A stretch of DNA of 64,000 bases from Legionella lansingensis (GTDB lineage: Bacteria; Pseudomonadota; Gammaproteobacteria; Legionellales; Legionellaceae): assembly GCF_900187355.1 (NCBI RefSeq), contig NZ_LT906451.1, forward strand, positions 868,501 to 932,500. Reading direction: 5' to 3'. A model generated the notes under the pieces. That model made no database searches, was not told the DNA's origin, and worked only from the letters and a program-made list of their open reading frames with translations. Positions 1-64,000 of this stretch are shown piece after piece (position 1 is the first letter of the stretch; each line of letters opens with the position of its first letter). The translations under genes and the position numbers were made by a program.

Positions 1-300
1 TTGAAGAATCAATGGTTACTTGGTTGGCGAGCAGGAAGCATAAAGTATGCTGCGATAAAAGAAACATTACAAGCTCTGCAACGATTAGACAGCACTGACG
101 TGGATCTAAGCACTAAATTAGATGAAGCGGAGAAGATTATAAAAGAGCTAGCCAAGAATCAAAAAGTAAATGTCAATGGAAGTGGAACGAACAAGACTAT
201 TAAGATGGCTCAAATGACTTTAGTGAGGCTTAAGAAGCCAAAACCTGCGGAAGAAGAAAGAAGCCTTATCCATTGCGACGAAATGATTTCCCTTACCTGA
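1..300 (+). CDS. Hypothetical protein, probably the 3' part of a longer gene
   Basis: The frame is open from the first base and its first codon is TTG, so the real start is probably left of the window and only the last 99 or so residues are visible. The segment is hydrophilic, with a predicted helical, Lys/Glu-rich middle and no membrane segment. The tail carries an EEE cluster about 15 residues from the end and a hydrophobic I-L pair near the last residue, loosely like the E-block type of Dot/Icm secretion signal. I do not recognise the family. It is separated from ugd by about 200 bp without a gene, in which I see only two copies of GGTTCAGT. Confidence 0.45.
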   Translation: MKNQWLLGWRAGSIKYAAIKETLQALQRLDSTDVDLSTKLDEAEKIIKELAKNQKVNVNGSGTNKTIKMAQMTLVRLKKPKPAEEERSLIHCDEMISLT

Positions 301-508
301 GTTCAGTAGCAATGGATTTAAGTTAAGCGCTTAAGTTTCTAACTCGGTTCAGTCTGAGATCTCTGTGGCGCAATAATTAACATATAGTTGTAAATTTAAA
401 CAAAACGCTTTAGCTTAACACCGTTCGGTTCAGTGACTCCTACTTAAAGCTATTTGCATTCTTGTGAATTTGGCTGATAATGCAAGGATTTGCTTTTTTG
501 AGATAACC

Positions 509-1858
509 ATGATCATTTCAGTTTATGGGGCAGGCTATGTAGGATTGGTTTCTGCTGTATGTCTGGCCAAGCTCGGATATCAAGTGATTTGTGCTGATAT
601 CGATGAGCACAAGATTCACATGTTACTAGAGGGCAAATGTCCCATATATGAAGATGGACTTCCAGAATTGTTGGAAGAACAACTAAATAAACGGCTTATG
701 TTCACCAATAACCTGGTTGAAGCAATAAAGAAAGCAGAGATCCACATTATTGCAACGGGGACCCCAAGCTTGCCTGATGGCAGTGCTGATTTGTCCCAGG
801 TTTTTGCCGTAGCTACTATGATCGCTCAAGAGGCGGATATTGACGGGATCTTGGTTATCAAATCCACTGTTCCAGTCAGAACGGGTGATGCAGTTCAAAC
901 TCACGTCGAGGAGGAGCTTTTACGTGGTGGAAAAACGATTAAGCTCGCAGTATGTGCTAATCCTGAGTTCTTACGTGAAGGAACAGCTGTCTATGATTTC
1001 TTGCATGCAGATAGAATCGTTATAGGAGGGGAAGATAAGAAGGCTCTTGATGTCCTTAAGAGGATTTATCAACCTCTTGTTGATAAAGGTATCCCACTTC
1101 TGTGTATGAATCGGCGTTCTGCCGAGCTTACGAAATATGCTAGCAATGCTATGCTGGCCTTAAGAATTAGCTTTATCAATTATATCAGTCAACTTGCAGA
1201 AGCACTTGATGCCAATGTTGATGAGATCCGCCAGGGTATAGGGTTTGATCATCGTATTGGTCCTCATTTCTTGTTCCCTGGCATAGGTTACGGAGGTTCT
1301 TGTTTCCCTAAGGATGTCCGCGCTTTAATACAAATTGCAAAGTCAATCGATATGAATGTCGATTTTTTGGAAGCTATCGAGAATGTTAACCAATGGCAAA
1401 AAGATTGGGTCTTCAAGCAGGTGTCCAAACATTTTCATCATAATCTCAAGGGATTAACAATTGGTCTCTGGGGTTTGTCATTCAAACCTGGAACAGATGA
1501 TTTGAGGGAGGCAAGCAGTCTTGTGATCATTGATTCATTGCTTTGTGCTGGGGTGCAACTTAGGGTATATGATCCGGTAGCCATGCCTGCTGCAAAAAAA
1601 ATATTAGAAGGAACCATCATATGGTGCGAGTCTGCAGAAGAGGTGCTTGATGGTGGTGTGGACGCTTTAGTTATTGCAACTGAATGGCTGGAGTTTAAAA
1701 ATTTTTGCTTGCGTACCCTGAAGGATAAATTAGGTAAAGCACCACTCATTGATGGTCGTAATTGCTTTGATTTGTCCAAAGTGGCTTTTGCAGGATTGTC
1801 TTATTATTCTGTTGGACGTCCTTTGGTCATGGATGGGCAGCAGATGAGGAGTAGGTAG
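509..1858 (+). CDS. ugd: UDP-glucose 6-dehydrogenase
   Basis: Oxidises UDP-glucose to UDP-glucuronate with two NAD+, supplying sugar for surface polysaccharide. The N-terminal Rossmann motif GAGYVG lies at residues 7-12, followed by the conserved NPEFLREG segment, the central-domain LTKYASNAMLALRISFINY helix and the catalytic-cysteine motif GYGGSCFPKD near residue 260. The C-terminal UDP-binding domain contains GLSFKPGTDDLREA. About 449 residues is normal for the family. An upstream in-frame GTG at 464 would add 15 residues before the beta-strand that must begin the Rossmann fold, so I chose the ATG at 509. galU follows after 3 bp; the two genes make and then oxidise UDP-glucose and are surely one operon. 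Confidence 0.95.
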   Translation: MIISVYGAGYVGLVSAVCLAKLGYQVICADIDEHKIHMLLEGKCPIYEDGLPELLEEQLNKRLMFTNNLVEAIKKAEIHIIATGTPSLPDGSADLSQVFAVATMIAQEADIDGILVIKSTVPVRTGDAVQTHVEEELLRGGKTIKLAVCANPEFLREGTAVYDFLHADRIVIGGEDKKALDVLKRIYQPLVDKGIPLLCMNRRSAELTKYASNAMLALRISFINYISQLAEALDANVDEIRQGIGFDHRIGPHFLFPGIGYGGSCFPKDVRALIQIAKSIDMNVDFLEAIENVNQWQKDWVFKQVSKHFHHNLKGLTIGLWGLSFKPGTDDLREASSLVIIDSLLCAGVQLRVYDPVAMPAAKKILEGTIIWCESAEEVLDGGVDALVIATEWLEFKNFCLRTLKDKLGKAPLIDGRNCFDLSKVAFAGLSYYSVGRPLVMDGQQMRSR

Positions 1859-1861
1859 AGG

Positions 1862-2728
1862 ATGCCAATAAAAAAAGCTGTTTTCCCCGTCGCAGGCATA
1901 GGTTCTCGCTTTTTGCCAGCAACAAAGGCCAACCCTAAAGAAATGCTACCTATTGTTGATAAGCCCTTGATTCAATATGCTGTTGAGGAAGCTGTGCGTG
2001 CTGGAATTAATCATATGATTTTTATCACCAGCTCTAGCAAACGAGCCATCGAAGACCACTTTGATAATCATTTTGAATTAGAAAAGCGCTTGGAAGAGCA
2101 GGGTAAAGAGAACCTTTTAGAGGTCGTAAAAAGCGTTTCCCCACCAGGTATCCAATTTACTTATGTTCGACAAAATCAACCTTTGGGGTTAGGTCATGCC
2201 ATATTGTGTGCCGAGCATGTGGTCGGTGACGATCCCTTTGCTATTCTACTCGCTGATGATTTAATCGATGACTCCAGGTTGCCATGTCTAGCTGCTATGA
2301 CAGAGCATTTTGAAAGAGATCAATTGTCCGTTTTGGCCGTTCAGCCAGTTCCTTGGCGTGATGTCAATCAATATGGGGTCGTTAAGGTCGTTGATGCCGA
2401 GGAAAATTATTCCACTATACTTGCAATGATAGAGAAGCCAAAGAGAGAATTAGCGCCTTCTAATCTAGCAGCAGTTGGTCGCTATATCTTCACATCGGCA
2501 ATCTTTTCCTGTTTAAAACAAACGATCCCCGACTATCGTGGTGAAATTCAGTTAACAGATGGCATCCGTGGATTATTGAATGAACAAAAAGTTCAAGCCT
2601 ATCAATTTCATGGGAAGCGTTATGATTGTGGGTCAAAATTAGGTTATTTACAGGCAACGGTTGAGCTGGGACTGCTCCATCCAGAAATTGGGAAGGAATT
2701 TAAAGATTATTTAGGAACGTTATCTTAG
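1862..2728 (+). CDS. galU: UTP--glucose-1-phosphate uridylyltransferase
   Basis: Makes UDP-glucose from UTP and glucose-1-phosphate, the substrate of the Ugd enzyme encoded just upstream. The nucleotidyltransferase signature is at the N-terminus (KAVFPVAGIGSRFLPATKA, then PKEMLPIVDKPLIQYAVEEA), followed by LGLGHAILCA and the DD pair of the metal site (LLADDLI). 288 residues matches bacterial GalU. The ATG follows the ugd stop codon by 3 bp with GAGG overlapping that stop, which indicates translational coupling. The 249 bp after it hold a palindromic repeat and a separate dyad in front of etfB. Confidence 0.97.
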   Translation: MPIKKAVFPVAGIGSRFLPATKANPKEMLPIVDKPLIQYAVEEAVRAGINHMIFITSSSKRAIEDHFDNHFELEKRLEEQGKENLLEVVKSVSPPGIQFTYVRQNQPLGLGHAILCAEHVVGDDPFAILLADDLIDDSRLPCLAAMTEHFERDQLSVLAVQPVPWRDVNQYGVVKVVDAEENYSTILAMIEKPKRELAPSNLAAVGRYIFTSAIFSCLKQTIPDYRGEIQLTDGIRGLLNEQKVQAYQFHGKRYDCGSKLGYLQATVELGLLHPEIGKEFKDYLGTLS

Positions 2729-2787
2729 AAGAAATTAAAAACGAGAGTGTTACTGAATTGTGTCATTCTTGTGTAGGTGTATAGGAA

Positions 2788-2849
2788 GTAGCCTGGATAG
2801 AAGCCCGAAGGGCTGAACCCGGGGTTCACTGCGTTTCACCCCGGGCTAC
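2788..2849. repeat. Palindromic intergenic repeat (REP-like)
   Basis: The outer arms pair as GTAGCC / CCGGGCTAC. Two inner hairpins sit inside: AGCCC-gaa-GGGCT (2802-2814) and CCCGGGGT / ACCCCGGG (2818-2845, perfect 8-bp stem, 12-nt loop). No T-run follows, so it is not a standard terminator. It lies between galU and etfB, outside any gene, and resembles the GTAGCCCGG-type dispersed repeats seen in many proteobacterial genomes. Confidence 0.7.
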
Positions 2850-2926
2850 ATGTTATTCCAGAATGGAATCCCACCCACGCAGAACATAATTTAAATGAGC
2901 AGTCTCTTAAAAACTAACTTGAACTT

Positions 2927-2956
2927 CAGTCAGCATCTCTGGCAAGATGCTGACTG
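2927..2956. promoter_or_regulatory. Perfect 12-bp dyad upstream of etfB
   Basis: CAGTCAGCATCT and AGATGCTGACTG are exact reverse complements separated by the 6-nt loop CTGGCA. The dyad ends 21 bp before the etfB ATG, and no T-run follows. It is either an operator or a strong hairpin in the 5' leader just ahead of the Shine-Dalgarno (GAGAGGA). Its role is unknown; the symmetry is seen directly. Confidence 0.6.
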
Positions 2957-2977
2957 ATTAATTTCCAGAGAGGAACT

Positions 2978-3727
2978 ATGAAAATTCTGGTTGCAGTGAA
3001 GCGGGTAATAGACCCCTATGTTAAAGTTCGGGTTAAATCAGACCACACAGGGGTTGAAACCCAAAACATTAAAATGTCGATGAATCCTTTCGACGAAATC
3101 GCCGTTGAGGAAGCTATACGGTTACGAGAAAAAAATATAGCAACCGAAGTAGTTGCGGTGACCATTGGTCCTGATGCTAATCAAGAAACGCTACGACATG
3201 CGTTGGCACTTGGAGCAGATCGAGCGATCCTGGTGCGTAGTAATCAATCTTTTTGTAGTTTAAATATTGCCAAGTTATTACAAAAGATCGTAAAGAATGA
3301 ACAACCAGATTTGGTATTAATGGGTAAGCAATCTATTGATGGTGATAACAACCAAACGCCACAAATGCTTGCTGCTCTTCTTGATTGGCCGCAAGCAACC
3401 TTTGCATCCAAGTTGGTGGTCCAAGGGAAAATGATAGAGGTTACTCGGGAAATCGACGGTGGTTTGGAAACGCTATCTATGAATCTACCTGCAGTAGTTA
3501 GCACTGATTTGCGCCTAAATGAGCCACGCTATGCTAGCCTACCCAACATCATTAAATCCAAACATAAGCCTTTGGATATTATTGAATATGAGAATATGGG
3601 TGTAAATTTACAAGAACATATTCAAATCCTAGAAACAAATCCACCAGCAGCACGTAGCGGGGGGATAAAGGTGGCCTCCGTGGAGGAATTGTTTGACAAA
3701 TTAAAGCATGAAGCCAAAGTGCTTTAA
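2978..3727 (+). CDS. etfB: Electron transfer flavoprotein, beta subunit
   Basis: The AMP-binding small subunit of ETF, which shuttles electrons from acyl-CoA and other flavin dehydrogenases to ETF-ubiquinone oxidoreductase at the membrane. 249 residues is the usual length. It begins MKILVAVKRVIDPYVKVRVK and has the family signature MNPFDEIAVEEA at about residues 36-47. The conserved GKQSIDGDNNQTPQMLAALL and NLPAVVSTDLRLNEPRY segments are also present. A GAGAGGA Shine-Dalgarno precedes the ATG. etfA follows after 12 bp, so the two are co-transcribed. A perfect dyad lies just upstream. Confidence 0.96.
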   Translation: MKILVAVKRVIDPYVKVRVKSDHTGVETQNIKMSMNPFDEIAVEEAIRLREKNIATEVVAVTIGPDANQETLRHALALGADRAILVRSNQSFCSLNIAKLLQKIVKNEQPDLVLMGKQSIDGDNNQTPQMLAALLDWPQATFASKLVVQGKMIEVTREIDGGLETLSMNLPAVVSTDLRLNEPRYASLPNIIKSKHKPLDIIEYENMGVNLQEHIQILETNPPAARSGGIKVASVEELFDKLKHEAKVL

Positions 3728-3739
3728 TAAGGAGAAAGA

Positions 3740-4678
3740 ATGAGCACTTTAGTAATTGTTGAACATGATAATAAGGTAATGCACCCTTCTACCCGACATA
3801 CGCTTAGAGCTGCATTACAATTCGACCAAAATCCAGTGTTATTGGTTGCAGGTCATCAATGCCAAGCTGTTGCTGAACAAGTAGCTACTATAGCTGGTGT
3901 GCATGCCGTATGGATAACCGATAACGATCGCCTCGAACATCAGACGGCGGAAGCTGTCAGTGAATTGGTGGTATCCATAGCAGACTCTTTTTCTGCCATT
4001 TTGGCACCTGCTTCTACTTTTGGTAAAAATTTATTGCCTCGTATCGCTGCCAAATTGAATGTGGCACAAATTTCAGATATAACACGCGTTCTTGGTGAGG
4101 ATATTTTTGAACATCCAATTTATGCTGGTAATGCAATTGAAAAAGTCAAAGCTTTGGATCCGATAAAAGTACTGACGATTCGAACCACCGCATTTGATGG
4201 TGTTAATGAAACGCAATCTCCTTGCTGCATCGAGCGAATTGATAAAGAGATAAAGGAAAGTGTTACTCGATTTGTAAGGCATGAATTAAGCCGCTCGGAG
4301 CGTCCTGAGTTAGGAAGTGCCAAAATAGTAGTCTCTGGAGGCCGAGGTTTGCAGAGTGCAGAGAAGTTTAAACTTGTTGAAGAATTGGCAGACGCACTTG
4401 GTGCTGCGGTTGGAGCATCAAGAGCAGCCGTGGATGCTGGTTTTGTTCCTAATGATTACCAAGTAGGGCAGACAGGGAAGGTAGTAGCTCCTTCATTATA
4501 TATAGCCATTGGTATTTCAGGAGCAGTACAGCATTTAGCCGGCATGAAAGATTCAAAAGTGATTGTAGCGATTAACAAAGATGAAGATGCTCCAATTTTC
4601 CAAATCGCAAATTATGGATTGGTTGGGGATCTCTTCGAATTGGTACCGCAACTTATTAAGTTATTAAAGCATAATTAA
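3740..4678 (+). CDS. etfA: Electron transfer flavoprotein, alpha subunit
   Basis: The FAD-binding large subunit of ETF. The C-terminal half holds the FAD domain: [68 protein letters not shown] and the final DLFELVPQL. 312 residues is typical. It has a strong Shine-Dalgarno (AAGGAGA) in the 12-bp gap after etfB. The next gene, ald, starts 24 bp later on the same strand and may belong to the same transcript. Confidence 0.96.
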
Positions 4679-4702
4679 AAAACTAAACAGAGGAAGAGCT
4701 CT

Positions 4703-5821
4703 ATGTTTGTAGGTGTCCCAAAAGAAATTAAGCCGCAAGAAAATCGAGTCGGTCTAGTTCCAGGTAGTGTGCGCGAAATTGTCAGAACTGGCAATGAGGT
4801 TCTCGTCGAAAAGGGCGCGGGTTTGGGGATCGGTATAAGTGATGAACAATACCATACGGCTGGGGCAGAGATCGTTGCTACAGCAGAGGAGGTTTTCGAA
4901 CGTGCTGAATTAATTGTTAAAGTGAAGGAGCCACAGCCTATTGAATGCAAGCGCTTAAGAGAAGGGCAAACCATATTTACTTATTTGCATTTGGCTCCGG
5001 ATCCTCAGCAAACGCGCTTACTAAAAGAATCGGGTGCGACTGCAATTGCTTATGAAACCGTGACTCAAAATGATGGTGGATTACCATTACTAACACCGAT
5101 GTCGCAGGTTGCTGGACGTATGTCAATTCAGGCGGGGGCACATTGTTTGGAGATGGCTCAAGGAGGTAGTGGTGTTTTGTTGGGAGGGGTACCCGGAGTA
5201 GCACCTGCAAATGTTGTCGTTATTGGCGGTGGTGTCGTTGGTAGTAATGCTGTTCGCATGGCGATGGGAATGGGCGCTCGGGTAACTGTTATTGATAAAT
5301 CTCTCACACGTCTGCGCGAATTGGATTTTCAATTTGGTTCAAAATTAAATACCATGTATGCGACTGTAGAATCTCTGGAGCAGTATGTTCGTGAAGCTGA
5401 TTTGGTGATCGGAGCAGTTTTAGTTCCTGGAGCTGCCGCTCCTAAATTAGTAACGCGCAACATGCTAAAAACCATGCGCCCTGGCTCCGTTGTGGTCGAT
5501 GTTGCGATTGATCAGGGAGGATGCTTTGAAACAAGCCGTGCCACGACACATCAAGTGCCGACCTATGTCGTTGATAATGTCGTGCATTATTGCGTAGCCA
5601 ATATGCCAGGAGCCGTTCCTCGTACATCAACCTTTGCCCTCAATAATGCAACATTACCCTTTGTGATGAGTTTAGTTACCAAAGGTGTAAAACTGGCATT
5701 GCTAAGTGATGGTCATTTACTTAATGGTCTTAATGTTCATAAGGGCATGATTACATACGAAGCTGTAGCTCGTGAGCTTGGGTATGATTATGTTGATGCT
5801 ACAGAGGCATTAGCTAGTTAG
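4703..5821 (+). CDS. ald: Alanine dehydrogenase
   Basis: Interconverts L-alanine and pyruvate plus ammonia with NAD(H). This fits an organism that lives on amino acids as carbon source. The N-terminal substrate domain has [16 protein letters not shown], the pyruvate-binding Lys in VKVKEP (about residue 74) and the catalytic His in YLHLAP (about residue 96). The NAD fold is marked by [18 protein letters not shown]. The loop [15 protein letters not shown] carries the conserved Asp. 372 residues is the family length. The ATG is preceded by GAGGAAG. It is followed by a hairpin repeat and the convergent mrcA. Confidence 0.96.
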
Positions 5822-5842
5822 CAACAACGCGTCCCCGTTTTT

Positions 5843-5876
5843 CCCTCTCCCCTTGTGTGGGCCTTGTGGGAGAGGG
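5843..5876. repeat. CCCTCTCCC/GGGAGAGGG hairpin between convergent ald and mrcA
   Basis: A perfect 9-bp stem (CCCTCTCCC at 5843-5851, GGGAGAGGG at 5868-5876) followed by TAGGGTGAGAGGGG. A closely related sequence lies at 18515-18536, also between two convergent genes, and more diverged versions occur near 41851 and 46736. It probably belongs to a dispersed repeat family and may double as a two-way transcription stop, though it lacks a T-run. Confidence 0.6.
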
Positions 5877-5891
5877 TAGGGTGAGAGGGGC

Positions 5892-8255
5892 TCAGAATAA
5901 ATTCTCTTGAGTATCCGCCTCTACCGAAGTCTCGGTGTCATCAGTGGAAGGTTCAGTTCCTGGTACCTCCTGCTCACGAAAATACTCAACAATGGCATTG
6001 GCTTGATTATTCTTAGCCAATAAACCCGTGCTGGGATCAATGCGTACTGCAATAACATTCTCAGGTTGCGGTAGTTCCCTTTCGGGCATATTAGCGAGTG
6101 CAACTCTCATAAAATCGATCCACATAGGCAAAGCCAAGCCGGCTGCGTATTCATGCAAGGATTGTGGGTTGTCGTAACCCACCCAAGTGGTAACAACCAG
6201 GTCGGCATTAAAACCAGCGAACCAGGCATCAACTAGATCGTTCGTCGTTCCAGTTTTACCAGCCAGGTCAGGTCGATTTAGAACTTTTGCTGCATGTCCA
6301 GTGCCATGTTGAATAACCTCTTTTAATGCCGAAGTCATCAAGAAAGCAATATCACTTGGAATTACCCGAGGAGCAAGCGTTGCATGATCAACTTTATCTG
6401 GTTCACAATTGTCGCATGCTATAGATGGTTTGGCTTGCAGAAGAATCTCGCCATTATTATCGGTGATATGATCGATTAAATAGGGTTCGATTCTGAAGCC
6501 ACCGTTGGCAAAAACGGCGTAAGCAGCAGTTAACTCCATGGGACTAACGGATAAGCTACCTAAGGCTAATGATAATGCACGGGGCAGTTTTTCCTTCCTA
6601 AACCCAAATCGAGAAATAAAATTGATCGCATAATCAAAACCAATATCGTCTAAAACTCGGATCGAGACTAAATTACGTGAATGGACCAGTGCATCTTTGA
6701 GACGAGTCGGTCCATTGAAAGTAAGATTGACGTTGTGTGGGCGCCACAAGTTAGCTTGACTAGGATCGTCAACGACTATTGGCGCATCATTGACTAATGT
6801 AGCCAACGTGTATCCTTTATCTAAGGCTGCGGCATAGATAAACGGTTTGAAGCTTGACCCTGGTTGTCTTTCTGATTGCGTAGCACGATTAAACTTGCTC
6901 TTGTGAAAGCTAAATCCACCTACCAATGCTTCCAGTGCACCATTGTTGGGGTTGAGAGCCACCAATGCACCTTCGATCTGTGGGATTTGAGTCAACTGCC
7001 ATTTGTTGTCCTGATTGCGTACATATACAATGTCGCCAACAGCCACGATTTGTTGTGCTTTGGTCGGAGCGCGGCCCATCCAACCATTCTTAAGAGCGGG
7101 TCTCGCCCATGATAACCCTTCCCAAGTGATGGTAAAATTGCGGCCGTGTCGTGTTGCTGCCATCACTTCTTTTTCCCCTACCGCAAGAATAACAGCAGGC
7201 TCAAGACCATCAATAACAGGATATTGCGCCAACAATTTGTGTAAAGCATCTGGTGATTGGCTATCAACGCCACTTATTTGGGCAACCGGACCCCTGTAAC
7301 CATGACGACGATCATAGGCCAGTAGATTATCAGCGATTACTTTATTTGCTGCAATTTGTAGGGGTGCTTTTATGGTAGTGTAGACTTTATACCCTTTGGT
7401 GTAGGCTTTAGGTCCGAAGTGCTCATAGAGCGATTGTCGAATCATTTCAGCAACATAAGGAGCACTTACTTCGATGTTTGTGCCATGATATTTTGCAGTA
7501 ATGGGTTGAGTAACTGCTTCTTGGTATTCTTTTTCAGTAATGTATTTTTCTTCCAGTAAACGCTCCAGGACGTGATCACGTCGTTTCTTAGCAGCCAAAG
7601 GATTAGCGATTGGATTCTGTGTTGACGGAGCTTGAGGTAAACCTGCAATCATGGCTAATTCTGCCAAGTTTAATTCCTTCAGTGGCTTGCCGTAATAGAC
7701 TTCGGCAGCTGCGCCAACACCATAAGCTCGGTTTCCAAGATAAATTTTGTTAAGATAAAGCTCAAGAATTTTTTCTTTACTTAATTCTCGGTCGATTTTA
7801 ATAGCCAGTAAGATTTCATTAAATTTGCGTAAAAAGGTTTTTTTACGAGTTAAAAAGAAATTACGTGCTACCTGCATCGTAATTGTGCTACCACCCTGGG
7901 ATTTTGTTCCAGTCTGAATCATACGAACCGTTGCGCGTCCCAAGCCAAAAATATCCACGCCTGGGTGTTCAAAAAAGCGTTGATCTTCTGTTGCAAGAAC
8001 AGCATGAATTAACATTGGTGGAATATCTTCATAATTCACTGGTATGCGTCGTTTTTCGCCATACTCCTGAATGAGCAAACCATCTTGTGTATAAATACGA
8101 AGAGGGACTTGCAGACGAACCGTTTTAAGGGAATCTACATCCGGTAGTTGACTTTCTAAATAAAGGTAGAGAAAGCTGACGCCCACAATGAATAGAAAAA
8201 AAAGGCTTAATAATGCCCATAAGCCTTTACGCCAAAAATATGCCGATTTTCCCAT
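5892..8255 (-). CDS. mrcA: Penicillin-binding protein 1A (class A, bifunctional)
   Basis: Polymerises and cross-links peptidoglycan in the periplasm. It has an N-terminal signal anchor (about residues 10-32) and then a GT51 glycosyltransferase domain with the catalytic Glu in ATEDQRFFEHPG and the GGSTITMQVARNF motif. The transpeptidase domain has SxxK in PGSSFKPFIYAAALD, SxN in VHSRNLVS and KTG in GKTGTTNDLVDAWFAG. About 787 residues is normal. The ATG at 8255 is taken; a TTG at 8267 is also in frame and neither has a clear Shine-Dalgarno. An mrcA gene divergent from pilM is common in gammaproteobacteria, but here another gene lies between them. Confidence 0.95.
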   Translation of the reverse strand: MGKSAYFWRKGLWALLSLFFLFIVGVSFLYLYLESQLPDVDSLKTVRLQVPLRIYTQDGLLIQEYGEKRRIPVNYEDIPPMLIHAVLATEDQRFFEHPGVDIFGLGRATVRMIQTGTKSQGGSTITMQVARNFFLTRKKTFLRKFNEILLAIKIDRELSKEKILELYLNKIYLGNRAYGVGAAAEVYYGKPLKELNLAELAMIAGLPQAPSTQNPIANPLAAKKRRDHVLERLLEEKYITEKEYQEAVTQPITAKYHGTNIEVSAPYVAEMIRQSLYEHFGPKAYTKGYKVYTTIKAPLQIAANKVIADNLLAYDRRHGYRGPVAQISGVDSQSPDALHKLLAQYPVIDGLEPAVILAVGEKEVMAATRHGRNFTITWEGLSWARPALKNGWMGRAPTKAQQIVAVGDIVYVRNQDNKWQLTQIPQIEGALVALNPNNGALEALVGGFSFHKSKFNRATQSERQPGSSFKPFIYAAALDKGYTLATLVNDAPIVVDDPSQANLWRPHNVNLTFNGPTRLKDALVHSRNLVSIRVLDDIGFDYAINFISRFGFRKEKLPRALSLALGSLSVSPMELTAAYAVFANGGFRIEPYLIDHITDNNGEILLQAKPSIACDNCEPDKVDHATLAPRVIPSDIAFLMTSALKEVIQHGTGHAAKVLNRPDLAGKTGTTNDLVDAWFAGFNADLVVTTWVGYDNPQSLHEYAAGLALPMWIDFMRVALANMPERELPQPENVIAVRIDPSTGLLAKNNQANAIVEYFREQEVPGTEPSTDDTETSVEADTQENLF

Positions 8256-8459
8256 GAGATATATCAATATAAACGAAATTTATAATTTGCGGATTATAGC
8301 GCTATTTGCTAGTTTTTTGCGAATTATTCAGTAAAATTTTGCGTTTAATTTTAATATAAAAACTAGATGATTGTAGACACCTTCTGCTTTCGCCCGTCTG
8401 TGAACAATGTCTTTTCCCAATTATAAATTCAAATCCCTCTCAAAGAGAGGGAAAGCAGG

Positions 8460-9437
8460 TTAGATATCAAAATCGAGAGATTGAGTTGTGGTACTTTTAG
8501 GCCCGGTCTCTTCGTTACCTTCTTTATCATCCAATTCACCGCCTTCTTTATACTCCAATAAAGAAGGAAGACCGATGCTCGGAAAAAACGGAGAAAGGTA
8601 GTATGGCCTTAAACCAAAACCGCCCATCGAATTCATATTAGATGATCGTTTTATAGAACTGGGTTTTGATTTTTCTGTTGTCTTTTCCCTCTCAAGCTTA
8701 AGCTCGGCCATTAGACTAAGCTTCTCCTGATTGAGTTGCTCAAGCGCTTCATCTGTCCTTTGTTTTTCTTGTTGCAGTTGTTTCATTGTTACTTCTAGGC
8801 TCAGTTTCTCTTCTTCTAATGCTTTGAATCTTTCCTCTAATTCGCTAAATTGCTTCTTTAAAGTGGTATTTTCTTCATTAAGAAGCAACAACTTTAATGC
8901 ACGCTGATGCTCATCGATTAACTCAGCAACAAAGGAATTTACTGTATTTTTTGAGTATTCTGTCAAGCCTAATGGGGTAATGAAATTGTCTTGCAGAAGT
9001 TGTCCAGAATTGCATAAGGTATAAGCTTTATGCATTCCGGATATTCCTCGAACAAACCCATAGATATTTTCTTTTTTATCGTTGTAATTCACAACAATCG
9101 TTTGGTTTTGATAAGTGTTTAGTAACTTATTGACGTTAAGTATAAGATTTTCTAAATGCTGTTGCACTATTATGCATTCTTCATTACTCATCGGTTTATT
9201 TTGAACCAACAATGGTTTCACTTGGTTAATTACAAAAAGAAAGTAGTTCAGCAAGCTAAGCCTTGTGGTATATCCTTTCGTACCATCATTAATGATAGAT
9301 TGCAGGGCCTCAATAAATTTTTCATGTTCCTTTTCAAGTAATTCTTTCAAAGAATAAGGTTTCAAAGTCTGAGTGGAGCTATAACTCAAAACGACTTCAC
9401 ACAACGAATGCACTATTTTTTCCAAACGTGATGGCAT
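8460..9437 (-). CDS. Coiled-coil protein of unknown function, effector candidate
   Basis: 325 residues with no family I recognise. The N-terminal 170 residues look helical and globular. Residues of about 180-255 form a long coiled coil rich in Glu, Lys, Gln and Leu. A Gly/Pro/aromatic linker follows (GFGLRPYYLSPFFPSIGLP). The last 30 residues hold an acidic block (EGGELDDKEGNEE) and end SLDFDI with Phe at position -3. That combination resembles Dot/Icm translocation signals. There is no signal peptide or membrane segment. The ATG has a good AGGAG Shine-Dalgarno. It sits alone between mrcA and pilM, where an extra gene is unexpected, and is probably an accessory insertion. Confidence 0.75.
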   Translation of the reverse strand: MPSRLEKIVHSLCEVVLSYSSTQTLKPYSLKELLEKEHEKFIEALQSIINDGTKGYTTRLSLLNYFLFVINQVKPLLVQNKPMSNEECIIVQQHLENLILNVNKLLNTYQNQTIVVNYNDKKENIYGFVRGISGMHKAYTLCNSGQLLQDNFITPLGLTEYSKNTVNSFVAELIDEHQRALKLLLLNEENTTLKKQFSELEERFKALEEEKLSLEVTMKQLQQEKQRTDEALEQLNQEKLSLMAELKLEREKTTEKSKPSSIKRSSNMNSMGGFGLRPYYLSPFFPSIGLPSLLEYKEGGELDDKEGNEETGPKSTTTQSLDFDI

Positions 9438-9694
9438 ATTAACTCCTTTTAACAGTAGTGAACGGCAGGTTCAAAACAAAAACCAGCTGATCCACTATAT
9501 TTAAAGAAGACGGTGAGAGCAAGTGTTGGACAGATGGTTGATGCAAAAGTTACTACGTTAATTTTTGAATCTATAGATTTGCATTGGATAAAAAAAATTT
9601 CCATTTCTATTAATCTTAAGTTAATATTTAGCCGCCTAAAAGTAGCTTGGAAGCTACTGGTCAAGTCCAATTAAAAGCAAAATAAGGAATAAAA

Positions 9695-10732
9695 GTGTTC
9701 AAGCGGTTTAAACCACTCGATCATTCCATCATAGGAATTGATATTACCCCATTATCTATCAAAGTCGTCGAGATCTCTAAAACGAGTGATCATTTCGTTG
9801 TTGACAATATTAACTCTGAGCCTTTACCTGCAAATGCACTAGTTGATAATCAGATCAAAGATCAAGACGCTATTACTGCCTGTGTTAAAAAATTAATACA
9901 CGGTACTTCGTTGCGTGGGAAAACGGCCGCAGTTCTTGCCATTCCGAATTCGGCGATCATTACCAAGGTGATTCAGGTAAGTAGTAAGGTTCCTGAAAGG
10001 GAAATGGAAGAATCGGTTTTTCTAGAGGCTAGCAAATATTTCTCTTATCCCATTAATGAAATCAATCTAGATTTCATTATTCAAGGACCATCAGACACGC
10101 ATGCTCATCAGCTAGATGTTTTAGTGATCGCTTGTAGAGCAGAAAACATCAACGGTCGTGTTGAAGCTATTTCTCGAGCTGGTCTTGTGGTGAAAGTAGT
10201 TGAAATGGAATCCAACTCTCTGGAACGGATTATACCCTGGCTATGTCATTCAACACTTAATCAAACACAAAGAATAGCTGTCATTAATGTGAACCGGTTC
10301 TCAGCCACTTTGCATGTGATTGATACAGGTAAAACAAGTTTTACTCATGAGGAAATATTTGCAGCCAATCCATGGGTGAAACGCTTTGAACAGGATCATG
10401 AGACGCTAGATTCAGCTTTTATTCACAACAAAATTCAGCATGAATTAGATAAAATATCACTCTCATCCGATCTTATACTTCGGCATTTGAAGCGCATGTT
10501 ACAATTTTTTTCTTCAACGACAGCGCACAGGCTTGATCATATTTTTCTAGCTGGCGAGATATTCGATCTACCCCATCTCGCGCAATGTTTGCAAGAAACA
10601 ATAAGAACACCTACCACCGTTGCTAATCCTTTTAGACGAATGAAATTCTCAATACCGCCATGCCCAACAAAAATGGCTAAAGCGGCTTCATTTATTCTTG
10701 CTTGTGGTTTGGCTCTAAGGGATGTGGATTAA
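9695..10732 (+). CDS. pilM: Type IV pilus inner-membrane platform protein PilM
   Basis: A cytoplasmic actin-like protein that binds the N-terminal tail of PilN and couples the pilus motors to the PilNOP alignment complex. The N-terminal motif IIGIDITPLSIKVVEIS is the first phosphate-binding segment of the fold, and SSTTAHRLDHIFLAGE near the C-terminus is the second. 345 residues is close to other PilM proteins. The start is a GTG at 9695 with ATAAGGA seven bases upstream. It is first in the pilMNOPQ operon, with pilN 2 bp downstream. The genes upstream, on the opposite strand, are the coiled-coil protein and mrcA. Confidence 0.93.
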   Translation: MFKRFKPLDHSIIGIDITPLSIKVVEISKTSDHFVVDNINSEPLPANALVDNQIKDQDAITACVKKLIHGTSLRGKTAAVLAIPNSAIITKVIQVSSKVPEREMEESVFLEASKYFSYPINEINLDFIIQGPSDTHAHQLDVLVIACRAENINGRVEAISRAGLVVKVVEMESNSLERIIPWLCHSTLNQTQRIAVINVNRFSATLHVIDTGKTSFTHEEIFAANPWVKRFEQDHETLDSAFIHNKIQHELDKISLSSDLILRHLKRMLQFFSSTTAHRLDHIFLAGEIFDLPHLAQCLQETIRTPTTVANPFRRMKFSIPPCPTKMAKAASFILACGLALRDVD

Positions 10733-10734
10733 GT

Positions 10735-11292
10735 ATGGTTGAAGTTAATTTACTGCCATGGCGAACCATAAAGAGACTAGAGTTAAAAAGAAAATTTATG
10801 CTTATGACGGTCTGGAGCCTGGTAATGGCTATCGTTGTTGTAATGGCATTAGCTTCGCGAATGAATCATCTTACAAAAAGCCAGTTACAACGTAATGAAC
10901 GGCTAAACAATGAAATCAAGCAATATGACCAGCAAATTTCAGAAATTAGAAAAATTAACAAAGTAACAACTGTACTTCTTGCCCGTTTAAGGAGAATAAG
11001 TCATTTATATAACAATCCGATTTTATCTCTGCATTTGTTCAATGAGATTTATAAGATTCTTCCTGCAAATGTTAGGCTGACAAAAATAGAAAAATCGAAA
11101 AATAAGGTAAGTTTGTCAGGCTATGTGAAATCTCATCACGATATTGGATTGATGATGCATGCAATTGGTGAGAATAAATGGTTTTTAAATGCCAAATTGG
11201 CGGAAATAAAGATGCCGCATATCGAAATAAGAGAAGTAAATAAATTTAAATTAAGTATTGAGCTAAGAACCCGTTATTCGTATGCATCTTAA
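10735..11292 (+). CDS. pilN: Type IV pilus assembly protein PilN
   Basis: A single-pass inner-membrane protein that pairs with PilO. The ATG at 10735 is chosen because the conserved PilM-binding motif must be at the N-terminus (MVEVNLLPWR); the frame itself extends back to a TTG at 10702 inside pilM. A transmembrane segment follows at about residues 22-42, then a coiled coil and a small ferredoxin-like periplasmic domain. 185 residues is typical. It overlaps pilO by 11 bp. Confidence 0.92.
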   Translation: MVEVNLLPWRTIKRLELKRKFMLMTVWSLVMAIVVVMALASRMNHLTKSQLQRNERLNNEIKQYDQQISEIRKINKVTTVLLARLRRISHLYNNPILSLHLFNEIYKILPANVRLTKIEKSKNKVSLSGYVKSHHDIGLMMHAIGENKWFLNAKLAEIKMPHIEIREVNKFKLSIELRTRYSYAS

Positions 11293-11872
11293 CACAATAA
11301 ATTTGAACAATATTAGCCAGACATCAACGTTCTTAAGAACGGCATTTATTGTTTTTTTGACTATTTTCGTCACTGGTATTGGTTATTTGGTGATAATAAT
11401 ACCACAGGGAAAAGAATACCAAAATCTTAGAAATACAGAACTTCTTTTGCGGGTTGAGTTTGAGCATAAACAACAATTAGCAGCTACTATCAATAACTAT
11501 CGTCATCGCCTCAGTGCATCGGAGGCTCAGTTTGCAGCTATGCTTAAGTTGCTACCATCAAAGGAAACGATTTCTCCTCTAATGGAAAACATTTTTAAGC
11601 TGGCAAAAGAAAACCACCTTACAGTAAATCTATTTGCTCCACGACGTGAAATTAAACATGATTTTTATATGGAGTTACCTGTGGATGCAACAATAAAAGG
11701 TGAGTATCATCAATTGGCTATCTTTCTTAGCAAAATCAATCACTTACATTACATCATAACCTTTGATGATATCAAAATAACAAAATTATCTAAGAGAGAA
11801 AGCAAAAGTTCTTCATCGAATCCCTTGTTGATGAAAATTAAATTTAAAATTTATCGGTCTCGTACAGAATGA
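11282..11872 (+). CDS. pilO: Type IV pilus assembly protein PilO
   Basis: An inner-membrane partner of PilN that sets the spacing between the inner-membrane platform and the secretin. A short cytoplasmic N-terminus is followed by a transmembrane segment (about residues 19-39), a coiled coil and a ferredoxin-like domain near the end, containing the typical YHQLAIFLSKINHLHYIITFD segment. 196 residues fits the family. It overlaps pilN by 11 bp and pilP by 4 bp, so the operon is translationally coupled. Confidence 0.92.
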   Translation: MHLNTINLNNISQTSTFLRTAFIVFLTIFVTGIGYLVIIIPQGKEYQNLRNTELLLRVEFEHKQQLAATINNYRHRLSASEAQFAAMLKLLPSKETISPLMENIFKLAKENHLTVNLFAPRREIKHDFYMELPVDATIKGEYHQLAIFLSKINHLHYIITFDDIKITKLSKRESKSSSSNPLLMKIKFKIYRSRTE

Positions 11873-12369
11873 GTATAAGAACATGGATTATCGTTGCATC
11901 ATTTTTAATGCTAATGTCGTGCGATTCTTCAACAAAAGATGACCTGGAAGATTATATACACATGGTAAAAAAAAGGAATGTTGTGTTTAAGGAGAGAAAG
12001 CGTCAATTTCACATATTGAATAAATTTAATTACACAGGAAGTGCGGGCTGTCGCGATCCGTTTAGGCTAAACATTCCAAACAATATTGAACGGATTAGTC
12101 ACTATCCACGGCAATTTTTGAATGATATTCCTTTATCTGATCTGCGGTTTGTGGGCACACTGAAATCTGGCTCTGCAAGCTGGGGTTTGATTAAAGTTCA
12201 GGGCAAACGGATTAGCCATGTGAGATCGGGAGATTACATAGGAAAAGATAGGTTAGAAGTTATTAGCATTAAGGAAAGATTGCTTATCTTGGAGCGACAG
12301 ATTTTAACAAAGGGAAAATGGCAGAGAAAAATTATCAGCCTCACGTTAAGTAAAGGGAGTCACACTTGA
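11869..12369 (+). CDS. pilP: Type IV pilus lipoprotein PilP
   Basis: A periplasmic lipoprotein that bridges the PilNO complex and the PilQ secretin. The signal peptide ends in a lipobox (LMLMSC; the lipidated Cys is about residue 18). A disordered linker runs to about residue 65, where GCRDPFRL marks the usual CRDPF motif, and a beta domain follows (LRFVGTLKSGSASWGLIK and VRSGDYIGKDR). 166 residues is normal. The ATG overlaps the pilO stop (ATGA), and pilQ starts within its last codons. Confidence 0.92.
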   Translation: MSIRTWIIVASFLMLMSCDSSTKDDLEDYIHMVKKRNVVFKERKRQFHILNKFNYTGSAGCRDPFRLNIPNNIERISHYPRQFLNDIPLSDLRFVGTLKSGSASWGLIKVQGKRISHVRSGDYIGKDRLEVISIKERLLILERQILTKGKWQRKIISLTLSKGSHT

Positions 12370-13796
12370 TTTTGCGAAACATATTTTTAGTATTGTTCAT
12401 TTTTTTTCTTTTTTATTCTAAATTACTTGCACAACCCAGTTTAGTCATACCGATAGTTGCAGGAAAGAGCGAAAAAGATAAAATGACAAGAAAGGATGTT
12501 TATCACAAACGAATTTCACTAAATTTTCAAGATATTGAGGTGAGATCCGCTTTGCAATTATTGGCTGAATTTGCTGGCATCAACATAGTTGTGAGTGATA
12601 CAGTAGCGGGCAATATAACAATTAGCTTGAATGATATACCCTGGGACCAGGCTTTAAATATTATTCTAACAACCCGATCCTTAGAGAAAAAACGAATGGG
12701 CAATATCATATTTATCGCGCCAGCCACTGAAATAACAGAGCGTAGGAAAAAAATTGAAGAAGCTCAACTTAAGTTAAACGATATGACCCCGTTGCAATCT
12801 GAGCTCTTTCAAATCAATTATGCGAAGGCTTCTGAAATTGCCAATATATTGCAAGCAAAGAATGAAACCCTTCTGTCTACTCGGGGTAAGATGGCTATTG
12901 ATGCAAGAACCAATACACTTTGGATACAAGAGAGTACCAGGCGACTTGCCGTTATAAGAAAATTGATTGAGTATTTTGATGTTCCAGTGAAACAAGTATT
13001 GATAGAAGCACGTATTGTTAATGTAACAAAAGATTTTGCTCAGGATTTAGGGCTGCATTTTGGTCTCTCCAGAGGCAGACTTAGTGATGCGCGCAAGGAT
13101 AATATCACGCAATTGACAGAAAAGACTGCTTCGCCATCAGCAACTCCATTAGCAGATCGCTTAAATTTTGATATTGGAAACATACCTATAGGAACTTCAA
13201 CAGCCTCTCTTGGGATAGCTCTTGCCAAGTTGGGTGATGGGATTTTGTTGGATTTGGAGCTTTCCGCCCTAGAAAGTGAGGGTCGAGGAGAAGTCATTTC
13301 CAGTCCACGATTGATAGCGACTAACCAGCAGCCAGCAGTGATTGAATCAGGAGAAGAAATTCCATACCAAGAAGCAACTTCGAGTGGCGCCACAGCTGTA
13401 TCTTTTAAAAAAGCTGTATTGAGCCTGAAAGTGACCCCACAGATCACCCCTGATGGTAAAATTTTAATGGATTTAAAAATTAACCAGGATATACCCACTC
13501 CCAAGGTATTTAATGGTGTCCCAACGATTCTAACGAAGGAAATTCAAACAAATGTGTTAGCCTGTAATGGACAAACCATTGTTCTCGGTGGAATTTATAA
13601 ACAAGATAAAAATAACGAGATCAATCGTGTCCCTTTTCTAGGAGAATTACCAATGGTAGGCGGATTATTTAGAAATCAGTCGACATCAATTAGAAATGAG
13701 GAGTTGCTCATTTTCATTACTCCTAGGATAATATCAAACAATTTACGGCAAAAACCGTTAAGAAGGCAAAGGCAAAAAACTAAGGAACGTCTCTAA
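12366..13796 (+). CDS. pilQ: Type IV pilus secretin PilQ (short form)
   Basis: The outer-membrane ring through which the pilus and incoming DNA pass. A signal peptide (about residues 1-22, cut after KLLA) is followed at once by an STN domain (ISLNFQDIEVRSALQLLAEF). Next comes an N1/KH-like domain (ELFQINYAKASEIANIL, RTNTLWIQES), and then the secretin barrel ending in the VPFLGELPMVGGLFRNQS signature. At 476 residues it is much shorter than the roughly 700-residue PilQ of Pseudomonas or Neisseria. The peptidoglycan-binding AMIN domains are missing. The start is TTG overlapping the pilP stop, with AAGGGAG upstream. Confidence 0.93.
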   Translation: MILRNIFLVLFIFFLFYSKLLAQPSLVIPIVAGKSEKDKMTRKDVYHKRISLNFQDIEVRSALQLLAEFAGINIVVSDTVAGNITISLNDIPWDQALNIILTTRSLEKKRMGNIIFIAPATEITERRKKIEEAQLKLNDMTPLQSELFQINYAKASEIANILQAKNETLLSTRGKMAIDARTNTLWIQESTRRLAVIRKLIEYFDVPVKQVLIEARIVNVTKDFAQDLGLHFGLSRGRLSDARKDNITQLTEKTASPSATPLADRLNFDIGNIPIGTSTASLGIALAKLGDGILLDLELSALESEGRGEVISSPRLIATNQQPAVIESGEEIPYQEATSSGATAVSFKKAVLSLKVTPQITPDGKILMDLKINQDIPTPKVFNGVPTILTKEIQTNVLACNGQTIVLGGIYKQDKNNEINRVPFLGELPMVGGLFRNQSTSIRNEELLIFITPRIISNNLRQKPLRRQRQKTKERL

Positions 13797-13842
13797 AGTT
13801 TCTTAATACAAGGAGTAAAATTAAATAAGTCTGGTGATCAAA

Positions 13843-13868
13843 TAGGAGAGGATTTATAAGCTCTCCTA
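13843..13868. repeat. Hairpin between pilQ and aroK
   Basis: TAGGAGAG and CTCTCCTA form a perfect 8-bp stem with a 10-nt AT-rich loop in the 141-bp gap. No T-run follows on either strand, so a terminator role is uncertain. It may attenuate or protect the transcript between the pilus genes and the shikimate genes. Confidence 0.4.
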
Positions 13869-13937
13869 GGTGTACTATGTTTAATTTAACATGAGGAATT
13901 TTTCTTCATTTTCAGCTGAAGGGGTATGTGATTAAAA

Positions 13938-14465
13938 ATGAGCATCGTTAAAGTACGAAATATATTTTTAATAGGGCCGATGGGAGCAGGTAAAAGCACA
14001 ATAGGCCGTACTTTGGCAAAAGAGCTCAAGCTCGAGTTCTATGATTCCGATGAAGTTATAGAAGAGCGTGCAGGAGCTGATATTTCCTGGATATTTGATA
14101 TTGAAGGAGAAGAAGGCTTTCGTCGTCGAGAGCAGAAGGTCATTGAAGAGTTGACCCAGAAGACCAACATTGTGTTAGCAACCGGTGGCGGTGTGGTTAT
14201 GACACCGGAAAATCGCAATGCTTTGGCTGGACGAGGAACAGTTATTTATTTGAAGACATCTTTACAACAACAATATGAAAGAACTAAACGTGATACGAAG
14301 CGGCCTTTACTGCAAACGGAAGACTTAGAGAGTCGCCTAGAATCGCTCCGAGATGAAAGAGAGCCATTTTATGATGAGCTTGCTGACATCAGCTTTGAGA
14401 CGGATAAGTTAACCGTCAAAGCTGTCGCTAATAATATTATTAAATATATTTATGGCGAAGTTTAA
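13938..14465 (+). CDS. aroK: Shikimate kinase
   Basis: Phosphorylates shikimate with ATP, the fifth step of chorismate synthesis. The Walker A motif [11 protein letters not shown] lies at residues 12-22, the shikimate-binding [11 protein letters not shown] at about 34, the GEEGFRRRE Arg cluster at about 57 and the GGG motif ATGGGVVM at about 79. The lid carries KRPLL. 175 residues is standard. It overlaps aroB by 14 bp, and this aroK-aroB-damX arrangement downstream of pilQ is conserved in gammaproteobacteria. Confidence 0.97.
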
Positions 14466-15561
14466 TTTATATCAGAAGTTGGTGGTAAATTTACCAGCCC
14501 GAGAATATCCGATCGTCATCGGTTATGGTGCTCTAAACGATCCAGAAACCTTATGTCAGTATTTGGCTGGCGAGCAAGTCTTGATCGTTACGAATGACAA
14601 GGTTGCACCATTATATCTAGACCACCTGCAAACTGCTTTTGCCAATAAGCAATGTGATGTTGTTGTTCTTCAGGATGGCGAAGAGTTTAAAAACCAACAA
14701 AGTTTATTTACTATCTATGATAAATTGCTCACTAAGCAACATCATCGTGCTACGACATTGGTTGCTTTGGGAGGAGGAGTTGTTGGTGACATCACTGGCT
14801 TTGCAGCTGCAACCTATCAGCGTGGTGTAAGGTTCATACAGATCCCAACCACGTTATTAGCTCAGGTTGATGCAGCCATTGGAGGAAAAACAGCGATTAA
14901 TCATCCTCTAGGCAAGAATATGATCGGGAGTTTTCATCAACCCGCAGCGGTGATCATTGATTTGAATACGCTAAAAACGCTCCCTACACGGGAGCTTCAT
15001 GCAGGATTTGGAGAGGTTATCAAATATGCGCTGTTGGTAGGCGGACAATTTTTTCAGTTAGTGTATAAGCTTTTACAATCCGGGATCGAAGAAAATTTTT
15101 ACGAAAGCTTACCAACTGTAATAAGTGAGTGTTGTCGGATTAAGGCTACGTATGTAGAGCAAGACGAGTATGAATGCTCGGGAGAACGTGCTTTGTTGAA
15201 TCTTGGCCACACATTTGCACACGCCCTTGAGGCGTGTACGCATTATAAACGCTGGCTTCATGGAGAAGCAGTAGCCATTGGTCTCTACTGTGCTGCTTTA
15301 TTATCTCGTGAATGTGCGCAGTTGGATGAAGAGACGATTCATCTCATTGATGAAATGCTAGTCATGGCGAAATTACCGCGACGTATTCCATCAGATATTG
15401 ACCTTGATGCTTTAAGAGCATTAATGTCTCAGGACAAAAAAATTAAAAGTAAACATTTACGATTCATATTAATGAGAGCAGCAGGTAATTGTTATATCGA
15501 AGAGCGAGTATCGGAACACCTGTTACGCTTGACATTGCAAGCTGCAGTCGAAGGAGATTAA
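14452..15561 (+). CDS. aroB: 3-dehydroquinate synthase
   Basis: Converts DAHP to 3-dehydroquinate, the second step of the shikimate pathway, using NAD+ and a divalent metal. Visible are the NAD-binding [19 protein letters not shown], the [19 protein letters not shown] substrate loop, [11 protein letters not shown], and the metal ligands Glu in GFGEVIKY and His in [11 protein letters not shown] and LHGEAVAIG. 369 residues is normal. The ATG is inside the 3' end of aroK, so the genes are coupled. Confidence 0.97.
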
Positions 15562-15564
15562 TAA

Positions 15565-17094
15565 ATGCAAAATATGACACAAGAATCAACTCAGGAAGTA
15601 AACGCGGACCCCAGTGAACTGTTTAAACCTGCTGCATGGTTGGCAAAAATTGATTTTATCAATCATCTTGTGCTTTTTAAGAATGCGTTAATAACAGTGG
15701 TTGCCGAAGAAGGTGGTGGAAAAACTACTTTTATCGAATTGTTACAATCTGGGCTTGATAGCCAAATTAAATCACATGTTGTTACGGCTACACCTCTTTT
15801 TACGCCAACTGGATTCTTAGAGGAGCTTGCTAAGACTTTTCATTTGTCAATTGATAATGAATTCAATATCCATAATCTCATTCAACAAATTAATGAAAGA
15901 AAGACACATACGCTCATTGTAATTGATGATGCCCACTATGCCTCCGAGTCTTTTTTAAATGAAGTTCTACTTGAGTTAGGACAAGAGGGGGAGCAAACAT
16001 TCTTTCACCTTTGTCTTGTCTCTGATTTTTCCATAATGGCTAACTTAAATAAACTAGAAGCAACACCGTTTGGAAGTTTAATTCAGATTCTGGAACCTGG
16101 TGCTTTAACTGAAAACGAAACAAAGACTTATCTACTAAAGGCTTTACCCGCGCCAAAGCGCCTAGATAAGACAATGTCAGATAAGCGATTGGAGCAATTT
16201 TATCAGCTAACCGGGGGAAATATAGCGCGTATCAATAAGGAGATGCTCCATTACTTTTGTTCAGAAGCCTTGAAAGTTCCGTCAACAAGAAACTCGCATT
16301 TAGCAAAATATCTAAGCTTGACAGCAACGTTTGTCGTGGCCGTGTTAGCTGGTATATTTGTTTGGCAAAATCAAGATCGTTTCCGTCATGTAGAACCCGT
16401 CACTGCTGCTACCCTGGAAAAGGCCAAACAAATAGGAGGTCTTGCCAGTCATTTAGCATCAATCATATCTATGCCATCAGGTGATCAAGAAGCATTAATT
16501 AGCGAAATACCTGCTTATGATAATGATAGAACGGCTAGCTACATAGCCCCCTTTAATCTTTCTGCGATGATACAAGCAGTACAGCCACCTCCACTGAAGC
16601 GTGTTGTCGATATTGTCTTGGACGAAGATGAGCAAGAAAATAATTCTTTGGTGCTTATGGATAAAGTTGTTGTTATACCAAAAACTATTAGCAATCCACA
16701 TGCAAGAAAAGTAGCAGATCTAGAACGAAATGTCTTATCTGCACGAGAACTTCCTAAGCCAATTTCTGCGCCAGCATTTTCTAAGGATGCTCCCGCAGTG
16801 GTAGCGTCGGCAATTCCTGTCGAAAGGAAAGTTACAGCAGGTGGCCAATATACCGTACAACTTGTTGCAAGTCAGAGGCTCGAAGATATTCAGCGCTTTA
16901 TGAGGTTGCATCATCTCAGTGAAAATACAAAAATTCGCAAAACAAAACATCAGGGGCATGATTGGTTCGTTTTGACTTTAGGTGAGTACAGTGGTTTCAC
17001 GCAGGCGCAACAAGCAGCTAATAGTTTACCTGCATCCCTTTCTCAATTTAAACCATGGATTCGCTCAATGACCGATCTTAATGCGGTCGGCTAG
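15565..17094 (+). CDS. DamX-like ATPase/SPOR-domain membrane protein
   Basis: It occupies the damX position behind aroB. An AAA-type ATP-binding domain (Walker A EEGGGKTTF near residue 50, Walker B TLIVIDDAHYASE near 115) is followed by a single membrane segment at about residues 252-270. A long periplasmic Pro/Ala/Val-rich linker leads to a C-terminal SPOR domain (about residues 428-505; YTVQLVASQRLEDIQRFM). SPOR domains bind denuded peptidoglycan at the septum, so this protein should localise to division sites. The cytoplasmic ATPase half is larger than in E. coli DamX and resembles ExeA/GspA-type ATPases. GAAGGAGA lies 10 bp before the ATG, and another in-frame ATG is 9 bp on. Confidence 0.85.
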   Translation: MQNMTQESTQEVNADPSELFKPAAWLAKIDFINHLVLFKNALITVVAEEGGGKTTFIELLQSGLDSQIKSHVVTATPLFTPTGFLEELAKTFHLSIDNEFNIHNLIQQINERKTHTLIVIDDAHYASESFLNEVLLELGQEGEQTFFHLCLVSDFSIMANLNKLEATPFGSLIQILEPGALTENETKTYLLKALPAPKRLDKTMSDKRLEQFYQLTGGNIARINKEMLHYFCSEALKVPSTRNSHLAKYLSLTATFVVAVLAGIFVWQNQDRFRHVEPVTAATLEKAKQIGGLASHLASIISMPSGDQEALISEIPAYDNDRTASYIAPFNLSAMIQAVQPPPLKRVVDIVLDEDEQENNSLVLMDKVVVIPKTISNPHARKVADLERNVLSARELPKPISAPAFSKDAPAVVASAIPVERKVTAGGQYTVQLVASQRLEDIQRFMRLHHLSENTKIRKTKHQGHDWFVLTLGEYSGFTQAQQAANSLPASLSQFKPWIRSMTDLNAVG

Positions 17095-17101
17095 GTTTGT
17101 T

Positions 17102-17256
17102 GCGAATGGTACTTACTTAAGGAATTGAGTGCATTTTTAGTGCACCTTGCTTCGTCATTGCGAGCAAAGCGCAGCAACCCAGTTTCGGTCCTTGAACAAA
17201 ACTCCGGTCTGGGTTGCTTCACTTTGGCACTTTTTCCTTAAATAAGTACCATTCGC
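17102..17256. repeat. 155-bp MITE-like element with 23-bp terminal inverted repeats
   Basis: The ends (17102-17124 and 17234-17256) are inverted copies with one mismatch, starting GCGAATGGTACTTACTTAAG. Nested inside is a second inverted pair, AGCAACCCAG / CTGGGTTGCT, preceded by CGTCATTGCGAGCAAAGCG. That string recalls a dispersed repeat known in many intracellular and environmental proteobacteria. There is no coding capacity and no obvious target-site duplication. It fills the whole gap between convergent damX-like and pnuT-like genes. Confidence 0.75.
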
Positions 17257-17260
17257 CCTT

Positions 17261-17842
17261 CTAGAAAGAAGAGGCAACTGGGACAGCCTCGTTGATGTAT
17301 TGCTTTTTCCAGTTGCAATAGCCAATGATTGCCATGCCCAGATAAACGAGCATCATCATGCTATGGAAGGGTATTTGCTTATGGAGATACATATAGGCAT
17401 AAATGGCATCCGTAATAAACCATAGGATCCAGGTTAAGATGATTTTGTAACACATTAATACCTGTGCGACGATGCTTAAAGAGGTCGTAAGGGCGTCTAG
17501 GATAACCACATTCGAGTCGGTGAAGGTGCTTAATAAAACGGCAATGAACATAAAAAGAACCAAGGTCAAAGCTATAAATAGGAAGGATTGTTTTAACGAC
17601 AGAAGTCTGATGATCAATAGGTTGTTTTGTCGAGTAGGCATACGCCAAACGTACCACCCATAACAGGCACTTAAAAAGTAGAACGATTCTAGGATGGTGT
17701 CCGCATAAATGCCTTTTTGCCAATATAACCAGCCATTCATGGATGTGGCCATAAGACTGATAAGCCATGCTTTACTATTAAGACGTATAAAATAGTAAGT
17801 AGCCAATAATGAAATCATGGCCCCTAAAACATCAATAAACAT
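17261..17842 (-). CDS. pnuT: PnuC-family vitamin transporter, probably thiamine (PnuT)
   Basis: 193 residues with about seven hydrophobic segments and the PnuC-family features: an early NGWLYWQKGIYADTILESFY segment and a late TWILWFITDAIYAYMYL helix. PnuC proteins carry nicotinamide riboside, while PnuT relatives carry thiamine by facilitated diffusion. The sequence alone does not settle the substrate. The TPP riboswitch immediately upstream on the same strand argues for thiamine. The start codon lies only 5 bp after the riboswitch, whose last helix contains the Shine-Dalgarno AGGA. The neighbours (convergent damX-like gene, divergent stress-protein gene) say nothing about substrate. Confidence 0.83.
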   Translation of the reverse strand: MFIDVLGAMISLLATYYFIRLNSKAWLISLMATSMNGWLYWQKGIYADTILESFYFLSACYGWYVWRMPTRQNNLLIIRLLSLKQSFLFIALTLVLFMFIAVLLSTFTDSNVVILDALTTSLSIVAQVLMCYKIILTWILWFITDAIYAYMYLHKQIPFHSMMMLVYLGMAIIGYCNWKKQYINEAVPVASSF

Positions 17843-17847
17843 TCAAT

Positions 17848-17942
17848 GATTCCTACGACGGCATTACCCGAACAGGTTCAATGGGTATTTTCTCAGCCCT
17901 TATCTATGATGTTGTTGAAGAAGATAAGAACACCCCGAAATC
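17848..17942 (-). promoter_or_regulatory. TPP (thiamine pyrophosphate) riboswitch, THI element
   Basis: Read on the minus strand, it contains the conserved core: GGGGTG near the 5' end, then GGCTGAGAAAATACCC, ATTGAACCTG, TTCGGGTAATGCCG and TCGTAGGAA. The closing helix P1 pairs GATTTC with GGAATC (one G-U). The variable P3 arm pairs CTTATCTT with its partner near GATAAG. The 3' strand of P1 includes the AGGA that serves as Shine-Dalgarno 8 nt before the transporter ATG. Thiamine pyrophosphate binding should therefore block translation directly. Confidence 0.93.
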
Positions 17943-17956
17943 TCTTTAGCATTTAT

Positions 17957-17985
17957 TTGAATTTAAGAGAATCAAATTTTATAGT
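17957..17985 (+). promoter_or_regulatory. Predicted sigma-70 promoter of the stress-protein gene
   Basis: TTGAAT (17957-17962) and TATAGT (17980-17985) are separated by exactly 17 bp and lie about 80 bp before the ATG at 18068. It is divergent from the riboswitch leader. It is a good match to the housekeeping consensus but was found by eye only. Confidence 0.5.
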
Positions 17986-18067
17986 AAACTGACGTTCATG
18001 GAAATTGAAATTTTCTAAAAGCTTAGGGTCAACGGATCCTAGAATTAGCGTAGCCAAGGAGATAATT

Positions 18068-18496
18068 ATGTACAACAGGGTATTATTCGCGACAGATTTT
18101 GATGAAGTTGGGATAAAAGCAGCTCATAAAGCGAAAAAAATTGCTGATGAAAACGGCGCTGACTTACTTCTCGTTCATGTCGTCGAGCCAATTCCCGCAT
18201 ATGCTTACCCGGGATTTGCAGGATTTGCGGAAGTGGAAGTATCTATACGTGAGCAGGCTGAAAAAGAATTAGCAAACTTGGCCAAAAAGCTTGGTGTCGA
18301 TAACGCACATTGCATGATTGAGTTTGGTTCTACCAAAAATGAAATTTTGCGGGTTGCTAAAGAGAAGAAGATTGATCTAATTGTCACCGGAAGTCACGGT
18401 AAACATGGATTGGCTTTATTGCTTGGTTCCACGGCCAATGCCATTCTTCATGGGGCGGAATGTGATGTTCTTATTGTTCGTCCTAAAGTTGATTAA
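18068..18496 (+). CDS. Universal stress protein, UspA family
   Basis: A small cytoplasmic nucleotide-binding stress protein. The fold begins YNRVLFATDFDE, with the conserved Asp on the first loop. The ATP-binding signature G-x2-G-x9-G-S/T is intact (GSHGKHGLALLLGSTANAIL), so it should bind ATP. At 142 residues it is the normal single-domain form. The frame extends upstream to 18005, but the ATG at 18068 has AAGGAG seven bases before it and starts the domain. A hairpin repeat separates it from the convergent glutathione transferase. Confidence 0.9.
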   Translation: MYNRVLFATDFDEVGIKAAHKAKKIADENGADLLLVHVVEPIPAYAYPGFAGFAEVEVSIREQAEKELANLAKKLGVDNAHCMIEFGSTKNEILRVAKEKKIDLIVTGSHGKHGLALLLGSTANAILHGAECDVLIVRPKVD

Positions 18497-18514
18497 TTTA
18501 AACGCAAATTTTAC

Positions 18515-18536
18515 CCCCTCCCCTTGTGGGAGAGGG
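18515..18536. repeat. CCCTCCC/GGGAGGG-type hairpin between convergent genes
   Basis: CCCCCTCCC (18515-18523) pairs with GGGAGAGGG (18528-18536) with one mismatch, followed by TAGGGTGGGG. It is nearly identical in core to the element at 5843-5876 and is also placed between two convergent genes, 19 bp after the stress-protein stop. Confidence 0.6.
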
Positions 18537-18553
18537 TAGGGTGGGGACTGATC

Positions 18554-19165
18554 TCACGCAATTTCAAGAGTCTCTTCTTTAAGAGATTTCACGATAGAAC
18601 CTCTTTTATTTAACGTTGCAAAATAATGTGGCAAACGATCCCATGCTTTCAAATCGATCTTGAAGGAACCCGCCCATAAAAGCATAACGAACATATAGGC
18701 ATCCGCTAAAGTAAAATGATCACCCATGAGATATTGATTCTTTAATTGCTTATCAATAAAACTCAATTTGCTTTTAATTAAAGGAATAAAGATTTTATCT
18801 TTGATCTCTTGTGGGAAACTTGGATTAAACAAGCCCCCAAAACTTTTATGTACTTCCGTTGAGATAAAGTTTAAGCATTCAAGGACACGGTAGCGATTAA
18901 AATCACCGACTGGAGGCAATAATTCTCGCGCTTGATATTTATCAGCCAGGTATTGTTGAATAACGGCATTCTCAGTGAGTATTTGATGATTATCTAATTC
19001 CAGAACTGGAACGGCTCCCTTGGGGTTAACACTTAAAAAATCTCGATTTTCCTCTGTCTTTTTGGTTTTGAGGTCGACAGCTTCATATTCGCAATCAACA
19101 CCAATTTCATTGATAACGATTCGCACAGCCAGAGAGCAAGCTCCTTGTGTAAAATATAATTTCAT
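18554..19165 (-). CDS. Glutathione S-transferase, beta-class-like
   Basis: Conjugates or reduces substrates with glutathione in the cytoplasm. The thioredoxin-like N-terminal domain starts MKLYFTQGACSLAVRIVINE; the Cys in GACSLA is the position used by bacterial beta-class enzymes. NPKGAVPVLELD holds the cis-Pro, and ENAVIQQYL the SNAIL-like Ser/Asn site. The helical C-terminal domain includes the hydrophobic staple FTLADAYMFV. 203 residues is usual. The frame runs up to 19237, but AAAGGAAC just before 19165 decides the start. Confidence 0.9.
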   Translation of the reverse strand: MKLYFTQGACSLAVRIVINEIGVDCEYEAVDLKTKKTEENRDFLSVNPKGAVPVLELDNHQILTENAVIQQYLADKYQARELLPPVGDFNRYRVLECLNFISTEVHKSFGGLFNPSFPQEIKDKIFIPLIKSKLSFIDKQLKNQYLMGDHFTLADAYMFVMLLWAGSFKIDLKAWDRLPHYFATLNKRGSIVKSLKEETLEIA

Positions 19166-19311
19166 CTCAGTTCCTTTTTTTATGATGGCTACTCTTTTTA
19201 ACCTAAAAAAATCTATTTGTACACGAGTTATTGTCAAATAAAAAATACCTTTTCATGCTACTTATGCAAAGTTTCACAAAGTCCGAAAAAATTCATTCCC
19301 ACCGCCTACGC

Positions 19312-19355
19312 GCCGCGACCCCTCGCATAAAGCGTGGGGCATGCTTGTTCGCGGC
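19312..19355. repeat. GC-rich nested palindrome upstream of ribF
   Basis: The outer arms GCCGCGA / TCGCGGC enclose an inner pair CCCCTCGC / GCGTGGGG. It stands out as a GC-rich patch in the AT-rich 285-bp gap between the divergent glutathione transferase and ribF. A partly similar stretch (CGCGCCACCCCTCGTTTAAG) lies after lspA near 23790. I see nothing else in the gap. Confidence 0.5.
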
Positions 19356-19450
19356 ATCCAGGCAATCTTACCTTACATTTACTGAGATTCATTTCGCAAT
19401 CTACAATAAACTAGGTATAATCTTTTCTTTATTATTTTGTTTGAACAGCC

Positions 19451-20377
19451 ATGAAGCTGCTGCGTGGACCCAATAACCATCTTTTAAAAGGAACAGTTGC
19501 AACCATTGGTAATTTTGATGGTGTACATCGTGGGCATCAAGCCTTATTGGCAACGCTTCGTGCCCAGGCAGATAAAATGCAATTACCTTTGGTCGTATTA
19601 TTGTTTGAACCACAGCCTGGCGAATATTTTTATGGTCAGCAAGCACCAGCGAGATTGACTAGTTTACGTGAAAAATTGGCCGTATTGAAACAATGCCATA
19701 TTGATTATGTTTATTGTTTAAAATTTAATAAAGCATTGTCTTTGATGACGGCCGAAAATTTTGCCAAACATTATTTCTTCGACTTACTAAATGTTAAGTA
19801 CCTATTGGTAGGCGAGGATTTTCGCTTTGGGCAACAAAGAACAGGAGATATCCACCTTATAAGAAATATGGCTAAGGATAATGATTGCACTGTTGAGGTT
19901 TTTCCCAATGTTTCTATGGGAAATGAACGCATCAGTTCAACAAAAATCAGAGAAGCTTTAGCCAAAGGTGATCTGGCACGAGCATCTGCTCTTTTAGGAA
20001 GAACCTATAGTCTTTGCGGACGAGTGATTAAAGGAGATGGGCGTGGTAAAGAATGGGGAATACCCACAGCCAATTTAGCTATGCTTAGGCTTTCCCTACC
20101 TCTAAGAGGGGTTTTTTGTATACGGATAAAAAGAAAGGGTGAATGGTTAAAAGGTGTCGCAAATCTGGGTAGTAGACCAACTGTGGATGGCACAAAAAAC
20201 ATTCTTGAAGTTCATTTGTTCGATTTCGATGAAGATATATATGGTGAAATGTTGCAGGTATTTTTCTTGCACAAGTTGCGTGATGAGATTAAATTTTCCT
20301 CAGTAGAGAGTTTAATTGTGCAAATCCATAGAGATGTAACTGCAGCTAAGGCACAATTTCATGCCTCCGAGCTCTAG
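19451..20377 (+). CDS. ribF: Bifunctional riboflavin kinase / FAD synthetase
   Basis: Makes FMN and then FAD from riboflavin. The N-terminal nucleotidyltransferase domain has GNFDGVHRGHQAL (residues of about 20-32) and the ISSTKIREAL motif near 178. The C-terminal flavokinase domain has GRVIKGDGRGKEWGIPTANL and GVANLGSRPTVDG. 308 residues is the standard length. It is followed by ileS and lspA in the gammaproteobacterial order. No FMN riboswitch is visible upstream. Confidence 0.96.
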   Translation: MKLLRGPNNHLLKGTVATIGNFDGVHRGHQALLATLRAQADKMQLPLVVLLFEPQPGEYFYGQQAPARLTSLREKLAVLKQCHIDYVYCLKFNKALSLMTAENFAKHYFFDLLNVKYLLVGEDFRFGQQRTGDIHLIRNMAKDNDCTVEVFPNVSMGNERISSTKIREALAKGDLARASALLGRTYSLCGRVIKGDGRGKEWGIPTANLAMLRLSLPLRGVFCIRIKRKGEWLKGVANLGSRPTVDGTKNILEVHLFDFDEDIYGEMLQVFFLHKLRDEIKFSSVESLIVQIHRDVTAAKAQFHASEL

Positions 20378-20408
20378 GACCCTTATTCAAACTTAGTAGA
20401 GTAATGTC

Positions 20409-23207
20409 ATGGCAGAGTATAAAGATACCTTAAATTTACCGGAGACAAGCTTTCCCATGAAAGCGAATCTTGCTCAACGTGAGCCCGATATGTTAGCTAA
20501 CTGGGAAACTCAAGGTATCTATGAAAAAATTAGACAAGCGCGCCTTGGGAAAGAGAAGTTTATTCTTCATGATGGTCCTCCGTATGCGAATGGTCATCTG
20601 CATTGTGGTCATGCACTCAATAAGATACTGAAAGATATCATTAATAAATCGCAATGTTTGAGTGGCTTTGATACTCCTTTCGTTCCTGGGTGGGACTGCC
20701 ATGGCTTGCCTATTGAACTTAATGTTGAAAAAAAGATAGGAAAGGCTGGAGTCAAGATTAGTGCGCGTGAATTTCGCATCAAATGTCGGGAATATGCAGC
20801 CAGTCAGATTAATATTCAGCGTGAGGAATTCAAACGTTTAGGCGTATTTGGGGACTGGCAACATCCGTACGCAACGATGGATTATTCTTATGAAGCAAAT
20901 ATTATTCGCGCCCTAGGTAAGGTCATTGAGAATGGTCACTTACAGCAAGGATTTAAGCCTGTTCATTGGTGTGTTGATTGTGGATCTGCCTTGGCTGAAG
21001 CAGAGGTTGATTATGAGGATAAAACCTCACCAGCAATTGATGTTGCTTTCCTGGCTGCTGCACCTCGCGACTTCCTGTCAGCGATCGGTGTATCGGTTGT
21101 GAAGCCAGTGATTGTGCCCATCTGGACAACTACCCCTTGGTCATTACCAGCTAATGAAGCGGTTTGCCTCCATCCGGAACTTGATTATGTATTGATAGAT
21201 GACAATAAACAGTATTTCTTGATCGTCGAAGAACTTCTAAAACCGGTTTTGACGCGTTATGGTATTGAGAGTTACAACATTGTTGGTCGAGCAAAAGGGA
21301 AAGTTTTTGAGAACCTTCCTTTGCAACCCCCTTTTAATGACAGACAAGTTCCGATTGTTTTAGGTGAACACGTTACCACGGACGCAGGAACAGGCTGTGT
21401 GCATACTGCTCCTGCACATGGACCGGATGATTACCAAGTAGGGCTGGCTTATAATCTTCCTTTGATCAACCCTGTTCTCGCTAACGGTTGTTATCATGAT
21501 GAGGTCCCTTTGTTTGCGGGTCTTCCCGTATTAAAGGCGAATGACAAAATTATAGAGGTTCTTAAGGAGCGTAAGGTCCTGCTTCACCATGAGACCATTC
21601 GTCATAGTTACCCACATTGTTGGCGTCATAAAACCCCCATGGTATTCCTTGCTACACCCCAATGGTTTATTGCCATGGATAAAAATGGTTTGCGCCATTC
21701 TATAGCTGCAGAGATTGAACGAGTAAACTGGATACCTGATTGGGGTAAAGCGCGTATCGCTAGTATGGTTGAAACGAGACCTGACTGGTGTATCTCGCGT
21801 CAGAGAGCGTGGGGAACGCCCATGACTTTATTTGTGCATAAAAGCACTCGCGAACTTCATCCAAACACGGTTGCATTAATTGAGGAAATAGCCTCCAGTG
21901 TGGAAAGCAAAGGAATTGATGCTTGGTTTGATCTAGATATCCGCGAGTTCTTAGGCGCAGATGCTGATCACTATGAAAAGCTAACAGATACTTTGGATGT
22001 TTGGTTTGATTCCGGTGTTTCTCATTATTGTGTCTTAAAGCAAAATGCAGAACTTGATCTACCCGCCGATATGTATTTTGAAGGCTCGGATCAGCATCGT
22101 GGCTGGTTTAACTCTTCCTTGACAACGGCAGTTGCCATTTACGGACATGCTCCGTATAAAACCGTTTTGACCCATGGTTATACCGTAGATGCCGAAGGGA
22201 AGAAACTATCGAAGTCCAAAGGAAATTATGTGGCGTTGGATAAGCTGATTAATCAGCACGGCGCTGATATTTTGCGCCTATGGGTTGCTTCAACTGACTA
22301 TCGTCACGAAGTCAGTATCTCTGAAGAAATTATTAAACGTAATGCTGATGCCTATCGACGCATTCGCAATACAGCAAGATTCTTATTGGCTAATTTATTT
22401 GATTTTAACCCCGAACAGCATTGTGTTAAGCCTGAGCATTTAGTCGAACTGGACCGTTGGGCGATTAGGCGTTCACAACAGCTGCAGAAGGAGATTATAG
22501 AAGCTTATAAAAATTATAATTTTCATGTGATTTATCAAAAGATTCATAATTTTTGTGCTGTTGATATGGGTAGCTTTTACTTGGATGTGATTAAAGATCG
22601 TCAGTATACGACGCCCACAAATAGTGTGGCACGGCGCTCGTGTCAAACGGCTATGTTTCACATTATTCACGCTCTAACACGCTGGTTAGCGCCTATATTG
22701 TCGTATACTGCTGAAGAAATTTGGCAATTTATCCCGGGGCAGACAGGCACATCCGTTTTTGTGGAGCAATGGTACGATAAATGGCCACTCATTGCAGATG
22801 TGGATATGACGTTCTGGGAGCAGTTACAAGCCATTCGGGATGAAGTCAATAAGGCGCTCGAGAACCAACGTAAAGAAGGCCAGATAGGCTCAGGCTTGGC
22901 TGCAGAAGTAAAGATCTATGCAAATGAAGATACTTTTTCTTTATTAAATAAATTAGGTGATGAGTTAAGGTTTGTTTTCATTACTTCAGGAGCTATAGTT
23001 AAACCAATAGCGTCTAAGCCTGAAAATGTTTTGTCTACGAATGATGCCTTGGGAGTGAGCATCGCAGTCACTCCTAGCTCTTATGAAAAATGCGAGCGTT
23101 GTTGGCATAGGCGGCCAGATATTGGCGCTGATGTCAGGCATCCAACTCTCTGCCAACGTTGCGTTGATAACATTACAGGTCATGATGAAGTGAGGCAGTT
23201 TGCATGA
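20409..23207 (+). CDS. ileS: Isoleucyl-tRNA synthetase
   Basis: Charges tRNA-Ile in the cytoplasm. Class I signatures are present: the HIGH-like motif in [13 protein letters not shown] (about residues 57-67) and KLSKSKGN near residue 600. The CP1 editing domain contains the [12 protein letters not shown] region. The C-terminal zinc finger has the CERCWHR and CQRCVDN Cys pairs that mark the eubacterial mupirocin-sensitive type. 932 residues is normal. Its last 4 bp overlap lspA (ATGA). Confidence 0.97.
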
Positions 23208-23677
23208 AAAAGTTGCCATGGTTTGTGTTGAGTATTGTCGTTGTTCTGCTTGATCAATGGTCTAAATATTGGGCTGCAACGACCTTAGTGCCGTATCAGC
23301 CCGAGCCTTTATTGCCCATGCTCAATTTTACTTTGGCCTTTAATAGCGGTGCTGCTTTCAGTTTTCTTAGCGGAACAGGTGACTGGCATCGATGGTTTTT
23401 TGCAGGCTTTAGCGTTCTAATGAGTTTATTTTTAATCATTTGGATGCTTCGTTTGCCTGTTAGAGCAAAATTGCAATCTTTTGCACTTAGTTTGATACTC
23501 GGAGGCGCGCTAGGTAACCTATACGATAGGGCAATTTTAGGCCAGGTAATCGATTTTGTTGATCTCTATTATAAAAATTACCACTGGCCTGTTTTTAATT
23601 TGGCAGACAGTGCCATCTGTATGGGGGCGTTTCTCTTGCTGGTTGACTTATGCAAAAATAGCAGCTCAGTCAGGTAA
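23204..23677 (+). CDS. lspA: Lipoprotein signal peptidase (signal peptidase II)
   Basis: An inner-membrane aspartyl protease that removes the signal peptide from prolipoproteins after lipidation. It has four membrane segments. The two catalytic Asp residues lie in [17 protein letters not shown] and [11 protein letters not shown]. The early LDQWSKYW and [10 protein letters not shown] motifs are also conserved. 157 residues is typical. It is coupled to ileS by the ATGA overlap. Its substrates include PilP in this window. Confidence 0.96.
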
Positions 23678-23877
23678 AAAAAGGTTTCTTTTTAATCGTG
23701 CCTCAAAGAGAATTACTCGCCTCGTGGTCCTGTCGCTGTAGGTATCCCACCGTGCTCGCAAGCTGCGCGCGGTAGGAGCCCTCCTTCCGCGCCACCCCTC
23801 GTTTAAGATCGGTACCTGTCAAAATTAGGCTGTCACTGCAAGTAGTTTATAATCTTGCAAGTAGTGTGATCTATCTA

Positions 23878-24435
23878 CTATGCAAAAACCCCATTCGATA
23901 ACGCTTGCAAATGCTTGCTTTCTGGATTCAGGATGCTGACCGCAGCGACAGCTGGTAGGCTTAAGTAATGTTCTGCTTCTTCCCATTCAACTTCTGCTGG
24001 GAATAATCTTAGCATTGGTAAGCACTTGTTCAACGAGGCACAGAGTGTCAAATTGGCAGGGTATGGTCTTGCTTGATGGTAACCCAAAGCCATAACTTGC
24101 ATCGCTTCAGAAATTGTTGCTATCCCAGGCAGATAATTTACAGAATAGATGGCTGCTGTTTGTGCAATGGCTGGTAAAAAGCCAGGGCTGGAAGCAAAAT
24201 GAACCCCAGCTTGGTAACAATCTTCTAATTGTTGCGTTGTGGTAATATTACCAGAGCCCACACGCAATGCAGGAAAGTCTTGCAAGATTTTTTTCAAAAT
24301 AGCCTGTTCACTGCTATTGATTTCTACTACAACGAAGCCCGCATTAGCGATTTGTTTAAGTCTATCAAATAAAAAAGCATCAACATCTAAAGTTACAATA
24401 ATTGATTGATTATCAAACAATTTATCAGTCATCAT
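23878..24435 (-). CDS. KDPG/KHG-aldolase-like protein, active site apparently altered
   Basis: About 185 residues with the KDPG-aldolase (Eda) layout: VGSGNITTTQQLEDCYQAGVHFASSP corresponds to the family's R-x-G-x-GT and F-x-VSP segments, and PGIATISEAMQVMALGY to PG-x-x-T-x-x-E. The next element in active Eda is KFFPAE, whose Lys forms the Schiff base; here that place reads ARPYPAN, with Arg instead of Lys. A FPAE-like string occurs about 20 residues later. It may be inactive or act on something else. There is no Edd partner beside it. The ATG at 24435 is one of three close starts (GTG 24453, ATG 24432). It lies 47 bp downstream of lidA on the same strand. Confidence 0.65.
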   Translation of the reverse strand: MMTDKLFDNQSIIVTLDVDAFLFDRLKQIANAGFVVVEINSSEQAILKKILQDFPALRVGSGNITTTQQLEDCYQAGVHFASSPGFLPAIAQTAAIYSVNYLPGIATISEAMQVMALGYHQARPYPANLTLCASLNKCLPMLRLFPAEVEWEEAEHYLSLPAVAAVSILNPESKHLQALSNGVFA

Positions 24436-24500
24436 GGTCCATTCGCAAGCCACCGCAATATCTGTCCATGTTAGAAGAGTTGCGGCTGCTTGGCAAGTTA

Positions 24501-26564
24501 TTAATATGGTTTTGTTTTGAAGGGAGTTGGTGCCGTTGAGCTTGGTTCTTGCCGGAGCGGATCTGGAATCGAGCTAACATTTGGGCGATAAGCATCTAAT
24601 CCAAGACGTTCCATATTTTTTAACAAGAAATTCATGGTTTGCTGTGGGATAGGCCTGCCCACTCGGATACTCGCCAGAACCTCTTGCGTAGGAGAGTCTA
24701 TTCTACCATCCGGTCCTTTGAACATATTTCCAAGCAGGTTAATAGATTCCGGGGTTGGATTATTTTTCATTAATAGAAGAACATGCTTACAGCTTTTCAC
24801 AATTGCAGAAGTGTCACTACTAGGCTTCGATGAGGAGCCCTTACTTAAACCCTGTGTTGGCATCGGTGTTAATTTTGGACTAGTGGTCGTGCTCTCAATG
24901 CCAGAAACTTGAGGTGTTTGCTTCATTAAGGTAGATACATTCGCTTGTGCAGCTTGCAATTGTAAAATCTGATTGGTGATAAGCAAAATGTCTTTTTGCA
25001 TATCTTCAGTGTGTTGAGTCAAGGTTTCTTTTTTGCTCTTATGCTCTTTCCCTTCAAGCGTTTTATTATGCTCAACTAATTTTTTTAAGTTTGCGATATC
25101 AGGACGTGCGCGCTCAAAGTTCTTTTGTGCAGCTGTTTTTACCTCTTCTGGTAGAGATTCAAAATCTTTAGGATCATGACCCCTTAGTAGGTAATATTTG
25201 CCGTTTTTATGTACAATACTCAGCTTTTTGCCCTGTTCTTCTTTCGGTAGATTTTTGCCCTGTTCCTCTTTTGGCAGAACAAAAGCGGCCTTCGTAAAGT
25301 CGGATGTTACCTGTCCTTCATCGTTATAGAGGACCTTCTCTCCTTTCATCACGGCTAACATATCTCGCAAGCCTTCGACCTGGACGTGCATAGCATTGTG
25401 TTCATGCAATAGACGCAGGGCTTGCTCATCATTATTGGCTTCAATCAATTTGCCAATTAACTCAGCTTGTCCTTCTAGCTTCTTAATGAGTCCATCGATT
25501 CTTTGTTGCAAAAGTTCTGTTGGAGGTTTGTCAAGGTTGCTCTGTAGGAAATCATGTTGCTCTTTGAGCATATCAATGCGCGTTAGTAAGTGTTTCAACG
25601 TCTCTTCATTGTCAGGACCAGGCTCCGTTATTTTTTGAGCTTCTGCACGCAGACTATCAATTTCGTTTTGCAGAGAGTTTAAGAAATTAACCCGCTGTTG
25701 AGGGTCCATAGCATCTGGTTGCATGAGAAAGGTAAACTGATCAAGGAGAGCAAGCGAGTGATCAAAATTAGCGTAACGGCTGTTAATCGCCTGCCCTTGT
25801 TTTTCAAGTTTATCCATTTCTTGTTCTAGTTCTTCAGAAGCTTTTACTTTCTCTTTCAATACGTCTTCTAAGGCAACAATGGATTCCCTATATGCAGCAT
25901 AGGCTTTAGCAGCCTCTGCAGAGCTTTGTCCAGATGAGGTTTGGGATTGCTTTTGCGCGTCATGCAGTTTTTTGCTTTGTTTTTCTTCTGCTTCATGCCT
26001 CGCTCTTGCTTGGGCTTCTTTTCTGTAAAGCAGGCCCAAAAGCAAAGCAGCCAGCGCCCGATGTTTTCTTGTCTCATGATCCAGCAACTCTTGACGAATA
26101 GCTTTATTGATTGACGCAATCTCGGCTAGCTTTTCACCAATTAGTGCAATAATGGCATGACCTGCAGGTGATTTTAAAAAAGTAATAACATCTTTAGCAG
26201 TCTTTAAACCATAACGACTAAGGTATTGAGTAGCTAGGTCATGTGAATGTGGTTCTGGGGTAGATGACTTGTGAGCATGCTTTGATTTTGGATGTTCTAA
26301 TTTTCTTGCTTCCAAATTTGCAAACCATTGCTCCAACTGTGAAGAGGTAAGTGTAATCTCTTCTTTATTTTTTGTGGTCAGTGTAATGGAGTCAACATCT
26401 TGTTTTTCCAGACTCCTCTCTTCTCGTTTGCTGTGAGTAAACACACCCTCTTTGTTTTTTGTAGTTAGTGCAAAAGAATCAACGTCTTGTTTTTCCAGCG
26501 TTCTTTCTTCTGGTATGCCGCGAGTAAGTACATCCTGATGATCGCGCTTTGGAGTATTGGCCAT
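24501..26564 (-). CDS. lidA: LidA-like Dot/Icm effector, coiled-coil Rab-binding protein
   Basis: 687 residues, largely helical and without signal peptide or membrane segment. Known LidA is injected into the host and binds Rab GTPases tightly with its central coiled coil. The assignment rests on size, on coiled-coil composition and on position in the pilQ-aroKB-lspA neighbourhood where, as I recall, lidA sits in L. pneumophila. Charged coiled coils run from about residue 150 to 430. A 21-residue motif (LEKQDVDSFALTTKNKE core) is present twice near the N-terminus (residues 19-39 and 48-68), and LPKEEQGK is tandem near residue 434. The C-terminal 120 residues are Ser/Thr/Pro-rich with a small helical domain. 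Confidence 0.75.
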   Translation of the reverse strand: MANTPKRDHQDVLTRGIPEERTLEKQDVDSFALTTKNKEGVFTHSKREERSLEKQDVDSITLTTKNKEEITLTSSQLEQWFANLEARKLEHPKSKHAHKSSTPEPHSHDLATQYLSRYGLKTAKDVITFLKSPAGHAIIALIGEKLAEIASINKAIRQELLDHETRKHRALAALLLGLLYRKEAQARARHEAEEKQSKKLHDAQKQSQTSSGQSSAEAAKAYAAYRESIVALEDVLKEKVKASEELEQEMDKLEKQGQAINSRYANFDHSLALLDQFTFLMQPDAMDPQQRVNFLNSLQNEIDSLRAEAQKITEPGPDNEETLKHLLTRIDMLKEQHDFLQSNLDKPPTELLQQRIDGLIKKLEGQAELIGKLIEANNDEQALRLLHEHNAMHVQVEGLRDMLAVMKGEKVLYNDEGQVTSDFTKAAFVLPKEEQGKNLPKEEQGKKLSIVHKNGKYYLLRGHDPKDFESLPEEVKTAAQKNFERARPDIANLKKLVEHNKTLEGKEHKSKKETLTQHTEDMQKDILLITNQILQLQAAQANVSTLMKQTPQVSGIESTTTSPKLTPMPTQGLSKGSSSKPSSDTSAIVKSCKHVLLLMKNNPTPESINLLGNMFKGPDGRIDSPTQEVLASIRVGRPIPQQTMNFLLKNMERLGLDAYRPNVSSIPDPLRQEPSSTAPTPFKTKPY

Positions 26565-26595
26565 ACAAATCCCTCGGAAGAACTTAATACCTTTA

Positions 26596-26633
26596 ATTAT
26601 ACACGATTAAACTGACTAGACAATAGTCAATTT
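26596..26633 (-). promoter_or_regulatory. Predicted lidA promoter with a dyad over the -35 box
   Basis: On the minus strand, TTGTCT (26618-26623) and TATAAT (26596-26601) are 16 bp apart, about 30 bp before the lidA start. An inverted repeat, AAATTGACTA-ttgtc-TAGTCAGTTT (one mismatch, 26609-26633), covers the -35 box. A third TGACT half-site adjoins it at 26631-26636. The symmetry suggests an operator. It does not look like the PmrA or CpxR boxes I know from Legionella effector genes. Confidence 0.45.
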
Positions 26634-26674
26634 GACTCGCAAAAGACCTGAATAGTTTCAGTTAGCCCAATTAA

Positions 26675-27133
26675 TCACCAGCATTCATCTGCTTTCCTTA
26701 AGGGATCACCATGTGGTCCAGGAGCAATTCCTCTATGACCCAAATTATCTAGAGTAAAACTTTGGCAGTCTTTATCTTTAGTCTGGGCACCTCTGGGGAT
26801 TGCTTGCAGACTATAAGCAGTGTGTGTTTGTGAGCTTATTTTTAAACAATACCACTTTTGTGCGGAGAGATTATCGTTTTTTATATCTGTAACCTCACCG
26901 GTCCCTAGAGAGGCTTTTTCATAGCTATGATACTCAGAGTAGTAATGCTCCAATCGATTAGCTAAATCAAAAAGTGCAGCTTGTCCGTCGTATCGTCGAG
27001 CCTGCATAAGATGGTTTAGATAGATTGGGTAAGCAAAACAAGTGAATAGGCTAATAATGACCAGCACAATCATTAGCTCGATGAGTGAGAATCCTTGTCT
27101 CATTGTTTGCGAGTATAATTTTTTACAAAGCAT
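26675..27133 (-). CDS. Type IV pilin-like protein (PilE/minor pilin class)
   Basis: Exported by the pilin pathway: the prepilin motif is MRQG-FSLIELMIVLVIISL, cut by PilD after Gly, with the Glu at +5 and a hydrophobic assembly helix. The globular part carries YPIYLNHLMQARR, typical of PilE-like pilins, and a Cys pair near residues 96 and 121 plus one near the end. 152 residues fits. The ATG at 27133 overlaps the upstream gene's stop (ATG inside the last codons, 11-bp overlap), giving a 14-residue leader. An ATG at 27103 would give the more usual 4-residue leader but has no Shine-Dalgarno. It would use the PilMNOPQ machine encoded 14 kb away. Confidence 0.88.
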   Translation of the reverse strand: MLCKKLYSQTMRQGFSLIELMIVLVIISLFTCFAYPIYLNHLMQARRYDGQAALFDLANRLEHYYSEYHSYEKASLGTGEVTDIKNDNLSAQKWYCLKISSQTHTAYSLQAIPRGAQTKDKDCQSFTLDNLGHRGIAPGPHGDPLRKADECW

Positions 27134-30100
27134 TGCCCACCGTTACCTCTTCTTGTAGGTGAGTGGGAGATGGATCGTCTTTTTTAGGGTGAAATAAGCT
27201 GGTATGTTTCGGATTTTCCTCTGTAGCAGCGAAGGTAACGCTTGAAGAACTGAGTAGATTTTGCAACAAGCATTTTGTTGATGTATGAGGCAAGCGCTCG
27301 CTTCTCATGGGGTCTGCCTGACAATAGTCAGTATCCGTATTCATCTTATGAAAAGCACGTTCTTCATCATCTGAGAAAGCCCAATGATAGAGGCTGCGAC
27401 GATGGGTTTGTATCTTGGCCAGTGCACTTTGTTTCAGATGACCGGCAAAATTATCCAACGCATTGCTGCTTAGGGTGATGATATAAGCTGTAAACTGTAG
27501 GACACGCCCGAGGGAGTTGTCCCATATCATACCCCCTGTCCACAATGTGGATCCTAAGATGTAAGCGACTACCCTACTTATGGGATCCAAAAGCGTAAAA
27601 GTTAAACGAACGAAAAATGCTATAAGATCGAGGACTGGTAATAAGAGGACGTTTTTTATAACTGCCAAAGGTGGAAAAACCAATAACCCGAGTAAATTTA
27701 GACAAACATTTGCCAATTTATTCTCGGCATATTTACCGAACGGATTACTAAAGCCGTAGAGTGGAGATAAGCGAAATCCGGGTAAATACCCCCAGCTGCT
27801 GGGGCGATTAGCAAATTGCGTGAGCATTTCCCCAATGATTTGCCAATGGCCTGCGATAACTAAAGCCTTGCTTACCAATTTTGTGATCCCACGAAAAGGA
27901 ACATGAATTAAAAGAGAGCTTAATTCAAGTAAGGGCACAGTTGCCAAGCTTAGAAAGAAATCAGCAACTGCTGCTGCAAATTGTTTGCCCGTCTTCACCA
28001 ATAATTTGCTATTTTTTTTCCAACCCGAGATAAAGCCCGATCGATAGCCATAAAAATAGGCTTCAACAAAGGGGCCTGCGATGAGTTTTACCAAGGTAAG
28101 GGCTCCCTTGAGAAACCATTTTATTGAACCAAGAAGCCAATCATCACCTGGGTGCATGACGGTATCATAAATAGCTGCCCCGCCTTTAGCCCCTAAGGCC
28201 GCATAATTGATATAAGGGAACTCGCCCATTTCCTTTCCAAGACGAGGTATGGTTTTACACAAGCCGTAACCCAAACTGATTGCAAGGGCGACAACAATAG
28301 CGACTTCAGCAGGTTTTTCTTTTAATAAGTCAACGGCTTTAATAAAAAATTGATCAAGATCACCGCCAACAACAATGGCTTGCCAATAGGTAACTGCCGC
28401 TGAAATGGCTTCAGAAGTGGTGCCATGGCTCATCCATTTTGCAAGAGCTTGGGTAGGCTCTATCCCATGGATAAGCCCATTGAGATGCAATTTAACTAAA
28501 ATTGAAGTGAGCGCCTCAGGGGCAATCACAGCTCCTGCGCCATAAGCATAGGCAGCCATAGCCAGTGTGCCAAGAATGGGGTTTTTCTCGCTGGTGTCAA
28601 CAAAAAAACCGCCGATATGCCGTAAGATTTCCAAAGAACGATGAAACGGGTTGTCGTAGGGTGGAGGACTAGGTGGATGAGCTTCGCGTACAATGACGTA
28701 GTGATTTTTTCTTAATTGAGTTTGTACGAATTCTTCCAGGGTTTGACCATTACTTAGAATACCTTGGGCATATAACACTTCTTGTAAATAACTTAGTCGG
28801 TGCGATTTTGATGGTTTTTCATCTTGGTTTGGCAACTTGACATCATCATGATTGGCGTGCACATAGTTAAAAAATTCTTTATACAAAGTCGTGGTAAATT
28901 GCCGGATATTAGAAAATAAGTTTCTGAAAAAAATAGGAAAACGAGAAAAAAAAGCTTTTAGCTGTAAACTTGCTCGTTCTGGCAAATAAAGATGATGTTT
29001 ACCCAATTGGCTTAATTTATAGAGGTCTTCTCCAAACGGAAGAGGATAAAATAATCCTTGCTCTTCAAAATAATTAATAATGAGCATTTCATCATGCAAG
29101 CGCAAAACCAATTGCTTTTCGAGCAATTCAACCCAACTTCCATTCGGACGATCGCCTAACCAGTGTAGGGCTTCTTCCATTGAAGCGGCCTTATGATGAT
29201 TTCTTGTATGGCTTCGACTAAAGGCCGCTACAATATCTTCTGGTTTTGAGTAGCCAATTTGCGCAACACCATCCAAAAGGTAGTAGGGTTTAATTTTGGT
29301 GATTGATAAGCCATCTGCTCGTGTTTCAGTTTCACTGATGTGCGTTGCATTACGAGGATTTCGCAAGTGCTCGACCCAATCACGACCATCAAGCCAGAGT
29401 TTGCGCAGAAACCATTGCAGACGTTCGAATCGATTGGCAATTATATTGCTAAGGGAAGGAGCGGGGGTAAGACCATATTCTTGACAAATGACTCGAATAA
29501 CATGATTCAATGCTTCCTCGTCTTGACCAATATGCAGCTCACTATCCCATACAAAAACCTCAGCGTCGTGCTGTTTACTAAAATCAAGCTGGTCAAGCCT
29601 ACAGACGGGATACATACGATTAAATTGAAAATGCTGTACTTTCTTTCGAGCTTCATAGAGCAGTGTGTCGAAATAACCTGCAGAAACAGTAGGATGTATG
29701 GCAATCAATAAATTTTTACCAAGACATTTATCAATAATAGCAATCACTTTTGTCCGCAGGGTTTCTTGACCTTCCCAATCATTACTAGCTAATTCTCGTT
29801 CTTGACTGAGAAGTTGAGCAAGTTGAGTGATGCAGTTAGTAGCAAGCTGATATTTAGCGTCTTGTTCGAGTGAGCGTGGTTTTTCATAATGATCCGAGCG
29901 AATGCGATAAAGATTGATATTACTCATGGCATCTGCAACTAAAGAGGCTGGACGCGCTCCTGGTAAACGTTTCAATTTTTCAGGATCGTGAGTGAGCAGG
30001 AACAATTGAATGTTCTTTTTGTTGTGATTAGCAAAAATCCGCAAATAATCATTACCGGGCAGTTTATAATCCATGCTGTAGTAGCCATACAACACTGTTC

Positions 30101-30218
30101 CGGCCTGGTGACTAATAGCGGAGCCAGTAATGGTTGGTACTCCTTGATGAGCATGCGGTTTAACTTGCAAGGGGATAACGGGTTGTGAGTGTTTCCTTCT
30201 AACTTTAGTCTCGACCAT
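27123..30218 (-). CDS. Large membrane-associated protein of unknown function
   Basis: 1031 residues that I cannot assign to a family. The N-terminal 530 residues are soluble-looking, with many aromatic and His residues, including a conserved-looking VFVWDSELHIGQDEEAL segment near 220. Several hydrophobic stretches follow from about residue 550 to 930 (for example TLAMAAYAYGAGAVIAPEAL, AEVAIVVALAISLGYGL, NVLLLPVLDLIAFFVRLTF). The hydrophilic C-terminal tail ends with an EE pair and VGNAL. There is no signal peptide. It lies beside lidA and is translationally coupled to a pilin gene. It could be a multi-pass inner-membrane protein or a membrane-inserting effector; neither is proven. Confidence 0.7.
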   Translation of the reverse strand: MVETKVRRKHSQPVIPLQVKPHAHQGVPTITGSAISHQAGTVLYGYYSMDYKLPGNDYLRIFANHNKKNIQLFLLTHDPEKLKRLPGARPASLVADAMSNINLYRIRSDHYEKPRSLEQDAKYQLATNCITQLAQLLSQERELASNDWEGQETLRTKVIAIIDKCLGKNLLIAIHPTVSAGYFDTLLYEARKKVQHFQFNRMYPVCRLDQLDFSKQHDAEVFVWDSELHIGQDEEALNHVIRVICQEYGLTPAPSLSNIIANRFERLQWFLRKLWLDGRDWVEHLRNPRNATHISETETRADGLSITKIKPYYLLDGVAQIGYSKPEDIVAAFSRSHTRNHHKAASMEEALHWLGDRPNGSWVELLEKQLVLRLHDEMLIINYFEEQGLFYPLPFGEDLYKLSQLGKHHLYLPERASLQLKAFFSRFPIFFRNLFSNIRQFTTTLYKEFFNYVHANHDDVKLPNQDEKPSKSHRLSYLQEVLYAQGILSNGQTLEEFVQTQLRKNHYVIVREAHPPSPPPYDNPFHRSLEILRHIGGFFVDTSEKNPILGTLAMAAYAYGAGAVIAPEALTSILVKLHLNGLIHGIEPTQALAKWMSHGTTSEAISAAVTYWQAIVVGGDLDQFFIKAVDLLKEKPAEVAIVVALAISLGYGLCKTIPRLGKEMGEFPYINYAALGAKGGAAIYDTVMHPGDDWLLGSIKWFLKGALTLVKLIAGPFVEAYFYGYRSGFISGWKKNSKLLVKTGKQFAAAVADFFLSLATVPLLELSSLLIHVPFRGITKLVSKALVIAGHWQIIGEMLTQFANRPSSWGYLPGFRLSPLYGFSNPFGKYAENKLANVCLNLLGLLVFPPLAVIKNVLLLPVLDLIAFFVRLTFTLLDPISRVVAYILGSTLWTGGMIWDNSLGRVLQFTAYIITLSSNALDNFAGHLKQSALAKIQTHRRSLYHWAFSDDEERAFHKMNTDTDYCQADPMRSERLPHTSTKCLLQNLLSSSSVTFAATEENPKHTSLFHPKKDDPSPTHLQEEVTVGNAL

Positions 30219-30298
30219 AATCTAACGGCTGATCTCCATTTTGTATTAACACTACAAGGTTTCGTACTTAATCTTCAAGTTTTTATTGCGTGACTTTT

Positions 30299-30337
30299 CA
30301 GAACACCGAATTCCCGCGTTGTCGCAGCAGTGTTCTG
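30299..30337. repeat. Hairpin with partial copy of a palindromic repeat, upstream of era
   Basis: CAGAACAC (30299-30306) and GTGTTCTG (30330-30337) pair perfectly. The left part, GAACACCGAATTCCCGCG, resembles GAACATCGAATTACCCGTGG at 43320, so it looks like a diverged member of the CGAATT-CCGCGG family found elsewhere in the window. It lies in the 178-bp divergent gap before era. Confidence 0.45.
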
Positions 30338-30396
30338 CTGGCAATCAAACAGATGGACTGTTAAAATGAATCAAAAATAGACAGGACTAATTGTTA

Positions 30397-31284
30397 ATGA
30401 CAAGTTATTGTGGATATATTGCTCTAGTAGGTCGACCGAATGTGGGTAAATCAACCTTATTAAATCGCATCCTGCAACAAAAATTGAGTATCACCTCTCG
30501 CAAACCTCAAACAACTAGGCATAGCCTATTAGGAATCCAGACGATTGGCGACTATCAATATGTCTATGTGGACACCCCAGGTCTTCATCAGGGCTCAAAA
30601 AAAGTAATGAATCGTATGATGAATAAGACCGCCAAATCTGTCTTACGTGATGTGGATGTCATTGCCTTTATTGTGGATGGGACTCATTGGAATGAGGAAG
30701 ATGAATACGTTTTACACCTCATCAAGCAAACCAAAGTACCTTGTATTTTATTAATTAACAAAGTGGACAAAATTCCTGACAAATCACAACTATTACCCTG
30801 GATAGAAAAATTGAACGAACGTCATGATTTTGCTGCAATCATCCCCATCTCTGCTAAAACCGGTGCCCAAGTGGATAACTTAGAACAAGAACTAAAAGCC
30901 TATTTGCCTGAGGGACCACATTTGTTTGCAGAGGATCAATTTACCGATCGTCCTATACGATTTTTATGTGCGGAATTACTCCGAGAAAAAATTTTCCGTC
31001 TTTGTGGGCAGGAATTACCTTATGCAACGACTGTGGAAATTGAATCCTACAAAGATGAAGGCAATTTAGTAAGGATTCATGCTCTGATTTTGGTTGAAAA
31101 AGAAAATCACAAGCGCATTATCATCGGCGATAAAGGACAGAAGTTAAAGGAGATGGCCACCAGTGCTCGTTTGGACATGGAGAAGCTCCTAGGCAAAAAA
31201 GTTTTTTTACAATGTTGGTGTAAAGTAAAAACGGGTTGGGCTGATGATGAGCGCATGTTGAAGCAATTAGGTTATGACAGTTGA
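30397..31284 (+). CDS. era: GTPase Era
   Basis: An essential GTPase that binds 16S rRNA and promotes 30S ribosome assembly. G1 is GRPNVGKSTLLN near the N-terminus, G2 QTTRHS, G3 DTPGLH, G4 NKVD and G5 SAKTG. The C-terminal KH domain contains IIGDKGQKLKEMATSARLDME, and the protein ends WADDERMLKQLGYDS as usual. 295 residues from the ATG at 30397; a TTG six bases upstream is also open. recO overlaps its last 11 bp. Confidence 0.97.
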   Translation: MTSYCGYIALVGRPNVGKSTLLNRILQQKLSITSRKPQTTRHSLLGIQTIGDYQYVYVDTPGLHQGSKKVMNRMMNKTAKSVLRDVDVIAFIVDGTHWNEEDEYVLHLIKQTKVPCILLINKVDKIPDKSQLLPWIEKLNERHDFAAIIPISAKTGAQVDNLEQELKAYLPEGPHLFAEDQFTDRPIRFLCAELLREKIFRLCGQELPYATTVEIESYKDEGNLVRIHALILVEKENHKRIIIGDKGQKLKEMATSARLDMEKLLGKKVFLQCWCKVKTGWADDERMLKQLGYDS

Positions 31285-31978
31285 AGCATTCGAAGCGTGG
31301 ATTCTGCACAAACGGCCTTCTGGGGACACCAGTGTTCGTGTGACTTTCTTTACCCGGGAAAAAGGGGTGATAAATTGTTTGTGTAAGGGGGGTAGAGCAC
31401 CGAAAAAGCAAGCTATTTTACAAGCATTTACTCCTTTGTGGGTAGCTTTAGAAGTGCGAAAGGAATGGTACTACAGTCGCCAAGTTGAAAGTACTTCTTT
31501 ACCGGTCAACATCAAAGGGTTTGCGCTTTTTGCTGCTCTTTATATGAATGAGTTGCTGTATTATACGCTAAGTCCTATCGATCCCCATCCTCTCCTTTTT
31601 GATACCTATATAGAAACACTTCGAGGATTAAGCGTTGCTACGGATAATTTGGCAATAGAAGCCTTACTGAGGCGTTTTGAATGGGCTTTGCTTATTGCTT
31701 GTGGGCAAGCTGTTTCGTTAACAAAAGAAGCGCATTCCACGAACTTGATTACCGAAGATAAGTATTATCAATTTATAGTAAGTGAAGGTTTTCTGCCTGC
31801 CATAGCAGGTTTAGCTGGGAAGGATATTTTGGCGTTCGCGCAAGGATATCTGGATGACATCAATGTGCTGAAGACAGCAAAATTTATCATGCGCCAGGCC
31901 ATCGATCATCTTTTGGAAGGAAGAGAATTAAAATCTCGCACATTGTTTATGCGTCATAAAAATAAATCTTCCTTATAA
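31274..31978 (+). CDS. recO: DNA repair protein RecO
   Basis: Mediates loading of RecA onto SSB-coated DNA in the RecF pathway. The N-terminal OB fold holds EAWILHKRPSGDTSVRVTFFTREKG and CKGGRAPKK. The helical C-terminal half has LYMNELLYYTLSPIDPHPLLFDTYIETL and RRFEWALLIACG, both characteristic. It lacks an obvious Cys4 zinc site, as in other gammaproteobacteria. 234 residues is normal. The era-recO overlap is a conserved arrangement, and pdxJ often follows; here an inverted membrane-protein gene intervenes. Confidence 0.94.
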   Translation: MTVEAFEAWILHKRPSGDTSVRVTFFTREKGVINCLCKGGRAPKKQAILQAFTPLWVALEVRKEWYYSRQVESTSLPVNIKGFALFAALYMNELLYYTLSPIDPHPLLFDTYIETLRGLSVATDNLAIEALLRRFEWALLIACGQAVSLTKEAHSTNLITEDKYYQFIVSEGFLPAIAGLAGKDILAFAQGYLDDINVLKTAKFIMRQAIDHLLEGRELKSRTLFMRHKNKSSL

Positions 31979-31987
31979 GAAATCACG

Positions 31988-33736
31988 TCAATTGACATTT
32001 TTAGTGTCGAATCTCCGATAAAGCCGCCATTGTGAATACTCCTTGGGAAGGGGTACTTGGCGCAGCCATGAAGCTTTATCCGGATTAAACTTCGTTGAGA
32101 ACTCTATCGGACAAAGAAGAATTAAATCGATCTGTCGCCGCAAAACGATGTCTTTTGCTTTCGCTTCATTCGTTTTAAAGAAAAGAATACTGTCTTTAAG
32201 TCCTTGCGGGTTGTGATGATCATTGCTGGCAACGATGGAAAAGGGAGTGGAATAAAGGAGTAAAGGACCATAGTTACTATGCACGAAAATCCTCTTATCT
32301 TGCTTAAACTGTGGGCTTCCCAAAAAACGATTATTTAACATTGAGTAAAATTGTTCTTGGCAAATTTGCTCAGGCTTTGAAAAATAATCTCTAGCAAGCG
32401 ATAAGATTAGGCTCGGTAAAGAAACCATAAGAATAAAGGCGAATAACCTGAACAAGAATGAAGTGTTTTTAATATCTTTCATTAGAAAAGATACCAATAG
32501 AATATTGATAGGAGTGGCATATTCCACCCAGCGATACATACACACTGTAAGCAACGTGGTTGTGAAGGCAGCCCACAAAAACAATCGTTTCGGAATTGAA
32601 AGTTCAGAGGATAAATAGAGATAGTAGCAATAACCAGCACCGATAAGAAAATAACAGAGGATGGCTAATGCGAGAGATCGATCAACAGCAAAAGGTGAGT
32701 AAAACTCTGAGAGTACAGGAAAGAAATGTCGTAATAGGTAAGGATCCACTTCATTATATGGGCCACGATAAAATCCTGGAAATAGAGCATTCATAACCAA
32801 GAAAATAATCACCAATGCGACACAAATAAAAATAAGTTTTGCCGCCACACGCCTTTCTTCTAAACATCTGGCATAAATGACAAGAGTCAAAGTTAACATT
32901 AGCAAAAGAGTCAAATGCACGATGGAGAGAATGTCATGAGCAATGCTAAAAAAATGACGATGTTCAAAGGGAATAATCACAACGAAACAGAGAGATAATG
33001 TCATCAAATAAACAACTAGACTTTGTTGTCGAATCTCTTTTTTGATTAAACTATAATAAAACAGAAAAGCTAGGCTTAAGAATATTAGCAAAATAAAGCT
33101 GATGCTTGTCCATGTGCCTAAACTTGCAATAACAGCAGTGATAATCGCCAACCTGGTATTGTCGCTCTTAAGAAATCTTAATAAAAACCCCCAATAAATA
33201 ATGCTTAACGTGATTAACAAAAAATCATAATCAACCCGAAGAGGAAAGAAAAAGGAATTCATAAATGGGTTTAACAGAAAAGCTGCCAAGACAAAGAATT
33301 GTTGATAGCTTGTCGGTTGCAATGCCTGGATGACCCATAACATCGCCCATGCTGCGATGGCATAAAAAATGATCGGCAGAACAAAAGACCAAAGATAAAG
33401 AGCAGAGGACAGCGGCATGAAGAAGCCAAGTAACCATGCTCCGCCTGCTAGTAGGGCAGTAACAACATTTGTCCAGCCATGAGTATCAGCTCCCCAAGGT
33501 GTATTTAATCGGTCATTGAAATGTTGATGCCAATCTCTAGTATGCAATAAATCCGCTGCAATCACTAAATGCATATAAGCATCTTGATCATAGACATAGT
33601 ACCGACCCTCTATGGCATCTTGAATATTTTGCCAATTACTTACCCAAAGAAAAATGATGGTTATCAATCCAATGAAAACAAATTTAAGAGAAGACTGTTT
33701 GGAGAAAACAAGAAACTTTAAGAAAGGAGAGGCCAT
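31988..33736 (-). CDS. Multi-pass membrane protein, GT-C (STT3/PglB-like) glycosyltransferase candidate
   Basis: 582 residues with a signal anchor at about 17-33, roughly a dozen membrane helices up to about residue 430 and a soluble C-terminal domain of about 140 residues. After the first helix comes YYVYDQDAYMHLVIAADLL followed by DTHGWTNVVTALL. The acidic D-x-D pair on the first loop, then W and G residues, match the layout of oligosaccharyltransferase STT3/AglB-type GT-C enzymes. I do not see a clean WWDYG motif (MYRWVEYATP is the nearest), so a transferase role is likely but the acceptor is unknown. It lies alone between recO and pdxJ on the opposite strand. Confidence 0.6.
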   Translation of the reverse strand: MASPFLKFLVFSKQSSLKFVFIGLITIIFLWVSNWQNIQDAIEGRYYVYDQDAYMHLVIAADLLHTRDWHQHFNDRLNTPWGADTHGWTNVVTALLAGGAWLLGFFMPLSSALYLWSFVLPIIFYAIAAWAMLWVIQALQPTSYQQFFVLAAFLLNPFMNSFFFPLRVDYDFLLITLSIIYWGFLLRFLKSDNTRLAIITAVIASLGTWTSISFILLIFLSLAFLFYYSLIKKEIRQQSLVVYLMTLSLCFVVIIPFEHRHFFSIAHDILSIVHLTLLLMLTLTLVIYARCLEERRVAAKLIFICVALVIIFLVMNALFPGFYRGPYNEVDPYLLRHFFPVLSEFYSPFAVDRSLALAILCYFLIGAGYCYYLYLSSELSIPKRLFLWAAFTTTLLTVCMYRWVEYATPINILLVSFLMKDIKNTSFLFRLFAFILMVSLPSLILSLARDYFSKPEQICQEQFYSMLNNRFLGSPQFKQDKRIFVHSNYGPLLLYSTPFSIVASNDHHNPQGLKDSILFFKTNEAKAKDIVLRRQIDLILLCPIEFSTKFNPDKASWLRQVPLPKEYSQWRLYRRFDTKNVN

Positions 33737-33939
33737 AACTTATGGTTCTTTAATTATTTGAAATAACTATACAATACCGTATTTCGACGTTCAAAGTTTC
33801 AATGAAATTTTGGCATGTAAATCGCTTGTATTTATCAATCTGAGATAGGTTCAAAGGAAAAAATGATTAGCGTCAACTATAGATGGAAACCAGGTTTCAG
33901 GTCATAATTTGGCACTATTTTTTAACATGGTGAACCCCT

Positions 33940-34686
33940 ATGACGAATGAAATTTTACTTGGTGTAAATATTGATCATGTTGCAACCGTACGTCAGGCAC
34001 GAGGAACACGTTACCCTGATCCAGTACAAGCTGCTATAGAAGCCGAGGAAGCTGGTGCTGATGGTATTACATTGCACATGCGTGAGGATTTGCGCCATAT
34101 CCAAGCGCGTGATGTCAGACTCATCAAGGCTGTATTGCAAACACGGATGAATCTTGAGTTGGCAGTCACCGATGCGATGCTCGATTTTGCTGAAGAAATC
34201 AAACCAGAACACACTTGTCTGGTTCCTGAAAAGCGTGAAGAATTGACCACAGAAGGTGGGCTAGATGTCATCAGTCATCATCATGCTGTTGCTGCAGCAG
34301 TAAAACGCTTGGAGGCTATTGGTAGTGAAGTTTCTTTATTTATTGATCCGGATAGGAAGCAAATTGAGGCTGCAGTTGATGTAGGTGCTCGTGTTATTGA
34401 AATTCACACAGGATGCTATGCTGATGCTACCAATCCAATAGAACAAGCGCATGAATTGCACCGGATCACTGAAGCTGCAAATTATGCTGCAAGTCTCAAT
34501 TTGATTGTGAATGCTGGCCATGGTTTGAATTATCATAACGTAAAACCTATAGCCGCCATTAAAGAAGTACGTGAATTAAACATTGGCCATGCCATTATCG
34601 CTCGTGCGTTATTTTCTGGTTTTAAGGAGGCGGTAAGACACATGCGCCAACTCATGTTGGAAGCAAGGAGCTATGGCAAATACTGA
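33940..34686 (+). CDS. pdxJ: Pyridoxine 5'-phosphate synthase
   Basis: Condenses 1-deoxy-xylulose 5-phosphate with 3-amino-2-oxopropyl phosphate to form pyridoxine 5'-phosphate, the last assembly step of the DXP-dependent vitamin B6 route. It is a TIM barrel beginning [17 protein letters not shown], with [16 protein letters not shown], the catalytic Glu in [15 protein letters not shown], and [15 protein letters not shown]. 248 residues is standard. It overlaps korA by 14 bp. Confidence 0.97.
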
Positions 34687-36487
34687 CGCAATCGTTATTC
34701 GGTTAACGGGAGATTCCGGTGATGGGGTGCAGCTTATTGGTGAGCAGCTAACCATCACCGCAGCACTTACGGGTAAAGATGTTAGGACACTTCCTGATTT
34801 CCCTGCGGAAATCAGAGCACCCGCAGGAACTGTTGCAGGAGTATCCGGTTTCCAATTAGCGATGTCAGAACAAGCCATCTTTACGGCTGGCGAAACGCTC
34901 GATGTATTGGTGGCATTAAATCCCGCTGCTTTGAAACATTCATTACAGCATTTAAAACCAAGTGGTTTATTAATAGTCAATGAGGATAGCTTTCAAGCGA
35001 AGGATTGGCAAAAAGCAGGTTTAACGAAAGATTTTCTTGATAATGTGGCGGAGCATTACCAACTTGTTTCTTTGCCTCTCATTACGCTGACCTTAAAGGC
35101 CATTGAGGCATTAGATATCAATCATGCCCAGTCGAAGAAAGCAAAAAATTTCTATGTTCTCGGGTTAGTGCTGTGGCTATTCGATTTACCGACAGAGAAT
35201 TGTATTGACTTTATTAATAAAAAATTCAAAGCCAATCCGCAAATTGCTAAGGCCAATAAGTTAACGCTTTTAGCAGGCTATAACTATGCTATGACCTTGG
35301 AATTAACTCGTCGTCAATTTATGTTAGGTCAGGTAAATCGTAAGAATGGTGAGTACAGGCAGATAACGGGTGTTGAAGCGGTCGCTTTGGCGGTTGCAAC
35401 AATGGCTGCGGGCACAGAAACACCTGTGTTGGTGTCTGGTTACCCGATTACACCGGCGTCTGCCGTTTTGCATGAGTGTGCAAAATTGAGCGATTTTGGG
35501 GTGCAATTATTACAAGCTGAGGACGAAATTGCTGCGATTTGTGCCTGTATTGGTGCTGCCTATGGCGGCCGTTTGGCATTAACATGTACGTCTGGTCCTG
35601 GTTTCGATTTAAAAACAGAAAGCTTAGGGCTTGCAGTGATGGCTGAATTACCATTGGTTTTAATTGATGTACAGCGTGCAGGAGCTTCCACTGGTTTACC
35701 AACGAAAACGGGGCAAAGCGATTTACGTCAAGCGCTCTATGGCCGGCATGGCGAGGCACCATTACCTGTTCTGGCGGCCAAATCCCCTGCTGATTGCTTC
35801 AATACTACTCTGGAGGCTTTTACTTTAGCCATAAAATATATGACTCCGGTGATTGTGTTGCTCGATGCCTATCTTGCCAATGCTGCTGAGCCTTGGAAGA
35901 TTCCTGCCATTGAATCGCTATCGATCCCTGCTATCCATTTCAATCGTTTTCCTAAGCCCTATCAACGTGATGATATCCTCTCTCGCAGTTGGAATATCCC
36001 TGGAACCCCTGGATTTATTCATCAACTAGGAGGTCTAGAGAAGCAAGGGGAGGAGGGGAGAGTTAGTTATGATGCAGAGAACCATCAAAAGATGGTGACG
36101 CTTCGTGGTGACAAGGTGGCTGGCATGACACGAGAATACCCCTCTTTGGAAATCGAAGGGGATGAGAATGCCACTATTTTGCTAATGGGTTGGGGTAGTA
36201 CTTATGGTAGTCTTAAATCGGCGGTTAATCAGTGTCAGGCAGAAGGAATTGCAATTGCTTTCATCCACTTGCGCTATCTAAATCCCTTGCCACAAGAATT
36301 AATCACGTTATTGCTCAGATTTAACAAAATTATCGTTGCCGAGCTTAATTCAGGTCAGTTGTGTCAGCTCTTACGCGCGACTTATTTAGTGGATGCCAAG
36401 TCAATCAATCAGTGCTCAGGTCAACCGTTTACAGTCAGTCGTTTGGTTAAAGCTATCAAATTGGAAACAAATCATGAACCAGTATAA
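34673..36487 (+). CDS. korA: 2-oxoacid:ferredoxin oxidoreductase, fused gamma-alpha subunit
   Basis: Works with the next gene product in the CoA-dependent oxidative decarboxylation of a 2-oxoacid (2-oxoglutarate most likely), passing electrons to ferredoxin. The N-terminal 190 residues form the gamma domain ([18 protein letters not shown]). It is followed by the alpha pyrimidine-binding region ([72 protein letters not shown]). 604 residues is typical of the fused form. The strong AAGGAG before the ATG lies inside pdxJ. It overlaps korB by 14 bp. Substrate choice between 2-oxoglutarate and pyruvate cannot be fixed from the sequence. Confidence 0.9.
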
Positions 36488-37442
36488 ACGTGAAGATTTT
36501 ACCAATTCTACTGAAGTAAGATGGTGTCCAGGGTGTGGAGATTATGCGATATTGGCTGCTTTGCAACGACTCTTACCGGAGCTTGGTTTACCACCTGAGA
36601 AACATGTGTTTGTTTCAGGCATTGGTTGTGCGGGTAGATTGCCTTACTACATGAATGCTTATGGTTTCCACACCATTCACGGAAGAGCACCAGCGGTTGC
36701 AACTGGACTGAAAGCCATGCGTGACGACCTAACTGTTTGGGTCATCACTGGCGATGGTGATGCTTTAAGCATTGGTGCAAACCACTTGGTCCACTGTTTA
36801 CGACGCAATGTAAATGTCAAAATATTATTGTTTAATAACCAAGTCTATGGTTTGACAAAGGGACAATTTTCACCGACTTCGCAAAAGGGACAAGTGACCA
36901 AGACGTCTCCGCACGGTGTTAATAATGAGCCTATCAATCCCTTATCCCTCGCTCTGGCTGCCGGTGCCAGCTTTGTTGCTCGCGCTGTAGATAAAGATCC
37001 TAATCACCTTGCCTTAATTCTTAAGAAAGCTTATGAACATGAGGGATGTGCTTTCGTTGAGATCTACCAAGACTGCAATATTTTTAATAACGGTGCCTTT
37101 GATGCGTTTGCCGTAAAAGCAAATCGCAATGCGCAAACCATCCTCTTGGAGGAGGGCAAACCCTTGGTGTTTGACGATGAGCAGCAGGCTTTAACCCTAG
37201 TAGGGGAAAATCTGCAGCGAGTTAAATATCATGGCAAAGAAAATTATCTACATGATCCGAGCAATTTTCTGGCGGCAATGCGTTTGACTCGTTTAAATTT
37301 CCCTGATTTTCCTGTTCCACTAGGCATTTATTATCAAAGCATGCGCCAAATTTTTACCCTTAATTACCCTATCACACGCTCGATACATGATTTGGCTGAC
37401 TTGTTTCGCTCTAAGGCAAGTTGGGAACAAAGAGAGGAATGA
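36474..37442 (+). CDS. korB: 2-oxoacid:ferredoxin oxidoreductase, beta subunit
   Basis: The thiamine-pyrophosphate-binding subunit. WCPGCGDYAILAAL starts the protein with the CxxC that helps hold a 4Fe-4S cluster, and GIGCAGRLPYYMNAYGFHTIHGRA follows. The ThDP/Mg motif is GDGDALSIGANHLVH...NVKILLFNNQVYGLTKGQ. 322 residues is normal. The frame runs back to 36393, but the ATG at 36474 starts the conserved region and gives the usual 14-bp overlap with korA. No ferredoxin gene is adjacent. Confidence 0.9.
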   Translation: MNQYKREDFTNSTEVRWCPGCGDYAILAALQRLLPELGLPPEKHVFVSGIGCAGRLPYYMNAYGFHTIHGRAPAVATGLKAMRDDLTVWVITGDGDALSIGANHLVHCLRRNVNVKILLFNNQVYGLTKGQFSPTSQKGQVTKTSPHGVNNEPINPLSLALAAGASFVARAVDKDPNHLALILKKAYEHEGCAFVEIYQDCNIFNNGAFDAFAVKANRNAQTILLEEGKPLVFDDEQQALTLVGENLQRVKYHGKENYLHDPSNFLAAMRLTRLNFPDFPVPLGIYYQSMRQIFTLNYPITRSIHDLADLFRSKASWEQREE

Positions 37443-37477
37443 TAGTAGTACCATTGGACGAAAGTTTGGTTTGGTAG

Positions 37478-37502
37478 AAAAAATCCCGGTATAAACCGGG
37501 AT
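37478..37502 (-). terminator. Rho-independent terminator of the BAX-inhibitor-like gene
   Basis: On the minus strand, ATCCCGGT-TTAT-ACCGGGAT is a perfect 8-bp stem with a 4-nt loop followed by TTTTT. It ends about 20 bp beyond the stop codon at 37522. On the plus strand the T-run is absent, so it serves the minus-strand gene. Confidence 0.8.
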
Positions 37503-37521
37503 CAAGTTTGAGGAGATGATT

Positions 37522-38196
37522 TTAGTCGCGGCCTGAGAATGCGCTTAATAAATTTAACAGACTTACGAACAAATTATAGATGGAGACGAATAAGGAAACA
37601 GTTGCTGAAATGTAGTTTGTCTCACCGCCATGAATCAGTTCACTGGTTTGGAATAAAATCAAACCAGAAGAAATCAGCACAAATGCTGCTGAAATAACCA
37701 ATTGCAAAGCTGGCATTTGGAAAAAGATCCCTGCAATCATCGCCAGTAAAGCTACCATGACTCCCACGAACAGGAAACCACCTAAATAACTAAAATCCTT
37801 TCGTGTAGTGAGCGCATATCCGGATAAAGCAAAGAAGATGATGCCTGTACCACCTAAAGCGGTTGCAATCAGTTGATGGCCATTAGAGAAATTCGCTATA
37901 TAAAAATTAAGAACAGGCCCTAAGGTATAACCGAGGAAACCAGTAAAAGCAAAAACACTTAGCAAGCCCCAAGCGCTATTTCTTAATGCATGCGTAAGAA
38001 ACATCAAACCATAGACACCAACAATAAGGAACAATGGGTTGAGGGGTTTAGCATTAAAGGCAAAGGAAGCATAAGCTGTTAGTGCGCTAAATATAAAAGT
38101 CATGCCAAGTAAAAGATAGGTATTGCGCAAAACTTTATTGGTGGCAAGTACCGCTTGACTTCGTTGACTTAACAAGGTGACATCATTTCTGTTCAT
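37522..38196 (-). CDS. BAX inhibitor-1 (YccA/YbhL) family membrane protein
   Basis: A 224-residue inner-membrane protein with seven hydrophobic segments and a charged N-terminus. Conserved family features include the early NKVLRNTYLLLGMTF, the SAFVL-type sixth helix and the C-terminal SATVSLFVSIYNLFVSLLNLLSAFSGRD, where the last acidic residue is the usual pH-sensing position. E. coli YccA modulates the FtsH protease, and other relatives are calcium-leak channels. The function here is not known. It has its own terminator and a 203-bp divergent promoter region shared with the amidase gene. Confidence 0.9.
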   Translation of the reverse strand: MNRNDVTLLSQRSQAVLATNKVLRNTYLLLGMTFIFSALTAYASFAFNAKPLNPLFLIVGVYGLMFLTHALRNSAWGLLSVFAFTGFLGYTLGPVLNFYIANFSNGHQLIATALGGTGIIFFALSGYALTTRKDFSYLGGFLFVGVMVALLAMIAGIFFQMPALQLVISAAFVLISSGLILFQTSELIHGGETNYISATVSLFVSIYNLFVSLLNLLSAFSGRD

Positions 38197-38399
38197 GCAA
38201 TAGCTCCAGATTATTCATATTGCTAGTTTAGCATATATGTGGGTGTGCTGCTTTAATTTCAAGTCTATAACTAGGTGAATTAACTAGCAAGATTCTTTCA
38301 TGATCTTAATCATTTTTTAACAGAAAAGTTAGTGGTCTGTTGAAACCTGCCAAACTAATCACAGATAATGAACATTATTTTACACCATAAGGATTAGTT

Positions 38400-39218
38400 A
38401 TGGCAAAAGTTGCTGCAGTACAACTGACCTCTTCAACGTCCATTGCAAAGAATCTAAAACAAATTCAGCCTTTTTTTGCTAAAGCGAGAGACGAGAGTGT
38501 TGATCTCCTGGTTTTGCCTGAAAATTTTGCTTTTATGGGCAAGAGCGAAAAGGATAAACTACAGAAAGCGGAACAATATGGTACAGGTGAAATTCAGGAG
38601 CATATAAGTCGCTGGGCCAAGGAATATAGATTATGGGTTATTGCTGGAACCTTACCCTTAAAAGGATTAAAGGCGCACGTACGCTCTAGCTGTTTAGTGT
38701 TTGATAATAAAGGTTTATGTGCTGCTCGTTACGATAAAATTCATTTGTTTGATGTGTGCGTTTCTGAACAAGAGGTGCATCAAGAATCCTCTACTATCGA
38801 AAGAGGGGATGACGTTGTTGTTGCGGAGACTCCTGTTGGTCGGGTGGGATTGACAGTTTGCTATGACTTGCGTTTTCCAGAATTGTATCGACAATTAGTA
38901 TTAAGGGGTGCTGAATTGTTTGTCGTACCATCCGCATTTACTGCAATTACGGGGGTTGCACATTGGGAAGTGTTGTTGCGAGCACGAGCGATTGAAAATT
39001 TATGTTATGTTGTTGCCCCTAATCAGTGTGGACAACATGAAAATGGACGCCATACTTATGGGCACAGTATGATCGTTGAACCTTGGGGGAAGATAATAGC
39101 GCAACAAGAAACGGGTATTGGTCTGATTACTGCGGAAATTGATTTACGACGGTTAGAGCAACTGCGCCAACAATTCCCATCAAATGAACACCACGTGCTC
39201 CCTCATTTGATAAAATAA
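38400..39218 (+). CDS. Carbon-nitrogen hydrolase, Nit1-type (deaminated glutathione amidase)
   Basis: Nitrilase-superfamily amidase; close relatives repair deaminated glutathione made by transaminase side reactions. The Glu-Lys-Cys triad is visible: Glu in VLPENFAFMG (about 41), Lys in ARYDKIHLFDV (about 113) and Cys in GLTVCYDLRFPELYRQL (about 150). HWEVLLRARAIENLCYVVAPNQ is also typical. 272 residues fits. The nit-tldD pairing downstream is common in gammaproteobacteria; here a palindromic repeat lies in the 175-bp gap. Confidence 0.92.
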   Translation: MAKVAAVQLTSSTSIAKNLKQIQPFFAKARDESVDLLVLPENFAFMGKSEKDKLQKAEQYGTGEIQEHISRWAKEYRLWVIAGTLPLKGLKAHVRSSCLVFDNKGLCAARYDKIHLFDVCVSEQEVHQESSTIERGDDVVVAETPVGRVGLTVCYDLRFPELYRQLVLRGAELFVVPSAFTAITGVAHWEVLLRARAIENLCYVVAPNQCGQHENGRHTYGHSMIVEPWGKIIAQQETGIGLITAEIDLRRLEQLRQQFPSNEHHVLPHLIK

Positions 39219-39249
39219 AGTTAATGTGATGTGTAACTTTCCGAAGCGG

Positions 39250-39329
39250 CGAATTACCGCGGCTTGACCGCGGTATCCATGACCAGGTGCAATCATGGAC
39301 CCCATGGTCAATCAAGCCACGGGGATTCG
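39250..39329. repeat. Palindromic repeat, CCGCGG-CTTGA-CCGCGG family
   Basis: The outer arms CGAATTACCGCGGCTTGA and (reversed) CGAATCCCCGTGGCTTGA bound the 80-bp element. The left inner hairpin ACCGCGG-cttga-CCGCGGT (39256-39274) is perfect. The unit CCGCGGCTTGACCGCGGTAT recurs, with changes, inside lhr at 62609 and, shortened, at 43325. It sits between nit and tldD. Confidence 0.75.
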
Positions 39330-39393
39330 AAAAGTTGCATATTGGTAGGTTAGAGGTGCACAGGTTAAAATTAGACATTGAAAAGGTAAAATT

Positions 39394-40836
39394 ATGACTC
39401 AGGCATTAAGCATTGCCAAAGATTTATTATTAAAGCCCGCATTATTAGATGAGTTTGCTTTAGAAAAATTAATTCGTTCGATGATAACGCATCACGTAGA
39501 CGATGCTGATCTCTATTTCCAAAGCAGTAGTTATGAATCTTGGTATTTGGAGGATTCAGAAGTAAAAAGTGGTAGTTATTCCATTGATCGTGGGGTTGGG
39601 GTTCGCGCTATTAGTGGTGATAAAACAGGTTATGCTTATTGTGATGATATCTTGTTACCTGCCATGCAAAGGGCTGCTGATGCCGCCCGTTCCATCGCTT
39701 TCGTTGGAACCAAACCAGCACAAGCGATTCAGATAGCGGGAGCTCCGATTAGTCGATATGCGCCGTTAAATCCCATTGAAGGCATGAGCAAGCAAGAGAA
39801 AATTGCGTTATTGGAAGCAATTGATAAAGAAGCAAGACGGTTAGATCCACGGGTTATTCAAGTTAATGCGTCCTTAAGCGGTTGCTATGAGGTCGTGATG
39901 GTGGCCGGTATGCATGGTGACATGATTGCTGATGTAAGACCGTTAGTAAGTATTAATGTCAGTGTTATTGTTGAAGATAAGAATGGTCGCAGAGAATCAG
40001 CTCGCTCTGGGGGCGGAGGTCGCGTTGCTTATTCTTACTTTCTCGAGAAAGAAAGAGCGCTTAATTATGCCAGAGAGGCTGTGCGTGAAGCCTTGATTAA
40101 TCTTGAAGCACAAGATGCTCCCGCTGGAACCATGCCTGTGATTTTAGGTCCGGGTTGGCCAGGTGTTTTGTTGCATGAAGCTGTAGGTCATGGTTTAGAG
40201 GGTGATTTTAATCGTAAGGGATTGTCTGCATTTTCAGGTCGTATGGGACAGCAAGTTGCTGCAAAAGGGGTAACTGTTGTTGATGATGGAACGTTAAAAG
40301 ACAGACGTGGATCGCTCACTATTGATGATGAAGGTACTCCTGCTCAATGTACAATGCTGATTGAAGATGGTGTATTAGTGAATTATATGCAGGATAAACT
40401 TAACGCCAAATTAATGGGTATGAAACCTACGGGAAATTGTCGTCGAGAATCCTATGCCCATGTACCTATGCCTCGTATGACAAATACGTATATGCTTGCT
40501 GGTAAATACCATCCTGAGGAAATCATTCGTTCTGTTAAGCGAGGCTTATACGCTGTTAATTTTGGAGGAGGCCAAGTCGATATTACTTCCGGTCAATTTG
40601 TCTTCTCAGCTAGTGAAGCTTACCTCATTGAGGATGGAAAAGTTACCAAGCCTGTGAAAGGTGCAACACTGATTGGCAATGGCCCAGACGTTATGAAAAA
40701 GATCAGTATGGTGGGCAATGATCTTTCCCTGGATAGTGGTATTGGTGTTTGCGGGAAAGATGGGCAATCTGTCCCTGTGGGCGTTGGCCAACCCACATTA
40801 AAAATTGATGCCTTAACAATTGGTGGTACTCGTTAG
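39394..40836 (+). CDS. tldD: Metalloprotease TldD
   Basis: Forms the TldD/TldE zinc protease that degrades unfolded peptides and matures modified peptides and antitoxins. The zinc site [12 protein letters not shown] (H-E-x3-H, about residue 254) is intact. Around it are [40 protein letters not shown] and the C-terminal [26 protein letters not shown]. 480 residues is the family length. The inactive-fold partner gene pmbA/tldE is not in this window. Confidence 0.95.
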
Positions 40837-40837
40837 G

Positions 40838-41749
40838 CTATTTAACTTTTTCAACACTGATTTGCCAATCGGGCCCTGAACCAAGATGGTGTAGCTTGGC
40901 AAAATTACCTTGATTTTTGGCGATAGCAAGATTAAGCAAACTATTTAAATACAGTAAATCAGTGCCTGGCTTTGTGTCGCCAAACGTATGATGAAAAGAC
41001 AGGATCTCGGCATATTTTTCTTTTTGCTTGTGATAAATCTTTATTTGATAACGTTCATTGACCTTCATGCCATATTTTTTCATTGAATCTTTATCGATAT
41101 TAGTCCAAATGTTCCCGTATTGTGGGTCCAGGATGACAAGGGTGCCCCGCAAAACATTATTCTCTATCGTGGGTTTTTGATAGGGCAGTTTTACAATAGG
41201 TTCCTTTAATATGGGCCCGACTTCTGCAAACGAAATTTTACCGGAGGCCAATTTTGCAGCAGTATAAGCGTAAACATCCCTGCCATAAAAAGTATAGGAT
41301 TTCTCAGAGCCCATCAAGCGATACTTTGTTTCATCAATGAGTCTGACTTCTTTTATGCCGTAAATATCATCAATTAAAGTTAAAGTACCATTGTCTGGTG
41401 TGACAATATATAATCCATTGTTTGTTAGAGCAACGACAGATCGTCTCTTTGTCCCTACACCGGGGTCGACAACACTAACAAATACAGATTGTTTTGGCCA
41501 ATATGGAGCAGCCTGATAAAGACGATAAGCAGCTTCCCAAATGTTAAAGGGTGGAATTTCATTCGTTAAATCAGAGACAAGAAGCGATCTATCTACGGAA
41601 TAGATCACTCCTTTTACTTCACTGACTGCAGCGTCTTTTTCACCAAAATCACTTTGAAATACCACGATACCGGGGTTTGCCAAAGCCATTGATGAGATCA
41701 AGGGAAGTAAAAACAGGGTTTTTAAAAAAGCGTGGATGATTTTGTGCAT
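40838..41749 (-). CDS. Exported SAM hydroxide adenosyltransferase-fold protein (DUF62)
   Basis: The family cleaves S-adenosylmethionine to adenosine and methionine, in the same fold as fluorinase and chlorinase. The N-terminal SDFGEKDAAVSEVKGVI, the VSVVDPGVGTKRRSVV motif and TPDNGTLTLI are clear. The C-terminal barrel has ILDPQYGNIWTNI. A signal peptide is evident (about residues 1-24, cut after MALA), so the product should be periplasmic or secreted. That is odd for an enzyme acting on a cytoplasmic cofactor. 303 residues. It is convergent with tldD and 1 bp apart from it. Confidence 0.88.
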   Translation of the reverse strand: MHKIIHAFLKTLFLLPLISSMALANPGIVVFQSDFGEKDAAVSEVKGVIYSVDRSLLVSDLTNEIPPFNIWEAAYRLYQAAPYWPKQSVFVSVVDPGVGTKRRSVVALTNNGLYIVTPDNGTLTLIDDIYGIKEVRLIDETKYRLMGSEKSYTFYGRDVYAYTAAKLASGKISFAEVGPILKEPIVKLPYQKPTIENNVLRGTLVILDPQYGNIWTNIDKDSMKKYGMKVNERYQIKIYHKQKEKYAEILSFHHTFGDTKPGTDLLYLNSLLNLAIAKNQGNFAKLHHLGSGPDWQISVEKVK

Positions 41750-41850
41750 GGTTTAGTTTGCTCTATAAGTACAAAATTTGCTCTATTATATATTTGAAAC
41801 GCAAAAGAATCAATTTCAAAACAAGTAATCGAAACTAAAATAGGCGTCGA

Positions 41851-41900
41851 TCTCTCCCACAAAAAGGCATTTTTCCCCTCGGAGAGAGTAGGGTGAGGGG
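41851..41900. repeat. TCTCTCC/GGAGAGA hairpin, diverged member of the CCCTCTCCC family
   Basis: TCTCTCC (41851-41857) pairs with GGAGAGA (41881-41887), followed by GTAGGGTGAGGGG, the same tail found after the stems at 5876 and 18536. It lies 21 bp before the phytase-like start codon, so here it sits in a leader rather than between convergent genes. Confidence 0.5.
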
Positions 41901-41921
41901 TTTATAGACAAGGATGATTTA

Positions 41922-43166
41922 ATGAGAAACTCAGTATTAAAAATAAAACAATTAGAATCCACAGTTCTTTTTTTCAGTTTACTCTTATCGACCTCTCTCT
42001 GTAGTCAAACGATCTCTGAGACTGCGCAGAACCAAAGTATAGCGAAATATGAATTACTCAATCCGCCAAGACTTGGTGTAACTAGAGCAGGTCAACCAAT
42101 ACATTTAGGAGGGTTCTCAGGTTTAAGGTTTGTAGGCAAAAAGAATGGCAAGTTGATTTTTGTTACCCATACTGATCGTGGTCCTAATCCACATGCTTAC
42201 TACAAAAAAGGTATTTTAATGCGACCTTTTATGTTGCCGGAGTTTAATCCACGCTTAATCTTCTTGGAAGTTGACCCCCCAACGAAAACACTAAAAATTA
42301 TTAAACAAATTCCATTGAAGTCTGATAACGGTCAACTGTTAACGGGCTTACCTTCAATGAGAACTCGGGAACACCCAGTCAATCTTTATGGTAAAAAGTT
42401 GCCGTTTGATAAGAAAGGAATGGATTTAGAGAGTATTGATATGGCAGCTGACGGTGGTTACTGGATGGGAGATGAGTACGGTCCTTCTTTGATGTATTTC
42501 TCTTCCCAAGGAAAATTATTAGCTTTGTTTACCCCGGCAGCAGGATTACCAAAGATGATTACACAGATAAAACCAAATTTTGGTTTTGAGGGGATAGCAC
42601 TTCATAAAGATAAATTATTTGCTATCTTGCAAGGTCCTCTGAATAAAAAGAACAACAACAAACAATCCAAAATGATTCGCATTATTGAATTCGATACCAA
42701 AAAAAGACGTACGGTGGGGCAGTACTTATATATACTTGAGGAGCCATCCGCTTCCATAGGAGACATGGCTGCTCTTGGTAGCAACCGTTTTTTAGTGATT
42801 GAGCAAAATGGTCGAAAAGGCCAAAGTGTTTTAAAGAAAATTTTTCTCATTGATCTTGCAAATGCTACTAATATACAAGCAAATAAACAACCTCCATCAC
42901 TAAATGCAGAGAACTTAGAGAGTATTCAGCTACAACAAGCAGGAGTGCGTACTGTTAGCAAAAAAGAAGTTTTGAATTTAGCCGCTCTGGGCATTAAGAA
43001 CAAAAAAATAGAAGGGATTGCTCTCGTCAATCAGAAACACATTGCTCTTATCACTGATAATGATTTCGAATTAAATGGTGAATTAAATCAGAAAACAGGC
43101 AAGGCTAAATTTAAAAAAGAGAACACAATTCTTTTCCTCATTCCATTAGATATTGCAAAGCTTTAG
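41922..43166 (+). CDS. Exported esterase-like phytase-family protein
   Basis: 414 residues. A hydrophobic N-terminal stretch after a short charged lead (STVLFFSLLLSTSLCSQ) looks like a signal peptide, possibly with a lipobox-like LSTSLC. The body is a beta-propeller of the esterase-like phytase type: LGGFSGLRF, THTDRGPNPH, GMDLESIDMAADGGYWMGDEYGP, FGFEGIALH, ENLESIQL and IEGIALVNQKHIALITDND. The Asp/Glu pairs probably bind metal. Likely a periplasmic or secreted phosphodiesterase/phosphatase; the substrate is unknown. It stands alone. Confidence 0.82.
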   Translation: MRNSVLKIKQLESTVLFFSLLLSTSLCSQTISETAQNQSIAKYELLNPPRLGVTRAGQPIHLGGFSGLRFVGKKNGKLIFVTHTDRGPNPHAYYKKGILMRPFMLPEFNPRLIFLEVDPPTKTLKIIKQIPLKSDNGQLLTGLPSMRTREHPVNLYGKKLPFDKKGMDLESIDMAADGGYWMGDEYGPSLMYFSSQGKLLALFTPAAGLPKMITQIKPNFGFEGIALHKDKLFAILQGPLNKKNNNKQSKMIRIIEFDTKKRRTVGQYLYILEEPSASIGDMAALGSNRFLVIEQNGRKGQSVLKKIFLIDLANATNIQANKQPPSLNAENLESIQLQQAGVRTVSKKEVLNLAALGIKNKKIEGIALVNQKHIALITDNDFELNGELNQKTGKAKFKKENTILFLIPLDIAKL

Positions 43167-43558
43167 TTATTCACTTCCCAGGACATTGCCAAACTCTAAT
43201 ACAGAGTAATTGCACTATGATAAATTGAAATAATGGCATAAAGAATCAAGGGAAAAATTTTTATAAGTGTTTTATTTATTTTCATTTCTATAATCCTATT
43301 TAATTGCTTTGGTTTTTAGAACATCGAATTACCCGTGGTCAAGCCACGGTAATTCGGTTTTGATTTGTCAAATTAAAAACTTGCCGATCGAGGTTTTAAT
43401 ATTCAAAAACTGTGCCTATTTTTGTTGAGATGAGTTGCTTAGCATATGAACTGGCATAAGAGCTGCTAGAAAAGCTTTTAAGTGGATCCAACTGGAACCT
43501 ATCCCCTTGAATACTATTATTAAATTGATATGACTTTAAAAATTTCTAAAGGACGGCC
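43167..43558. other. 392-bp intergenic region with one palindromic repeat
   Basis: No convincing gene. It holds a hairpin at 43325-43356, CGAATTACCCGTGG-tcaag-CCACGGTAATTCG (one bulged base), followed by GTTTTGATTTG. The hairpin core CCGTGGTCAAGCCACGG matches, in inverse orientation, the CCGCGG-CTTGA-CCGCGG repeats at 39256 and 62609. It is preceded by GAACATCGAATT, as at 30301. The remaining sequence is AT-rich and should contain the promoter of the acyl-CoA ligase gene. Confidence 0.6.
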
Positions 43559-45217
43559 ATGACGACACCAACAAGAACACTGAATCAACTTTTGTTAGAA
43601 AATGAAAAACAAAGGGGTGACAAAATTTACCTAAGGCAACCTCGCGAGGGACGGTGGCATGAGTTTAGCTGGGCGGTAGTGATTCGCCAGGCAAGGCAAG
43701 TAGCGCGTTTTCTGCAGGATGCTGGTCTGAAAAAAGGGGATCATGTCGCTATCTTTTCAAAGAATTGTGCGGAATGGTTCATTACGGATTTTGGTATTAG
43801 CTTGGCAGGTATGGTGAGTGTTCCTTTATTCGCTAATCAGCATCAAGAGAGCATCAAATATGTCTTGGAGCATGCTGAAGCTAAGTTGGTGTTTGTGGGG
43901 AAGCTTGATGATCATCAACGGGTACGTGGCTATATTCCGCAAGATTTTATCACAGTGAGTTTTGGTTATCATGATAATCTTAATACGACTTATCTCTGGA
44001 CAGATGTTCTTAACAAAGAGCCGCTGCAAGAGGTTGTCCTACCTTCTCCAGATGATTTATACACGATCATTTATTCTTCTGGCACTTCCGGCCAACCCAA
44101 AGGTGCTGTATATACTCATGGAATAACCGCTAATTACTTATCCTTGTTTCCTGAAGATATTAAACGTATACGTGTGCTTGACCATTATCATCTGCTGTCT
44201 TATTTGCCTTTGGCTCATGTGTATGAGCGTTCTGCCATCCAATTAGGGAGTATAACTATCCCTTCTGATGTTTCTTTCGTAGAAAGCCTTGATAAATTTG
44301 CCGATAATTTAAGAGAAGTACAACCCACGTTTTTTGCGGCTGTCCCTAGGATTTGGGGCGTTTTTCAGCAGAAGATTGAACAAAAATTACCGCCATCACG
44401 ACTAAATATCCTTCTTAAAATTCCATTTATTTCCAGTTTAATTAAAAATAAAATTAGACATCATTTAGGTTTAAATCGTTGCACCAACTGCTTTTCGGGC
44501 GCATCTCATCTGCCTGTGTCCATTCTTAATTTTTTTGACAAGCTTGATATCAAGATCCAGGAAGGTTACGGTCAAACGGAAAATCTAGCCTATGCAACAT
44601 TCTCGATGCTTGATAAGCGCCGCCCTGGTTATGTTGGTACCCCAAGACTGCAAGTTGAAGTAAAGTTAGCTGACGAAAATGAGTTAATGATTAAATCGCC
44701 ATGTTTGATGAAGGAATATTATAAGAATAAAGAGGCAACGAGTGCAGCTTTAACCAAGGATGGCTGGTTACATACTGGCGATATTGCTGAATTGGATGAA
44801 AACAATAATGTAAAAATAGTGGGTCGCCTTTCTGAGAATTTTAAAAATCAGAAAGGCGAATTTATTATCCCTGCGCCTATAGAGAAACGATTTGCGATGA
44901 ATTCAGATATCGAGCAACTCTGCATGGTGGGCCGTGAGCTACCAAACAATGTTTTGGTTATTACACTGAGTGAATCGGGACAGGAGCAAAGTAAGGAAAA
45001 TATTAAACAAAGTCTGCAGGAAAATTTGCGAAAAGTTAATAGCGAACTTGCGAGTTATGAAAAAATCAGTCATGTAATTATTGCCAAAAAACCATGGACC
45101 ACCGAAAACGGATTTCTAACACCAACTCTCAAAGTTAAACGACGTCTCGTGGAAACAAATTATCATGATGTGATTCAAGGGGCAATCACGCAGCCCGATA
45201 CCATTGTTTGGGAGTAG
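43559..45217 (+). CDS. Long-chain acyl-CoA synthetase (AMP-binding family)
   Basis: Activates fatty acids through an acyl-adenylate. The P-loop motif is YSSGTSGQPKGAVYTH (about residue 178-193). Further motifs are the second LPLAHVYERS, IQEGYGQTENLAY, GWLHTGDIAELDENNNVKIVGR and the C-terminal FKNQKGEFIIPAPIE, whose Lys/Glu pattern is that of FAA-type ligases. 552 residues is slightly shorter than the 600-residue eukaryote-like forms. The stop codon lies 15 bp before an IS element but the C-terminus looks natural. The substrate chain length is not determinable from the sequence. Confidence 0.88.
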   Translation: MTTPTRTLNQLLLENEKQRGDKIYLRQPREGRWHEFSWAVVIRQARQVARFLQDAGLKKGDHVAIFSKNCAEWFITDFGISLAGMVSVPLFANQHQESIKYVLEHAEAKLVFVGKLDDHQRVRGYIPQDFITVSFGYHDNLNTTYLWTDVLNKEPLQEVVLPSPDDLYTIIYSSGTSGQPKGAVYTHGITANYLSLFPEDIKRIRVLDHYHLLSYLPLAHVYERSAIQLGSITIPSDVSFVESLDKFADNLREVQPTFFAAVPRIWGVFQQKIEQKLPPSRLNILLKIPFISSLIKNKIRHHLGLNRCTNCFSGASHLPVSILNFFDKLDIKIQEGYGQTENLAYATFSMLDKRRPGYVGTPRLQVEVKLADENELMIKSPCLMKEYYKNKEATSAALTKDGWLHTGDIAELDENNNVKIVGRLSENFKNQKGEFIIPAPIEKRFAMNSDIEQLCMVGRELPNNVLVITLSESGQEQSKENIKQSLQENLRKVNSELASYEKISHVIIAKKPWTTENGFLTPTLKVKRRLVETNYHDVIQGAITQPDTIVWE

Positions 45218-45232
45218 GTTGGGCCTTGGCCC

Positions 45233-46675
45233 ATAGCCGTCAGGCTAAGAAAGAAATTGTTTGTTTAACTTATTGAAATAATAATAAAAAAAGCTAGAGT
45301 ACCCTTTTAAATTTTTTCCCGCCAGGAAAACAACCAAAAGGGACTCTATGCTGCTGGATACCCTATCAAATATTCCTCAAGAAATCTTTAAATTTTTTAC
45401 TTATGAAGCGGATCGGATAGGAAAGGAAACAGGTTTTCAGAAACGCCGTTCAAAATTGACACCTAGTGTTTTTATAAAATCATTGATAACGCTCTGTTTT
45501 TCAGAACATTTTAATTTGGAACTTTTCTGTGGATTGGTAAAAACGCAAAAAGTTTATATCAAAAAACAATCATTACATGAGCGATTTAACGAACGAACAG
45601 CCGGATTTCTTAAAGCCTTTTCATTATTCTGTTTAAAGCACTTTCAAATGAAAAAGTTACCTCAACTCCAAGGATTGGAGCAATTTAGTAGCCTTAACAT
45701 CATTGATAGCAGTACTATATCCTTACATCAGGCGCTGAATGAGCTTTTTAAAGGCAGTGGCGGAGCCGCATCCAGTTCCGCTATGAAAATCCAAATGATG
45801 TTTGATTATCTTGGTGGACAAATAAAAGAGCTTACTCTAACTTCGGGCTGTGATAACGATCAGGGCTTTGATAATTATTTTAATACTATTGAAAAAGGAG
45901 CTCTTTATTTAATGGATTTAGGTTATTTTAAACTGAACACGTTTAAGAAAATTATGGAAGAAAACGCTTTCTTCATAAGCCGCTTGCTCACCGGAACTAA
46001 ACTTCTAACACAAGATAAGAAACCTTTTGATTTACTCGTTACCTTGGAGAATGCTGCACCATTCTTTTCTCAGCAGGTCCTTATGGGAGCAACGCATAAA
46101 ATTCCTGTCCGCTTGGTCGCTCAACGATTACCACCAGTCATTGCCGAGCAAAGGCGGAGAAGACTTATAAAAGATCATCGTCGCCGTGGTTCCACACCAA
46201 ACCAGGAATCGTTGGCTTTACAAAGTTGGTCTATTTATATTACCAATACCTCTGAAACTCAAATCAATAATAAAGCAATTCATCAAACGTATGCTTTACG
46301 ATGGCAGGTAGAACTCCTCTTTAAATTAAGTAAATCCTTAATGCATATTGACTCTATCAAAACTAAAAAGTTTGCTCGAGTGATTATTGAAACCTATGGT
46401 AAGTTTATTGCAATGATGCTTTTGTTTTTGCTATGCAATCCCATGCGCAACATAGAAGGCAAACAACTCTCTTTTTATAAAGCCTGTCACCAACTAAGTT
46501 CCAAGGCTACTGGATTGATTATCGCCCTCATGTCTCCTTATCGATTAAAGCATTTCTTGAATGATTTCTATGAAAATCTCTCCCTCTTTGCTATCAAAGA
46601 TTCAAAAAAGAAACCTCTTTTGACCTTTGACTTCTGCGAAGGAGAGTGCTTTTAAACTCTTAGCCTGACGGCTAT
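45233..46675 (+). mobile_element. IS4-family insertion sequence, complete
   Basis: A 1443-bp element with 18-bp perfect terminal inverted repeats, ATAGCCGTCAGGCTAAGA at 45233-45250 and its complement at 46658-46675. It is flanked on both sides by the same 12 bp, GGGCCTTGGCCC (45221-45232 and 46676-46687). This is read as the target-site duplication; IS4 elements make 9-13 bp and IS231 members prefer GGG-N-CCC targets. Removing the IS and one copy restores the palindrome GGTTGGGCCTTGGCCCAACC. One intact transposase gene lies inside. Confidence 0.88.
45348..46655 (+). CDS. IS4-family DDE transposase
   Basis: 435 residues, apparently intact. DDE residues: first Asp in LNIIDSSTISLHQ, second in LYLMDLGYFKL. 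The Glu is in YALRWQVELLFKLSK, a perfect YREK signature (Y-x2-R-x3-E-x6-K) of the IS4 family. The beta-strand insertion between the second Asp and the Glu (residues of about 200-330) is typical. The start ATG has AAAAGGGAC upstream. It fills almost the whole element, leaving 115 bp on the left and 20 bp on the right. The gene is probably functional. Confidence 0.93.
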   Translation: MLLDTLSNIPQEIFKFFTYEADRIGKETGFQKRRSKLTPSVFIKSLITLCFSEHFNLELFCGLVKTQKVYIKKQSLHERFNERTAGFLKAFSLFCLKHFQMKKLPQLQGLEQFSSLNIIDSSTISLHQALNELFKGSGGAASSSAMKIQMMFDYLGGQIKELTLTSGCDNDQGFDNYFNTIEKGALYLMDLGYFKLNTFKKIMEENAFFISRLLTGTKLLTQDKKPFDLLVTLENAAPFFSQQVLMGATHKIPVRLVAQRLPPVIAEQRRRRLIKDHRRRGSTPNQESLALQSWSIYITNTSETQINNKAIHQTYALRWQVELLFKLSKSLMHIDSIKTKKFARVIIETYGKFIAMMLLFLLCNPMRNIEGKQLSFYKACHQLSSKATGLIIALMSPYRLKHFLNDFYENLSLFAIKDSKKKPLLTFDFCEGECF

Positions 46676-46735
46676 GGGCCTTGGCCCAACCTGCCGCTGC
46701 ACAAAGCATGGAGGAAAAGGAGAACAAATGCAACC

Positions 46736-46752
46736 TCTCCCTTTGAGGGAGA
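46736..46752. repeat. Small CTCCC hairpin downstream of the IS
   Basis: TCTCCCT-ttg-AGGGAGA is a perfect 7-bp stem, followed by AGTTAGCGCGCATAGCGCGGCGGGAGCGGGG, which holds a further GCGC/GCGC pair. It lies 32 bp beyond the stop of the Sel1-repeat gene (minus strand). It is probably a diverged repeat of the CCCTCTCCC type. Confidence 0.45.
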
Positions 46753-46783
46753 AGTTAGCGCGCATAGCGCGGCGGGAGCGGGG

Positions 46784-47911
46784 TTATTGTTCTTTCTTAT
46801 AGTCTTCTGAATATTTTTTAGCTAAGTCTTTACCTTGCTGTAACTGTTCAGGAGTTAATGATTTCTCAAGTTCGTCGCGATATTTACTTGAGTCATTAAA
46901 GCCATTAGTAACGGCGGCACTAAACCACGCATAAGCTTCTACCGGGTTGGCTGTTACGCCGATGCCATCACGATAAAAAACCCCCATTTTATTTTGGGCT
47001 CTGCCATAGCCTTGTTCCGCTGATTTACGTATCCAACTGATGGCTTGCTCCAGGTTTTTTGTAACACCGTCACCGTATAGATACATATCTCCTATATTAA
47101 ATTGGGCATTTGCATTACCTTGATCTGCACTTTTTTGATACCAATAGGCGGCTTTTTGTAAATCCGTATTTCCTGCTTTACCCGTATCGTAAAAATAGCC
47201 GACTTCAAGTTGAGATTTCGCATGCCCTTTATCTGCACCTTTTTGGAAATACTCAAATGCCTTGGCTTCGTCTTTAGGTACACCTTCACCAAATTTGTGC
47301 AAAAGGCCCAGATTATATAGTGCACCAGGGTTCCCCATATCAGCGGCTTGTCGATACCACTTAATGGCTTCATTCAAGTCTTTTGCCACACCGGTGCCTG
47401 TGTCATACATAAATCCGATTGACAAGGCTGCTTCAGAATTTCCTTGTGCAGCAGCTTTTTTATACCAGGACATAGCAGTATCATAATTTTGTGTGACACC
47501 AGTGCCGTGGTCATACATATAACCCAAAGCATATTGTGCATCAGCGTTATTCTGAGCCGCTGCTTTCTCATACCATGAAAGCGCCTTGCTATAGCCATCG
47601 GGTGTTTCCTGATACCAATAAAAGCCGGCTAACAGAACTTGCGCATCGACATTACCCTGATTGGCTGCAGCGAGTAATAATTGCTCGGTCTTATCTGGGT
47701 TATATGTGACACCTTCGCCGTGATAGTACATTTTACCTAGCAGATATTGCGCTTTTGGATCACCTTTGGCAGCTTCTTCTGAAAGCAGGAGGAAAGCTTT
47801 CTCATAGCGTTTTTCTTTATAAGCTGCTTCACCTTCTTCTGTGGTGGCATAGAGTGGGTTTAGTAATAGGGTACAAAGTGAAAATGATAAGATATATTTT
47901 TTCATGTCCAT
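46784..47911 (-). CDS. Secreted Sel1-repeat protein, LpnE-like
   Basis: 375 residues with a signal peptide (residues 1-23, cut near LYATTEE) and eight Sel1-like repeats of 36 residues between about 49 and 340, each with the A-x-x-x-LG-x-MY-x-x-G-x-GV...A-x-x-WY-x-K-A-A core. The second and sixth repeats are degenerate. Length, signal peptide and repeat number match L. pneumophila LpnE, a host-cell entry and trafficking factor that binds eukaryotic partners. Other Sel1 proteins are plentiful in Legionella, so orthology is not certain. Start chosen at the first ATG; a second is two codons on. Confidence 0.85.
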   Translation of the reverse strand: MDMKKYILSFSLCTLLLNPLYATTEEGEAAYKEKRYEKAFLLLSEEAAKGDPKAQYLLGKMYYHGEGVTYNPDKTEQLLLAAANQGNVDAQVLLAGFYWYQETPDGYSKALSWYEKAAAQNNADAQYALGYMYDHGTGVTQNYDTAMSWYKKAAAQGNSEAALSIGFMYDTGTGVAKDLNEAIKWYRQAADMGNPGALYNLGLLHKFGEGVPKDEAKAFEYFQKGADKGHAKSQLEVGYFYDTGKAGNTDLQKAAYWYQKSADQGNANAQFNIGDMYLYGDGVTKNLEQAISWIRKSAEQGYGRAQNKMGVFYRDGIGVTANPVEAYAWFSAAVTNGFNDSSKYRDELEKSLTPEQLQQGKDLAKKYSEDYKKEQ

Positions 47912-48117
47912 AATAATAAACCTTATACTAAATTGTCCTCGTTTATAGTATATATCTAAGTCAGATTTTTGCGCGCTTTATTCAGATACGAATGATTTAA
48001 TATTCTTAATCTTAGTTGGTGCTGAGACGTTTTTTCTATGATTTTTATTTATTTTTCATGATATTAACCACATATCTGTTAAAAGTCCATTCTAACTGTA
48101 TTGCTTATCAAACGATC

Positions 48118-49377
48118 TTAGGGCGGCCCTGGCTCTATACCTTCAACTCTAGGCTCTGAGGGATTTACAGGATTAAGCTCAATCTTCCCTTTATGAGCTA
48201 TGAATTCACAACGCCTAATTAAGGAGCCTTCTATATTAAAATTCGGGTGTTTGGTGGCCGCAGTCCGTAATTCCTGGAGAGCCAAGCACAGCGATTTCCC
48301 GGTTTTTATATCTTCTATCGTTTGCCTGACTAATTGGTGATGATGACGATTCCAATGACCTGTAAAAAACAATCCAAGTGTTGGAGAGAACCAATCTTGT
48401 TTATTGTAATCAATTAATACTGCTAGTGTATTAGCTTTAGCATCATTATCTTCTCGCCACAGATGGCTATAGCATTTGTCATAAGCTATTCTAATTTGTT
48501 TCGCGGCCTCTTCCACGCCTAAATCAATCAAAAATTGTTTCTCTTGGGCAGTGAAAGAGAAGGTTTGTGGGAGGAGTACATATTGTAGTAATGTTTTGTT
48601 TGCTGTTCGCAAATAATTTGCAGGCTTGGCGCGTAAAAATTGGTCAATATCTGAGTCATCTACCTTTGCTAATTTAGCGAGAGCAATGCATATGGCAAGA
48701 AAATCTTGTGCTTTCTTTGTAGTGGACAAGGAAGTAGAAACGACCGTGGTTTTTCGTGTATATGGGCACAAAATTTGATCAGTGGTTAATTCCACCCCGT
48801 TATGAAGTAATTTTTTGCGATTTTCTTCAATGATTGCTTGTTGTTCAAATATCATTTCCATACAAAATAATACGGGTGTAGGCACTGGCTCTGTTGCATC
48901 AGAGTTTCTGAATAGTTTCGCCAGATGTATTGCGGCGGCTGCAAAGGGAGGGGAGACAATGGGCAGAACGAATTGCAAAAAACTTATTGGGTCTGTAAGA
49001 ACTAATAACGCAAATACCTGTAGTGCCTCACACTGCGTTAATATTTCCTCGCTGGAGGTACCGGTCCTATTTAATAAAATCCGTCTATAAAACTTCTCAA
49101 CCTCAGAGAGTTCGCTTTCTTGCAGTTGCTGTAAGGCAATCCGGATCCCGCTTATATCTGCAGCGCCTTCATCGATAGTCTTGCGAGCATCAATAAGTTG
49201 TTGATGCAATGCTCTTAATGTCGTTTTTGACATTAAGCGTACTTCTGAGTAATTAAGATAAGCTACCAAAACTGGATCTTGAGGGATGTCTTGTGTAGCT
49301 GCATCGATAAGAAAGGTAAGTTTGTTCTTAATGGCATTTTTAAGATTAGGAAGAGTAATTTGTGTGAATGGAGACAC
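48118..49377 (-). CDS. Unknown helical protein, effector candidate
   Basis: 419 residues, no signal peptide. One moderately hydrophobic patch (VFALLVLTDPISFLQFVLPIV, about 120-140) may be a buried or membrane-associating helix. A short segment VELTTDQILCPYTRKTTV (about 200-216) faintly recalls the start of a U-box but lacks enough support. The C-terminal 100 residues contain LGLFFTGHWNRHHHQLVRQ and GSLIRRCEF, a pattern I associate with repeated C-terminal domains in Legionella proteins but cannot name. The tail is acidic and proline-rich (EPRVEGIEPGPP). It lies 116 bp downstream of mfd on the same strand. Confidence 0.65.
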   Translation of the reverse strand: MSPFTQITLPNLKNAIKNKLTFLIDAATQDIPQDPVLVAYLNYSEVRLMSKTTLRALHQQLIDARKTIDEGAADISGIRIALQQLQESELSEVEKFYRRILLNRTGTSSEEILTQCEALQVFALLVLTDPISFLQFVLPIVSPPFAAAAIHLAKLFRNSDATEPVPTPVLFCMEMIFEQQAIIEENRKKLLHNGVELTTDQILCPYTRKTTVVSTSLSTTKKAQDFLAICIALAKLAKVDDSDIDQFLRAKPANYLRTANKTLLQYVLLPQTFSFTAQEKQFLIDLGVEEAAKQIRIAYDKCYSHLWREDNDAKANTLAVLIDYNKQDWFSPTLGLFFTGHWNRHHHQLVRQTIEDIKTGKSLCLALQELRTAATKHPNFNIEGSLIRRCEFIAHKGKIELNPVNPSEPRVEGIEPGPP

Positions 49378-49493
49378 GGAAACCCCATAAGAAAATGGTT
49401 ATATTAAGTGTTCAAAATTTATAAATTTCATACTTTAAATAGAACTGGGTTATATATCAAGCTCAAAGTTGTCTCCCAAGCTTATCATTGTCC

Positions 49494-52400
49494 TTACCAA
49501 TCAACCTCTCGATTAGCTAATTTCGTGAGTAAGGATTGCATCTCGTGAATACGCTCTTGAGCGGAAGTGCTGTCTAGAGCAACCCTTAAGCGCGAGGGAC
49601 CATCCATCTGATAGCGCTTAGCCTGTACCTGGATAAGATTGATCAGAATGCCTGGATCAATGTTTGGGTTATCATCAAACTCAATTTTTCCCTGTTGTTG
49701 AGTAGCATTAATTTTAGTGATACCCAACTTCTCTGCCAATAATTTGAGTTCTGTAACAAGCAGAAGATTTTTGGCAGAAGGAGGAAGCATACCAAAACGG
49801 TCAATCATTTCAATTTGTAAATCGCGTAATTGCTGCCTATTTTTCGCATTTGCAATCCGTTTATACATAATTAGTCGTGTATGGATATCAGCAATGTAGT
49901 CCTCGGGCAGAATGGCACTTAAGCGTAAATCAATTTCAGGTCCTTGGTACATTGGTGTGGCTAACTCAGGTGTTTTACCTGCTTTCAAATCGGTCACCGC
50001 TTTATCCAGCATTTCCATGAAGAGGGTGAAACCTATCGCCTGCATATTACCGCTTTGTTCTTCACCTAATAGTTCACCTGCACCACGAATTTCTAAATCA
50101 TGTGTAGCCAGAGTAAAACCTGCGCCTAGGTCTTCTAAAGACACGACAGCCTCAAGACGTTTAACCGCATCAGAGGTTAATAATTTCTCATTAGGTGTGA
50201 GCAAATAGGCGTAAGCTTGGTGATGAGAACGTCCCACGCGTCCTCGTAATTGGTGCAACTGAGCTAGACCAAATTTATCTGCGCGGTCGATAATAATGGT
50301 ATTTGCTGTAGGTATGTCGATACCTGTTTCAATGATTGTTGTGCATACCAATACATTAAAGCGGTGATGATAAAAATCAGACATGATGCGCTCTAACTCG
50401 CGTTCACGCATCTGACCATGCGCACTACGCACTTTGGCCTCAGGTACTAAGGTCTGTAACTCTTGGGCTATGCGTTCAATGGTCTGTATATTGTTGTGAA
50501 GGAAATACACCTGACCGCCACGTAAGATTTCCCGTAAAATAGCCTCACGCAACATGAAATCATTCTTTTCTTGCCAAAACGTTTTAATGGCTAACCTTTT
50601 GGCAGGAGGGGTTGCTATCAGGGAAATGTCCCTTATGCCTGCCATAGCCATATTTAATGTTCTGGGAATGGGGGTGGCTGTCATGGATAAAATATCAATA
50701 TGGGTGCGTAATGATTTAATATATTCTTTTTGTTTCACCCCGAAGCGATGTTCCTCATCAATGATCAGTAAACCCAAATTCTTAAACTCAATGTCTTTAG
50801 AAAAAAGTTTGTGAGTCCCAATAACAATATCCACTTGGCCATTTTTTAGAGATTGAATGACCTTTTCCGACTCTTTGCTACTGCGAAATCGTGATAACAA
50901 TTCGATATTGATGGGGAACTCAGCGAAGCGATCGCGGAAGGTTTCAAAATGTTGGGCGGCCAGAAGAGTAGTTGGCACCAATACGCAAACTTGTTTACTG
51001 TTTTGTACAGCAATAAAGGCGGCTCGCATCGCCACTTCTGTTTTGCCGAAACCAACATCACCACAAATAAGTCTGTCCATGGGACGGGGTGATTTCATGT
51101 CTTTAATGATTTGTTCAATAGCGCTTAATTGATCTGGCGTTTCAGCAAAAGGAAAGCCGCTAGCAAAGCGTTGGTAATCACCAGCGTGAAATTGGTAGAC
51201 ATAACCAGGTTTTGCTTCTCGCTTTGCATATACTTCCAGTAATTGTGCAGCTACATCGTGTATTTTCTCTACCGCTTTTTTCTTCTCTTTTTGCCATTGA
51301 TCAGAACCTAATTTATGCAGGGGGGCATTCTCACTGTCCATGCCTGTATAACGACTGATAAAATGCAGGGAGGTAACAGGAACATAAATTTTATCGTCAC
51401 CGGCGTAAGCGAGTACGAGAAACTCATTTGCCATGCCATTGCTTTCTAGAGTTTTAAGACCTTTGTAACGGCCAACCCCAAATTGTAAATGAACAACAGG
51501 GGTATCTATTCTTAGTTCAGCGAGGTCACGAATAATGAGATCGGGGTCGATCGCTTTTTGGGTGCTACGACGTTGCGGTATAATTTGCTCACCAAACAAT
51601 TGTGCTTCTACGATGATAGCGATTTGTTGATCGACTAATTCCGTACCATAAATGACCGGACCGGTTGTGATATTGATCGCCGTATTATCATGAAGAAAAT
51701 CCTGCCAGGAGCTTTGGATTTTAGGGGTAATAGAAGCTTGTTTAAGTAAATCCAATAAGACTTCTCTTCTGCCCGCGCTTTCTACAATGATGAGAAAACG
51801 CTTCTGCTTATCATTTAGATAAGTACTAAGTTTAGTTAGAGGCTGTTCGGTTTGGCGTTCTAGCGGCAGAGAAGGCGCCTTACAAATATTGAAATTAAAT
51901 ACCGCTCCTTTTTTCTCAACGGGTTCATGGTAACAGCGAAGTTGCTGATATTCATTGGCATGGGTTAATAATTCTGTTGGGGTTAAAAAGCAATGATTAG
52001 GCTTAAGAATAGGTCGGGTAATATCGTAGCTTCGTTGCTCGTAGCGTGTAGTGACTTCACTCCAGAATTGTTCGGCCTGCTCCTGAATATTTTCAATTAA
52101 ACAAATATTGACATCGGGTGGCAAATAGTCGAAAAAGGTTGCTGTTTTCTCAAAGAATAGTGGTAAATAGTATTCGATACCTGAAGGAAATTGTCCCTCA
52201 CTTACTGCTTCATAAACAGGACATTGACTTGGATTCCCGGCAAACTGTTCCCTGAAGGCGCGACGAAACAAAGTGATACTTTGTTCATTAAGAGGGAATT
52301 CTCGTGCTGGTAGAAGATGAATTTCATTAATCTTTGCGGTTGTTCGCTGCGATTCGGTATCAAATTCACGTAAGCTGTCTATGACATCATCAAATAATTC

Positions 52401-52955
52401 GATGCGAAAAGGGGCGGTACTTCCCATGGGATAGACATCAATGATAGCACCGCGAATTGCAAATTCACCATGCTCTAAGACTTTATTCACGCAGTAATAA
52501 CCCGCTTGCTGCAATTGATGTCTGAAGTGGTCTAAGTGGAGCGTTTGTCCTTCCTTTAGCAGCAAGGCATGATGATGCAAAAACTGCGGCGGACAAAGGC
52601 GATGCATGAGAGTGCTTGCCGAACTAATGACGATTGCATTTGATACTTGTTGTAGACGACTAAGCGCTGCTAACCGTTCGGAAATAATGTCTTGGTGAGG
52701 TGAAAACTGGTCATAGGGTAATGTTTCCCAATCAGGAAAAAATAGCAGTTCTGGAGCATTCTCCCTAGTACCCATGAAAAAACTTATTTCAGCTAGAAGT
52801 TGTCCGGCTGTCAGATTATCCGGAGCAATTATCAGATTAATACCTGGCCTTTGTTGACAAAACTCAGCCAGCGCTAATGGGAGACTACAGCCATGTAATT
52901 GGCCCCATGTTTGTTTCTTTGCAATTTGAGGTGGATTGAATATAAGCTTGACCAT
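49494..52955 (-). CDS. mfd: Transcription-repair coupling factor Mfd
   Basis: A DNA translocase that removes stalled RNA polymerase and recruits UvrA. The N-terminal UvrB-like domains are followed by the RNA polymerase interaction domain (DLIIRDLAELRIDTPVVHLQFGVGRYKGL). The RecG-like motor has Walker A in GDVGFGKTEVAMRAAF, the DEEH box in LLIIDEEHRFGVKQKE, TATPIPRTL and HQLRGRVGRS. The C-terminal D7 domain ends the protein. 1153 residues is standard. The start ATG has no strong Shine-Dalgarno. Confidence 0.97.
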   Translation of the reverse strand: MVKLIFNPPQIAKKQTWGQLHGCSLPLALAEFCQQRPGINLIIAPDNLTAGQLLAEISFFMGTRENAPELLFFPDWETLPYDQFSPHQDIISERLAALSRLQQVSNAIVISSASTLMHRLCPPQFLHHHALLLKEGQTLHLDHFRHQLQQAGYYCVNKVLEHGEFAIRGAIIDVYPMGSTAPFRIELFDDVIDSLREFDTESQRTTAKINEIHLLPAREFPLNEQSITLFRRAFREQFAGNPSQCPVYEAVSEGQFPSGIEYYLPLFFEKTATFFDYLPPDVNICLIENIQEQAEQFWSEVTTRYEQRSYDITRPILKPNHCFLTPTELLTHANEYQQLRCYHEPVEKKGAVFNFNICKAPSLPLERQTEQPLTKLSTYLNDKQKRFLIIVESAGRREVLLDLLKQASITPKIQSSWQDFLHDNTAINITTGPVIYGTELVDQQIAIIVEAQLFGEQIIPQRRSTQKAIDPDLIIRDLAELRIDTPVVHLQFGVGRYKGLKTLESNGMANEFLVLAYAGDDKIYVPVTSLHFISRYTGMDSENAPLHKLGSDQWQKEKKKAVEKIHDVAAQLLEVYAKREAKPGYVYQFHAGDYQRFASGFPFAETPDQLSAIEQIIKDMKSPRPMDRLICGDVGFGKTEVAMRAAFIAVQNSKQVCVLVPTTLLAAQHFETFRDRFAEFPINIELLSRFRSSKESEKVIQSLKNGQVDIVIGTHKLFSKDIEFKNLGLLIIDEEHRFGVKQKEYIKSLRTHIDILSMTATPIPRTLNMAMAGIRDISLIATPPAKRLAIKTFWQEKNDFMLREAILREILRGGQVYFLHNNIQTIERIAQELQTLVPEAKVRSAHGQMRERELERIMSDFYHHRFNVLVCTTIIETGIDIPTANTIIIDRADKFGLAQLHQLRGRVGRSHHQAYAYLLTPNEKLLTSDAVKRLEAVVSLEDLGAGFTLATHDLEIRGAGELLGEEQSGNMQAIGFTLFMEMLDKAVTDLKAGKTPELATPMYQGPEIDLRLSAILPEDYIADIHTRLIMYKRIANAKNRQQLRDLQIEMIDRFGMLPPSAKNLLLVTELKLLAEKLGITKINATQQQGKIEFDDNPNIDPGILINLIQVQAKRYQMDGPSRLRVALDSTSAQERIHEMQSLLTKLANREVDW

Positions 52956-53027
52956 GTGAAGCTAACGCATACTGTAAAATTTTAAGGCGCAGAGTATACT
53001 ACAAAGTATACGATAAAACAGTTCCAT

Positions 53028-53064
53028 GTTGGTTGATTGGGCCAAGGCCCAACAATCAACCAAC
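53028..53064. repeat. Palindromic repeat containing TTGGGCC-AA-GGCCCAA
   Basis: GTTGGTTGATTGGGCC and the right arm GGCCCAACAATCAACCAAC pair with a three-base offset. The core at 53037-53052 is the reverse complement of the sequence duplicated around the IS element at 45233, so this is an uninterrupted relative of the IS target. It sits 10 bp beyond the stop of the secreted mini-protein gene and could stop transcription. Confidence 0.65.
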
Positions 53065-53074
53065 GGCAACGCCA

Positions 53075-53452
53075 TTATTCAGGAAGACAGGAAGGATTAC
53101 AGTTGTTAGGATTAATGCTGTTTGCATCACAAGCGTTTTTAGCTAAAGCAGAGGCTTGATCTTGGGTTGGAGCAGTAAATGACCAATGTTGACCTTTTAA
53201 GTTACTTACTACACAGTGCCAACGGCCGGCTGCTACACCATTATCATAGCAAGTTGGATTGCAGTTCTCCGGGTTAATGCTGTTGGCATCACAGGCATTT
53301 TTTGCCATTGTTTCAGCACCAGCCTGATCAGGGGCAGTAAAGGTCCAATGTTGACCACGCTTGTTAGCAATATTACAGACCCAATTAGCGTTCGCTGTGG
53401 CTGTAACTAATGAAAAAGTGGCAACGAGGCCAATAAAGGTTTTCATTTTCAT
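53075..53452 (-). CDS. Secreted Cys-rich mini-protein with two tandem domains
   Basis: 125 residues with a clear signal peptide (1-22, cut after ANA). The mature part consists of two copies of a 45-residue domain. Each has W-x-C, then GQHW-T/S-FTAP, A-x-x-x-AKNACDANSINP and NCNP-T/S-C. Each domain has four cysteines, probably forming two disulfides in the periplasm or outside. The family is unknown to me. AAGGA seven bases before the ATG sets the start. The copies are about two-thirds identical, so the duplication is not ancient or is under strong constraint. It is divergent from the next gene. Confidence 0.78.
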   Translation of the reverse strand: MKMKTFIGLVATFSLVTATANANWVCNIANKRGQHWTFTAPDQAGAETMAKNACDANSINPENCNPTCYDNGVAAGRWHCVVSNLKGQHWSFTAPTQDQASALAKNACDANSINPNNCNPSCLPE

Positions 53453-53566
53453 AATGTTTTCCTTAAGGTTATGAATAAAAACGCTTAAACAGTATATATG
53501 GGTCTGAATCTGATTAAAATGTTATAAGAAGAATTACACACGTTTTTAGGCATTGGAGTAGCAAAA

Positions 53567-54538
53567 ATGGCGTTAACATTATTAAGGCTGGAAGATATTA
53601 AGCGCTGCATCACTATGAAAGAAGCGATAGATGTTATGGAAGAGGCCTTTAAACAATTGGCCAGGAGAGAAGTCATCATGCCCTTGAGGACGCCTATTCC
53701 TGTATTTAAGGAAAATGCCCTAACTTTAAGTATGCCAGCTTATTTACCAGAGCAGGGTGCATTAGGCTTAAAAGTAGTTTCAATCTTCCCCAATAATCTA
53801 AAAAAGAATTTACATAGTGTTCAAGGGGTTATTTTACTTTTAGATGCAAAGACGGGAAAAGTAGAGGCGCTTATGGAGGGGGCTTATCTCACCGCACTTA
53901 GGACAGGTGCAGTGTCAGGGTTAGCGACTAAATTTCTTAGTGATGAGAATGCTAAACATGTTGCGATTATCGGGGCTGGTGCTCAAGCTGCCACTCAGCT
54001 GGAAGCCATTGCAGCAGTAAGAAATATTGAGCAAGTTTCCATTTGGTCTCGTAATAAGGAAAGAGCGAATACTCTTGCAGAGACAATACAAAATCATTTT
54101 GAAGTTAAGACCTACAAAAAACTGGAAACAGCAATAAAGGATGCGGATATCATTTGTACGGCAACAGCAAGTACAGAACCTCTCATTCACTTAAAACATA
54201 TCAAGCCTAATGTTCATATTAATGCTATAGGTTCTCATACAAAAGACATGCGTGAAATTGCTAATGATGTGTTAGCCAACGCTTCAGTGATTGTTGATCA
54301 GAAAAGCGCAGCCCTTGCGGAAGCAGGGGAGATCATTCATGCGATTAGAAATAAAGTGCTCAAAAAAACCAGTCTTAAAGAATTAGGAAAAGTCATATCG
54401 AAACACGCCTCCCCTTACTATAAGAAAAGGTTAACTGTTTTTAAATCAGTGGGACTTGCAATTCAGGATATCAGCATTGCCCAAGCTGTGTATTGGAATG
54501 CAAAGGAAAGGCAATTAGGCACTGAATTTGAGCTCTAA
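53567..54538 (+). CDS. Ornithine cyclodeaminase / mu-crystallin family protein
   Basis: NAD(P)-dependent family that includes ornithine cyclodeaminase, alanine dehydrogenase of archaea and imine reductases. Visible: SMPAYLPEQGALGLKVVSIFPNN, the substrate Lys in LGLKVV, LTALRTGAVSGLATKFL with Arg for the carboxylate, the Rossmann AIIGAGAQAATQLEAI, CTATASTEPLI and the INAIGSHTKDMREI motif. 323 residues is normal. Which substrate it uses cannot be read from the sequence. The last 4 bp overlap the convergent rhomboid gene. Confidence 0.88.
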   Translation: MALTLLRLEDIKRCITMKEAIDVMEEAFKQLARREVIMPLRTPIPVFKENALTLSMPAYLPEQGALGLKVVSIFPNNLKKNLHSVQGVILLLDAKTGKVEALMEGAYLTALRTGAVSGLATKFLSDENAKHVAIIGAGAQAATQLEAIAAVRNIEQVSIWSRNKERANTLAETIQNHFEVKTYKKLETAIKDADIICTATASTEPLIHLKHIKPNVHINAIGSHTKDMREIANDVLANASVIVDQKSAALAEAGEIIHAIRNKVLKKTSLKELGKVISKHASPYYKKRLTVFKSVGLAIQDISIAQAVYWNAKERQLGTEFEL

Positions 54539-55104
54539 AGAAAGTAGCTGGTCACTAGCCCTGCCAGTAATCCGAACAGATGGCCCTCCCAGGAAACTCC
54601 TTTTTCTCCAGGAAAAATTCCAAGAAAGATACCGGCAAAATAATAAAGGCTAATAAGACCTAAAATAATGGCAGTTACACTGCCTTGTTGGTAAATATCG
54701 CTAACTAATACACCCCAATACCCCGTGATTAATGCGCTAGCACCAATATGAATACCTGGTTTCGCAAAACACCAAATCAAGAATCCACTAAGGAGGGTGA
54801 TGCTTAAGGTCACCCATAAAAAATAACTTAATCCATTTATCAATATAAAATTACTCAATACGAGTAGGGGAATAGAGTTAAAAAAAAGATGATTAAAATT
54901 TGCATGTAAGAATGGAGAAAAAATGATTCCTGGGAGTCCATAGACACGTCTAGGAATAATACCTAAATAATACAAGCGATTATTAACAAAAATATTGATG
55001 AAATAGACCAGCCACACTATCCCCAAGATAATAATGAGAGTATTCATGTTGGCTTGGGTTTGTCTGATGATGAGTGCCAAACTCGTATATAATTCTTCAA
55101 GCAT
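54535..55104 (-). CDS. Rhomboid-family intramembrane serine protease
   Basis: Cleaves membrane proteins within the bilayer. Six hydrophobic segments in 189 residues. The catalytic pair is visible: Ser123 in HIGASALITGYWG and His175 in SWEGHLFGLLAG. The HANFNHLFFNSIPL motif (about 67-80) is the conserved H-x-x-x-x-HL-x-x-N of transmembrane helix 2. Here the catalytic motif is GASA rather than the commoner GASG. An in-frame ATG 19 codons on is an alternative start. It is last in the minus-strand unit xseA - M23 peptidase - rhomboid. Confidence 0.85.
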   Translation of the reverse strand: MLEELYTSLALIIRQTQANMNTLIIILGIVWLVYFINIFVNNRLYYLGIIPRRVYGLPGIIFSPFLHANFNHLFFNSIPLLVLSNFILINGLSYFLWVTLSITLLSGFLIWCFAKPGIHIGASALITGYWGVLVSDIYQQGSVTAIILGLISLYYFAGIFLGIFPGEKGVSWEGHLFGLLAGLVTSYFL

Positions 55105-55122
55105 GGTCTGTTAACCCTATAA

Positions 55123-56025
55123 TCAAGGAGTAGGTTTTTGCGCTGCTTGCGGAAGTGTTTTTGGAACGCTGGTGCTTGCAGTAATTACACGTACAGGGAC
55201 AAAAAGAAGAGGGTCCACTAGGGTTTGATTCATTATCATCGACCAGTGCAAATGAGGTCCTGTTGCACGGCCCGTTTTGCCTACAGTGCCAATCTGATCA
55301 CCCTGTTTGACGTGATCCCCTACCTTCACATCAATCCGTTTAAGATGAGCATAGAGGGAGAAAACGCCCATGCCGTGATCGACAATCACGGTGTTCCCTG
55401 TAAAGAAATATTCCTTTGTGCTTATGACATTACCTTTGGTAATCACTCGAACGGGTGTATCTTCGGGAGCCGCGATATCTAAACCAGAATGAGGTGGACG
55501 AGGTTGATTATTAAACACGCGTTTTAAGCCAAAGAGTCCACTGATGGGTCCATGACTGGGTGCTTTAAATCCCTCTGCAAAGGGATCTGTTGGGGTAAAT
55601 TGAGCATATAAAAGCGCCATCTCTTTGTTTTCTTCGTCAATGCGTATCTTATCTTCTGTGTAAGGGTCAACTAAGCGCTGATTCCCAATGGTTAACGATT
55701 GTGTGGCGTAGAATTTATTACTGACATGAAAGGGAATGGTCATTTGGTAGGGCTTGGTCATGATGAGATTCTGAATCGACTCATTCTTATCTAAAGGGAT
55801 GCCAACGACTAATAACCATTGGTTGGGTCTAGAGCTAGGGAGAACCACAATTTTTTTATTGTCATAATAGACTTCAGGTTTTTGTTTGAGATCGATGGGG
55901 ATAATGGTCACTCCTCCGTTCACAGAGTGATTTTCAGGCAGAACATTCGCTGTAGCAATGAGACTATTTCCCCATAGAAATAACAACGACGTCATACATC
56001 CTACCCATTTCATCCAATCCTTCAT
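55123..56025 (-). CDS. Periplasmic M23 (LytM-type) zinc peptidase
   Basis: 300 residues with a signal peptide (about 1-26, cut near IATA). A beta-rich N-terminal domain (PEVYYDNKKIVVLPSSRPNQW) precedes the LytM domain (about 160-275). Zinc ligands are visible: HSGLDIAAPEDTPV (His and Asp) and GPHLHWSMI (H-x-H), with the SLYAHL His. It is therefore predicted to be an active murein endopeptidase, unlike EnvC/NlpD-type activators that have lost the ligands. It lies 5 bp after xseA. Confidence 0.9.
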   Translation of the reverse strand: MKDWMKWVGCMTSLLFLWGNSLIATANVLPENHSVNGGVTIIPIDLKQKPEVYYDNKKIVVLPSSRPNQWLLVVGIPLDKNESIQNLIMTKPYQMTIPFHVSNKFYATQSLTIGNQRLVDPYTEDKIRIDEENKEMALLYAQFTPTDPFAEGFKAPSHGPISGLFGLKRVFNNQPRPPHSGLDIAAPEDTPVRVITKGNVISTKEYFFTGNTVIVDHGMGVFSLYAHLKRIDVKVGDHVKQGDQIGTVGKTGRATGPHLHWSMIMNQTLVDPLLFVPVRVITASTSVPKTLPQAAQKPTP

Positions 56026-56030
56026 GACCT

Positions 56031-57362
56031 TTATTCCTTAATATCGCTCACTTCACAATCCAAGCGTCCTTGAGCAAGACGCACATTGATAATATTGCCT
56101 TTTTCTACCTGAGTGCTGCTGAAAATAATGTTATTGTTAATGGTTGCAATAGCATAGCCTCTTTCCAGTGTAGCTAATGGGCTGACAGCATGCAATGTGG
56201 CTAGTCGTGTTGTAAACGTCTGTTTTAATTCAGATAATTTGTTTTTAATGTGTTGAATTAATTGCTGTTCTATCCCACGGATTTTGATCTCAGAATGTTG
56301 CAACAGGGCTTTTGGATTTTTACCCTGAAGTTTGGTTATGAATAAATGAAGGGTATTTTTCTTTTGATATAGCAAACTTTGCATGCACTGATAAAGTTGA
56401 CGTTCTAAGAAGTCAAGGGTTTGCCAGTGCCTTGCAATGAGTTGTTGCGGGGATAAAATTTTAGCTATGCGATTGGAAAGCAAAAGTTGTTTATGCTGAG
56501 TGTAACGTGTGATCGAAGAAAGAGCTCGTTGTTCAAGATCCTTTAGTGAGGCTGCTAAATCAATGCGGTTTGGTGTGACAGCCTCAGCAGCAGCTGTAGG
56601 TGTAGCTGCTCTTAAATCTGCGACAAAATCGGCTATGGTAAAATCGGTTTCATGTCCAATGCCAGATACAATAGGTATTGAGCTTTGGCTGATTGCTAAG
56701 GCCAATTGCTCATTATTAAACGCCCACAAATCTTCAATGCTACCTCCGCCTCGCGCTAAAATTAAGACCTCAGCGTCTTTATCTTCGTTTGCTTTACTTA
56801 AGGCTTTAATAAGTTGTTGTGCTGCATCCTTACCTTGCACCTCACTTGTATAGATTTTTACGCGGGCTAAAGGGTAACGTCTTGCCAAGGTGGTTAAAAT
56901 ATCGTGCAATGCAGCACCAGTTGGTGAAGTAATCACGCCAATCACAGAAGGAAATCGAGGAATAATTTTTTTCCTATTGGAGTCAAACAGGCCTTGGACT
57001 TGTAGCTTGGCCTTTAATTCTTCGAACTGTCGATAAAGCTCTCCCAGGCCTGCCTCGGTTAATGAATAGACGATAAGTTGATAATCCCCTCTAGCTTCAT
57101 AGACGCTCAATCGTCCTGTCGCTAGAACCTGTTGTCCGTCTTTGAAATGTTTGCTGTTTAGTGAGTGATGATTACGAAAATATACACAGCGCAACTGAGC
57201 GCCAGGATCTTTCAGAGTAAAATAGAAATGGCCTGAATTGGGTTTGGTTAGATTTGATAACTCTCCAACAACGGTAACTTCACCTATCTCATTTTCCAAC
57301 CACAAGCGAATTTGGCGATTAAGTTGACTGATGGAAAGTGCCGGTTTGTCATGCTGCATCAT
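56031..57362 (-). CDS. xseA: Exodeoxyribonuclease VII large subunit
   Basis: Catalytic subunit of the single-strand DNA exonuclease VII. N-terminal OB domain (SISQLNRQIRLWLENEIGEVTVVGELSNL, GHFYFTLKD, LRCVYFR). The catalytic domain has VIGVITSPTGAALHDIL, ILARGGGSIEDLWAFN, SGIGHETDFTIADFVADLRAATPTAAAE. It is followed by the long coiled-coil arm that carries XseB and a C-terminal LERGYAI motif. 443 residues is usual. It is divergent from the TolC-like gene across 118 bp. xseB is not adjacent. Confidence 0.96.
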   Translation of the reverse strand: MMQHDKPALSISQLNRQIRLWLENEIGEVTVVGELSNLTKPNSGHFYFTLKDPGAQLRCVYFRNHHSLNSKHFKDGQQVLATGRLSVYEARGDYQLIVYSLTEAGLGELYRQFEELKAKLQVQGLFDSNRKKIIPRFPSVIGVITSPTGAALHDILTTLARRYPLARVKIYTSEVQGKDAAQQLIKALSKANEDKDAEVLILARGGGSIEDLWAFNNEQLALAISQSSIPIVSGIGHETDFTIADFVADLRAATPTAAAEAVTPNRIDLAASLKDLEQRALSSITRYTQHKQLLLSNRIAKILSPQQLIARHWQTLDFLERQLYQCMQSLLYQKKNTLHLFITKLQGKNPKALLQHSEIKIRGIEQQLIQHIKNKLSELKQTFTTRLATLHAVSPLATLERGYAIATINNNIIFSSTQVEKGNIINVRLAQGRLDCEVSDIKE

Positions 57363-57480
57363 GGCGAAAATATGTTAATTTCAAAAAGGTATCTATATTA
57401 ACAAATAATGGGAAAAATAGTTGATGTTATGGGGGCTTTCCTTTAACTTATTGAGATTGGGATTTAAGATATAGGGAAAG

Positions 57481-59220
57481 ATGAGTATAAAGCGTTTTTT
57501 TATTTTTACCGGACTGATGATAACTTTTCCAGTTTTTGCCGAAACGCTAGCTGAAGCTGTGCAGCATGGGATGATTTCTAATCCTGATGTATTGTTTGAA
57601 ACAGCAAAAGGCTTGTCTGCGCAGCAAGCCGTTAAAGTCGCTAGGGGTGCTTATTTCCCAACCGTTGATGTGACCGCTGGGTTTGGTCGTGAACGAAGTA
57701 GAAACCCCACGACAGAGGCGATTGATGGCCCAGGCGTACGCATTTTAAATCGCACGGAATCTAACATTGAATTTCGTCAAAATCTTTTCGCCGGTGGCGG
57801 AATAGCCAATGAGCTTAAGCGCAATAAGTTTTTATGCCAGGCACAGACTTTAAAAACACAAGGGGTGGCTGAAGATTTGGCTTTAGAAGTTATTAATCGC
57901 TACCTGCTTGTCCTGTTGCATGAAAAACTCTACCACTATGCCGTAGTAAATCTGCAAGCACATCGCTCCGTTTTTTCTATGATTAAAGAGCGCAGTGAGG
58001 CTGGGCTTTCCCGTGAGGCCGAAGTGGATCAGGCTGATGCGCGCTTGGCTTTGGCGGAAGCCAATAGAATTAGCGCGGAAGCGAATTTACAAGAAGCAAG
58101 AATCAATTATGCGAAGGTAGTAGGTAAATGGCCAGGGAAGTTGCGTTGGCCGCGAATCCCCACTCATCAAGAATTACCGCGCTCTTTAGGTGAAGCCATA
58201 GAGAGGGGGCTAGATAATCATCCTACCGTTCGTTCGACCTATGCTGATGTTAAAGAAGCCAAATCCCAATATGAGGTTGCTCAGGCGACTTATTATCCTC
58301 GGGTCGATTTTGTCTTGAGCGCTTCTCAAAATAAGAACTTAGATGGTCTTATTGGACCCAATACTGATCGATTAGCCATGATACGTATGACTTACAACGT
58401 TTTCCGTGGCGGCTCTGATTACGCACATGTTCGTGAGACAGCATATCAAGTTCAAGAAGCCTACGAGGTAAAAAACAGAGCTTTAATCGATCTGAAAGAA
58501 TCCATAAGACTATCATGGAATGCTTGGACTGCAGCAGGACTTAGGCTAAAGCCTTTACGACAACATGTACAATCATCGAGGCAAACGCGAACAGCTTATT
58601 CCGAACAGTTTAAGGTTAGCAAAAGAACCCTACTTGACCTATTGGATTCCCAAAATGAATTCTATGAAGCACAGATCGCCCTTGCTAGAGGAGAAAATGA
58701 TGAGATTTATGGACGTTATCGTATTCTCAATGGTATGGGGAGATTGCTTTCTTATCTTAAACTCAGATTACCTGTGAATGTGGTAAATAACGATGTCTTT
58801 AGCTCCGCGCAGACTCACATTTTACTCAATAAGGCCATGGATCGCATCCCATTTCCTGATAATTCTGATCAAGGATTAATATTGGCCCATCCTGTGAAGA
58901 ATATGAATACTGTGCGCTTGACTAAAGCAATTGTCGATAAAAATACAAGTGCACCGCCTCTGGTCACTCCAAAAATTTGGTATGTTTCAGTTGGGCGCTT
59001 TGTGAAAAAAGAAGAAGCTATAGCTCTAGCAAATCGCCTAAAAGCGTTAGGCTTTGCTACCTGTATAGAGCTTCTTGATAATAACTGTTTCAATGTTATT
59101 GTCGGTCCTTACGAGTATCGAGGTCATGCTGCAAATGCGATGGAGAGACTAAAGGAAGTTGCTCATGTACCAGGGATATTGGCTACTTATAAAGAAATAC
59201 CCAAGCACATCATCATCTAA
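57481..59220 (+). CDS. TolC-like type I secretion outer-membrane protein with C-terminal SPOR domain (LapE-like)
   Basis: 579 residues. Signal peptide 1-20 (PVFA-ETL). Residues of about 22-440 form two outer-membrane efflux repeats: LAEAVQHGMISNPDV opens the first and LGEAIERGLDNHPTVRS the second, with RQNLFAGGGIANE and MTYNVFRGGSDYAHVRE as the matching barrel segments. A linker leads to a C-terminal SPOR domain (about 500-575; IWYVSVGRFVKKEEAIALAN, NCFNVIVGPYEYRGHAANAM). TolC and LapE normally stop before this. The lapG start lies inside its 3' end, so it belongs to the Lap adhesin system. A missing adhesin and ABC exporter must be elsewhere. Confidence 0.88.
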   Translation: MSIKRFFIFTGLMITFPVFAETLAEAVQHGMISNPDVLFETAKGLSAQQAVKVARGAYFPTVDVTAGFGRERSRNPTTEAIDGPGVRILNRTESNIEFRQNLFAGGGIANELKRNKFLCQAQTLKTQGVAEDLALEVINRYLLVLLHEKLYHYAVVNLQAHRSVFSMIKERSEAGLSREAEVDQADARLALAEANRISAEANLQEARINYAKVVGKWPGKLRWPRIPTHQELPRSLGEAIERGLDNHPTVRSTYADVKEAKSQYEVAQATYYPRVDFVLSASQNKNLDGLIGPNTDRLAMIRMTYNVFRGGSDYAHVRETAYQVQEAYEVKNRALIDLKESIRLSWNAWTAAGLRLKPLRQHVQSSRQTRTAYSEQFKVSKRTLLDLLDSQNEFYEAQIALARGENDEIYGRYRILNGMGRLLSYLKLRLPVNVVNNDVFSSAQTHILLNKAMDRIPFPDNSDQGLILAHPVKNMNTVRLTKAIVDKNTSAPPLVTPKIWYVSVGRFVKKEEAIALANRLKALGFATCIELLDNNCFNVIVGPYEYRGHAANAMERLKEVAHVPGILATYKEIPKHIII

Positions 59221-59860
59221 TCTATTGGCAAGCCTGCTCATCGCGGGCTTGCTTATAGTCTCTGGGGTTACTTATCCACAAGAAAATTTGCTTGTTTCTG
59301 TTCAAAAAATTAATAAAGAAAAGCAAAAATATACTGGGGGAATCAAGCAACGTTTTAACGCTTGGCAAAACTTGCTTTCAACTTACCGAAATAAACCGTT
59401 GCAGGAAAAATTAAAGGCGACGAACGATTTCTTTAATCAATTTAAATTTCAATATGAGTATAATTACCAAGGTGTTGAAGATTATTGGCAAACCCCTGAA
59501 GAATTTCTTGTTGCTGGCGCAGGGGATTGCGAAGATTTCTCAATTGCAAAATATTTTACTTTGCTTGCCCTAGGTGTGCCTATGTCAACGTTGCGTATCA
59601 CTTACGTTAAGTCAATTCAACTTAATCGTGCGCACATGGTTTTAGCTTATTATCCCAGACCAGAGGCAGAGCCATTAATTTTAGATAATCTAATCAGCGA
59701 TATTCTACCCGCTTCAAAACGACCTGATTTAATCCCCGTTTATGGTTTTAATGGTGCAGGACTCTGGTTAGCCAAACAGCGAGGGCGCGATAAGCTTCTA
59801 GGAGATCCTGGTCGTTTAAGCAAGTGGCGAAGCGTTATTCAAAGAATGCAAGGAAGGTGA
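59165..59860 (+). CDS. lapG: LapG-type periplasmic cysteine protease
   Basis: A transglutaminase-like cysteine protease that clips the N-terminus of a cell-surface adhesin to release it. N-terminal hydrophobic anchor/signal at about residues 19-34. The triad is intact: Cys122 in AGAGDCEDFSIAKY, His157 in NRAHMVLAYY and Asp174 in LILDNLIS. The Asp and Glu flanking the Cys are the calcium ligands of LapG. 231 residues. The start ATG at 59165 has AAAGGAAG six bases upstream and overlaps the 3' end of the TolC-like gene by 56 bp; a TTG at 59159 is too close to that site. lapD follows after 4 bp. Confidence 0.93.
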   Translation: MYQGYWLLIKKYPSTSSSNLLASLLIAGLLIVSGVTYPQENLLVSVQKINKEKQKYTGGIKQRFNAWQNLLSTYRNKPLQEKLKATNDFFNQFKFQYEYNYQGVEDYWQTPEEFLVAGAGDCEDFSIAKYFTLLALGVPMSTLRITYVKSIQLNRAHMVLAYYPRPEAEPLILDNLISDILPASKRPDLIPVYGFNGAGLWLAKQRGRDKLLGDPGRLSKWRSVIQRMQGR

Positions 59861-59864
59861 TTCC

Positions 59865-61787
59865 ATGACATTAGCTAAAAAGATGTCCATCGTGGTCTTA
59901 ACTCTGTTACTAATAATATGTATTGGCTCGTACGTCATTACCCTAAATAACGAGCGAAATTATTTTATGCGACAGATGAATAGTAATGCACAGGATACGG
60001 CTACTTCTCTTGGTCTATCGCTCTCTCATGCTCTGACTCATAAAGACAAGGCAATGATGCTTTCAATGGTGGAGGCTGTGTTCGATCGCGGTGATTTTGC
60101 CATGATTGCAGTCAGAGATATAGATGGGAAACTATTGGTAGCTCGCTACGAGAAACCTGCACAAAGCCCCAAAATTCCTGGGTGGTTCATAAAAGTGATT
60201 CAGTGGCTCCCAGCTGTGCAATCATCCATTATCATGAGTGGATGGCATCAGGTAGGTGAGGTCTCTGTGGCTGCTGATCCCAGTTATGCTTATAACACAC
60301 TATGGTACAATGCTCTTGAGTTAGTTGTTTGGTATGCCTTATTCGCTGTTTTATCTCTACTTATTGTTTATTTTTTCATTCATTGGTTGTTGAGACCATT
60401 AAAGGAGATGCGGGCACAGGCTAATAGGATTTGTCAGGGTGAATTTCCAGTGCAGAAGAATATTCCAAGAACACCTGAATTAAGGCAGGTGACGTTGGCT
60501 ATGAATCGCATGGTAAAGAGAATTAAACGTATTTTTAAAGATCAGTTGGAGCAGATGGAAAGATTGCGTGAACAATCTTTTCAAGATCCTTTAACAAACT
60601 TGGGCAACCGCCGCTATTTTTTGGAACAATTAACTTCTATGCTGAATAATGAAGAAGAGTTCGCCCCAGGTTTTATGCTCTTGGTCGCAGTAGACGGGCT
60701 TGACCATGTGAATAAAAAACTAGGATTTGAACAAGGGGATAAAATTCTTTGTGAAACGGCTAAAGCTTGCGCCAACTTCTGGTCCTCCTCCGCCTTACTC
60801 AATTTATCCAGGATAAGCGGTACTAATTTTGCTCTTGTAATAAGAGAAAGTGAACCGGAAGTTTTTATAAAGGCGTGTAATGAATTCAACCAGATGTTGC
60901 AGAAAATATTTATAAATTATCCTCTTTGTCAGGTTTCTCTGGGGGTTACTGCTTATGTCTTACATCAAACGCCTACGGAACTTCTTGTTGAAGCCGATCG
61001 GATGTTGAAAATCGCGAGGAGCGAGACCAATAAATTGGCTTATAGTGCTCAGTTTCCCAAATCTGACATTAGCATGAACAGTGACATGATAATGAGTGCA
61101 TTATCCGAGCTACGATTTTCGTTATTTGGTCAGAGGGTCACTTCCAGTAAAACCCTTTTCCACCGAGAGGTATTTATTCGCATCAATGAAAGTGGAAAGC
61201 AACTATCTGCTGGCTATTTTATCCCAGTTGCAGAGAAAGCGGGCATAGCGCATCTCATTGATCAAGTGGTTTTGGCTAAAGTGCTTGCCGCAAATTTATT
61301 AGCAGACAATGTATTGGCTCTAAATTTAACTGAAGAAACAATTATCAATCCCAATCATCGAAACGCTTATTTAGAGAAAATACAGCAATTGTCTAAAACG
61401 CTTAGAGAAAGACTTCATATTGAGTTCAATGAAACCGTCATTTTAAGAAATTTTTCAAAAGCCCTGACTTTTGTTAAAGCATTACAAAAATTAGGTATTA
61501 CCATAGGTATTGATCAAGTAGGCATCCATTTCTCACCGATGCATTACTTGAATGAATTACCCATTGATTATGTCAAACTGCATGGCAGTTTATTACAGGA
61601 TGTTGTTGAAAACCAGAACAAGCAGTTTTTCATTCATTATTTTAATGAGATGGCGAAAACATTGGGAATAAAAGTGATTGCTACACAAATAGAGACCGAA
61701 GCACAATGGCAGGCTCTACGAGGCTTGGGTATAAAATGGGGGCAGGGGGAGTACTTAAGTGCAATTGAGCCTATTGTAACTGAGTGA
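59865..61787 (+). CDS. lapD: LapD-type c-di-GMP receptor that sequesters LapG
   Basis: 640 residues. Inner-membrane helices at about 7-27 and 155-178 bracket a periplasmic domain with the conserved SGWHQVGEVSVAADPSYAY, whose Trp is the LapG-docking residue. A HAMP domain (about 180-232), a degenerate GGDEF domain (ISGTNF in the active-site place) and a degenerate EAL domain (HREVFIRI where EAL should be) follow. Both catalytic motifs are lost, as in known LapD, which binds c-di-GMP without making or cutting it. When c-di-GMP is high it holds LapG and the adhesin stays on the surface. Confidence 0.92.
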   Translation: MTLAKKMSIVVLTLLLIICIGSYVITLNNERNYFMRQMNSNAQDTATSLGLSLSHALTHKDKAMMLSMVEAVFDRGDFAMIAVRDIDGKLLVARYEKPAQSPKIPGWFIKVIQWLPAVQSSIIMSGWHQVGEVSVAADPSYAYNTLWYNALELVVWYALFAVLSLLIVYFFIHWLLRPLKEMRAQANRICQGEFPVQKNIPRTPELRQVTLAMNRMVKRIKRIFKDQLEQMERLREQSFQDPLTNLGNRRYFLEQLTSMLNNEEEFAPGFMLLVAVDGLDHVNKKLGFEQGDKILCETAKACANFWSSSALLNLSRISGTNFALVIRESEPEVFIKACNEFNQMLQKIFINYPLCQVSLGVTAYVLHQTPTELLVEADRMLKIARSETNKLAYSAQFPKSDISMNSDMIMSALSELRFSLFGQRVTSSKTLFHREVFIRINESGKQLSAGYFIPVAEKAGIAHLIDQVVLAKVLAANLLADNVLALNLTEETIINPNHRNAYLEKIQQLSKTLRERLHIEFNETVILRNFSKALTFVKALQKLGITIGIDQVGIHFSPMHYLNELPIDYVKLHGSLLQDVVENQNKQFFIHYFNEMAKTLGIKVIATQIETEAQWQALRGLGIKWGQGEYLSAIEPIVTE

Positions 61788-61834
61788 ATCAAAAAAGTTT
61801 GTCATCAACACTATTTTTGTTATCGTCATCCCCA

Positions 61835-64000
61835 TTACTCAGTCAACAACACACTCTTCCCTGAGAATGCGGGTACCCGTTCTCCAGGTAAAACGATACC
61901 GAGCAGATTTAAAGGATCCACGGCTGAGATGTTAATGCTTCCTTCTGGCTGTTTGTTTTTGATGGCACGCACAGAATCTACAGCATAAGGTAAGGCAAAT
62001 TGTTCGCCCAAAAAACCACTCACAAATCGCCCACCTCTAATTTCTCCTCGATCTTCCAAGCGACGAAAAGCGATGAGCAACTCCCGCCAACTTGGGAGAA
62101 TTCTTTCTCTAGTTATCAATTCCCGAAAACACACACCGTAACGCTTGAGTAACATCCAACAAATGGCTTCAATCTGCTTGTCTTTAGCGATACATCTTTT
62201 AGTATTTAACAACGACCATCGTCCTGTCGCATGCCGGAAAATGCTCCTACTCCTTCTTCCGGTTCGACGATGCGGATCAATTAGAGAACGAAGATTATCG
62301 AAACCATCGGCTGTGATAAGTCCTGCTGCGACCAATTCCCATAAAGCTGTTTCAACTTCGCTGCGTAAGTGATTTACTCCTTGCACAATATCCACAAAAA
62401 AAGAAGCTCCTCTTTCTTTTAAATAAGAATAGATATCCTGAGCAACATGACTTAAGACGAGTTGGTTCGCGTTTTCGAGATCGAGATGAGGCATCATCCA
62501 ATCCGATTCCTCACGTACAAAAAACGTAATGGGAACGACGCTGGTAGGTAAAATGCGTTTGTGTCTCGAAAGAAGGCTATTAGTTTTTACTCGCTCACCG
62601 CCGACTTCCCGCGGCTTGATCGCGGGATCCATGGATCTGGCAAGTTCGCTGTATCCCACGGTGATCCCGGATCGAGTCCGGGAACGGGAAGTCGGCAGGT
62701 TATGTGTATTATTATTTTCTTCAGTGCTCTGAGATAGCAAAGCAGGATGTGGGGATAAGCGACCCCAGCCAACCAGTCCAGTTAAGCAAAGCCGATCAAG
62801 TAGATCAGGGTGATAATCAACAATACGTTTGGCAAAGATTTGCTTTTCCCAAGCATTAGCAGGAATTTCAAAGCCTTGTAACTGTTTAATAGTCTCTAGT
62901 AAACCATGCTCGCCGCGCAATTGTGTGCCAGGTGCTAGATGTTGCCATGTTGTCAGCCAGCGGATGAATTGCGCAGCAGTGACTGGCTCTATTTCCTTAC
63001 GAAGTTTGCCCAATGTTAGGCTATGAATTCTTGCTAAGAGACGTCTGTCGCACCATTCTTGAGATGTGCTGCTTCTAAAATGCCCACGCAATATCGCTCC
63101 TGAGGATTCTAAATTCAGCAAAGCCTGTTCGATTTCAAAGTCCCTTAAAGCCAATGTGTTTGCCAATTCGTCTTGACTAATGGGACCTAAATGTTGCATC
63201 CAGCCACGAATCATATGCACAATGGCTGTATCTCTATCAACCGGGGTTTCTTTAATATCCGGCAATTGATTTAGAGATATGCTATCTGGATAAATGGTTG
63301 TAAACGCTTGTTTCTTCTCTGTTGCAAACCAAAATTGTTTATGATCAAAAGAGGCGAGTCCCGCCCGTCTTTGATTCACTAGTTCAGTAAAAAAAGTTTG
63401 CCACTGTGGCAGAATTTTTTGTGCCTCCGTTAGATTAACCTCGATTGGCAAAGCAATGAGTGTTTGCAAAACATCGTGTAATTCATCTGCATTTCTGATA
63501 TCAGGCCATGCTTGTCGTTGGACCTCTAAAATGGCAGCAGGATCCAAGGCACCCACTTCACGAAGCACGGACTCTGGTAATACCCTACGCATTTCCACGG
63601 CTCTAGCCCGCCTTTCTTCTAGTGGAGCATCATCGAGAAAGGCATAAGGATTGGCATTTAAAATCTCGTGAGAAAAAACAGAAGGGACAGGTGTATCTAT
63701 GGCTAAATACTTTATAGTGCCATCCGTGATGCCCTGTACAAGCTTAGTCAAACCATCAATATCAAGTGCTTCCGTTAACGCATCCTTTATGGTTTCTGTG
63801 ATCAATGGATGAGCTGGAAGTTCAATATCTTGACCGGCTAAATTATCCTGACACGCCGCCGCATCCGGAAAAACAGCGGCCAGAAGATCGTCTGCAAGCA
63901 TACGAAGTATATGGGGAGGTACTTTTCTACCATGACGAAAACGTACCAATGCAAGGGATCGAGTTGCAGCCCAACGCCAACGTGTGGCAAAAAGAGGTGA
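61835..64000 (-). CDS. lhr: Lhr-type DEAD/H-box helicase, C-terminal part (cut by window edge)
   Basis: The reading frame stays open to position 64000 (upstream residues read SPLFATRWRWAATRSL), so the N-terminal helicase motor lies outside. The visible part is the Lhr C-terminal region: FRHGRKVPPHILRMLADDLLAAVFPD, a winged-helix segment (GPISQDELANTL), LDRLCLTGLVGWGRLSP, the VPITFFVREESDWM motif, and LLKRYGVCFRELITRE with WRELLIAFRRLEDRGEIRGGRFV. The TTG at 63949 is not a real start. A palindromic repeat at 62601-62695 is translated in frame, adding roughly 35 foreign residues in a linker. Large Lhr proteins act in DNA repair. Confidence 0.88.
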   Translation of the reverse strand, partial: SPLFATRWRWAATRSLALVRFRHGRKVPPHILRMLADDLLAAVFPDAAACQDNLAGQDIELPAHPLITETIKDALTEALDIDGLTKLVQGITDGTIKYLAIDTPVPSVFSHEILNANPYAFLDDAPLEERRARAVEMRRVLPESVLREVGALDPAAILEVQRQAWPDIRNADELHDVLQTLIALPIEVNLTEAQKILPQWQTFFTELVNQRRAGLASFDHKQFWFATEKKQAFTTIYPDSISLNQLPDIKETPVDRDTAIVHMIRGWMQHLGPISQDELANTLALRDFEIEQALLNLESSGAILRGHFRSSTSQEWCDRRLLARIHSLTLGKLRKEIEPVTAAQFIRWLTTWQHLAPGTQLRGEHGLLETIKQLQGFEIPANAWEKQIFAKRIVDYHPDLLDRLCLTGLVGWGRLSPHPALLSQSTEENNNTHNLPTSRSRTRSGITVGYSELARSMDPAIKPREVGGERVKTNSLLSRHKRILPTSVVPITFFVREESDWMMPHLDLENANQLVLSHVAQDIYSYLKERGASFFVDIVQGVNHLRSEVETALWELVAAGLITADGFDNLRSLIDPHRRTGRRSRSIFRHATGRWSLLNTKRCIAKDKQIEAICWMLLKRYGVCFRELITRERILPSWRELLIAFRRLEDRGEIRGGRFVSGFLGEQFALPYAVDSVRAIKNKQPEGSINISAVDPLNLLGIVLPGERVPAFSGKSVLLTE
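62601..62695. repeat. Palindromic repeat inserted in frame inside lhr
   Basis: The outer arms CCGACTTCCCG (62601-62611) and CGGGAAGTCGG (62685-62695) are perfect complements. Inside are two hairpins, CCCGCG-gcttgat-CGCGGG (62608-62626) and TCCCGG-atcgagt-CCGGGA (62665-62683). The first shares its core with the intergenic repeat at 39256. On the minus strand it is read without a stop, encoding a segment from LPTSRSRTRSG to PREVGG between the Lhr motifs. Confidence 0.8.

What the first reader, a model, noticed from the sequence alone, without database searches (positions are those of the whole stretch)
62601..62695. A dispersed palindromic repeat translated in frame within lhr
Seen: a 95-bp structure with perfect outer arms and two inner hairpins lies inside the lhr frame and is read as about 35 codons without a stop. 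Its first hairpin matches the core of the intergenic repeat at 39250-39329. It lands in a linker between LSPHPALL and the conserved VVPITFFVRE motif. Established: Rickettsia palindromic elements insert into genes and are tolerated as peptide inserts. Inference: this is the same phenomenon in a Legionella-type genome.
Basis: partly seen in the sequence, partly recalled or inferred. Interest (0 to 1): 0.75.

Follow-up and report, generated by a model that had tools for sequence, protein, structure and literature searches.

The report
Mobile palindrome translated inside Legionella helicase
A short jumping DNA palindrome has landed in frame inside a helicase gene of a Legionella-type bacterium and is read as about 45 extra amino acids, one of many such peptide-coding insertions in this bacterial family that resemble those famous from Rickettsia.

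Summary
The finding holds and is larger than stated. The lhr gene (61835-64000, minus strand) carries an in-frame insert of 43-55 residues that the 19 aligned relatives lack; the linker has 74 residues here, 11-37 in 53 of 54 spanning orthologues and 96, of unrelated sequence, in one.

The insert is a decayed copy of a ~124-bp element with a palindromic core and inverted termini GTAAYTACTCG. At least 13 copies with a recognisable end occur in this genome; 8 lie in open reading frames, 5 of these confirmed as inserts against orthologues. The ends are flanked by 8-bp target duplications (52/80 identities against 27.8 shuffled); some in related genomes are perfect. So this is a MITE; 124 + 8 = 132 nt = 44 codons, the mnmC excess in 10 of 14 orthologues.

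The peptide matches NCBI's Rickettsia RPE4 model above its cut-off in several proteins, but the lhr copy does not. It also sits in polA, mnmE, astA and other genes of other Legionellaceae.

Not shown: expression, effect on Lhr, the transposase, strain-level variation. The 39250 repeat is another subfamily sharing the hairpin.

The parts
61835..64000 (-). lhr (C-terminal 721 aa inside the window; gene runs off the window end; 1459-aa open frame in the genome)
62579..62698 (-). inserted element as read in lhr, about aa 435-474 (LPTSRSRTRSGITVGYSELARSMDPAIKPREVGGERVKTN)
   Evidence: protein alignments; limits approximate because the site is a variable linker
62587..62662 (+). stretch that matches the element consensus at positions 5-80, 93% identity
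62583..62596 (+). decayed left terminus GTTTTTACTCGCTC (consensus GTAATTACTCGCTC)
   Evidence: right terminus and target duplication not recognisable
62600..62611 (+). outer arm, left
62685..62696 (+). outer arm, right
62609..62626 (+). first inner hairpin, CGTC-REP-like
62665..62683 (+). second inner hairpin of another type (TCCCGGATCGAGTCCGGGA), in place of the usual mirror hairpin; similar in copies at genome 56015, 133699, 629884, 772315 and 1599310

Best explanation
The segment is a copy of a miniature inverted-repeat transposable element (MITE) whose palindromic core is a pair of inverted CGTC-type REP hairpins. The element (consensus about 124 bp, termini GTAAYTACTCG...) is moved by a transposase acting in trans that duplicates 8 bp of target (the duplication is shown; the enzyme is inferred and unidentified). 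Because the element is a palindrome, one frame on each strand encodes nearly the same RPE4-like peptide (PTSRGLTAGS..LA.S.DPAVKPREVG); one of these is open over the whole element and the other up to codon 39. Element plus target duplication is 132 nt, so an insertion in the right phase leaves the host protein intact with 44 extra residues; insertions that shift the frame or bring a stop are lost by selection (inferred). Coding copies are found in linkers, at protein ends and as extra stretches inside domains. In lhr the copy lies in a length-variable linker after the WH3 domain, has lost its clear right end, and is most probably a tolerated passenger peptide (inferred).
For: Insert absent from the orthologues aligned: lhr 19, hydantoinase A/B 4, mnmC 14, purQ/S 10, feoB 15 (excess lengths; mnmC exactly 44 aa in 10 of 14). 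8-bp target duplication: in 10 of 13 own copies both ends could be placed (by hand, from the termini), 52/80 identities, 0 of 20000 shuffles reach it, no signal at 4-7 or 10-12 bp; placed by script, own copies give 33/72 against 21.9, p 0.0046 (n 9), and 15 of 90 non-own core copies 61/120 against 35.5, 0 of 5000 shuffles, three perfect 8/8 (with stricter ends n 7, 31/56 against 19.0, p 0.014). A scan of 50 stretches gave 7 terminus pairs with >=7/8 at offset 0, one at +3 and none at the five other offsets. A perfect case in frame: the ctaG-like gene of G146. RPE4 model. Copies with an end are in open frames in 8 of 13, other clusters in 5 of 73 (hand-assigned; Fisher p 2.3e-5). (length+8) divisible by 3 in 5 of 5 coding and 1 of 5 intergenic copies (p 0.048).
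Against: The lhr copy itself has no recognisable right terminus or target duplication and does not hit the RPE4 model at E<=1. Two of ten own copies show no duplication (hydantoinase 3/8, SNF2 0/8) and none is perfect. Two further frames of the consensus, of another phase, are also open over the core with stops only near the ends, so stops alone do not explain why the RPE4 phase is the one used. No transposase or autonomous relative was found: no IS66 transposase in the genome; two inverted terminus pairs of 834 and 2741 bp among the hits look like chance (the first has 2/8 flank identity and lies across ordinary frames; the second starts at the end of a copy that already has its own partner). 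The termini agree with IS66 only in GTAA. The SNF2, decarboxylase and MFS copies, and those in other genomes, were not checked against orthologues. Nothing here shows transcription, translation or function, and no second strain was available.
Confidence: 0.86

Rival explanations
1. REP/REPIN-type repeat moved by a RAYT (HUH tyrosine transposase), with the peptide insert a by-product, as described for intragenic CGTC and GTAG REPs.
For: The core is an inverted pair of CGTC-like hairpins with inward CCA tails, as described in PMC3733652; core-only copies are common and rarely in open frames.
Against: Termini outside the hairpins and 8-bp duplications are not expected of RAYT chemistry (recalled). 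Presence of a RAYT gene was not tested.
Confidence: 0.1
2. A native, functional Lhr linker or domain that happens to look like the repeat, not an insertion.
For: The linker is naturally variable; one distant orthologue has 96 residues there.
Against: 93% DNA identity over 76 bp to the consensus of copies elsewhere in the genome; absent in the 19 relatives aligned; unrelated sequence in the one long linker.
Confidence: 0.01
3. The insert is removed from the RNA or protein (intron, intervening sequence or intein) and never reaches the mature protein.
For: Strong hairpin in the RNA.
Against: No Rfam family above chance (one match, 14 bits against a gathering score of 60); far too short for an intein (recalled); the frame is kept, which would not be needed if it were spliced; the guanylate kinase with an RPE insert is translated and active in Rickettsia (PMC2229807 section 9).
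Confidence: 0.04
4. The insert was selected for a function (new surface, binding or regulation), not merely tolerated.
For: Recurrence of one peptide in many proteins here and in other Legionellaceae.
Against: Host proteins are unrelated; the lhr site is a variable linker and the lhr copy has diverged past recognition by the model; recurrence follows from one long open phase in a mobile element.
Confidence: 0.06

Closest known systems
Rickettsia palindromic elements, RPE4 (NCBIfam TIGR03777)
   Same: Palindromic element translated in frame in unrelated genes; the peptide of two consensus frames scores 29.4 and 32.0 bits (cut-off 23.95); over the cut-off in 4 of 12 own and 4 of 12 other-genome loci scanned.
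   Different: In Legionellaceae, with GTAAYTAC-type termini and 8-bp target duplications; a 2007 review lists the duplication of RPEs as '?' (PMC2229807, passage). RPE DNA itself was not compared.
CGTC-tagged REPs, intragenic copies (Di Nocera 2013, PMC3733652; section 4 part 1, section 15 and passages seen)
   Same: Hairpin with CGTC side and CCA tail, dimers, in-frame copies in DNA repair and RNA-related genes of several species; the paper equates intragenic R. conorii repeats with RPE-4 and RPE-6.
   Different: Flanked by transposon-like termini here; the main text does not mention Legionella (0 occurrences).
Coxiella burnetii QMITE1 and QMITE2 (PMC5896051; abstract, section 5 part 1 and passages seen)
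   Same: MITEs in a gammaproteobacterium that the paper calls a close relative of L. pneumophila; QMITE2 has 7-11 nt direct repeats, holds a REP, and extends EnhC in frame in one strain; some QMITEs lie in frame in hypothetical proteins.
   Different: Larger (150-400 bp), GTAG REP; in the parts seen the cases in named genes are at 3' ends.
IS66-family insertion sequences
   Same: Termini begin GTAA and 8-bp duplications (PMC11946415, passage).
   Different: IS66 termini begin GTAAGCG; no IS66 transposase in this genome.
Protein-coding palindromes of Wolbachia (Ogata 2005; seen only as a reference-list entry)
   Same: Coding palindromes outside Rickettsia, by title.
   Different: Not read.

Membership tests
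MITE | short element without its own transposase, in several copies | tested here: met
   about 124 bp, with 61-77 bp variants; at least 13 copies with an end in this genome
MITE | terminal inverted repeats | tested here: met
   GTAAYTACTCG at both ends; not complete in the lhr, purQ/S and feoB copies
MITE | target-site duplication of fixed length | tested here: met
   8 bp; not recognisable in the lhr copy, absent in 2 of 10 own copies
MITE | an autonomous parent with the same termini | tested here: inconclusive
   none found by terminus patterns in 11 genomes and 50 fetched stretches; two chance-like pairs only
RPE4 | peptide matches TIGR03777 over its cut-off | tested here: met
   consensus frames and 8 of 24 loci scanned; 9 more hit below it, 7 not at all
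RPE4 (the lhr copy itself) | peptide matches TIGR03777 | tested here: not met
   no match at E<=1; hybrid and decayed copy
RPE4 | in-frame copies in unrelated genes, absent from orthologues | tested here: met
   five genes against orthologues
RPE4 | found in Rickettsia | tested here: not met
   Legionella-type genome: best-matching named relatives L. brunensis and L. jamestowniensis; hence 'RPE4-type', not a Rickettsia element
IS66-derived | GTAAGCG terminus and 8-bp duplication | tested here: not met
   8 bp met, terminus GTAAYTACTCG; no PF03050 hit in own genome
REPIN/RAYT | RAYT gene in the genome | not tested

The most novel reading that the evidence does not exclude
The RPE4-type coding palindrome is a mobile peptide domain carried by a transposon whose unit length plus 8-bp duplication (132 nt) and long stop-free reading phase have been shaped by landing in genes, and which has spread between unrelated intracellular bacteria (Rickettsiales and Legionellaceae), so that coding palindromes in general are MITEs of this type.
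Probability: 0.3. Interest if true: 0.85.

Novelty: new variant of a known kind. Interest (0 to 1): 0.62.

Why it matters
Coding palindromes are best known from Rickettsia, and in-frame REPs have been listed in other bacteria (PMC3733652); a 2024 review says in-frame MITE fusions are not unusual, that RPEs take them to an unusually high frequency, and that a similar route of protein evolution in other prokaryotes is conceivable (PMC10969869, passages). How RPEs move has been open (target duplication '?' in PMC2229807). Here the same peptide family appears in Legionellaceae with termini and an 8-bp duplication, including a perfect case in frame. That makes the insertion mechanism testable by empty-site comparison, and shows a mobile element adding the same peptide to polA, mnmC, mnmE, feoB, lhr and other genes.

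Tried and rejected
Same element as the 39250 repeat: rejected; that family (55 matches) lacks the termini, and of its 30 best copies 3 lie in an open frame of 100 aa or more (118 and 117 aa, and one 15 codons from the start of a 526-aa frame). IS66 origin: termini and transposase do not fit. Autonomous parent by terminus patterns: none convincing; the 1-mismatch hits are no more frequent than its control pattern (9 + 16 against 14 + 15), and two were a duplicated gene by sequence (tuf by recall). Relatives on plasmids: no match at 1e-5, only chance-level matches at E<=10. Rfam: nothing. A motif-based linker count was incomplete (27 of 55 loci) and was replaced by a full alignment (54 of 55). 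Literature on Legionella: the listings show no report of coding palindromes in Legionella (searches listed 20 of 81 and 20 of 109 papers); (RPE4, Rickettsia, palindromic) found 0 papers; most subscription papers are not in that library.

Full report
WHAT IS THERE. The window end holds the C-terminal 721 codons of lhr on the minus strand. Between the WH3 domain (aa 340-413) and the PITFFVRE motif lies a palindrome with perfect 12-bp outer arms (62600-62611 / 62685-62696). It folds at -54.3 kcal/mol, z -5.8, and is read through without a stop in a 1459-aa open frame.

IT IS AN INSERT. tblastn of the protein against 56 genomes, own included, gave 30 with a match; in the same-genus genomes that match, the alignment breaks at aa 416-431 and resumes at 473-481. 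I aligned 19 of the 29 orthologue loci fetched there (left out: one near-duplicate, one fragment and eight from other families); none of the 19 has the segment, the excess being 43-55 residues. Among 55 loci of other, titled genomes, 54 span the site: 53 have 11-37 residues where this protein has 74; one distant metagenome protein (L354) has 96 of unrelated sequence. The only solved relative matched, 7lhl, aligns in two blocks that end at aa 413 and start at aa 521, so the insert lies in the unaligned stretch between them. Best-matching named relatives are L. brunensis (70% in the best segment) and L. jamestowniensis (68%); the species itself is not named by any search.

THE ELEMENT. A search of the own genome with the lhr palindrome gave 64 matches, many being both strands of one palindrome (40 of 68 first-look candidates were scored, so counts of copies are lower bounds). 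Aligning 11 of the best copies showed that similarity runs beyond the palindrome to termini GTAATTACTCGCTC... and ...GAGTAGTTAC. Variants of 61-77 bp keep the termini. The core alone, an inverted pair of hairpins with CGTC-like outer sides and inward CCA tails, fits the description of CGTC REPs in PMC3733652 and is spread through the family: 56 of 143 genomes, own included, match the consensus at E<=1e-8. The lhr copy matches it at 93% over positions 5-80; its right half carries a different hairpin (TCCCGGATCGAGTCCGGGA), seen also in copies at 56015, 133699, 629884, 772315 and 1599310. The 39250 repeat belongs to another subfamily without these termini.

CODING COPIES HERE. I found 13 copies with at least one recognisable terminal arm in the own genome. 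Eight lie in open frames: lhr, a hydantoinase A/B fusion, mnmC, purQ/S, feoB, an MFS transporter, the end of an aspartate kinase/diaminopimelate decarboxylase, and an SNF2 helicase (names). Five were checked against orthologues and none of those aligned carries the insert: lhr 19, hydantoinase 4, mnmC 14, purQ/S 10, feoB 15 (from; broken, partial or distant matches were left out). The other three were not checked; in the decarboxylase the element supplies the last residues and the stop, and in the MFS protein it lies near the start. Of the 73 other repeat clusters, which lack the termini, I counted 5 in open frames (274070, 1937363, 2139549, 1234174 and 216958, the last probably upstream of the start); 2483919, a 27-base match, and 2743748, a 129-aa frame, were not counted. 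The contrast of 8 of 13 with 5 of 73 has Fisher p 2.3e-5; the classes were assigned by hand, and one of the 13 (1971308) came from the terminus search, not.

HOW IT MOVES. For 10 of the 13 copies both ends could be placed, by hand from the termini (lhr, purQ/S and feoB could not). The 8 bases on the two sides agree in 52 of 80 positions; pairing left flanks with right flanks of other copies gives 27.8, and 0 of 20000 shuffles reach 52; there is no signal at 4-7 or 10-12 bases, and a weaker one at 9, p 0.006. Two of the ten show no duplication (hydantoinase 3/8, SNF2 0/8), and none is perfect. With ends placed by a script around long cores, own copies give 33 of 72 against 21.9 (n 9, p 0.0046), and in other Legionellaceae 15 of 90 core copies have both termini with at most two mismatches each: 61 of 120 against 35.5, 0 of 5000 shuffles, with three perfect 8/8; at one and two mismatches n is 7, 31 of 56 against 19.0, p 0.014. 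Several of the 15 show no duplication and may be false ends. A scan for terminus pairs in 50 stretches fetched by a terminus pattern gave 7 pairs with at least 7/8 agreement at offset 0, one at +3 and none at -3, -2, -1, +1 or +2. The 7 are 6 places, one having been fetched twice, and two of these (in G113 and G098) have the same surroundings and so are one inherited insertion: 5 independent events, two of them perfect. The clearest example is in G146 (L383): ATGAAACAGG, a 124-bp element, GAAACAGG, and on in frame into a caa3 assembly factor of the CtaG family; it was not checked against orthologues, and a later start codon cannot be excluded. These flanks are the mark of a transposase that cuts its target with an 8-bp stagger. 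The enzyme is unknown: the genome has no IS66 transposase, IS66 termini differ, and the only inverted terminus pairs of transposon size among the own-genome hits (834 and 2741 bp) look like chance. RAYT genes were not searched for.

WHY THE FRAME IS KEPT. Of the six frames of the consensus, one is open throughout and its counterpart on the other strand up to codon 39; both give nearly the same RPE4-like peptide. Two frames of another phase (PRLDRGI) are open over the core with stops at codon 36, or 1 and 37; two have a stop within the core. The eight own coding copies are in the RPE4 phase. Element plus duplication is 132 nt. The excess of mnmC over its orthologues is exactly 44 residues in 10 of 14. 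Length plus 8 is divisible by three in 5 of 5 coding copies and 1 of 5 intergenic ones (p 0.048, small numbers). Insertion followed by loss of frame-breaking cases explains this; it is an inference.

RELATION TO RICKETTSIA. NCBIfam TIGR03777, RPE4, is hit by the two RPE4-phase frames of the consensus at 29.4 and 32.0 bits (cut-off 23.95), and not by the third frame tried. Of 12 own coding candidates scanned, 4 pass the cut-off (hydantoinase 25.2, mnmC 24.3, MFS 24.3, the frame at 1234174 24.5), 2 hit below it (decarboxylase 23.7, purQ/S 20.6) and 6 do not hit: lhr, feoB, SNF2 and the frames at 274070, 1937363 and 2139549. Of 12 candidates from other genomes, 4 pass (33.8, 29.1, 26.8, 25.9), 7 hit below the cut-off and 1 does not hit (most given as cut-outs of 80 residues). 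The DNA of Rickettsia elements was not compared, so common descent against convergence of similar hairpins is not settled.

OTHER LEGIONELLACEAE. Of 85 copies fetched from other genomes of the family (29 loci plus 56 places from its list), 16 lie in open frames by a fixed rule, 13 of them in the RPE4 phase by my reading; three in another phase may not be coding. Pfam recognises the host protein in 9 of the 12 of these scanned: arginine N-succinyltransferase, two polyketide synthases, an NRPS, MnmE, a 2-hydroxyacid dehydrogenase, a mannosyltransferase, DNA polymerase I and shikimate kinase. In DNA polymerase I the insert (aa ~292) falls between the 5'-3' exonuclease (to 263) and the 3'-5' exonuclease (from 322); in MnmE it falls inside the N-terminal domain, which spans 146 residues for 117 model positions; in the mannosyltransferase and the dehydrogenase it lies near the C-terminus. 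These were not checked against orthologues.

LITERATURE. RPE gene fusions and the translated, active guanylate kinase with an insert: PMC2229807 section 9, whose table lists the target duplication of RPE as '?' (passage). Intragenic REPs: PMC3733652, passages, section 4 part 1 and section 15. Coxiella MITEs: PMC5896051, abstract, section 5 part 1 and passages. Review: PMC10969869, passages. IS66: PMC11946415, passages. Rickettsia phylogenomics: PMC2635572, passages. The listings show no report for Legionella.

VERDICT. What the insert does to Lhr, if anything, is unknown; a tolerated passenger is the most likely answer.

Noticed in passing
genome 46166, 274070, 1357786, 1937363 (L246-L249): A second subfamily with other ends (TTGACAATTGCTC.../...GAAATGTCAATA) and peptide PTCRGLSTASMDPANKSRDVG; two of four copies lie in open frames (a FabA-like protein and the C-terminus of a GNAT protein). 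Ends and duplications not analysed.
   Followed up: partly
window 62665-62683 and genome 56015, 133699, 629884, 772315, 1599310: A separate small hairpin (TCCCGGATCGAGTCCGGGA) sits nested in the loop or arm of several repeat copies, as if one palindrome had replaced or entered another.
   Followed up: no
window 39250-39329 and 43332-43349: 39250 is one of a few dozen copies of a related palindrome subfamily, nearly all outside long open frames; 43332 is a weaker match to the hairpin.
   Followed up: partly
genome 2139530-2139660 (L255): A longer-stem variant (CCCCCACGATTTATTCGC arms, also partly in the feoB copy) at the start of a PD-(D/E)XK nuclease frame; whether it is translated depends on the start codon.
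   Followed up: partly
L479 3001-3148 (genome G146): A copy with 7/8 target duplication whose left arm contains a CCTCA tandem repeat expansion.
   Followed up: no
L444 1439-1512 and L477 3001-3074 (genomes G113 and G098): One and the same insertion with its target duplication is shared by two species, so some insertions predate their split.
   Followed up: partly
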